This document shows positions 1 to 34,449 of a DNA stretch of 34,449 nucleotides, one piece after another. The stretch is from contig JABGRF010000234.1 in the NCBI GenBank assembly GCA_018648405.1, positions 1 through 34,449 of the forward strand, written 5' to 3'. The first letter of the stretch is position 1, and each line of letters opens with the position of its first letter. The translations under genes and the position numbers were made by a program. The DNA is from Candidatus Scalindua sp. (GTDB taxonomy: Bacteria > Planctomycetota > Brocadiia > Brocadiales > Scalinduaceae). Under the pieces are notes generated by a model that was not told the origin of the DNA, searched no databases, and was given only the letters and a program-made list of their open reading frames with translations.

Positions 1-1479
1 TTCAGGAAGTTCTGGTTTTCTGGTTTTGGCCTTTTTACTAAACGGACCCCATAACAATGTGCAAATATCTGATGTCGTCATATACCGACTGAACTTGCGA
101 AGGAGCCTGAATGTGGCAACGGGACGAAGGAGTAGCAGGTAACCAAACAACAACATATACCCCTTTTTTCTTGCCTGGTGGACTACTTCGCTCGGAAGAA
201 TTGTTGGATCGATGTCTGAACATTTAAACCACTTATGCCAATCTCGCTCGTCATCGATAATACCCCTTTCTACATATTCCTGCCATAGAGGAGTCCCACG
301 GTAAACACATAATCGACTAAAGCTAAATGTGTCGAGTTTAAGCCGGACGGCAAATCGAAAACTCTCCAGAATGTCTTTAGTGGTTTCATCTGGCGATCCG
401 ATCAGGAAAAAACCATGCGCCGTTTCAATTCCGTCTTTTTTGGCCTGTTTTACGGCATGTTCTATCTGTTCAATAGTCTGGCCCTTTTTCAGGCGGTTGA
501 GTACTTTCTGTGTTCCGGCTTCAACACCGAAGGCAAGAAAAGTACAGTTAGCTTTTACCATCAATGGTAATTCCTCAACAGCAAGCGAATCAACTCTGCC
601 CTCGCACCCCCAATGAAACTCCAGTTTTTTGTCAATGATACCGTTACAAACAGCCTCTATGCGTTTACGTTGCATCAGGAAATGGTCGTCGGTCAGGTAG
701 ATTGATCTGTAGCCGTCATCATTCAACTGCTGCATTTCTCCCAGAACGTGCTCCGGTGAGCGGCTTCTCCACTTGCCCCTTGCGAGGGATGGAATATCGC
801 AATAAATACATTGGAAAGGGCAGCCACGTGTGGTTTGCATGGTACAAAAACGATCGAGAGAAAGGACAGCTGGCGCATCCATTGGCATCGATTCGATGTA
901 TTCGATCGGTAAGCTTTTACGATCAGGATAAGGAAACTGGTCAAGGTCCCTGATCAGGGGGCGGTCAGGGTTATGGACTACTTCATCATTGGATCGCCAG
1001 GTAAGACCGCCGACTATTTTCAAATTATCCAGGTTGTCGAGGTACTCAGGAATCAGCTCTTCACCTTCCCCCCTACCAACGCAATCAATGTATGGCGCAT
1101 CGTTCAGGATCTTAACAGCATTCACTGTTGCAAAAGCTCCTCCGACAATAATGGGTGTTTTTGGTGCCGCCTTCTTCAGCCTTTGCGCCATACTCTTCAT
1201 AAGGAGGTACGCAGTAGTTGAAAGAAATGAAAGGATAATTATATCAGGCTTTTCATCTTTCACGGCCAGCTCGATATGCTCTTCTTTCATCTGTGGATGG
1301 CAGGTATCGAACATGGTAACCTCGTGTCCGTGGTTGCGGATTACCGGTGCCAATGTCTGAATGCCAAGTGGCGGGAAAGCCATCACCTCAATACGGTCGC
1401 TGTTACCCGATCTCCTGAGTTTTTCAGGAAGAATATTGTAATAGTCCTCGTCCCGGATGTATATGAGGTAAATTTTCAT
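1..1479 (-). CDS. B12-binding domain radical SAM protein (3' end beyond window)
   Basis: The frame stays open for 493 codons from ATG 1477-1479 to the left edge, so the C-terminus is missing. Residues about 1-170 look like the cobalamin-binding fold common in this family (IVGGAFATVN near 120). The radical SAM core follows, with the iron-sulfur motif GCPFQCIYCD (Cys220, Cys224, Cys227). Downstream motifs such as LAFGVEAGTQKVLNRLKKG and HGFFLIGSPDET are typical of the HemN/Elp3-like core. Known relatives (BchE, HpnJ/HpnR-type and many uncharacterised enzymes) carry out methylations, ring closures or other radical steps on lipids, pigments and peptides. The substrate cannot be told from sequence. 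It stands alone on its strand here, with about 500 bases to the next real start. Confidence 0.93.
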   Translation of the reverse strand, partial: MKIYLIYIRDEDYYNILPEKLRRSGNSDRIEVMAFPPLGIQTLAPVIRNHGHEVTMFDTCHPQMKEEHIELAVKDEKPDIIILSFLSTTAYLLMKSMAQRLKKAAPKTPIIVGGAFATVNAVKILNDAPYIDCVGRGEGEELIPEYLDNLDNLKIVGGLTWRSNDEVVHNPDRPLIRDLDQFPYPDRKSLPIEYIESMPMDAPAVLSLDRFCTMQTTRGCPFQCIYCDIPSLARGKWRSRSPEHVLGEMQQLNDDGYRSIYLTDDHFLMQRKRIEAVCNGIIDKKLEFHWGCEGRVDSLAVEELPLMVKANCTFLAFGVEAGTQKVLNRLKKGQTIEQIEHAVKQAKKDGIETAHGFFLIGSPDETTKDILESFRFAVRLKLDTFSFSRLCVYRGTPLWQEYVERGIIDDERDWHKWFKCSDIDPTILPSEVVHQARKKGYMLLFGYLLLLRPVATFRLLRKFSRYMTTSDICTLLWGPFSKKAKTRKPELPE

Positions 1480-1680
1480 AGACTAATTTTTTGATATAAA
1501 GATGATAAAAGTAGGTAAAAAGCAAAAATCATCAAAAAACTTCTGCTGCTTCTCTTCTATCCATTAACTATCAAACAAGTATGCCCTTATGAATCAATTA
1601 GTCAAGAAGATTACAGCTTGTATTTTTCATATTGTCTGTCAAACCACATATGAATACACCTTATATCTATCAGGTCCAAT

Positions 1681-1884
1681 ATGATTGCAGAAAAAACAGC
1701 TGTTCCGGAGAAACTCATGTACAGGGATGACTATAAATGGCTGGCTTCTCAATCAACTGAGCTCTTATTAAATAAAGAAAAAAGAGAGGCATGTATTGCC
1801 ATACTTAAAGAAATAATATCCTTAGTCGGATCTCCCGGTGCATCTGCTAAAGTGGTAGATGAAGCGTTGAGTTTCATCATTTAG
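1681..1884 (+). CDS. small hypothetical protein (67 aa)
   Basis: This is an ATG-initiated frame of 67 codons, preceded by a weak AGGT 6 bases upstream. The product is soluble, mixed in charge and mostly helical in appearance, with a plausible amphipathic helix around KREACIAILKEIISLVG. I do not recognise a family. In favour of a real gene are the balanced composition and a clean start and stop just ahead of the next gene on the same strand (104 bases away). Against it are its short length and weak ribosome binding site. Confidence 0.5.
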   Translation: MIAEKTAVPEKLMYRDDYKWLASQSTELLLNKEKREACIAILKEIISLVGSPGASAKVVDEALSFII

Positions 1885-1987
1885 TGTTAAAACTGTGTTT
1901 ATTGTTGCTGTTTTGACAGTTTCGTGTATAATGCCCTATTATCGTTTAAGTTATGAAGGTTTACCATTACGAAAGAGAGAACAACTT

Positions 1988-2296
1988 ATGGCTAAAAGAG
2001 TGACTAGCAAAGAGAGACTTCAGCAGATGGCGGAAGAGGCTGCTGCCGGTGAAGAGCAGAAAGCTGAAAAGAAGGCGAAAAAAGCAACAACAACCAAGAA
2101 GAAAGTCGCCAAATCTGTTATAAAGCGGGAAAAAGTCGTCTGGAAGGTTTTCGATGCCAGCTATAAGGAGATTGCCAGCTTTCCCTACTCTCAAAAAGAT
2201 GAAGCTTTTGCAAAGTTGGAGGACCGGAAACAGAAAAAGAGCGGTACCACTTTTTTCATCAATGAGGTGAAAGTGCCCATGGAAGATGATGTGTAG
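1988..2296 (+). CDS. small protein with a lysine/alanine-rich basic N-terminal half (102 aa)
   Basis: I chose ATG 1988 because a purine-rich GAAAGAGAGA lies just upstream. The same frame is open back to 1895, but that extension reads as an unlikely hydrophobic leader. Residues about 18-45 are rich in Lys, Ala and Thr (KKAKKATTTKKKVAKS), like histone H1-type or ribosome-associated tails. Residues 48-102 form a compact segment with VVWKVFDASYKEIASFPY and a C-terminal FFINEVKVPM. No enzyme motif is visible. The basic tail suggests nucleic-acid binding, which is an inference. The gene ends 15 bases from the stop of the convergent TPR gene. Confidence 0.75.
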   Translation: MAKRVTSKERLQQMAEEAAAGEEQKAEKKAKKATTTKKKVAKSVIKREKVVWKVFDASYKEIASFPYSQKDEAFAKLEDRKQKKSGTTFFINEVKVPMEDDV

Positions 2297-2311
2297 GGCT
2301 TTATCTTAAGA

Positions 2312-4306
2312 TTAATTTGTTCCTGATTTTAGACGGTTGTAGACTGAAATTTCTCTTTCCGATTCTTTTATTTTCCACTTCGCCCGATAGATTATGCCAA
2401 GTGCAAAATGGGCATCCGGGTTGTCCGGGTTTATTTCTATCGCCTTCCTCAGTTTGTAGATAGCATTTTCCATATCGCCTTTCTTCGCGTAAGCTATGCC
2501 AAGATTATAATGGGCTTCACCATAATCAGATTTCATCTCAATCGCATGTTTGTACTGATAAATGGCTTCATCGATCTTATTTATAAAATCATATGCAACT
2601 CCCAGGTTGTTATACGCTTTTGCGTATGTGGGATCCAGCTTGACAGCCATCTTCCATTTGGCGATGGCATTGTCCATGTCACCCAAATGGCGATATATGA
2701 GGCCTAAATTATAGTGAGCTTTCGTATGATTCGGTTTAAGTTCAATTGTTCGGGTCAGCTCTGAGACGGCTTCCTTCAGCATCTCTTTTTCAATATAAAT
2801 CGAGCCCAAATGATAATGGGCCTCCGCATAATTCTCTTTGATTTTTATTGCTTTTTTAAGAGAGGTTATTGCCCTATCCGCCAGACCTTTTGAATAATAT
2901 GCAAAACCAAGATTATTGTATGCTTTATAGTGATTCTGATCTCTCTCTATAGCGCTTTCCCATGCGATAATAGATTCGTCTAATAAGCCCTTATCGCTAT
3001 AGGCATTTCCAAGAAGAAAGTAGAGAAGGCCTCTGTCGGGGTTAAGCTCAATACCTTTTTTAAGCATATTTATGGCATCGTCAATCAGCCCCTTTTTTAG
3101 ATAAGCAAAACTTGAATTGTAATACGCTTCAGCGTAATCCGGTTTGATTTCCAGCGCTCTGTTGTAGGCGGTAATCGCCTCTTCCGGTAATCCTTGCCGG
3201 TAATAAACAACTCCAAGATTAACGTAGGCATCTGCATGACCGGGTTCTATTTTTAATGTCTTTTTAAACTCTTCTATAGATTTGCTGAGTTTGTTTTTTT
3301 TCATATAGATTACACCCAGATTATAATGGGCTTTTGTGTGATCTGGCGCCAGCTTCAACGCTTTCTGCAACTCAGATATCGCTTCTTTCCTCATTCCTGC
3401 CTTATAATAAGCAACGCCCAGGTTGTAACGTACGTTAGCATCCTTCGGGGTGATGGCTGCTATTTTTTCGTATTCGAATATGGCGTCTTCAAATTTTCCT
3501 TTTTCATGGAGGGTTATTGCCAGAATGTTTAACGACTTGAGATCTTCGGGATTTATTTCCAATGCTCTGTTCAAAGCGGATATCGCTTCGTCCGGCATCC
3601 CTTTTTTCCGATATGCAATTCCCAGGTTGTAGTATGCCCCAGCGAAGTCAGGTGCAAGGGACGTGGATTTTTCAAGTTGAGAAATAGCATTATCAAGCTG
3701 GTCCTGTTCAAGATAGACCGCTCCAAGGTTGTAATATGCTTCGGCGTAGTCCGCATTCACCTCAATGGCTTTTGTATAGATTGCGACGGCATTATCCAAT
3801 AATCCCTTTTTAAAATAGATAATTCCCAGATTATTTAAAGATTGATGATAATCCGGTTTAATTTGAATTGCCTTTTTATAAGCGGCAATTGCGTCGTCTA
3901 CTAACCCTTTTTCGTTATAAAGAAAACCCAGATTATATTCTGCACTTGCATTGGTTGCGTCTGCCTGTAATAGTTTTTTGAATATCTCAATTGCGCTATC
4001 GATATCTCCCTGACTGGTGTAGATAGTGCCCAGATTAAAATATGCATTAACATAGTTCTGGTCAAGAACCAGGGTTTTGTTAAGCTCATCTATCGCTTCA
4101 GACACCATCCCATTATCATAGTAAGCCAGCCCGAGATAATAATGCACGTCAACATTCGATGGCTCATGTTCCAACACCTTTTTCAATTCATCAATTGATT
4201 TGCCTAGATCGTTTTTTGTATCTTCGGTAGCTGATACAAAATTAATGTGATTTACAATCAAAACGGTAATTATTGTGAAAAACAAAATGTTTGCTAACTT
4301 ACGCAT
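2312..4306 (-). CDS. secreted 18-repeat TPR protein
   Basis: A signal peptide of about 26 residues (hydrophobic core LFFTIITVLIVNHINF, likely cut after VSA) is followed by 18 consecutive 34-residue TPR units at residues 38-649 without a single insertion, then a 15-residue tail. The repeats carry the usual W/Y-NLG-Y-GA pattern (for example AYYNLGAVYLEQ). TPR solenoids are protein-protein scaffolds; the export signal puts this one in the periplasm or a comparable compartment. An AGGAG site lies 6 bases before the ATG, and the upstream gene stops 2 bases away, so the two are co-transcribed. The partner is unknown. The family call is certain; a specific role is not. Confidence 0.95.
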   Translation of the reverse strand: MRKLANILFFTIITVLIVNHINFVSATEDTKNDLGKSIDELKKVLEHEPSNVDVHYYLGLAYYDNGMVSEAIDELNKTLVLDQNYVNAYFNLGTIYTSQGDIDSAIEIFKKLLQADATNASAEYNLGFLYNEKGLVDDAIAAYKKAIQIKPDYHQSLNNLGIIYFKKGLLDNAVAIYTKAIEVNADYAEAYYNLGAVYLEQDQLDNAISQLEKSTSLAPDFAGAYYNLGIAYRKKGMPDEAISALNRALEINPEDLKSLNILAITLHEKGKFEDAIFEYEKIAAITPKDANVRYNLGVAYYKAGMRKEAISELQKALKLAPDHTKAHYNLGVIYMKKNKLSKSIEEFKKTLKIEPGHADAYVNLGVVYYRQGLPEEAITAYNRALEIKPDYAEAYYNSSFAYLKKGLIDDAINMLKKGIELNPDRGLLYFLLGNAYSDKGLLDESIIAWESAIERDQNHYKAYNNLGFAYYSKGLADRAITSLKKAIKIKENYAEAHYHLGSIYIEKEMLKEAVSELTRTIELKPNHTKAHYNLGLIYRHLGDMDNAIAKWKMAVKLDPTYAKAYNNLGVAYDFINKIDEAIYQYKHAIEMKSDYGEAHYNLGIAYAKKGDMENAIYKLRKAIEINPDNPDAHFALGIIYRAKWKIKESEREISVYNRLKSGTN

Positions 4307-4308
4307 AG

Positions 4309-5283
4309 TTATTCTCCTGTGGGTTTCTGTGTTTGCAACTTCTCTTCAACTTGCTTGCCGGTTTTGTCCTCAATATGTTCCTCTGATAGAGCCGGCTGCA
4401 TTTCCGATTCTGATGTTGCAGAGGGCTGTTCGGGTTTACTGTAAATAGCGCGTTGGAGCGAGCTATAGTCGATTTTCTTTTCTGGCGGAAGGTACAAAGG
4501 CGCAGGTGTATGCATGCCTGAAACCTGTTCATCCGGTTTGTACGGCTGAACAGCAAAACCAGCCGTAGCAATTCTGGCTCTGCTTAACCTTAAACCTTCT
4601 TTATCTGCAACCTCTAATTTATAGTTGATAGCCTCTTCCGGAACGTAAAAAGAGTGTTTTTTTGCTTTATGTATCGGTATAGATACAGTGCTGAGTTTGT
4701 CTGTTGGTAAAGTAACCGGCTCACCCATTAAATCCTTCTCCGGTTTTTCAAATGTAGATTCAATGGTATCTTTCTCCGTTTTTGTCTGGGTAACGCTACC
4801 GGGAATTACATTTTTAAGCCTTTTTGCCAGCTGTTCATCCGGTAGTTCTTCATGCTTGCCAACGAGTTTTTTTACCAGTAAATCACCTACAAGAAGTTCA
4901 TTGAAGGAGTATTCCTTGTTTTTGTTTCTTTGCAAACTGAGGTTTGCGTAGATCAACATGGCCGCTATTAGGATAGAGAGCGTAGTAATGATTTTACCGG
5001 AAGATTGCGGTATTATGATTTTCAGAATATGCAGAAAAATGACAAATAAAAAGGTCGCACTGCCGACCTCAATAAGTCCGGCTTGCCATTTCCCATTGTA
5101 TGTGAAACTGACAAATACCACCGCTATTACAAAGAATGCGATACATGTGTATATCATTATCCTGTTAAATCTTCCATGAGAAGACGTGGGATTATCTGTT
5201 TTCTTTTTAGATTGCCCGAATATGGCTTTGAATAAATGCATAAGAGTTTTAACTTGTTTCAGTGACAACTTCCAGCGATTCAT
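4309..5283 (-). CDS. membrane protein of unknown function between bioA and the TPR gene
   Basis: The 324-residue product has three hydrophobic segments at about residues 43-62 (YTCIAFFVIAVVFVSFTY), 73-91 and 97-113, followed by a long soluble tail rich in Lys, Glu and Pro. I recognise no catalytic motif. Start choice is uncertain. ATG 5283 overlaps the end of bioA by 35 bases; the in-frame ATG at 5241 would leave an 8-base gap but has no visible ribosome binding site. The tail could be a linker to the secreted TPR protein encoded 2 bases downstream. The shared operon suggests a membrane anchor plus scaffold pair, which is inference. Confidence 0.8.
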   Translation of the reverse strand: MNRWKLSLKQVKTLMHLFKAIFGQSKKKTDNPTSSHGRFNRIMIYTCIAFFVIAVVFVSFTYNGKWQAGLIEVGSATFLFVIFLHILKIIIPQSSGKIITTLSILIAAMLIYANLSLQRNKNKEYSFNELLVGDLLVKKLVGKHEELPDEQLAKRLKNVIPGSVTQTKTEKDTIESTFEKPEKDLMGEPVTLPTDKLSTVSIPIHKAKKHSFYVPEEAINYKLEVADKEGLRLSRARIATAGFAVQPYKPDEQVSGMHTPAPLYLPPEKKIDYSSLQRAIYSKPEQPSATSESEMQPALSEEHIEDKTGKQVEEKLQTQKPTGE

Positions 5284-6613
5284 ATAAGATGTCCATCATC
5301 TTATTTAATTGCGAAATAGTTATGCACAAGGGAGGCATTACCACCAGGACATTGTCCAGCGGCCTGGTAATCAGACCGCGTTGTCTTGCTTCAAGGCAGA
5401 CTCTCATCCCAACCTTTTCTTCCCATGAATAAGGCTCCTTTGTCTCCCTGTCTTTAACCAGTTCTATACCGGCAATGAGTCCACATTGCCGTACGTCTCC
5501 TACTGCCTTCAACTCCTTGAACTGTTCGAGTCTCTCCTGCAAAACCGTGATCTTTGGAACAAGGCCCTCTATGACATTTTCCTTTTCAAATATATCGATA
5601 TTTGCAAGGGCTGCTGAACACGCTAACGGGTTGCCGGTGTATGTATGGCCATGGAAAAAAGTCTTCTGTTCACTGTGTTTGCCGAGAAAGGTATTATAAA
5701 TTTCGTCTGTAGTCAGAGTCGCTGCCAAAGGCATATAGCCTCCATTTAAACCTTTGGAGACAGTCAATATATCAGGTGTTACATTTTCGTGTGCACACGC
5801 AAACATTTTTCCTGTGCGGCCAAAACCGACCAATACCTCGTCTGCAATAAGAAGGATATTATATTTTTCACATAAATCTTTTACGCCGGACAGATAGCCT
5901 TCAGGGTGGACAATTATTCCTCCCGCACCTTGCACAAGTGGTTCCATAACCATGGCAGCTATTGACTCAGAATTTTTCGATAGTATTTCTTCCAGCTTGC
6001 TCAAGCATTCAAGCGAGCAAGATGCTTTGTCTTTGCCGTATGGGCATCTGTAGCAATAAGGAGATGGTGTGGTGAACGCCTTAAGTAGAAGAGGTTTGAA
6101 AACAGCATGGAAAACTTCTACCCCACTCACACCTACTGCACCCAGAGAATCGCCATGATATCCGTATTGTAACGTAACGTAACTGGTTTTCTTTTTGTTG
6201 CCTTTATATTGCCAATATTGAAATGCCATTTTTATGGCCACTTCAATCGCATTGGAACCATTATCAGAATAAAATATTTTGTTCAGGCCTTCCGGTGTTA
6301 TCTCAACCAGGCGTTTTGCCAATTTGGCTGAAGGTATATTTGACATGCCCAGCAGGGTTGTATGAGCAACTTTATCAAGTTGGTCTTTTATTGCATTGTC
6401 AATCTCTTTCCGTCTATGGCCATGGATATTGCACCACATCGAAGAAACACCATCTATATACTCATTGCCATTAATGTCTCTTAGCATAATGCCCCTGCCA
6501 TCTACTATAATTAATGGCTCTTCTTTGACAAAATCTTTCATCTGCGTAAATGGATGCCACAGATACTGTTTGTCCCAGGACTCTACTTGTTCTTTGGTTG
6601 TTTCTTCATGCAT
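5249..6613 (-). CDS. bioA: adenosylmethionine-8-amino-7-oxononanoate aminotransferase
   Basis: This PLP enzyme of fold type I converts 7-keto-8-aminopelargonate to 7,8-diaminopelargonate with S-adenosylmethionine as amino donor, the antepenultimate step of biotin synthesis. It is cytoplasmic. From the chosen ATG the product is 454 residues, normal for BioA. Seen are the N-terminal WHPFTQMKD signature, YSDNGSNAIEVAIK for phosphate binding, ADEV with Asp258, and SKGLNGG with the PLP lysine Lys287. A cysteine cluster (CYRCPYG, about 187-193) is also present. A longer frame reaches 6715 but adds 34 residues not expected for the family. No other biotin genes are in the window. Confidence 0.95.
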   Translation of the reverse strand: MHEETTKEQVESWDKQYLWHPFTQMKDFVKEEPLIIVDGRGIMLRDINGNEYIDGVSSMWCNIHGHRRKEIDNAIKDQLDKVAHTTLLGMSNIPSAKLAKRLVEITPEGLNKIFYSDNGSNAIEVAIKMAFQYWQYKGNKKKTSYVTLQYGYHGDSLGAVGVSGVEVFHAVFKPLLLKAFTTPSPYCYRCPYGKDKASCSLECLSKLEEILSKNSESIAAMVMEPLVQGAGGIIVHPEGYLSGVKDLCEKYNILLIADEVLVGFGRTGKMFACAHENVTPDILTVSKGLNGGYMPLAATLTTDEIYNTFLGKHSEQKTFFHGHTYTGNPLACSAALANIDIFEKENVIEGLVPKITVLQERLEQFKELKAVGDVRQCGLIAGIELVKDRETKEPYSWEEKVGMRVCLEARQRGLITRPLDNVLVVMPPLCITISQLNKMMDILYESLEVVTETS

Positions 6614-7056
6614 AGCTGTAAATAAAAAGTTAAAAGTGACTAAAGTTTGAAGTGAGCTAAAGTGATGGTAAAAAACAAATCTTTTATTCTTTAATTTCTT
6701 GCTTAATGGGCCCACCCAACAAATCGGCGGGCAGGCTTTGCTGCAACGATGGTGTGTGTTGATAACACTTCGACTTTGCTTAGTGTGACGTCTCTTTCAT
6801 CTAACAGACTGGCATAGTCGAAGAATGTCTTAACTGCCCCTTCCCTGTAGCCATCTTCCTGCATAGAAGGATCCGATGCCCAGCCCAACGCACAAAATTT
6901 CCAGGTTCATAGAGTGCTTAACGATACCAAGATAAAGACCTTCTATTAATAGGAGCATACCTAAAAGTTGTAAAAACCGTGCAATTAACACTAATCATTT
7001 CCTTTCTTTATTGTGCCCACCTGTACCGAACGGCTTTGCCGCACCATCCAATTCAA
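6614..7056. other. 443-base gap without a convincing gene; possible coding remnant and repeats
   Basis: A frame at 6703-6888 (-) could encode 61 residues from TTG (ending ARRFVGWAH), but there is no ribosome binding site and it has no recognisable family. It may be a decayed gene end or part of a repeat. Two short related hairpin-prone sequences occur at 6738-6754 (GGCAGGCTTTGCTGCAA) and 7030-7044 (CGGCTTTGCCG core). Each is followed on the minus strand by a GGTGGGC motif. I see nothing else. Confidence 0.35.
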
Positions 7057-7803
7057 TTATCGGCTCCTCAGCTTGGAGAGTAGATGGAGAATTTCAATAT
7101 AGAGCCAGACAAGCGTGATCATAAGGCCCAGTGCTGCTCTCCATTCCATAAATTTGGGAGCTCCCTGTTCCACTCCATGTTCAATAAAGTCAAAATCAAG
7201 AACCAGATTAAGGGCGGCAATGACAACAATAAAACCACTAATACCAATTCCCATAATACCATTACCATGAATAAATGGGACGTTCATGCCAAAAAAACCA
7301 AGGATAAAGCTCACCATGTACATCATGAAGATTCCACCTGTTGCAGCGGTTACCCCGAGCTTAAAATTTTCAGTAGCCTTGATTAATCCTGATTTATAAG
7401 CAAACAAAAGGGCGAACAAGGTTCCAAAAGTGAGGCCTACGGCCTGGATTACTATTCCGGGGAAACGTGCTTCCATAATAGAGGAGATTCCGCCTAAAAA
7501 CAGTCCTTCCAGTAAAGCATAAATTGGTGCCACTATCGGTGCAGTCGTTGGTTTGAAGATAGCCACCATTGCGGCGATGAAGCCTCCAATGGCCCCGCCC
7601 CATAAATACAGTGATATTTGGGGCGATTCGAAGACAAAAAACTGACGCCATACCCACATTGCTGATACCAAGGCCAGAAACAGCATTATTCCTGTCTTGT
7701 TAACCGTCCCTTGAAGCGTCATCAAGTTGTCTCTTTGTGTAAAGTCTCTAACTTGAGAAAAAGTTTTTTTGTTTAGACCCGGATTTGCAGATCTTGCTAT
7801 CAT
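7057..7803 (-). CDS. Bax inhibitor-1/YccA-family membrane protein
   Basis: The 248-residue polytopic protein has about seven membrane segments and begins MIARSANPGLNKKTF, which matches the conserved head of the bacterial YccA-like group (usual form SNPALN). I chose ATG 7803 because AGGCAGG lies just upstream. A TTG at 7824 would add seven residues and is less likely. Members of the BI-1 superfamily are proposed pH-sensitive calcium leak channels or regulators of membrane proteases such as FtsH, but the function of this subgroup is not settled. It ends with an amphipathic EILHLLSKLRSR tail. It lies 36 bases after trpE on the same strand. Confidence 0.9.
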   Translation of the reverse strand: MIARSANPGLNKKTFSQVRDFTQRDNLMTLQGTVNKTGIMLFLALVSAMWVWRQFFVFESPQISLYLWGGAIGGFIAAMVAIFKPTTAPIVAPIYALLEGLFLGGISSIMEARFPGIVIQAVGLTFGTLFALLFAYKSGLIKATENFKLGVTAATGGIFMMYMVSFILGFFGMNVPFIHGNGIMGIGISGFIVVIAALNLVLDFDFIEHGVEQGAPKFMEWRAALGLMITLVWLYIEILHLLSKLRSR

Positions 7804-7839
7804 TTCTACCTGCCTTCTTGTCAATTGTTATGAGAGTTT

Positions 7840-9327
7840 TCAAATCCTCTCGGCTACCTCGATGGCCCTTAATAATCCCTTTGCTTTGTTAAGCGTTTCC
7901 TGATATTCCATCTCGGGGATAGAGTCTGCGACGATACCTGCACCGGCTTGTATATATGCATCTTTGCCATTTTTCAAGACAATGGTCCTTATGGTAATAC
8001 ATGTATTTATATCTCCGGAAAAGTTAATATAGCCTACTGCGCCACCATAAGGTCCGCGTCGTGTTTGCTCTAATTCATCTATTATCTGCATCGCTCTTAC
8101 TTTTGGGGCTCCTGATAAGGTGCCTGCAGGCAGACATGCCCTTAAACCGTCAAAGGCATTTTTGTCGCCCCTTAATTTTCCGCTGACGCTGGATGTAATA
8201 TGCATTACGTGCGAGTATTTTTCTATTACCATTTTTTCGTCTATCGAGACGCTGTCGTATTGAGAAACACTTCCAACATCGTTTCTCCCTAAATCAAGGA
8301 GCATGATATGTTCGGCAAGTTCTTTAGGGTCGGATAATAATTCTTTAGCTAACAGTTCATCTTCTTCCGTTGTGCTCCCGCGTTTTCTCGTTCCTGCTAT
8401 TGGCCTTACGTTAATGTTTCCGTCATCCACTTTTACCATAACTTCGGGAGAGGAGCCTATCAACTCCAAATCCTTCATTTTTATATAGAACATATATGGA
8501 GAGGGGTTGATTACCCTTAATGTGCGGTAAATATTAATAGGTTTCGCATTTATCTCTGTTTGCAGGCGTTGTGAAAGAACCGCCTGTATTATGTCTCCGG
8601 CACGAATATATTCTTTACATGTTTCGACAGCCTGTAGAAAATCAGATTTCTTAAAATTTGACGAGAACTTCAGGCTTAGCTCCCCTTTTTCGGTAATATC
8701 ATCACTTAATGTCATTACGGGGGTGCGGAGCTTATTAGTAACATTATCGATCTTATTAACAGTATCTTCATAGATATCTTGAATATCTCTTTCGTCTATA
8801 TGGGCCGCGCAAACTACTTTTATCGTTTTGTTTAAGTGATCAAATACAATCGTTTCATCATAGAACATAAAGTACATATCCGGCAGATTCAAGTCGTCGA
8901 CTGTTGAATCCGGCAGCGTTTCGACATAGCGCACAGAATCATAGGATGTGTATCCAACAGCCCCGCCAAAAAAGTCTGGTAAGCCATTTACGCGTACGGG
9001 AGAGAATTTGCTAATCTGTTGTTCCAGTACTTTGAATGGATCTGTGGTCTCTATATGCGTAATCCCTTCTTTGTTAAAGATTTCTACGTTAGAACCTTTG
9101 CATTTGAACCCTGCAAAGGGATTACTGCCTATAGTTGAATATTTTGCTATTTTTTCGCCGCCATCTGCGCTTTCCAGAAGAAATGCGTAATCCGTGTCTG
9201 AAACCTTCTGAAATGCAGACACAGGAGTGAGGGTATCTGCAAAAAGTTGACGGTATACAGGCACAACATTCCCTTTCTTTGAGAGTTCTTTGAATTCGCT
9301 GAATGTCGGGTAATATTGTGTTTTCAT
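7840..9327 (-). CDS. trpE: anthranilate synthase component I
   Basis: This 495-residue cytoplasmic enzyme makes anthranilate from chorismate with ammonia from the TrpG glutaminase, the first committed step of tryptophan synthesis. Seen are the chorismate-binding core GSSPEVMVKV, RPIAGTRKRG, ELLSDPKELAEHIMLLDLGRND and PAGTLSGAPKVRAM, all near-consensus for TrpE. ADCL synthase PabB is related, but the length and the N-terminal PVYRQLFADTLTPVSAF fit TrpE better. TrpG is not adjacent; the next gene is a BI-1 protein. A strong sigma-70-like promoter lies 85 to 113 bases upstream. Confidence 0.95.
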   Translation of the reverse strand: MKTQYYPTFSEFKELSKKGNVVPVYRQLFADTLTPVSAFQKVSDTDYAFLLESADGGEKIAKYSTIGSNPFAGFKCKGSNVEIFNKEGITHIETTDPFKVLEQQISKFSPVRVNGLPDFFGGAVGYTSYDSVRYVETLPDSTVDDLNLPDMYFMFYDETIVFDHLNKTIKVVCAAHIDERDIQDIYEDTVNKIDNVTNKLRTPVMTLSDDITEKGELSLKFSSNFKKSDFLQAVETCKEYIRAGDIIQAVLSQRLQTEINAKPINIYRTLRVINPSPYMFYIKMKDLELIGSSPEVMVKVDDGNINVRPIAGTRKRGSTTEEDELLAKELLSDPKELAEHIMLLDLGRNDVGSVSQYDSVSIDEKMVIEKYSHVMHITSSVSGKLRGDKNAFDGLRACLPAGTLSGAPKVRAMQIIDELEQTRRGPYGGAVGYINFSGDINTCITIRTIVLKNGKDAYIQAGAGIVADSIPEMEYQETLNKAKGLLRAIEVAERI

Positions 9328-9411
9328 AACTTGTAAATTTCGCTTGACTTTAAGTTTTTTTTACATAGAATTAACAGCTAAATTCTGCCTAATTCTTTGC
9401 CGGTCAAGTAG

Positions 9412-9440
9412 ATAATATCGGTTAAGATTCCTAATGTCAA
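9412..9440 (-). promoter_or_regulatory. promoter of trpE
   Basis: On the minus strand, TTGACA (9435-9440) and TATTAT (9412-9417) are separated by 17 bases, close to the ideal sigma-70 layout. Transcription would begin near 9405, leaving a leader of about 78 bases. The leader contains a 6-base inverted repeat (9368-9373 and 9390-9395). I see no Trp-codon leader peptide or T-box motif. Confidence 0.65.
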
Positions 9441-9479
9441 GATAAGATACTTGCTTAAATATATATAAGATTATCATCA

Positions 9480-10103
9480 ATGTGGAAGAGGAAAAAGAAA
9501 CAAAAGGTGGCTGAAGCAGTGGAAGAAACGGTTGATGCCGTAACCGTAGAGGAGGACTCTTCGGAGGAAGAACAAGCGGTTAGCGTGGAAACCGAAAAAG
9601 CCTCCTCCGCAAAAGAAGAAGAAAAGGTTAGTACGACAGCCGAGAAAGTTCCGTCTACAGAAGAGGAAAAAACGGTTAGCGTTGCTACTGAAGAGGCTCC
9701 CTCTGAGAAAAAAGAAGAAAGAGTTGGAGGCGAAACAGGGAACGCCATTGCCGTAGAAGACGTTTCATCCTCCGGAGTTTTCATTTTTGGTAATAGGATT
9801 GAGAGCCGTTTTAAGAAGTTTATGACGGCCATATTTTCAATTTTTCTTCTACCGCCTGTTATCGTGTTCGGTCTGTCAGTGATAACGATTGTTGTGCTGA
9901 TTGCTTTTCCTTTGATTTCCATAATTCTGCCAATAACGTTGTTATCTTTATGTATTCTTTTTATACTACTTCCTGTTGTGTTACCTCTCCTTACAATTGT
10001 CGCCCTTATAACGGGAAAAGGAAAGGTTCAATTTGGGCTGGAGAATAAGAAATTTGCGATTAAGGTTCTTGGCATAACTATTCCTCCATATTCAGGTCGC
10101 TAG
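9480..10103 (+). CDS. membrane protein with a long acidic N-terminal region (207 aa)
   Basis: Residues 1-8 are basic. Residues about 9-95 are a low-complexity acidic stretch of Glu, Ser, Val and Thr with loosely repeated units (for example EEEKVSTTAEKVPSTEEEK). From about 113 to 175 lie two or three closely packed hydrophobic segments (FSIFLLPPVIVFGLSVITIV, ILPITLLSLCILFILLPVVL). A short tail follows with KFAIKVLGITIPPYSG. I recognise no family. The ATG has no good Shine-Dalgarno. It sits 65 bases before the first SPFH gene, on the same strand, and may belong to the same membrane assembly. Confidence 0.75.
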   Translation: MWKRKKKQKVAEAVEETVDAVTVEEDSSEEEQAVSVETEKASSAKEEEKVSTTAEKVPSTEEEKTVSVATEEAPSEKKEERVGGETGNAIAVEDVSSSGVFIFGNRIESRFKKFMTAIFSIFLLPPVIVFGLSVITIVVLIAFPLISIILPITLLSLCILFILLPVVLPLLTIVALITGKGKVQFGLENKKFAIKVLGITIPPYSGR

Positions 10104-10168
10104 TGTATATGTATGTAAAACAAACTAATATAATAAGTGTAAATTTTTTTAAATTATAGAGATTCTAA

Positions 10169-11413
10169 ATGGAAAAAAGCTTTAACCCAAAAGGTGTTAA
10201 GAAGAAGCCACTTGTTTCTAAGAAAATGGTGTTTTTTGTCATTGTACCCATCTCCTTGGTCGTCTTACTCATTGTAGGCGGTAGGCGGATGACGTGGAAG
10301 GAGATACAGGCCGATGAAGTTGCTGTGATTATTAATAATATCACCGGCAATATAAAAACCATAGACCGCGCTGGTGCTGTAGTTTACTATCCTTTCATTC
10401 AAGACTTGTACATCCTTGATAAAAGAGAGCAGGAAGCGCCTATGGCATCATCGAATATATCCGCAGATTTCCCACAGGGAAACCCCATCATACTCAAGAC
10501 ACGTGATGGAGGTGACGTAAGTATAGACTTGGTCATACAGTATAAATTAATCTCTAAGATTGCAAGTAAGGTTGTTCAGGATACCGGTTTCGGTGAAGAA
10601 TTTAAAGAGAAGTGGATATGGGACTATGCGAGAACTATTTGTAGATATGAGTTTGGGGATCTGTCCATTAGTGAATTTCCTGATTCGGTTAAAAGAGAGG
10701 AAAAGATCCGGGCGTCAACTAATGAGTTGAACAGTTTGTTAAACCCGCATGGAATATTCGTAACCTCTTTGAATTTCATTGATTATCGTTACTACAGAGA
10801 ATATGCGGAGAAGATACACGAAAGAAGGCTTGCAGATAAAGAGGTTGAAGAACAGGTGCAGAGGGCATCTGCTGCAAGGAAAAATCAGGATAGGGTAGTT
10901 ACCGAGGAAACAAAGAAACTGGATGTGGCAATATCCAGGTTTGGGGGAACACTACATCAAATGGAGAGAGCCGCAAAAGCTGAATCAGACAAAATCAGGG
11001 ATTCCGGCAAGGCGTATCTTATTAAGGCCATGCTTGATGCAGATGCGGAGTATGATAGACTGGAAAAACACGCTGCATCAATACTTGCAGTGAAGAAGGC
11101 AGAAGCGGAGGGTATCTTCGCTCTTAAAAAAGCTCTTGAGGGTGCAGGCGGCCGCAATCTTGTCAAGATGGAATATGCAAGACGGTTGCGTAATGCCAAG
11201 GTTATAGGAACTCCTGTTTTAAAGTCATCAGAGGAGATACCTCAATTAAGAATAAGAGAAAGACTGCTCAGCGAAACGGGTGAGAGCGAAGTGCCACAAC
11301 CGCCCGCTAAGGAGGAAGGGTCTTCTCATGGAGAAGGGGCAGTACATGGTAATCCGTCCGGGCATGGCGAAGCGTCAGGACATCCAGCGGCAGCAGGACA
11401 TTCGGGACATTAA
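10169..11413 (+). CDS. SPFH/band 7 protein with a His-Gly-rich tail (first of pair)
   Basis: The 414-residue product has one N-terminal membrane anchor (about 19-39, MVFFVIVPISLVVLLIVGG), then an SPFH/prohibitin-like domain (about 45-225, including GAVVYYPFIQDLYILDKR and DVSIDLVIQYKL). A long charged helical region (about 220-345) follows, typical of stomatin/HflK-type oligomerisation. The last 30 residues are Gly-Ser rich with six histidines (for example HGEASGHPAAAGHSGH). SPFH proteins form large rings or cages that organise membrane domains and proteases. The His-rich tail is not part of the usual family and may bind metal. The second SPFH gene starts 78 bases downstream. Confidence 0.9.
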   Translation: MEKSFNPKGVKKKPLVSKKMVFFVIVPISLVVLLIVGGRRMTWKEIQADEVAVIINNITGNIKTIDRAGAVVYYPFIQDLYILDKREQEAPMASSNISADFPQGNPIILKTRDGGDVSIDLVIQYKLISKIASKVVQDTGFGEEFKEKWIWDYARTICRYEFGDLSISEFPDSVKREEKIRASTNELNSLLNPHGIFVTSLNFIDYRYYREYAEKIHERRLADKEVEEQVQRASAARKNQDRVVTEETKKLDVAISRFGGTLHQMERAAKAESDKIRDSGKAYLIKAMLDADAEYDRLEKHAASILAVKKAEAEGIFALKKALEGAGGRNLVKMEYARRLRNAKVIGTPVLKSSEEIPQLRIRERLLSETGESEVPQPPAKEEGSSHGEGAVHGNPSGHGEASGHPAAAGHSGH

Positions 11414-11421
11414 CAGAGTAA

Positions 11422-11452
11422 CTGGTTCTGGGCGTTTTTTTGCCCTTTCCAG
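11422..11452. repeat. hairpin between the two SPFH genes
   Basis: CTGG (11422-11425) and GGGC (11430-11433) pair with GCCC (11442-11445) and CCAG (11449-11452) around a T-rich loop. There is no T run after the stem, so it is not a classical terminator. It may act as a processing or attenuation element setting the ratio of the two products. Confidence 0.4.
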
Positions 11453-11491
11453 GATTATATTAAAATAGAATAGTATCAGGAGAACGGATTA

Positions 11492-12892
11492 ATGGTAAAG
11501 TTTCTGGCCAAGTTTATTGCTAAATATTTCATACCTCTAAGTATTGTGATAGCTATCATTGTTATTGTTGTTGGTGTAAGGTTTATGATAATCAGGGTTG
11601 AGATTGATCAGATAGGAGTTAAAACTACAATATGGGGTCTTAGCAGGGGTGTTGTACAAAAGGACTATACGCCAGGCTGGCATAGATTTATAAGACAAAT
11701 TGAAACCTGGGATCTATTTGATGGTACTGTACAGACGCTTAGTCTGACACGGGAAGCACGTAATGCAGAGGGTAAGATTGAGTCAAAAGAGATACGCATT
11801 AGAACTGCAGATGACTATGATGTTACCGTTGACATTATTGTGAAATATCAAATAATGGATGGCAAAGCGAACAAGATTCGTCAGGAAATAGGTCCTGGTG
11901 ACAGATACAAGATGTTTGTAGAGAGTGAAGCAAAAGACGTTGCCAGAAGCGTTTTAGGAAAAATGACGGAAAAAAATCTTTATAACCCTGATGAGAAGCG
12001 TAGAAGGGCTGCAGAAGCTAAAATATTACTTTCAAGCCAGGTTAAATCACGGCACGTTCGTGTGATTGACTGGCTTATTCTTGACATGAGGTTTGACACG
12101 CAGCTAGAAAGAAAGATTAAAAATGTTAAGCTTGCAGAGCTAGATGAGTTACTGAATGTGGCAAAAGAAAGGGCCGTTGGCAAAAGGGGTATTACCCAGA
12201 CGATTGACGCTTCTACAGAGGCCCTTGCACAAAAAATACAATCAGATAAGGAGGGTAAAATAGTAGGCCTGAAAGCTGAAATGGATACTAAAGTTACGCG
12301 GATTATTGCCAGCGCGAATAAATTCATGATTGAACAGAAGGCGGAAGGGGACCATTATATGCATGTAAAACACGCTGCTGGAGAATTGCTCGTTGATAGG
12401 GCAACGGCAGAGGGTGAGAGGCTGCGAAGGGTTTCTATGACCGGTCTGGGAGGAGATTTAATCGTAGCGCTTGAAGCAGCCAGGAATATAAATCTGGCTG
12501 ATATAGTCGTCTCTACACAGGATATGGATCTCCTGGATGTAGACGAAATGATAATTAAATTAGGGGCGGGAGTAAAGAGAGACCTGCCTATCATATTAGA
12601 ACTTGAAGATTCTCCGGGATCTCTTAAGCTGTCAGATGACCTGCCTGAGGTACTGAAAGCTGGTCATGGCGAACACGGCGGTGGTCATGGCGGGGAACAT
12701 GAAGGGCACGGAGATTCTTTCATGGATCATGATACTGTGCCTCATCAAAAAGAAGATCACGGAGCCTCTTTAATGGAACATCATGGGCAAGAAACTACTT
12801 CTCACGGAGTGCCGAGTGAAACACATGGAACTGCTCATGAAGAATGGGGCTCATCTTCGTCCCTTACCGAAGAGTTTCCAATATCTCAATAA
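11492..12892 (+). CDS. SPFH/band 7 protein with a long His-rich tail (second of pair)
   Basis: The 466-residue product has an N-terminal membrane helix (about 15-35, IPLSIVIAIIVIVVGVRFMI) and an SPFH domain with TPGWHRFIRQIETWDLFDGT and DDYDVTVDIIVKYQI. An alpha-rich region (about 200-330) follows, and then a tail from about 390 with 13 histidines in roughly 60 residues (for example GHGEHGGGHGGEHEGHGD). It is a paralogue-like partner of the preceding gene, as in HflK/HflC or prohibitin pairs, but no FtsH gene is present. AGGAG lies upstream of the ATG. Its stop overlaps the stop of the convergent His-rich coiled-coil gene by 7 bases. Confidence 0.9.
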   Translation: MVKFLAKFIAKYFIPLSIVIAIIVIVVGVRFMIIRVEIDQIGVKTTIWGLSRGVVQKDYTPGWHRFIRQIETWDLFDGTVQTLSLTREARNAEGKIESKEIRIRTADDYDVTVDIIVKYQIMDGKANKIRQEIGPGDRYKMFVESEAKDVARSVLGKMTEKNLYNPDEKRRRAAEAKILLSSQVKSRHVRVIDWLILDMRFDTQLERKIKNVKLAELDELLNVAKERAVGKRGITQTIDASTEALAQKIQSDKEGKIVGLKAEMDTKVTRIIASANKFMIEQKAEGDHYMHVKHAAGELLVDRATAEGERLRRVSMTGLGGDLIVALEAARNINLADIVVSTQDMDLLDVDEMIIKLGAGVKRDLPIILELEDSPGSLKLSDDLPEVLKAGHGEHGGGHGGEHEGHGDSFMDHDTVPHQKEDHGASLMEHHGQETTSHGVPSETHGTAHEEWGSSSSLTEEFPISQ

Positions 12893-14406
12893 GAGCTTTT
12901 AAACGTTATTTCATACCTATCGATATCCACAGGCTGTACCCCCGAAATGATTTCTTCAAATACCTTAGTGTCTCCGCTATTAATACTTCTTACTGAGAAA
13001 TCCAGACTTGTGATCATGCCGTACGTCTTACTAAATACTTTCATGACAAAAGAAGCATTGTAAAAGTTATTTTGTGAATTGTTCTTTATGCTTCCTGTCA
13101 CGGAAGAGGAAGATCCAAAACCGTTAAAAGAAACATTATTGGCATAAAACCCATTGCCGATTTCTTCAAATCCTTCCAACTCCTCTGGAGGAGTAGTTTC
13201 ATCAAATATTAAGTCTTCCAGATTGTCTGGCGTTGTCTTCTCTTTTGTTTCAGCCTTAGCAACCGCAACTGCTTTTTCTATTTCGATAATCTTGACTATG
13301 CTCTCTCCTGTATCGGAAACTAATGGCATTCTGGCAGGATAAATCGAATACTTACTAATATCTTTGGAGATGACACCAACAATTATTTCTTCAAAAGATT
13401 TGGTCTTACCTTTGCTAAATCCATAAATAGAAAAACCCTGGTCTCCCAAATGGATATTTTCTTTATTATAAGCCAGAGCTTTAAAGTCAATCATGCCATG
13501 GTCTCTGTCAGATTTATTCACTATTACACCGCTTATCTGGGAAGACGAACCGAAAGGTTCAAATTTGATATTTTTAACAAAAAAGCCTTCTCCTATGTCT
13601 ATGAGGTCTGTTTTTTCAACATGTGCTTGTGGCTCTTCATGGTGTTCGGTTGGGGCTGCAGCATGCATCACATCGTCATGGTGTTCGGCTGTGGCCGCGG
13701 CATGCTTCGCTTCTTCATGGTGTTCGGCTGGGGCTGCAGCATGTTTCTCATCTTCGTGTTTAGCATGTTCCGTTACCGCTTGCACCAAAACGCCTGACTC
13801 AAGTTTGCTTAATCTGGAATTGAGTTCTTCAATTCCGCTTACAAGAGATTCATCCGGGGATGTCTGCTTTTGGAGGCTCTCCTTCATGGACAGGATGAGC
13901 TCTTCCTGTTTTACCAGTTTGTCTCCCAGTTTGTTGATGACACTCTTCTGCTCGTCTATAGCCTTCATCAATGTGTCTAATGGTTTGTTTGCCGTTTTAT
14001 ACATCCTTTCAAGTACCGCAGTCTTAACTTCCTGATCTTCGATCCTGTTTGCCAGCTTGGAAAATCGTTTCTTGAAGACATTCAGTGTTCCCTCAAATGA
14101 CTTTACGATCTCTTTTACTCCTTCCAGTGAACTCATGTTTTCAACTCTTTCAACTTTAGCGTCCATGTCGCTTAATAGATTTTCTATATTAGCCAAGCCC
14201 TGGTTAAGTTCTTCAGCCTGCTTTTCGCTAGATGCTTTACCGCTTTCCAGATTCGATATTCTGTTGTTCAGCTCTTCGATTTGTGTTACCCAGTCACCTA
14301 ACGATTGTTGGAATTTATCTAAATCCTTTAATATGTCTGAGAATCCAACAGTGCTGGAAAAAAAGAGTGTTAAGGTGAAAGTACATATGATAAGCAGTTT
14401 CTTCAT
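12886..14406 (-). CDS. secreted coiled-coil protein with His-rich repeats and two related C-terminal domains
   Basis: I chose ATG 14406, with GGAG 8 bases upstream, giving 506 residues that begin with a signal peptide (KKLLIICTFTLTLFFSSTVG). Residues about 24-205 have heptad-like coiled-coil character. Residues 213-262 are His-rich and include three tandem 13-residue units (221-259, for example KHAAAPAEHHEEA). Two similar domains of about 85 residues follow, beginning EGFFVKNIKFEPFGSSSQ (273) and NGFYANNVSFNGFGSSSS (418), each ending FEEII-GV; they resemble FxLYD-type beta domains. The shared His-rich character with the convergent SPFH genes suggests one assembly. I do not recognise the full architecture. 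Confidence 0.85.
   Translation of the reverse strand: MKKLLIICTFTLTLFFSSTVGFSDILKDLDKFQQSLGDWVTQIEELNNRISNLESGKASSEKQAEELNQGLANIENLLSDMDAKVERVENMSSLEGVKEIVKSFEGTLNVFKKRFSKLANRIEDQEVKTAVLERMYKTANKPLDTLMKAIDEQKSVINKLGDKLVKQEELILSMKESLQKQTSPDESLVSGIEELNSRLSKLESGVLVQAVTEHAKHEDEKHAAAPAEHHEEAKHAAATAEHHDDVMHAAAPTEHHEEPQAHVEKTDLIDIGEGFFVKNIKFEPFGSSSQISGVIVNKSDRDHGMIDFKALAYNKENIHLGDQGFSIYGFSKGKTKSFEEIIVGVISKDISKYSIYPARMPLVSDTGESIVKIIEIEKAVAVAKAETKEKTTPDNLEDLIFDETTPPEELEGFEEIGNGFYANNVSFNGFGSSSSVTGSIKNNSQNNFYNASFVMKVFSKTYGMITSLDFSVRSINSGDTKVFEEIISGVQPVDIDRYEITFKSSY
13630..13746 (-). repeat. three tandem 39-base units encoding 13-residue His-rich repeats
   Basis: The units translate to K/M-H-A-A-A-x-x-E-H-H-x-x-x and lie inside the coiled-coil gene, between its helical region and the C-terminal domains. 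The DNA copies are similar but not identical, so this is an older duplication. The copy number could vary between strains. Confidence 0.75.
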
Positions 14407-14478
14407 ATACGTTTCTCCAATAGAGAGCATCCGTTTTTGGTCTGTAAGGATGTAAAATTTATAATGTTATTAAAAGCA

Positions 14479-14498
14479 AATATACACCAATGTATATT
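14479..14498. promoter_or_regulatory. perfect 8-base palindrome upstream of the coiled-coil gene
   Basis: AATATACA (14479-14486) and TGTATATT (14491-14498) form a perfect inverted repeat with a 4-base spacer, about 73 bases upstream of the ATG at 14406. The position and symmetry fit a dimeric repressor or activator site. The regulator is unknown. Confidence 0.4.
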
Positions 14499-14620
14499 AT
14501 GACGCAAACGAAAACGGGTATTCACGGCGGTAGAACTTTTTCCTGGAATTTCTGTAGATGTTATTTGTTAGATTGTGAGTGGAGGTAAAAACACATAGGA
14601 TGGCATATCGGTAAAGTACT

Positions 14621-15667
14621 TTATTTCATATTATTGGCTGCGAACCACTTGCTTGTATTGGTTTTCATATTGTTAATCAGTGTTGCCATATATGGTTCCA
14701 ATTGAAATTTGGGTTGCCATTTTAATGTCTTTTTGGCTTTCTCAATGTTAAATTGATATTTTTTGTCTGTCAATTTTAGCATCCATGGTTTAAAAAAGTA
14801 ATGCCTTCCTGTTAGCGAGCAAAAACTACTTACAGTATAAATACAAAGCCACACAACCCACCTTGGTAGATGAATGAAGTTCATGCTTTTGCCATAAATC
14901 TCACGGAAGACAAGGCCACAAAGTTCATTATTTGAGATAAGATTCTCCTCAGACAAAATCATTATTGAACCAGAAGGTATCTCTTTCGCTAACAGCATGG
15001 ACTTCTCAAAGGCGTCTAGTACATCTTCGATATGTATATAAGATATACCGCCTATGCCCTTTCCTGGCAATATTTTATAACCAAAACATCTTTTCCAGAT
15101 AAAAGCGATTTGGTTTGCAAGCGGTATAGATCTGCAATCCTTGGAATATACTGCTGAAAGTCTAAAGATTGTTGCTTTTAATTTTTCCTTGTATTCTGTT
15201 ATTATTTTTTCTCCCGCAATCTTCGAATTTCCATAATGCATGAATGAGCTCAAGGCAGAGTTTTCATTGAGTTTGTCATTGCCAATGGTTGGCCTAAAAA
15301 CCACTGTACTGCTCACAAAAACAAAGTTATTCACAGTAAAATGTATCAAATTTTCCAGTAAGTATCTGGTTCCATTTTCATTGATTTCACGATACATTCT
15401 GTTTGCTTTGTTTGTCATGTCATAATATGCTGCCAGGTGAAATACATAATCGATCTTTCCTGAAACTTTTGCTTCTATTTTACGAAAAATGTCTTGTAAA
15501 AGTTTCTTGTCAGATATATCGGCTTTATACCACAACACACTGCTGTCTCGATCGTTATGTAGTGTCTTGTCTATGCCAATAATGTCATACTTTTTGTTTA
15601 TTCGGGCAATCAATTCAGTGCCAATAAAACCACTAGCACCTGTGATTAAGACAGTTTGTTTGGTCAT
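14621..15667 (-). CDS. NAD-dependent epimerase/dehydratase-family (extended SDR) protein
   Basis: The 348-residue product has the N-terminal Rossmann motif GASGFIG (10-16), an acidic residue after the second strand (GIDKT), and HLAAYYD. It also has the SDR catalytic set Ser119/Ser120, Tyr145 and Lys149 (YGNSK). These place it in the extended short-chain dehydrogenase group, which includes sugar-nucleotide epimerases, dihydroflavonol reductases and 3-beta-hydroxysteroid-type enzymes. The substrate cannot be chosen. A hydrophobic segment near 265-285 (WVVWLCIYTVSSFCSLTG) could tether it to a membrane. No sugar or lipid genes lie next to it. Confidence 0.88.
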   Translation of the reverse strand: MTKQTVLITGASGFIGTELIARINKKYDIIGIDKTLHNDRDSSVLWYKADISDKKLLQDIFRKIEAKVSGKIDYVFHLAAYYDMTNKANRMYREINENGTRYLLENLIHFTVNNFVFVSSTVVFRPTIGNDKLNENSALSSFMHYGNSKIAGEKIITEYKEKLKATIFRLSAVYSKDCRSIPLANQIAFIWKRCFGYKILPGKGIGGISYIHIEDVLDAFEKSMLLAKEIPSGSIMILSEENLISNNELCGLVFREIYGKSMNFIHLPRWVVWLCIYTVSSFCSLTGRHYFFKPWMLKLTDKKYQFNIEKAKKTLKWQPKFQLEPYMATLINNMKTNTSKWFAANNMK

Positions 15668-15840
15668 TTTTATAATAGGATTGACAGGTTATAATACATG
15701 GTATGTTATTTTATTTTTGTAGAGCGGAGCTTTGCTAAGCAGCTTCGTTTGGGCGGCAAAAGGGATTGATACAGGAGGAAATCGGCATAAGCATAAATAA
15801 AGAAATTCATGCCTTAGGCCCAAAAGCACTCTCTGAAATC

Positions 15841-16002
15841 TTATACGCTTTGTGTTAGTTGTATTTTTTCTGTTTTTATATTCGGTTTTTCTTTTTTGAT
15901 TTCTTTTTTACTCTTGGGGGCTGGTTTCGCTTTTGCCTTAACTAGCTTTTTGGTAGCTGGCTTTGCTTTTGTCTTTGGTTTCTTGATCGCTTTTTTTGCC
16001 AA
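15841..16002 (-). CDS. 53-residue lysine-rich histone H1-like protein (TTG start)
   Basis: Below the usual length cut. A consensus GGAGGTGA (16011-16018) lies 8 bases before TTG 16000-16002, in frame with a 53-residue product of which 20 residues are Lys, together with many Ala and Pro (AKKAIKKPKTKAKPATKK). A GTG at 16012-16014 in the same frame would add four residues but overlaps the ribosome binding site. Such Lys-Ala-Pro tails are typical of bacterial H1-like DNA-binding proteins and may compact DNA or bind RNA. The hydrophobic reading on the opposite strand is its shadow. No structured domain is visible, so the role is inferred from composition only. Confidence 0.65.
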   Translation of the reverse strand: MAKKAIKKPKTKAKPATKKLVKAKAKPAPKSKKEIKKEKPNIKTEKIQLTQSV

Positions 16003-16100
16003 TTTCTTTGTCACCTCCAAAATGTGTGTTTTAGATAAGCTTTCCGTGCTATTGCATTTAGCGTTAGCATGGGTGAATTAGCTAAATTAGAAACTGTTAA

Positions 16101-16149
16101 GACGGCAAAAAGGGCTATTCTCTTGCGGTGAGATAGCCCTTTTGCCGTC
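16101..16149. repeat. 17-base-pair near-perfect hairpin
   Basis: GACGGCAAAAAGGGCTAT (16101-16118) pairs with ATAGCCCTTTTGCCGTC (16133-16149) with one bulged A and a 14-base loop. There is no T run on either side, so a simple terminator is unlikely. It lies upstream of the lysine-rich gene and next to the GC-rich element. An 11-base part of the right arm (CCCTTTTGCCG, 16137-16147) is repeated inverted at 15754-15764. Confidence 0.7.
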
Positions 16150-16281
16150 AGGCGACGAGGGGGAAAGGAGTTAAGACCCCCGTCAGGTGAGCACGGCAAT
16201 CCCGATTACGCTGTGACGGCACACGGGAGGGCGAGGCTTGAAGTAACGGAGATGAAGGCTCCGGTCACATTTACCCCCGTA
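16101..16281. other. GC-rich multi-hairpin element, possible structured RNA or mobile-element end
   Basis: Bases 16141-16260 are 60% G+C by direct count (72 of 120), far above the flanks, and hold no convincing gene. After the first long hairpin come GAC-GGGGG/CCCCC-GTC (16154-16163 with 16177-16184), ACGGG-GG/CC-CCCGT (16223-16230 with 16274-16280), and within it CGGAG/CTCCG (16247-16251 with 16259-16263). GTTAAGAC occurs twice (16097-16104, 16170-16177) and CCGTCAGG twice (16145-16152, 16180-16187). This resembles a structured RNA, a leader of the lysine-rich gene, or a remnant of a mobile element. It matches no riboswitch, RNase P, SRP, tmRNA or 6S signature that I know. Confidence 0.45.
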
Positions 16282-16343
16282 CTCATCAAGTTTCTAGAAG
16301 TATCAAGCGGTAAATAGAAAAATCTTATAGTTTTTATTTATCA

Positions 16344-16535
16344 TTATTTTTTCCCAGTACCATTTAGTTTTTTAACTTCACTTTTGAGTGCCCTGCTCAA
16401 GACCATCAGGGCAACCTCGCTATCCGATCTTCTCCTGTAATAAGGAGAATCCTTTGCTTTTCTTAATATCTGAATCATCTCTTTGATGTTTTCGTCCCTC
16501 TCCTCGTTATAATATATCTGCAAACATTTACTCAT
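16344..16535 (-). CDS. small hypothetical protein (63 aa)
   Basis: The ATG at 16535 has AAAGGTGAG 4-6 bases upstream, a good ribosome binding site. The product is charged and helical (NIKEMIQILRKAKDSPYYRR, then SEVALMVLSRALKSEVKKLN) and could be a small helical regulator or adaptor. No family is recognised. A promoter-like TTGACA-N17-TAGACA lies upstream. It is downstream in orientation from nothing obvious and is probably monocistronic. Confidence 0.75.
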   Translation of the reverse strand: MSKCLQIYYNEERDENIKEMIQILRKAKDSPYYRRRSDSEVALMVLSRALKSEVKKLNGTGKK

Positions 16536-16594
16536 GTCTCACCTTTCGTCGAATCTATCTAAGTTAAGTCAAGTCACTTTAAGTTTATGTACAT

Positions 16595-16623
16595 TGTCTA
16601 GCAGGAACAATGCCTGTTGTCAA
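16595..16623 (-). promoter_or_regulatory. candidate promoter of the 63-residue gene with an internal inverted repeat
   Basis: On the minus strand, TTGACA (16618-16623) and TAGACA (16595-16600) are 17 bases apart; the -10 is weak. An inverted repeat CATTGT/ACAATG (16592-16597 and 16607-16612) spans the -10 and part of the spacer and could be an operator. The leader would be about 50 bases. Confidence 0.4.
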
Positions 16624-16630
16624 GAAAAAA

Positions 16631-16646
16631 ATACAACATTTTGTAT
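16631..16646. repeat. AT-rich perfect hairpin
   Basis: ATACAA and TTGTAT flank a CATT loop, with an A run before and a T run after. On the plus strand it has the look of a weak intrinsic terminator, but no plus-strand gene ends here. Confidence 0.35.
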
Positions 16647-16726
16647 GTTTTTTTATTGCATTCACAATATGTAGTAGATAAGTAGCTAAAATGTAGTAAG
16701 AATAGTGTAAGTATATTGTCAGGAAA

Positions 16727-16750
16727 CTGTTTATAGATTTGTATAAACAG
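16727..16750. repeat. 9-base perfect hairpin downstream of the lipoprotein gene
   Basis: CTGTTTATA (16727-16735) and TATAAACAG (16742-16750) flank a 6-base loop, 89 bases after the stop of the lipoprotein gene. It may end or protect that transcript, although the T run on the minus side is short. The rest of 16536-16838 shows only AT-rich spacer. Confidence 0.4.
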
Positions 16751-16838
16751 GTACTATTTTTACTTATTTTTGGGTTTCAGTGAAATTATATGGTAGGTAT
16801 TCTGGTGGGGAGGAGACGGTTTGTTAGGAATTTACGCC

Positions 16839-17456
16839 CTATTCGTTTAATTTTGTATTAAGCTTTTCAAACGTTTCTGAAATAAGTTTAGATGCCAGGG
16901 CTCTCTCATTGTCCATTACTGAGTTGCCCTTAATCTTAGCAGACCAAATCGTTTCATTTGAAATTACGTCCACACATCTTACGGTAAATGATACTTTTGT
17001 TGTTATTGGTGATACGAATAACCCTGAGGACATTGCTCTGTAGGAAATTCCAAAACGCTCAATTTTGCCAACGACTATAGCATCAACGCCTAATTGCTTT
17101 CCCAGGTTCAAATAGTTTTGTGCTTGCAATAAATCTTCTTCTTTGAGTTTTTTAAATTTCAGTTCTTCTTCTACTGCCTTTCTATTAATAACGACATATT
17201 TTCCCCATTTTGTCAGTTCTCTGGCAGTCATGCTTGAAAGGATTGCGCCTGCGTTTGGGTCTATAGATGCTTTTGGGGCGAGTATGTTGCCTTTTTTTTT
17301 GTCGACGGGTGCTTCGAACATAATGACAGCAACTTTTTGAATCTCATCATGAGGGAAATTTTCGTTAATATCAATTTTAGAGACGGTGCCTACTGTAGCA
17401 CAGCTGGACAGAAGTAAGAATAACAGTGCGTATTTTTTCATGATAATTACTTTCAT
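16839..17456 (-). CDS. outer-membrane-type lipoprotein resembling CsgG/GNA1162-like proteins
   Basis: The 205-residue product has a type II signal peptide (KKYALLFLLLSSC), with the lipidated cysteine at residue 19 counted from ATG 17456. The in-frame ATG at 17441 (residue 6) would give a more ordinary signal peptide, and neither start has a clear Shine-Dalgarno. The mature part has KVAVIMFEAPV, GAILSSMTARELTKWGKYVV and LGVDAIVVGKIERFG. This strand-helix pattern is seen in CsgG, GNA1162 and related lipoproteins that assemble secretion pores or serve as stress factors. No curli or secretion partner is adjacent. The lipoprotein call is firm; the fold comparison is tentative. Confidence 0.85.
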   Translation of the reverse strand: MKVIIMKKYALLFLLLSSCATVGTVSKIDINENFPHDEIQKVAVIMFEAPVDKKKGNILAPKASIDPNAGAILSSMTARELTKWGKYVVINRKAVEEELKFKKLKEEDLLQAQNYLNLGKQLGVDAIVVGKIERFGISYRAMSSGLFVSPITTKVSFTVRCVDVISNETIWSAKIKGNSVMDNERALASKLISETFEKLNTKLNE

Positions 17457-17563
17457 ATTAAGCTAACAATTTATGTTCCGTGTGCCTGTTGGTAAGTATA
17501 CGGAAAATACGATGAGCCAATAAAATCCTACATTTTCTTCCCTTTGACATAGGCTAAAAACCC

Positions 17564-17591
17564 TTGACAAATCATGGTGTTGTGTTAGAAT
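17564..17591 (+). promoter_or_regulatory. strong promoter of the gap-pgk-rpe-accD run
   Basis: TTGACA (17564-17569), a 16-base spacer and TAGAAT (17586-17591), with an extended -10 TG at 17583-17584, give a near-consensus sigma-70 promoter. Transcription would begin near 17598, about 240 bases before the gap start codon. Confidence 0.75.
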
Positions 17592-17617
17592 TTTACCTCT
17601 TTGTTGTACTCATATCC

Positions 17618-17720
17618 ATAAGTATTTCCTCATTTTATAGAATACTTATATTTTGAAAAGGCAGACTTTGCATTTTAACTGAATAATCCCTTCTGAAGGC
17701 AGGAATAACAGCTTTTCAAA
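17618..17720 (+). promoter_or_regulatory. hairpin-bearing 5' leader of gap
   Basis: Two perfect 9-base inverted repeats lie in the leader: ATAAGTATT/AATACTTAT (17618-17626, 17641-17649) and TTTGAAAAG/CTTTTCAAA (17652-17660, 17712-17720). The second encloses a small CCTTC-T-GAAGG hairpin. No known riboswitch core is recognised. The rest of the leader to 17840 shows no further clear structure. Confidence 0.4.
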
Positions 17721-17837
17721 TAAGGCATCTCAACAAGTCGCGACCTGCTGGAATTATATGAACTTGCTATCTGAGGACAAATTGTCTTTGAACTGTGGAG
17801 CGGCACTATCTATTACATTGGACTGAAAGGAATCTGA

Positions 17838-18842
<1,005 letters not shown>

Positions 18843-18856
18843 ATAGATTCTATATA

Positions 18857-20053
18857 ATGAGCAAACTTTTTATCAACGAGCTTGACCTGAAAGGCAAGAG
18901 AGTATTCGTGCGGGTGGATTATAATGTTCCCTTTGATGAACAGGGGAATATTACCGATGATGCCAGGATAAGGGCCACTTTGCCAACTATTAATTATTTG
19001 CTTGATGAAGGTGCAAAAATAATTCTTGCCTCTCATCTTGGCAGGCCAGGCGGAAAGGTCTTGCCGGAATTCAGTTTAAAGCCGGTTGCCAAGAGACTTA
19101 ACAGGCTTCTGAATAAGGATGTGACATTGGCAGGAGATTGCATCGGTTCAGAGGTGAAAAAGCAGGTAGAGGCAATGCAACCTGAGGATGTCTTGCTTCT
19201 TGAAAACCTGCGTTTTCATAAAGGAGAACGGGACAATGATCCTGTGTTTGCCAAAGAGCTGGCAAGCCTGTGTGATGTGATGGTACAGGATGCGTTTGGA
19301 AATTGCCACAGAGCACATGCTTCAATGGTGGGTATGAATGAGGAAGTATCTCAGTCGGCAGCAGGGTTTCTTTTAAAGAGGGAAATTGATTATTTTGAGA
19401 AGGCTGTCAATGTTCCGTCTAGACCAGTGGTTGCTATCGTTGGCGGCGCGAAGGTATTAGATAAGATAAAAATAATAGAAAACCTGGTAAAAAAGGTTGA
19501 TAAAATAATAATTGGTGGTGCAATGGCATTTCCTTTCCTTGCGTTTAACGGATATGGAATTGGAAAAGCAACGGTAGATGAAAGCGTGGCGATAAAGGTT
19601 TTGAATATAAATAAACTTGCCAAGGAGAGGGGAGTCAAAATATATTTACCTGTGGACTTTGTGGCTGCAGATAAATTTGACGGCGATGCGGAGACTAAGC
19701 TGGTTACCTTCCAGGAAGTACCGGATAACTGGTATGCTTTAGATATCGGACCGGCAAGTACAAAGCTTTTTTCTGAAGCCATGCAAAATGCGAAAACCAT
19801 AATTTGGAATGGTCCGATGGGAGCATTTGAAATAGACGCCTTCAGCAGGGGTACATACTCAATGGTAGAATCAGTTGTAACAGCTTATGCGTTAACCATT
19901 GTAGGAGGCGGAGATACAGACCTTGCATTTCACAGGATGGGGGAATCGTACAAGGTATCATTTATCTCCACAGGCGGCGGTGCATTTCTAGAGTTGTTGG
20001 AAGGTAAAGAATTGCCCGGTGTCGCGGCACTGACAGATAAACCAGAGTCATAA
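18857..20053 (+). CDS. pgk: phosphoglycerate kinase
   Basis: The 398-residue enzyme transfers phosphate between 1,3-bisphosphoglycerate and ADP. Seen are [58 protein letters not shown] and the nucleotide loop GGGDT, all family hallmarks. I chose ATG 18857 ([16 protein letters not shown]) because it matches the usual N-terminus; the frame is open to 18788 but would overlap gap. The Shine-Dalgarno is weak, and 14 bases separate it from the gap stop, so translational coupling is likely. Confidence 0.97.
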
Positions 20054-20070
20054 ATTAAAGAGTGAAAGAA

Positions 20071-20751
20071 ATGCAAACAAAAATATCTGCGTCAATACTT
20101 TCTGCCGATTCAACTCAGTTGGGGAATGAAATTAAAAAGGTAGAGCAGGCAGGCGTTGACTTAATTCATATAGATGTTATGGATGGCCATTTTGTTCCGA
20201 ACATTACGATGGGGCCATTTATAGTTGAGGGAATAAAAAAAATTTCCAAAGTTCCTCTCGATATCCATCTCATGATTGAGAATCCGGATAAATATGTAGA
20301 GTCATTTACGCAGAAGACAGATAAGGATGATATCCTGACTTTTCATATAGAGGCAACAGATGATCCATTGAGTGTTATCAATTTAATCAAAGATAGAGGA
20401 TTAAAAGCGGGAGTTGCTGTTAACCCCGATACGCACGAACGGACTGTTGAAAAGTTACTTGAATCTATAGACATGCTTCTTGTAATGACGGTCTATCCGG
20501 GATTTTCAGGCCAGGCTTTCAAGAAAGACGTATGTGAAAAAATAAAAAAGTTGAGGGAAATAGCTCCTGAAAGTCTTGATATTGAAGTGGATGGTGGTAT
20601 AAAACCGGAAACTATTTCTGATGCAGCATCTGCTGGTGCAAATGTCTTTGCTGCGGCAACGTCTATTTTTGCAAAGGATGACTATAAAGAAGCAATAGAA
20701 GCGCTCCGTAAAGAAGCGCAGAAAAATTCCTTTATGTTAATGAAAAACTGA
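20071..20751 (+). CDS. rpe: ribulose-phosphate 3-epimerase
   Basis: This 226-residue TIM-barrel enzyme interconverts ribulose 5-phosphate and xylulose 5-phosphate in the pentose phosphate pathway. Seen are the N-terminal [27 protein letters not shown] with metal-binding His and Asp, DIHLMI, and VDGGIKPET with the catalytic Asp. I chose ATG 20071; a GTG at 20062 would add three residues. Its gap of 17 bases after pgk supports one operon. The family is certain; a few homologous sugar-phosphate epimerases (AlsE-like) share the fold, but the motifs match Rpe. Confidence 0.95.
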
Positions 20752-20836
20752 GGCTATACTTTAGAAAAAATGCAAGAAACTGAAGGGCTGGATAGACGCC
20801 TAGAGTTTTAATAGAAAAGTTGTGGGAGAAAAATAA

Positions 20837-21661
20837 TTGTTCTTTAGAAAGAAAAAAAATGTACCCGATGGATTATGGCAAAGGTGCGATGGATGTAAAA
20901 GTGTCGTTTATAAAAAAAAGGTGGAGGAGAAACATAATGTTTGTCCGGAATGTAATCACCACTTTAGGTTGTCTACTGCTGAGCGCATAGATATAACACT
21001 CGACAAAGACAGTTTTGAAGAATATTGGAATGATATGATGCCTGCTGATCCATTAAAATTTATGGATCGTATAAAATATAAAGATCGGATTGTAAGTGAA
21101 CAGAAAAAAACAAAGTTAAATGAAGCTGCCACGGTTGGAAAAGGCTTAATTGATGGAAAGAAAGTTGTTTTTGGCCTTACGGATTCAAGCTTTATAATGG
21201 GGAGCATGGGATCTGTGGTAGGAGAGAAGATTACAAGAGCAGCCGAAATGGCACTGGAACTGAGATTACCTCTTATTATTGTCTCAGGTTCAGGAGGTGG
21301 GGCAAGAATGCACGAAGGGGCCTTTTCTCTTATGCAAATGGCGAAGACATGTGCCGCCATTGCCAGACTTCAGGATGCAGGGTTGCTGTTTATATCTGTA
21401 CTTACTGATCCGACACTAGGGGGTGTCATGGCAAGCTTTGCCTCACAGGGAGACATTATAATGGCAGAACCCGGTGCGCTTGTGGGATTTGCGGGCCCAA
21501 GGGTTATTAAAGAGACTATCAGGAAAACACTTCCCAAGGGATTTCAGTCTGCAGAATCCATGCTTAAGCATGGATTTATTGACATAATTGTTTCACGCGA
21601 TCGATTAAAGCAGGAGATTTCAAAAATCCTGGACTATTGTAATAGTAACTGCAGTAGTTAA
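20837..21661 (+). CDS. accD: acetyl-CoA carboxylase carboxyltransferase subunit beta
   Basis: The 274-residue subunit pairs with AccA to move CO2 from biotin to acetyl-CoA, forming malonyl-CoA for fatty acid synthesis. The start is TTG, supported by GGGAGA 7 bases upstream. Residues 17-39 form the Cys4 zinc ribbon (CDGC and CPEC; Cys17, Cys20, Cys36, Cys39). The carboxyltransferase core has IIVSGSGGGARMHEGAFSLM and SVLTDPTLGGVMASFASQGD, then PGALVGFAGPRVI. AccA is not in the window. It lies 85 bases after rpe. Biotin supply is represented nearby by bioA. Confidence 0.96.
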   Translation: MFFRKKKNVPDGLWQRCDGCKSVVYKKKVEEKHNVCPECNHHFRLSTAERIDITLDKDSFEEYWNDMMPADPLKFMDRIKYKDRIVSEQKKTKLNEAATVGKGLIDGKKVVFGLTDSSFIMGSMGSVVGEKITRAAEMALELRLPLIIVSGSGGGARMHEGAFSLMQMAKTCAAIARLQDAGLLFISVLTDPTLGGVMASFASQGDIIMAEPGALVGFAGPRVIKETIRKTLPKGFQSAESMLKHGFIDIIVSRDRLKQEISKILDYCNSNCSS

Positions 21662-21731
21662 ATTGTAATTGTTGAATTTGATGTTATAATATTGTAATAT
21701 TTCGTATGTAAGTATTTGCTGGAAAACAAAA

Positions 21732-21803
21732 TCCTCGGTAGCTCAATGGTAGAGTGGGTGACTGTTAATCATTAGGTTGTAGGTTCGAATCCTACCCGAG
21801 GAG
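21732..21803 (+). tRNA. trnN: tRNA-Asn (GUU)
   Basis: The 72-base gene folds as a standard cloverleaf. The acceptor arm TCCTCGG (21732-21738) pairs with CCGAGGA (21796-21802), with discriminator G at 21803. The anticodon loop CTGTTAA (21762-21768) has GTT at 21764-21766, reading Asn codons. The T loop GGTTCGAATCC is present. The 3' CCA is not encoded. Confidence 0.96.
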
Positions 21804-21810
21804 CATTATA

Positions 21811-21838
21811 AAAAACCCACCTTTTTGGTGGGTTTTTT
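21811..21838 (+). terminator. intrinsic terminator after tRNA-Asn
   Basis: AACCCACC and GGTGGGTT form a stem around a TTTTT loop, followed by a T run ending at 21838 and preceded by an A run. It is symmetrical enough to also end the convergent DUF1566 gene transcript. Confidence 0.85.
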
Positions 21839-21866
21839 AATACTCTTTTTTTGTGTTGGCCGGAAA

Positions 21867-22445
21867 TCAATTGAGTGAACGAACCGGACGGACATATCGG
21901 TTTTTGTAACGCCACCGTACGTTACCAAGGCTGAAGTAAACACTCCAGGTGTTGCTGCCATGTTTATCGCCAGACCAGATCCCCCACTGTTCCTCGTCAA
22001 AGATGGGGTCTATGTGAAGGGCATTCGTCTTGCCCGGTTCAAGCAGTGATGCCGCTTCCTCTATAGTCGGTAGTCTCCAGTCGCTATACCCGGCATACTT
22101 CAGGGTGTTCAACTTCCTTACCCATCCATTCGCTGCATTCCACTGCATATACTCTTTAGAACCTGACTGGAGCCACATCAGTCCGGTGGCATGGTCTATT
22201 ACCACATTGCCTCCTTTTATCGACTTCTTCTCGTAGTTGTGAATGATTGTACTGTGCCCATAAAATCCCCACTCATCAAACTTTCGTATATAAATTTCTG
22301 GCATTGACTCTGCTTCAGAAACAGACAAATTTCTGTAAGACGAACGCAGGTTTACCCTTTGTGGATTCTCTTCTGCTGATTGTATCGTCAGGGCTGAAAG
22401 AAGAACAAATGATACAACTAAGATATATAGTAACTGTTTTTTCAT
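21867..22445 (-). CDS. secreted DUF1566 (Lcl-type) domain protein
   Basis: I chose ATG 22445 (KKQLLYILVVSFVLLSALTI signal peptide, cut near SAE), with AGAGG upstream, giving 192 residues. A frame reaching 22493 would add a non-signal head. The mature part carries the DUF1566/Lcl C-terminal pattern: VIDHATGLMWLQSG, YAGYSDWRLPTIEEAASLL, IWSGDKHGSNTWSVYFSLG and a closing YVRPVRSLN. Relatives are secreted or cell-surface proteins that resemble C-type-lectin-like folds; ligands are mostly unknown. It faces the tRNA across a shared terminator. No partner gene is evident. Confidence 0.88.
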   Translation of the reverse strand: MKKQLLYILVVSFVLLSALTIQSAEENPQRVNLRSSYRNLSVSEAESMPEIYIRKFDEWGFYGHSTIIHNYEKKSIKGGNVVIDHATGLMWLQSGSKEYMQWNAANGWVRKLNTLKYAGYSDWRLPTIEEAASLLEPGKTNALHIDPIFDEEQWGIWSGDKHGSNTWSVYFSLGNVRWRYKNRYVRPVRSLN

Positions 22446-22540
22446 GTTTTTTTGCCTCTGGGTGAGCCGGTTTAAAATTGCCAAGACTTTCATTGACCTG
22501 TAGCTTAACCGGTATCCATAAGATAAGTAAAATTAAAAAT

Positions 22541-22624
22541 TTAATATGTTCTGGCAAGACGAAAACCTAAGTAGTAGTGTCGGTAAGACTGGGCGCGGGT
22601 AAGGCAAATCTGTTACTACAGATT
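22541..22624 (-). pseudogene. C-terminal remnant of a sulfatase-modifying-factor (FGE) domain
   Basis: Two frames together read as the end of this fold: ICSNRFALP in one and QSYRHYYLGFRLARTY-stop in another. The family ends with a pattern like RCxxRYxxxPxYRxYYxGFRLAR. A shift is needed around 22580-22595, and nothing of the upstream 200-plus residues remains. Its 5' side abuts the stop of the UreH-like gene directly, so a deletion or insertion joined the two. The rest of 22446-22540 shows nothing. Confidence 0.55.
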
Positions 22625-23293
22625 TTAATGACAACAATGTTCTGCGGCCAGGCTGGATAGTTTTAATACTAAACTTGAGATTCCTATAAATATCAGGAAA
22701 ATACCAATATATATTGATGCTTTACCGTTAAAGTATTTTATCGGTTTCTTTACTAGTAGCGAAATACCTGAAAGTGCAGGAAGAGTACCTATCCAGAATG
22801 ATGTAAGCAGTATACCTCCCCATAGAGGGTTGTTTGTTGCGATTGCTATTAAGATGAAGCCGTATAACCATCCACACGGTAATAAAGGGCTTAGCAGGCC
22901 TATTAAAAAGCTTGAAACCGAATGAGAAGTTTTGGTTTCAAGTAACCGGCCAACCCTGTTCTGGTAAAACAGTTTCAGGAAGGCAGGTTGTTTAATATGC
23001 AGTTGCCCTTTCCTCATTATGCTGAAACCTATAACCAGAAAGCTGGCACTCAAAAAGACAGTAGAGATGATGGAGATATATTTCATCTCAGAATTAATAA
23101 ATTCAGATCCCAGGAATCCGGCAAGCGCGCCTACACTAAAATAACCAAGTAGCCGTCCAAGGTGGTAATTGACAAGGCCCTTTCTGCTTTGAGCACCCGC
23201 TGTTACAGCCAGGGCGCCGCACATTCCAACACAGTGTATGCTGCCGATAATGCTTGCTGCAATGATTGCAAACGGTACCAAGGCTGGCAGCAT
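22625..23293 (-). CDS. sulfite exporter TauE/UreH-type membrane protein of the cbb3 locus
   Basis: The 222-residue product has about six membrane segments, with GSIHCVGMCGALAV near the start and SPLLPCGWLYGFIL in the middle. Paired HCxGMCG and PCGWLY motifs mark the UreH/TauE-like group often encoded next to cbb3 oxidase assembly genes and thought to handle metals or thiols. I chose ATG 23293 because AGGAT lies 8 bases upstream. A TTG at 23335 would overlap ccoG by 17 bases. The C-terminus is AAEHCCH, a possible metal-binding end. Transport substrate is not established; copper for the oxidase is a reasonable guess. Confidence 0.85.
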   Translation of the reverse strand: MLPALVPFAIIAASIIGSIHCVGMCGALAVTAGAQSRKGLVNYHLGRLLGYFSVGALAGFLGSEFINSEMKYISIISTVFLSASFLVIGFSIMRKGQLHIKQPAFLKLFYQNRVGRLLETKTSHSVSSFLIGLLSPLLPCGWLYGFILIAIATNNPLWGGILLTSFWIGTLPALSGISLLVKKPIKYFNGKASIYIGIFLIFIGISSLVLKLSSLAAEHCCH

Positions 23294-23318
23294 ATCACTT
23301 ATCCTGTTTATTATGTTA

Positions 23319-24716
23319 TTAGATAGGTCCAACAAGGCTGATTTCCTTTATATATTTCTGAGTTATATCTTTTGATTTTGTTGTAATCTGCAATCGAAAT
23401 TTGTGGTGGCTCTTTTTTTCTAAAATTGACTTTGGGAATTTTATAAAAATATGATTCTTCTTTGCCTCTCCGGGTGGAATTACCACCGGAAGTGTTGACG
23501 CTATAATTTCAATCTTTGTGTTCTCAATTTTACCTGTTCGCATGACATCAACTTCCATCTTTACAGCGCTCTGGTTTTTAAGGCTAAGCGTAAAATGGTT
23601 TGCTATTAAAACCCTCTCTTTTGATGTCTTCAGTACCTGATAAGGGGTTTCATGTGCTCTTAATACTGTGATGTCCAGACCAGATCTGTTAAAGACAAAT
23701 AGAAACAGTCCGATGACAGAAAGAATGGTTAGGCCAAGGTAGATATTTGTCTTCATCTTCCAGAAGACCGTTTTCTCTCCTTTCAATCCGTTTTCTGATT
23801 CATATCGAATGAGTCCTTCCGGCTTTTTTGTTATTCGCATTATCTCGTTACACGCATCGATGCAGGAGGTACATGCGATACATTCCATCTGGATGCCGTG
23901 GCGAATATCAATCCCTGTGGGGCAGACTGCAACACATTTGAGGCAGTCTATACAATCTCCCCTTTTTTTAGATCTGGTCTTGCTGCCCTTTCGCGGTTCA
24001 CCTCTCTTCTCATCATAAGCAACGACAAGAGAGTCTTCATCCATTAATACGGATTGAAGTCTGCCGTATGGACATATAACAGTGCAGAGACGCTCTTTAA
24101 ACCACCCGAAGTTAAGGAGGATAATGAGTGTCGTTGTGTTTACTATTAAAAATGTCGTCAGTGCATTAGAGGGAGGGCTCAGGGCCATAGACACTAGTGC
24201 GCCGGGACCGGTAAAGTAAGCAAAAAAGGTGTGAGACAGGATTAAGCTAACGGTGAAAAACAGAAACCATTTGACAGCCGCCTTTACTATTTTTTCATTG
24301 TCAAAAGGCTTTTCATGAAGCTTCTTTCTGGCAATATGGTTTCCTTCTACAAGAGTTTCAATCTTTCGGAAGATTCCATCAATAGGGATTGTTTGAGGAC
24401 ATGCCCAACCGCACCATACTCGCCCCCATACCGATGTGGCAAACAACAGGCCCAGTGAGAAGCTTGCTATGACAAAGAAAAGCAGTGGCGCGTCATGACT
24501 CCAGAAGTTCAGACCAAAAAATGCAAATCTGCGATCCGGTAGATTAATGAGAATAGCAGGCAGGCCGTTTATTTTAATCCAGGGAAGAATTATGAATATG
24601 GAGATTAACACCCATTGAGAGAGGTCCCTCTGTTTTCTAAAGAACCCGTGTGCCGCCATTGGGAATTGGTTTATGCGAAAGCCGTCTTCCGGCAGTTTTT
24701 GAGTACTCTCCACCAT
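23319..24716 (-). CDS. ccoG: cbb3 oxidase assembly ferredoxin-like protein CcoG
   Basis: The 465-residue membrane protein has several transmembrane segments in its first half with GRVWCGWACPQTI, and two 4Fe-4S cluster motifs (CIDCLKCVAVCP and CIACTSCIDAC, about 255-290). The C-terminal FixG-type immunoglobulin-like domain contains ETPYQVLK and SLKNQSAVKMEVDV. CcoG/RdxA/FixG is a Cu(II) reductase that helps deliver copper to the oxidase. Its ATG follows the ccoP stop by one base, indicating tight coupling. Confidence 0.95.
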   Translation of the reverse strand: MVESTQKLPEDGFRINQFPMAAHGFFRKQRDLSQWVLISIFIILPWIKINGLPAILINLPDRRFAFFGLNFWSHDAPLLFFVIASFSLGLLFATSVWGRVWCGWACPQTIPIDGIFRKIETLVEGNHIARKKLHEKPFDNEKIVKAAVKWFLFFTVSLILSHTFFAYFTGPGALVSMALSPPSNALTTFLIVNTTTLIILLNFGWFKERLCTVICPYGRLQSVLMDEDSLVVAYDEKRGEPRKGSKTRSKKRGDCIDCLKCVAVCPTGIDIRHGIQMECIACTSCIDACNEIMRITKKPEGLIRYESENGLKGEKTVFWKMKTNIYLGLTILSVIGLFLFVFNRSGLDITVLRAHETPYQVLKTSKERVLIANHFTLSLKNQSAVKMEVDVMRTGKIENTKIEIIASTLPVVIPPGEAKKNHIFIKFPKSILEKKSHHKFRLQITTKSKDITQKYIKEISLVGPI

Positions 24717-24717
24717 C

Positions 24718-25308
24718 TTATTCTTCTACAAGCTCACCGTCAGGTTCTTTCGCATTCTCTACGATGGTTCCTTGTACTGACTTTATATAAGCTGCTATAT
24801 GCAGAATTTGCTGCTCAGGAATTCTGTCTTCCCATGCAGCCATGCCATTGTCAGGAATTCCGGATCTGATAGAAACTGCGATATCGCTGATTTTCCCTTT
24901 ACCATGCAACCAGTAATTGTCAATAAGATTCGGCCCAATCATACCTTCCCCGGACTCTCCGTGGCAAAGGGCGCATAGTTCACCGAAAATTTCCACTCCC
25001 TCTGCCAGGGCAGCAGGATCCTGCAAAAGTACTAAAAGCTCACTTTCGTTGACTTCAGTCTGTTGTGTCGATGTCGATGTTTCTGTCTGTGTTTGTGCCT
25101 CCTTTAATTTTATCGCATAGGCACCCATTAATTCATCCTTGCTGTGACTCCCGAAGTGATAGCCAACAAAGAAAATAGCCAGAAGGGCTGTAAAATAGAA
25201 AATATACATCAGCCATGCTGGACATGGATTGTCATATTCGGTAATGCCATCATACTCGTAGCCCTCTATTACTTTGTCTTCATACCGTTGTGTTTTATCT
25301 TCACTCAT
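24718..25308 (-). CDS. ccoP: cbb3 oxidase subunit III, single-haem CcoP
   Basis: The 196-residue product begins with the FixP N-terminal signature GITEYDNPCPAWLMY and one membrane helix (about 32-50). It then has a spacer rich in Thr and Gln and one cytochrome c domain with Cys112, Cys115, His116 (CALCH) and a likely axial Met156 (NGMAAW). The usual CcoP is near 300 residues with two c haems, so this is a short monohaem form. CcoP passes electrons from the donor to CcoO. Its ATG overlaps the ccoQ stop (ATGA). A Glu-rich tail ends the protein. Confidence 0.93.
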   Translation of the reverse strand: MSEDKTQRYEDKVIEGYEYDGITEYDNPCPAWLMYIFYFTALLAIFFVGYHFGSHSKDELMGAYAIKLKEAQTQTETSTSTQQTEVNESELLVLLQDPAALAEGVEIFGELCALCHGESGEGMIGPNLIDNYWLHGKGKISDIAVSIRSGIPDNGMAAWEDRIPEQQILHIAAYIKSVQGTIVENAKEPDGELVEE

Positions 25309-25475
25309 GTCAGATTCTCCTCACGAAGTGGTAGTTTAGATAAATAGTCATAGTGTTTTTTAGAACCTTTTCTGTAAGCCCAGAATACAGCGCCTATAAA
25401 GACGGAGAAGAATAGAAAGAATCCGATTATAATTAAATATATATCATTAAATTGGGATAACGCCAGCTGTTTCAT
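25305..25475 (-). CDS. ccoQ: cbb3 oxidase small subunit CcoQ
   Basis: This 56-residue gene has GGAG upstream of its ATG. One membrane helix (about 13-33, YLIIIGFFLFFSVFIGAVFW) is followed by a basic stretch AYRKGSKKHYDYL, the typical CcoQ plan. Its start is one base after the ccoNO stop and its TGA overlaps the ccoP ATG. CcoQ stabilises the complex in other bacteria. Gene position and size make the call firm although sequence identity in this family is low. Confidence 0.85.
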   Translation of the reverse strand: MKQLALSQFNDIYLIIIGFFLFFSVFIGAVFWAYRKGSKKHYDYLSKLPLREENLT

Positions 25476-25476
25476 A

Positions 25477-27606
25477 TTACTCTGCTCCTTTTTGCCCGAG
25501 GGCCTGGAGATATGCGATCAAAGCTGTAATCTGCTTGTCCGAAACATCCTCTTTTACACCCTGTTTTTTAAGTACATCTGCAATCTTTTTTGCCTGTTCT
25601 TTTGCCCGTTCACTCGTGTCAGACAGGTCTTCGTCAGAATAAGGAACGCCCAGTTTATTAGAGACTGCTACCTTCTTTTCCAAACTGTCAAAATCAATTG
25701 TTGATGTAATTAACCACGGATAAGCCGGCATAATTGATTCTTTTATAACTGCTCTCGGATCTTCCATATGCATATAGTGCCAGAGGTCCGGATATTTTTT
25801 ACCAAGCCGCGCCAGATCAGGACCGGTACGTTTTGAACCCCACTGAAACGGCCTGTCGTACATGGACTCTTCGATTGTAGATGCTGCTCCATATCTCAAC
25901 ACATCTGACGGTATCGTTCGGATCATCTGGGAGTGGCAGGTAAAGCAGCCTTCTTTGACGTATATGTCTCTGCCCTCCAATTCTAATGGTGTAAACGGTT
26001 CAACTTTATTTTCTGTATTAACATATTTATTGACAGAGAGGGTTGGCACAATTTCTATTATGGAACCGACTAAAATTGCAATAAGCGCCAATATGGTAAA
26101 GGCAGCGGCCATACCTTCCAGCTTTCTATGTCCTCGTTCCAGATGAACAGGTGCTGAAGAGGATATTTTAACTTGAACGGTTTCCTCTTGCAGCTCTTTT
26201 GGCGCCTGCTTGATAGTTTTGCAAACGTTATATAACATGAGAACAAAACCTCCCAGGAACAATACGCCTCCTAACGCACGGAAGAGAAATAGAGGTAGAA
26301 TACGGATTACGGTCTCTACAAAGTCCGGATAAACGAGACTTCCATTTGCATCTACGGCTCTCCACATTAAACCCTGAGTGATTCCGGCTGCCAGCATGGA
26401 AACGTAGTAAAAAAGAATTCCCAGAATACCTATCCAGAAATGAATGTTTGCCAGTTTCTTGCTGTATAATTCAGTACTCCATAGTTTTGGAACGATAAAA
26501 TATATCATTCCAAAAGAGAGAAAACCATTCCAGCCCAAAGCTCCCAAATGTACATGACCAACGATCCAATCGGTATAATGTCCAAGAGAATTTACAGCCT
26601 TTATCGATAGAAGCGGTCCCTCAAAGGTTGCCATTGCATAAAAGGTTATCGCTGCAACGAAGAATTTTATGATAGGATTTGTTCGTAATAAATGCCATGC
26701 ACCTCGAAGTGTCAGTATCCCGTTAACGGCTCCTCCCCAGCTTGGGGCCCATAGCATTACACTGAACACTGTGCCTAATGTTTGAAGCCATTCAGGTAAG
26801 GCTGTATTTAAAAGGTGATGAGGCCCCGCCCAGATATACATAAAAATGAGAGACCAGAAATGTACGACTGAAAGTCTATAGCTATATATGGGTCTGTTTA
26901 CTGCCTTCGGCAAATAGTAGTACATCAAACCCAGGAAAGGAGTGGTTAAGAAAAATGCGACGGCATTGTGTCCAAACCACCATTGAACAAGAGCATCCTG
27001 GATACCAGCAAAAACTATGTAACTTTTAAATAAACCAACAGGTATACATATTGCGTTTACAATATAGAGGAGTGCAACAGTTAAAATAGTTGCTATGTAG
27101 AACCATATAGCGACGTATAGATGTTTTTCATTACGTTTTAATAGTGTGCCAAAGAAATTGATGGCAAAGACAACCCAGATTAGCACAACTGCAATATCTA
27201 TAGGCCATTCCAATTCTGCAAACTCCTTGCCCTGCGAAATGCCAAGAGGCAAAGTGATTACGGCCAGGACGATTATAAATTGCCATCCCCAGAAATGAAG
27301 TTGGCTCAAACCATCTGAAAACAGTCTTGTCTTTATGAGCCTTTGGGTAGAGTGATAAATACCCGCAAAGATAGCATTACCGGCGAACGCATAGATCGCA
27401 GCATTCGTATGCAATGGTCTTAAACGGCCAAACGTTAACCAGGCAGTAAAGTTAAGTTGTGGAATCGCCAATTGCAAAGCGACGATAATTCCAACCAACA
27501 TAGCTATTGTTACCCAGAATATGGTTGCAAGGGTAAACATTCTGACTATCTGGTCATTATATTTAACCTGTACCACTCTGGAATTGGTGTCATTCAAAGA
27601 GCTCAT
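25477..27606 (-). CDS. ccoNO: cbb3 cytochrome c oxidase, fused subunits I and II (CcoN-CcoO)
   Basis: The 709-residue product joins the 12-helix catalytic subunit to the monohaem subunit. In CcoN (about 1-465), ligands visible are His66 (RLRPLHTN), His213 (WFGHNAVAF), Tyr257, His263/His264 (GPHHLL) and His351/His353 (GHVHLG), which align with the known haem and CuB ligands at a constant offset. After a linker of about 25 residues comes the CcoO helix (AAAFTILALIAILVGSII) and the haem site Cys554, Cys557, His558 (CFTCHSQMIR) with MPAYPW. It reduces O2 to water at low oxygen in the membrane. Separate genes are usual; the fusion is known from several phyla. GGAACAGGAAA precedes the ATG. Confidence 0.96.
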   Translation of the reverse strand: MSSLNDTNSRVVQVKYNDQIVRMFTLATIFWVTIAMLVGIIVALQLAIPQLNFTAWLTFGRLRPLHTNAAIYAFAGNAIFAGIYHSTQRLIKTRLFSDGLSQLHFWGWQFIIVLAVITLPLGISQGKEFAELEWPIDIAVVLIWVVFAINFFGTLLKRNEKHLYVAIWFYIATILTVALLYIVNAICIPVGLFKSYIVFAGIQDALVQWWFGHNAVAFFLTTPFLGLMYYYLPKAVNRPIYSYRLSVVHFWSLIFMYIWAGPHHLLNTALPEWLQTLGTVFSVMLWAPSWGGAVNGILTLRGAWHLLRTNPIIKFFVAAITFYAMATFEGPLLSIKAVNSLGHYTDWIVGHVHLGALGWNGFLSFGMIYFIVPKLWSTELYSKKLANIHFWIGILGILFYYVSMLAAGITQGLMWRAVDANGSLVYPDFVETVIRILPLFLFRALGGVLFLGGFVLMLYNVCKTIKQAPKELQEETVQVKISSSAPVHLERGHRKLEGMAAAFTILALIAILVGSIIEIVPTLSVNKYVNTENKVEPFTPLELEGRDIYVKEGCFTCHSQMIRTIPSDVLRYGAASTIEESMYDRPFQWGSKRTGPDLARLGKKYPDLWHYMHMEDPRAVIKESIMPAYPWLITSTIDFDSLEKKVAVSNKLGVPYSDEDLSDTSERAKEQAKKIADVLKKQGVKEDVSDKQITALIAYLQALGQKGAE

Positions 27607-27640
27607 TTTCCTGTTCCTTTCCCATAATTTCTAGTTGGTT

Positions 27641-27808
27641 TCAAATCTTTATTTTCTCCGGTTTGTCATTCCAGTCATCAATCAGCATCTTATGTGCTGG
27701 TGTCTCGAGGTCGTCAAATTGCTCCTCTTTGACCGCCCATAAGAAAAAAATAACGAAAGATGAAACCAGAATAATTGTAATAGGAATAATAATATAAAGA
27801 ATTGACAT
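27641..27808 (-). CDS. ccoS: cbb3 oxidase maturation protein CcoS
   Basis: This 55-residue gene has one N-terminal membrane helix (LYIIIPITIILVSSFVIFFLW, about 4-24), then WAVKEEQFDDLETPAHKMLI, matching the CcoS pattern of a helix followed by xxGQFDDLExPxxxxL. CcoS is needed for cofactor insertion into CcoN. It lies between ccoI and ccoNO on the same strand. AGGTAG lies upstream of the ATG. An inverted repeat TTGAT-N10-ATCAA sits just upstream (27850-27869). Confidence 0.9.
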   Translation of the reverse strand: MSILYIIIPITIILVSSFVIFFLWAVKEEQFDDLETPAHKMLIDDWNDKPEKIKI

Positions 27809-27876
27809 AAGAGCTACCTGTTTATTATAAATCTAAACTGTAATGATTATTGATTAACTATTTTATCAAATTTGTT

Positions 27877-30348
27877 TTAATTGTTAAGCGAAAAATTTAT
27901 TTTGTTGAACCTTCTCAGAAATTTTGTCCCTATGGCAGAGGAAGACAATACAACTAACGAACTAACGGGCATCAATATCGCTGCCGTTAACGGTGAGATG
28001 TAGCCTAAAAGCGCTGCAAGTCCGCCGGCAAAATTGTAGACAAATGAAAAAACAAGATTTCTTTTTATAACACCAAAGGTATTTTGACTTAATAAGATCA
28101 AATCTCTCACCGGTGAAACACCTTCTCTGGTAACATAAATATCGGCCGCAACTAAACAAGACTCCACGCTCCCCTGCACTGCGATACTAACATTATCTGA
28201 AGACATTGCAAGCGAATCGTTTGCGCCATCTCCAACCATTAATGAGTCAGGGAAATTATTAATTATCTCACTCTTTTTCTCAGGCATAAGATTTGAGGAG
28301 AACTGTTCATTTGCTATACGAAGTTTTTTTGCGACACTTGAGACAGGTATGCTTTTGTCTCCGGACAATATGTGCATCTTTATGCCGATAGAGTCTAATT
28401 TGGCAATTGTCTGTTTTGCGTCACTATGAAGCCTGTCTCCCAGGCATGCAGATGCGATAAGATTTCCATTTTTATATATAGAGATGAGACTGGATATAAT
28501 GTCAGAATCGTCTCTGATATTTTCATCAGGTAGTTCTGATACTATTTTGTAATTATCATCATCTATCGTCCCGGATATTCCGGATCCGGGGATTTCAGTT
28601 AAAGAGTGGACGGCTAATTTTTTTACACCTTTTCCTTCAAGGTATTTTACTAAAGTTCTGGCAATGGGATGCTGAGAATAGACCTCGATTGAATATATAG
28701 CATCAAGGGTTTCCTGATCAGGAGAAAAATTTCCTGATTCTTCAGCACGAGGAGATTTCCATGTTAAGAACTCAAATTGACCTTGAGTGAGAGTTCCGGT
28801 TTTGTCGAAAAAAATATTTTTTACATAGTTCAATTTTTCAAGTGATTCTGCATTTTTAATTAGATAACCTTTCTTAGCGGCCTTCCTTAATGATAAGCTT
28901 TGTGTTAGCGGGGTAGCGAATGCTAATGCGCATGGGCAGGCCAGAATGATTAAGGCGAGTGTGCGTTTAACCGCTTCAGTAGGATCCACGTTAATGTAAA
29001 AAGAGAAAAATAGAGCTCCTGCGACAAGGATGAATATACTGAAATATTGTGCGGCCTTGTCGGTTAATGAAATCAAAGGTGTTTTATTATAAATCTGCTC
29101 TTCAACCTTTTTGAGTATCTGTCCGATTCGACTGTTACCGGTAGTCTGTTTTACCAGGATCTCTGCATAGCCTGCAACAACCTGAGTGCCTGCATAGATG
29201 TCAGAATCCTTAAAGAGTTTTTGCGGAAGGCTCTCTCCTGTGAGGATAGATGGGTTTATGTTTACCCATTCGTTTAAGACTGTTCCGTCTGCGGGGACAC
29301 GTTCACCCTCTTTGATGAGTACTTTGTCATCCACGTTTAAATGTCTTGCGGGAATTTTGTCATACTCATTGCTTTCACTATTCCAACGTTGACATACTTG
29401 TGACTCGATAAAGGTTTGCATATAAGAGCTATTTATAAATGTCTGTTGGGTTCTGCTCAAAAAATATCTGCTTGCTAAAAGCAGAAGGATTAAGATAGAG
29501 AGCGAATCAAAGTAGAAATCCTCATTGCCCTGGATTAAATTTATCAGGCTTAGAACAAAACCTATAATTATCGCAGCGACAATTGGCAAGTCTATACTCG
29601 GGCGACCGGCCCTCAGAGACCGCCATAGGTTTGTATAAAATGGCTGGGCGCAGTAGAAAAGTATCGGTAGAAAAAAGGCAAGGTTCAGATATCCAAACAT
29701 GCCGGCCATCTGTCCTTTCAGTCCTGAGTAAATAGAAAAAGAGAACAACATAATATTTCCCGAACAGGCAGCGGCAACTCCCAACCTCTTTAACTGCTGG
29801 TGATTTTCCTTCTTTTGGAAATGCTTTGCTTCATCAAGGCTTTTAACAGGGTAGGCCTTGTAGCCCAAGGCAGATAGAACAGACGCCACCTTTCCAAAGT
29901 ATCCCGGCTCTTTCAGAGTGACAAGCAGTGTATTCTGGCTCATATTTAAATTAGCATTCTCAACTTGAGGGATCCAATCAGGGATTTGATCAATGATCCA
30001 GAGGCAAGCAGTACACTGAATACCTTCAATGAAAAACCTCATGCTTTTTTTGTTATCTACACTGACGGAATAGTCTTGTAAAAAAGAGTCGGTATCCAGA
30101 AAATCATATTCCGGCAGGCTTGCTGACGGTCTGTTAATTAAAGAAAAATTTCCTTTTTTCAGAATTTTATAAACAGTTTCACATCCCCAGCAGCAAAATG
30201 CATCTCCATTATTGCTGAAAACGGCTTTGTCTCCATCGGTAATGGTGGTGCTGCAATGCGTACAGTTTGAATGCGTATCTTTCAAGTCCGCAGCACTGTC
30301 ATCAACTTGCCGGTTTTCGGCTTTAGTAATTACGGCAGAATCATTCAT
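27877..30348 (-). CDS. ccoI: copper-transporting P1B-type ATPase (CcoI/FixI-type)
   Basis: The 823-residue membrane pump carries an N-terminal Cys-rich metal-binding domain (CTHC 29-32 and CCWGC 52-56), then a heavy-metal-associated domain with CTAC (112-115). The pump core has TGE (370-372), the membrane CPC motif (471-473), the phosphorylation site DKTGT (Asp515) and GDGAND near the end. CcoI moves copper out of the cytoplasm for the oxidase, using ATP. This domain plan and the position next to ccoS are diagnostic for the assembly ATPase, not the tolerance pump CopA. Confidence 0.95.
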   Translation of the reverse strand: MNDSAVITKAENRQVDDSAADLKDTHSNCTHCSTTITDGDKAVFSNNGDAFCCWGCETVYKILKKGNFSLINRPSASLPEYDFLDTDSFLQDYSVSVDNKKSMRFFIEGIQCTACLWIIDQIPDWIPQVENANLNMSQNTLLVTLKEPGYFGKVASVLSALGYKAYPVKSLDEAKHFQKKENHQQLKRLGVAAACSGNIMLFSFSIYSGLKGQMAGMFGYLNLAFFLPILFYCAQPFYTNLWRSLRAGRPSIDLPIVAAIIIGFVLSLINLIQGNEDFYFDSLSILILLLLASRYFLSRTQQTFINSSYMQTFIESQVCQRWNSESNEYDKIPARHLNVDDKVLIKEGERVPADGTVLNEWVNINPSILTGESLPQKLFKDSDIYAGTQVVAGYAEILVKQTTGNSRIGQILKKVEEQIYNKTPLISLTDKAAQYFSIFILVAGALFFSFYINVDPTEAVKRTLALIILACPCALAFATPLTQSLSLRKAAKKGYLIKNAESLEKLNYVKNIFFDKTGTLTQGQFEFLTWKSPRAEESGNFSPDQETLDAIYSIEVYSQHPIARTLVKYLEGKGVKKLAVHSLTEIPGSGISGTIDDDNYKIVSELPDENIRDDSDIISSLISIYKNGNLIASACLGDRLHSDAKQTIAKLDSIGIKMHILSGDKSIPVSSVAKKLRIANEQFSSNLMPEKKSEIINNFPDSLMVGDGANDSLAMSSDNVSIAVQGSVESCLVAADIYVTREGVSPVRDLILLSQNTFGVIKRNLVFSFVYNFAGGLAALLGYISPLTAAILMPVSSLVVLSSSAIGTKFLRRFNKINFSLNN

Positions 30349-30419
30349 AGCTTTTTATATGTTTCAGGTAACAAAGTATTGATATGAAATTTTAGCTTTT
30401 TTGTATCTTTACTCTCTGT

Positions 30420-30935
30420 CTATTTTTTTGCACGCGAAACTTCATGACACGCAAAGCATGCATTCTTCAGCATTGCCTCAAAACTTTCATAGGTTTCAGC
30501 AATATTCTTGTTTTTGGCAATTTCAGCAATATTGCCGGATGCCTCAATAACTGCATTAGAATATTTTTCAAAATCATCTTTCATCAACTTGATTGCTTCG
30601 GGGTTATCCGGGTCTTTTCCGATTTCTGTAAACCATTGATCAACCTGTTTCCCTTCCGGGAAAAACATTCTCATTATAGCATTGCCGGCTTTTGAGATGT
30701 CATTGGATTTTTTAATAACTGTATTGAAATCACCAACCATTATTGCTTCCAGCATCTTGGCGGTATGTGAATTGATTATTCGCATCAGGGAGCTGGTAGG
30801 TGTAGATTTTTGTACAAAAGGAGTTTTGCTGCTATCTCCAAAGGCTTCACTGCATTGCCAGCCATGGGTCGTCAGTCCGGTAGCTATTATCGTTATAATG
30901 AAAACTACAATACAGATTTGATTAATTTTCTTCAC
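30420..30935 (-). CDS. cytochrome c'-like monohaem protein
   Basis: The 171-residue product has a signal peptide (about 1-24, IVVFIITIIATGLTT) and a helical body. A C-terminal haem site NACFACHEVSR (Cys-x-x-Cys-His, about 159-163) closes it. A C-terminal CxxCH on a four-helix bundle is the cytochrome c'/c556 pattern; such proteins bind NO or carry electrons in the periplasm. The start is GTG, with AAAGGA about 11 bases upstream. It heads the cbb3 run, 71 bases before ccoI. Whether it feeds the oxidase or scavenges NO is open. Confidence 0.85.
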   Translation of the reverse strand: MKKINQICIVVFIITIIATGLTTHGWQCSEAFGDSSKTPFVQKSTPTSSLMRIINSHTAKMLEAIMVGDFNTVIKKSNDISKAGNAIMRMFFPEGKQVDQWFTEIGKDPDNPEAIKLMKDDFEKYSNAVIEASGNIAEIAKNKNIAETYESFEAMLKNACFACHEVSRAKK

Positions 30936-31513
30936 TTGGTGCGTATTCCTTTCTCTTCTGCTATTAATTTTCCCTTAAAAAGGGGTTGTGATAGCCTATT
31001 TTTTTGATGGAAAAACTTCCGGTTTTTCCTCTGGCGGGAACTACAATGTGGGGGCCAATTCATCTGGATTGCTTTCTGCTGCTGCCACTTTTTAAACCCG
31101 TCTAATTTTCTGTCCCTTTTCCATTAATAATATATACTACAAAGCTGAGTTTAATAGCGCAATATTAATGCCAAAGATTTATTTTCGCAGACAGTGTAGG
31201 CAGCAAAGGCATAAGTTGTTAATATTCAATGAATTGGTGGTATAGGTGACAATGGCAAGAGGCCTATTTATTAATCTACCTCTCTATATATACGAAAATA
31301 TTGCGAATAAGAAGGGGCTGGTGGCGACGTAATTTCGCTGTGTAGGGTTGAAAGTCGGTAGAAAAGTTAGTCTATTTGTTATGCTTTAGAAGCAAAGCCT
31401 TCCATTGTAGTTCACAAGGAATGTATGGATGATTAAGGTCCTTGGCATTTCTTGTCCGGGGAAGCGAATCCACTTTTACGCATTAATATGTGGGTGCTTT
31501 GATGGGTCAGGCT
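30936..31513. other. 578-base intergenic region with no recognised gene
   Basis: The region is AT-rich, with no long frame on either strand that has a ribosome binding site. It contains a short CCCTT/AAGGG hairpin at about 30974-30986 near the cytochrome gene. The cbb3-locus promoter should lie here on the minus strand, but I could not find a convincing pair of boxes or an FNR-type TTGAT-N4-ATCAA site. Confidence 0.6.
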
Positions 31514-31642
31514 TCAGGGGCTTCCTGCCTTGCACCCCATCTTCCGGTTGCAACAGTTCAGGGTTCCATCTCCACCTTTTTCTACTACGATTTTGGCTCC
31601 ACATATTTCACAATAGTATAACTCGCTTTTATGTGAAGACAT
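31514..31642 (-). CDS. 42-residue desulforedoxin-like protein
   Basis: Too short for routine detection. From ATG 31640-31642, with AGGGGGCGG just upstream, the product has CEIC (11-14) and CC (30-31) spaced like a desulforedoxin (CxxC then CC about 15 residues later, in GGDGTLNCCNRKM). This binds one iron with four cysteines and shuttles electrons. It is the last gene of the redox-defence run, 21 bases after the ferritin-like gene. The final Cys at 37 is extra to the usual set. Confidence 0.75.
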   Translation of the reverse strand: MSSHKSELYYCEICGAKIVVEKGGDGTLNCCNRKMGCKAGSP

Positions 31643-31663
31643 TATTCCGCCCCCTGATCTCTA

Positions 31664-32122
31664 TCAATTTTCTTTATATACTACATCATCATACTCTGTT
31701 TCGATTTTTGCTTTATGTTCCAGCTCTTCTGCCGCCAGTTCCTCAAAGAGAGTCCTGACATCTCCGCTGGTTACAACCTTTAGCATCCTGGCATAAAACT
31801 CATAAGCCTTTTGTTCCCTTTTCATTGCATGTACCATTATGTCTTGAGAAGTTGAATTCGGAGCGATCTCTTTATCCATCAAATAATCACTTACATGAAG
31901 GTCGTGTGTTTCCGGAACGGTATGATGTTCGTGTGCAACATCGCTTAAATCAAAACTTTCCAGTTTCACCTTATGCTTTAACTCAACACCCGCAAGTTCA
32001 TTGAGTAATGTTTTTGCGGCTGGGTCTTTTGCTACACCCGCGGCTGTAGAATAAAATTCATTTGCATCAGTTTCATACTGAATTGCCATATCCATAATTT
32101 CTTTTAGCTGCTTGTGTGCCAC
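31664..32122 (-). CDS. ferritin-like (rubrerythrin-type) di-iron protein, first copy
   Basis: The 152-residue helical product carries two half-repeats with glutamate and ExxH motifs (YETDANEFY and ELKHK; EQKAYEFY and EELEHK), the carboxylate set of a di-iron rubrerythrin-like centre. It lacks the C-terminal rubredoxin domain of full rubrerythrin, so a separate small Cys4 protein would be the electron donor. A His-rich linker HEHHTVPETHDLH (about 64-76) joins the halves. The GTG start has AAGGAGG upstream. A likely role is peroxide reduction or iron handling. Confidence 0.88.
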   Translation of the reverse strand: MAHKQLKEIMDMAIQYETDANEFYSTAAGVAKDPAAKTLLNELAGVELKHKVKLESFDLSDVAHEHHTVPETHDLHVSDYLMDKEIAPNSTSQDIMVHAMKREQKAYEFYARMLKVVTSGDVRTLFEELAAEELEHKAKIETEYDDVVYKEN

Positions 32123-32146
32123 TTTTAATCCTCCTTATTTATAAGG

Positions 32147-32608
32147 TTATTCACGATACATTACATCCCAGAATAGGGCCTCTATGTTCTCTTTGTGTTT
32201 TGTCTCTTCCTTTGCCAGCCAGCCAAACAATTTTTTTAAATCTGCATCTTCTACATGTTCAGACATGTTACTATAAAATTCAAAGGCCTTTTTCTCTCTT
32301 TTTGCTGCATAAACTAGTACGTCTTTAAAATCAGGGTGCTCACCAAGGCCCTCATCGGTATCAGTAAGAAATTCCGTTATCCCCTGTCGAGATGTTTCTA
32401 CTGTTTCGACTTTTAGATTTTCCAGCATTTCCGCATTGAAGTTTTCAATTATCTGTTTGTGTTTTCGTTCTTCTTCGGCAAACGTGTTTAATGTGCTCTT
32501 TGTCTGTAAGTCTGTCATCTTGTCTGCTGCATTCTTGTAAAGTAGATACGTACCCTCTTCTTTGGCAGCAGCTTTTTTCAAAATTGATTCTATGTTTTCG
32601 TTTTGCAT
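32147..32608 (-). CDS. ferritin-like (rubrerythrin-type) di-iron protein, second copy
   Basis: The 153-residue product is a paralogue of the following gene, with the same two half-repeats: EEGTYLLY plus EEERKHK, and KREKKAFEFY plus EETKHKE. These supply the glutamates and histidines of a di-iron site. It has no rubredoxin domain. It is 24 bases from the next copy and 7 bases after the rubredoxin-desulforedoxin gene, indicating one transcript. Tandem duplication is likely, but the sequences have diverged well beyond recent copies. Confidence 0.88.
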   Translation of the reverse strand: MQNENIESILKKAAAKEEGTYLLYKNAADKMTDLQTKSTLNTFAEEERKHKQIIENFNAEMLENLKVETVETSRQGITEFLTDTDEGLGEHPDFKDVLVYAAKREKKAFEFYSNMSEHVEDADLKKLFGWLAKEETKHKENIEALFWDVMYRE

Positions 32609-32615
32609 ACCTTGT

Positions 32616-32849
32616 TTATTCTACCGCCATAGGCTGATCACAACACTTGAGGATGCCGCCACAATCGGAAGTGATTTTAATTTCTGTTCCGCATACCCTG
32701 CACTTACAATCCCTTCCAGTTCTTTCCATCAAGGGAACATAATTGGTGATTTCTCTAAATTCGCACGATTTACCGCACGAGGGGCATATTTCCGGTGGTT
32801 CGTTTGCATCATATTGAGTGCCGCAGCTATCACATTTCCAACTGTTCAT
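32616..32849 (-). CDS. rubredoxin-like plus desulforedoxin-like fusion (77 aa)
   Basis: Residues 6-27 have CDSC and CPSC spaced as in a short rubredoxin-like Cys4 site. Residues 49-70 have CRVC and a CC pair (GGILKCCDQPM) like desulforedoxin. A two-iron electron carrier of this kind usually serves ferritin-like peroxidases and superoxide reductases. It sits directly before the ferritin-like genes. No Shine-Dalgarno of note. Confidence 0.82.
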   Translation of the reverse strand: MNSWKCDSCGTQYDANEPPEICPSCGKSCEFREITNYVPLMERTGRDCKCRVCGTEIKITSDCGGILKCCDQPMAVE

Positions 32850-32917
32850 AAAATTATCTCACATAAGTTACGCAGCCTAATAAATGCGGCTACGAAAAGT
32901 TTCAATATAGATATTAT

Positions 32918-33193
32918 CTAACCGGTACTCGTATCCTTACGTTCCATTCTTTGGCCACAGCATTCTAGTATACCAGATGTTTCTTCCACTACAGATATCT
33001 GCTGACCGCACTTATTGCAGATATAAGTTGTGCCTCCAACCGGCTTGGGATGAACTGAGGTCCATGTCTCCATCATGCCCTCAACAAGCTTCATCTCCTG
33101 CCCACAGCATACAAGCACTCCGAAGGCATCTACCGTTACCTCAACCTTTTGCCTGCAAATCTCACAAAAATATATTTGTCCTCTTTGTCCCAT
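32918..33193 (-). CDS. double desulforedoxin-domain protein (91 aa)
   Basis: Two repeated Cys4 domains occur: CEIC with GVLVCCGQEM (about 10-34), and CNKC with GILECCGQRM (about 58-82). Each matches the desulforedoxin pattern CxxC...CCGxxM. The protein probably carries one or two electrons between the FAD oxidoreductase encoded 6 bases upstream and the ferritin-like proteins downstream. The duplication is internal and clear. No superoxide-reductase iron domain is visible. Confidence 0.85.
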   Translation of the reverse strand: MGQRGQIYFCEICRQKVEVTVDAFGVLVCCGQEMKLVEGMMETWTSVHPKPVGGTTYICNKCGQQISVVEETSGILECCGQRMERKDTSTG

Positions 33194-33199
33194 TTATTG

Positions 33200-34449
33200 C
33201 TATTTTAACATGCCTTCAGTTACTTTAAGTTCAATACCACAGGCCGGACAAGTGATTTTGTCCCCAGCTTTTGCATCAGGCGGTACTGGAAGTTCAAGTT
33301 TACAAACAGGGCACAAAAACCCACGAAAAGTGCTGAACCGGGAATCTAAATCAAACATCTGTTTTAGAAGCTTTTTATCAATTTCTGCGTAATTCGTTTT
33401 GTTTTTTATAACCTTTGTAATTTCTCTGGCCTCCTGCGCATTGCCAACAAACAACGCTCCAACTACTTTGTCATTTTTTAAGACAAGCTTTTTATAGACG
33501 TCAGTCTCAGGGTGAGGATAGTCACCCCTCATTATCTTATAGTCTCCATTTAATGGATTTGAGGCCCCTATTGATACTATATCAATTCCGCAAATTTGTG
33601 TTGCACTAATGCTTGCGATATCATCATATTCCGCGTCGTTACCCGCCATATTTGAACCTGCGACCTGTCCCTGTTTCCATGCCTTCAACCATCGGACATT
33701 AATCTCCGGAATTTCAGCATCCAAATCGGCTGGCAATTGAGCGACATCACCGGCAGCATAAATGTTGTCAAAATTAGTAAGCATTTTGTTGTTTACCAAA
33801 ATGCCGTTGTCAGTATTGATACCGCTCTCACTCAAAAAGCCAATACTGGGTTGTAATTTGTCAACAATACCAAGAATCTGGCAATCAATGAGTTCATCGT
33901 CTGTAGTGATTATTCCATGGACTAGTCTGTCTTTAACATGAACTTCTTTTATATCAGTATCCGGTTTTATCGTAATGCCTTTTTCCTTCAATCTGAGCAT
34001 AAGTATGTCGGAAGCATCTTTGTCCATGATTTCAGGCCATAGTCTATTTCCTCGTAGTAGATAGGTTACCTCGATTCCACTACTGTGCAAGGCTTCTGTA
34101 AGCGACAATGTCAAAAAATCTTCACCGACAACTACAGCACTTTTTGCGGATTTAACCCTTTCCTTTATATTTTTGGCATCATCAATCGTTTTTAATTGGA
34201 CGATGCCTCCATTTAAATCGCTTCCCGGATAGCTCCTCCTTTTTATTGAACCACCTGTTGCGATTAGTAATGAGTCATAATTTATAGCAGTATCATCCTT
34301 TAAAATAACCTCATTAGTGTCAGGTCTGATACCGATTACCGTTTTGCCAAGGTGTGAAGTGATATTGTTTTTTTCATAAAAATCCTTCTTTTTCCCCCAC
34401 AACCTCTCTTCTTCAACCTTTCCGGCAACAAATCCCGGAAGCTGAGGCC
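33200..34449 (-). CDS. FAD/NAD(P)-dependent oxidoreductase with C-terminal Cys4 domain (5' end beyond window)
   Basis: The frame is open through the right edge (PQLPGFVAGKVEEERLWG reads in frame), so the N-terminal FAD-binding part is missing. Seen are SLLIATGG, the NAD-binding region SAVVVGEDFLTLSLTEALHS, and NIYAAGDVAQLP, all from the pyridine nucleotide-disulfide oxidoreductase family (NADH-rubredoxin reductase, NirB N-terminus and relatives). The last 40 residues form a Cys4 zinc- or iron-ribbon (CPVC and CPAC). Such an enzyme reduces rubredoxin-like carriers with NAD(P)H. It heads the desulforedoxin and ferritin-like genes, which makes that role likely. Confidence 0.9.
   Translation of the reverse strand, partial: PQLPGFVAGKVEEERLWGKKKDFYEKNNITSHLGKTVIGIRPDTNEVILKDDTAINYDSLLIATGGSIKRRSYPGSDLNGGIVQLKTIDDAKNIKERVKSAKSAVVVGEDFLTLSLTEALHSSGIEVTYLLRGNRLWPEIMDKDASDILMLRLKEKGITIKPDTDIKEVHVKDRLVHGIITTDDELIDCQILGIVDKLQPSIGFLSESGINTDNGILVNNKMLTNFDNIYAAGDVAQLPADLDAEIPEINVRWLKAWKQGQVAGSNMAGNDAEYDDIASISATQICGIDIVSIGASNPLNGDYKIMRGDYPHPETDVYKKLVLKNDKVVGALFVGNAQEAREITKVIKNKTNYAEIDKKLLKQMFDLDSRFSTFRGFLCPVCKLELPVPPDAKAGDKITCPACGIELKVTEGMLK

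Follow-up and report, generated by a model that had tools for sequence, protein, structure and literature searches.

What joins two adjacent SPFH proteins with histidine-rich tails to a secreted coiled-coil protein that has a histidine-rich block of its own, and is histidine what these genes are for? The question was raised by a contig of Candidatus Scalindua sp. (contig C114, 34,449 nucleotides), the whole of which was analysed and is called the window below; the source genome measures 2.57 Mb and is 78% complete. The original prediction described here a membrane protein with an acidic head (MP), two SPFH proteins (SPFH-A and SPFH-B) and a secreted coiled-coil protein (CC), and read their shared composition as a sign of a common metal- or pH-sensitive assembly. 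All four genes are present, with reading frames open over the full coordinates given for them, and the features are as follows:

9480..10103, + strand: MP, 207 aa, open reading frame
10169..11413, + strand: SPFH-A, 414 aa, with N-terminal membrane helix, Band_7 domain (residues 45-235) and coiled coil
11255..11410, + strand: His/Gly/Ser tail of SPFH-A (residues 363-414), 6 His
11492..12892, + strand: SPFH-B, 466 aa, with N-terminal membrane helix and Band_7 domain (residues 35-227)
12662..12832, + strand: His-rich tail of SPFH-B, 13 His (about 10 per 40 residues), predicted to be disordered
12863..12889, + strand: C-terminal motif LTEEFPISQ of SPFH-B, retained across Scalinduaceae with or without the His tail
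12886..14406, - strand: CC, 506 aa, with signal-peptide-like N-terminus, coiled coil, His linker and two FxLYD domains
12892..13167, - strand: second FxLYD beta-sandwich domain of CC, missing from the Brocadiaceae-type CC
13336..13602, - strand: first FxLYD beta-sandwich domain of CC (profile match and predicted structure)
13606..13767, - strand: His-rich linker of CC, with a repeat like HHEEAKHAAAPAE, 12 His, predicted to be disordered
13753..14343, - strand: coiled coil of CC, about 195 residues

MP begins with a basic stretch; about 90 acidic residues come next, then a hydrophobic block (about 65 residues), and a short tail ends the protein. It had no match in Pfam or NCBIfam. CC is convergent with SPFH-B and their 3' ends share 7 bp. 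Promoter and terminator scans of the window yielded no more than shuffled sequence. Signal peptide and membrane topology calls for SPFH-A, SPFH-B and CC were made by eye from the sequence; in each SPFH protein a Lys-rich N-terminus stands before one membrane helix, which suggests that body and tail lie on the exported side together with CC.

Both SPFH proteins matched Pfam Band_7 (60.3 bits for SPFH-A and 52.1 bits for SPFH-B, cut-off 23.6), and the named relatives of SPFH-A belong to Candidatus Scalindua. The structure models are single chains of low confidence (mean pLDDT 58 and 50). That of SPFH-B shows an SPFH fold followed by a long predicted helix (residues 240-331) and, as a low-confidence model, was matched by Foldseek to HflC, erlin, stomatin and prohibitin, with E. 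coli HflC as the top structural match (E 1e-7; mean pLDDT 49.5, low). A profile search of solved structures placed SPFH-B nearest to HflC and SPFH-A nearest to prohibitin 1, both with weak E-values; the prohibitin 1 match is partial (positions 98-244, E 4.5e-4).

Among the closest known systems is HflK/HflC, the FtsH modulator cage of E. coli (PDB 7wi3, 7vhp, 9cz2), which is the best structural and profile match of SPFH-B. The window pair resembles it as a tandem SPFH pair with an N-terminal membrane helix, a body apparently on the exported side and a long C-terminal helix, but differs in its extra tails of 50-105 residues (His-rich here) and its convergent CC partner. With the prohibitin 1/2 complex (PDB 8rrh) it shares the presence of two paralogous SPFH proteins, there in one assembly, although SPFH-A matches just part of the prohibitin profile; we know of no CC-like partner and no His tails in prohibitin 1/2. 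The SPFH fold is also that of stomatin, paraslipin and QmcA-NfeD. Unlike QmcA, the window pair has no adjoining NfeD partner, and a further tandem stomatin-like pair of the same genome (contig C100) is a different pair.

The identification of SPFH-A and SPFH-B as HflKC itself was rejected because the same genome encodes separate true HflC and HflK (contig C78, 263.5 and 265.8 bits). The HflK/HflC models TIGR01933 and TIGR01932 were not reached by SPFH-B and had no match in SPFH-A, and SPFH-B scored just 13.9 bits against another HflC model (cut-off 427). The same data bear on whether the pair could be a second, HflKC-like modulator of FtsH or of another membrane protease, with CC as substrate or adaptor and the His tails incidental. 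The structural and profile proximity of SPFH-B to HflC, as found in FtsH complexes, speaks for such a role; the separate HflK and HflC (265.8 and 263.5 bits), whose models the window proteins fall short of, and the lack of an ftsH or other protease gene in the listed neighbourhoods speak against it, and we consider it unlikely.

CC matched the FxLYD model (NCBIfam NF038353) over two stretches at 37.4 bits (cut-off 23), and its predicted structure contains two beta-sandwich domains. Unlike FxLYD-domain proteins at large, CC fuses this domain to a secreted coiled coil and a His linker, and its full-length family was found solely in anammox genomes. Matches to EzrA, SMC and PUMA_CC all fell under the curated cut-offs and were rejected as coiled-coil background, and those to PDB coiled coils and to transglutaminase and RbmA folds were dismissed as generic.

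Gene neighbourhoods were compared in 59 other genomes and one control, and included 54 anammox-order loci from five families; all five known families of the order have been proposed to be anammox (PMC10467342). The marker HZS_alpha (PF18582) was found in 39/61 genomes of the order and in four of the five families, the gaps probably arising from fragmented MAGs. As a clean anammox marker it was only partly useful, since it misses such MAGs and has many copies in two non-anammox genomes of the class. The search for the three-gene neighbourhood across Planctomycetes, proposed as a check on the original prediction, bore the neighbourhood out in this order: SPFH-A and SPFH-B are adjacent and co-directional in 54/54 loci, and CC lies convergently downstream of the pair in 50/54. 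A contig end explains one of the loci that lack CC. CC directly adjoins SPFH-B in Scalinduaceae, and inserted genes intervene in Brocadiaceae.

The components differ in how far they extend beyond the order. The class search recovered CC in 60/61 order genomes and 0/13 other class genomes, and SPFH-B in 58/61 and 1/13, respectively. Among the 231 other genomes of the phylum, 37 have distant relatives of SPFH-A (E 1e-28 to 1e-100) and none has a full-length CC; distant SPFH pairs occur in other Planctomycetes, whereas CC and MP were found in the anammox order alone. Since SPFH relatives extend beyond the order and no full-length CC was found there, the SPFH pair is planctomycete and CC is its anammox-specific partner.

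Conservation of gene order within a single order could partly reflect shared ancestry, and the genes may simply be unrelated neighbours held together by slow gene-order change. That trpE also lies upstream of the module in three families, with no obvious tie to it, fits this explanation. However, the flanking genes other than SPFH-A, SPFH-B and CC are wholly different between families while these three remain together, and the three share a predicted membrane side and a correlated trait (described below), so that we regard mere neighbourhood as quite improbable.

MP was originally described as preceding the SPFH genes in their neighbourhood, which holds in Scalinduaceae, where it lies directly 5' of SPFH-A in 16/16 loci; elsewhere MP travels with a dynamin-family GTPase. 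One MP homologue per genome is present in 59/61 order genomes, and there is none in the 231 other phylum genomes. Outside Scalinduaceae, MP follows the GTPase and IspF in all 19 readable loci. The GTPase matches PF00350 (Dynamin_N) with E about 1e-27 and, like bacterial dynamin-like proteins, also has a hydrophobic segment near its C-terminus; in the source genome it is encoded outside the window, on contig C382. It is matched in 59/61 order genomes, in two of them only partially; the 13 other class genomes contain no full-length relative, and other Planctomycetes have divergent ones (26-34%). Because Scalinduaceae keep the order GTPase-IspF-SerRS intact without MP (8/8 loci read), while MP adjoins SPFH-A there, MP has left the dynamin cluster for the SPFH cluster. 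Relocation into the SPFH operon is suggestive of a functional tie, short of proof.

The His-rich segments are real and unusual. Recounting gave the same 6 His (in 52 residues) for the SPFH-A tail and 13 His (in 106 residues) for the SPFH-B tail as originally reported, and the separate repeat block ascribed to CC is a linker with 12 His in 62 residues; MP of the window has zero His. In a sample of 123 ORFs from 146 kb of the source genome, the highest density is 10 His per 40 residues, found in SPFH-B and CC; SPFH-A and a rubrerythrin come next with 6 each, and no unrelated ORF exceeds 6. The shared composition noticed earlier comprises the densest His stretches of the sampled 146 kb, and across 16 Scalinduaceae neighbourhoods the ten densest all fall within SPFH-A, SPFH-B or CC. 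Histidine richness as a genome-wide compositional trait finds no support in the 146-kb sample or in the His-free MP head.

These segments are, however, far from general, and the question, posed with the original prediction, whether His-rich tails occur in all members was answered in the negative. An SPFH-A tail with at least 3 His occurs only in the window and in 8/54 other anammox-order loci. On a tree built from TrpE and the SPFH cores, with the tails left out, the His-rich state forms one fully supported clade of 8 genomes, and the sister genus (g4) shows a milder form with fewer His. Seven other Scalinduaceae have no His-rich segment in any of SPFH-A, SPFH-B or CC, and the other anammox families are without His tails. 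His tails as a general SPFH feature were rejected accordingly. Because most homologues have none, histidine cannot account for the purpose of the conserved module: the segments are a lineage-specific add-on in one branch, and the core module of SPFH-A, SPFH-B and CC is older than they are. The stronger finding beneath the His segments is an anammox-order membrane module with two order-restricted families, one gene of which ties it to a dynamin-like GTPase.

Within Scalinduaceae the three segments change together. Independent contrasts of His percentage gave r 0.85 (SPFH-A/SPFH-B), 0.83 (SPFH-A/CC) and 0.75 (SPFH-B/CC), and r 0.66-0.87 after removal of the largest contrast; the His state itself represents few independent events (one clade and one genus). 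Retention was compared in pairs picked after inspection of the alignment, with small counts and segment limits set by hand. The window and L058, its closest relative, share 29/30 His against 101/176 other tail residues (p 8e-6); for the window and L050 the figures are 24/30 and 84/188 (p 3e-4). Retention between L050 and L053 was not significant (p 0.057), and the sisters L052 and L054, the latter His-poor, show the reverse (His matching at 6/19 positions, other residues at 138/211, p 0.0055), with His swapped for Arg, Gln, Asn, Pro or Asp in SPFH-A, SPFH-B and CC alike.

Such a pattern could in principle arise by neutral drift of low-complexity sequence in disordered linkers, with the co-variation due to genome-wide composition or to chance on a small tree. 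The tails do vary in length and sequence, the independent events are few and some pairs, such as L050/L053, lack strong His retention. Drift alone is nevertheless a poor account because the acidic head of MP, also of low complexity and in the same genomes, has 0-1 His in 17/17 of them. In addition, the sampled remainder of the genome is not rich in His; two pairs retained His better than the other residues of the tails, and in a further pair it disappeared more quickly than core His. Drift is an explanation that we doubt. Co-variation and joint selective loss in all three proteins fit a common assembly, and this part of the original interpretation is supported, as is the finding that the three genes stay together; what is not supported is its generality, since most homologues are His-free. 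The observation was confirmed, and the interpretation was partly right.

A further possibility is that the three His segments form a membrane metal store or buffer (Zn, Ni, Cu or Co) supplying metalloenzymes. All three would face the same side, and they resemble the disordered stretches rich in His, Gly, Asp and Glu that are typical of nickel and zinc chaperones (HypB, SlyD, UreE). Against this, none of the genes beside the module in the neighbourhoods read was identified as a metal transporter, regulator or chaperone, neither CXXC nor any other classical site for metal was identified, and the core module exists without His; a metal store appears improbable.

We favour instead, with about an even chance of being right, an HflKC/prohibitin-like membrane scaffold that has a secreted partner and lies on the exported side of an anammox membrane, His segments serving in one lineage as a metal- or proton-responsive contact. 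HflK/HflC and prohibitin 1/2 co-assemble, and SPFH-A and SPFH-B would most likely do likewise, in a large hetero-oligomeric ring or cage. Their N-terminal helices would anchor this assembly, with bodies and tails in a periplasm-like space or in the anammoxosome lumen. CC would reach the same side by export and probably dock on the assembly by way of its coiled coil or FxLYD domains, and MP, whose family elsewhere lies beside the dynamin-like GTPase, may tie it to the shaping of membranes. The disordered tails of the SPFH proteins and the linker of CC would have gained His together in one branch of Scalindua, most likely forming a shared multivalent contact that answers a divalent metal or protonation near pH 6-7. 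The pKa of His is near 6-6.5, so metal or charge state could bring tails and linker together; the anammoxosome lumen is reportedly near pH 6.3 (work of van der Star in 2010). The anammoxosome membrane carries a pH gradient (PMC12445922).

The exported side could correspond to the lumen of the anammoxosome, given that enzymes of this organelle carry signal sequences that function in export in E. coli as well, and that its presumed source is the cytoplasmic membrane; signal sequences do not tell the lumen from the periplasm (PMC12758564). The more specific proposal that SPFH-A/SPFH-B, CC and MP, along with the dynamin-like GTPase that adjoins MP in other families, belong to the machinery that shapes, holds or divides the anammoxosome membrane, with the His segments of Scalindua tuning this to lumenal pH or metal, is possible but on balance less likely.

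Proteins of the SPFH and dynamin kinds serve elsewhere to organise and remodel membranes, so the module provides a short list of candidates to localise, and a testable candidate for organising the membranes of anammox cells. One paper calls the anammoxosome the only bacterial organelle that produces energy and states that its origin is not known (PMC12758564). No earlier description of the SPFH-A/SPFH-B/CC module in anammox bacteria, and no paper naming proteins that shape the anammoxosome, was found in the open-access literature searched. CC and MP are two families that track the anammox order over five families and are absent from 231 other planctomycete genomes, and both are physically tied to the SPFH pair, MP also to the dynamin-like GTPase. 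The co-varying His segments amount to a natural experiment that allows species having them to be compared with species lacking them, and the tails themselves offer a handle for capturing the complex.

The SPFH-A tail at loci L052 and L054 was closer to the His-poor tail of L055 than to the tails of their own clade, and this resemblance between sequences suggests that the tail was either exchanged or retained from an older form. The C-terminus of SPFH-B was MEYIP in family f4 of the anammox order (loci L065 and L066), versus FPVSQ in Scalinduaceae. In genome G003, a TGA was located inside the span of the tblastn alignment of the following gene:

L049 1686-2915: truncated SPFH-B with a shortened tail

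A second paralogue of CC, the secreted coiled-coil protein, was carried upstream of trpE by three genomes of the His-rich clade:

L053 1449-2870: second CC paralogue
L054 1510-2943: second CC paralogue
L056 15497-16939: second CC paralogue

These paralogues (28-33% identity) contained two FxLYD domains without the His linker.

In the sample of 123 ORFs (146 kb) from the genome of the window, a density of 6 His per 40 residues was reached, besides the module genes, only by a rubrerythrin ORF, in which the His-dense stretch was N-terminal:

window 31664-32122, minus strand: rubrerythrin (Pfam PF02915)

The homologue of MP, the acidic-headed membrane protein, in genome G025 (family f2) ended in a His-containing repeat of its own, EEHLYEEHLHEEHLH:

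L153 8052-8708, minus strand: MP homologue

Scalindua trpE-MP-SPFH-A-SPFH-B genes (80-97% identity) were also found on PBQF01000022.1 (locus L008), labelled 'Parcubacteria group bacterium NP996', which is most likely a misbinned contig. At locus L047, genes of an apparent multi-subunit cation antiporter operon flanked a pair of near-identical ORFs:

L047 14948-15331: 127-aa ORF
L047 15837-16220: 127-aa ORF

PF18582 (hydrazine synthase alpha domain, HZS_alpha) was matched 11 times in G063 and 16 times in G069, genomes of the same class outside the anammox order, mostly in frames of 770-1730 aa. PMC12758564 discusses distant relatives of HZS, and these matches may correspond to them.
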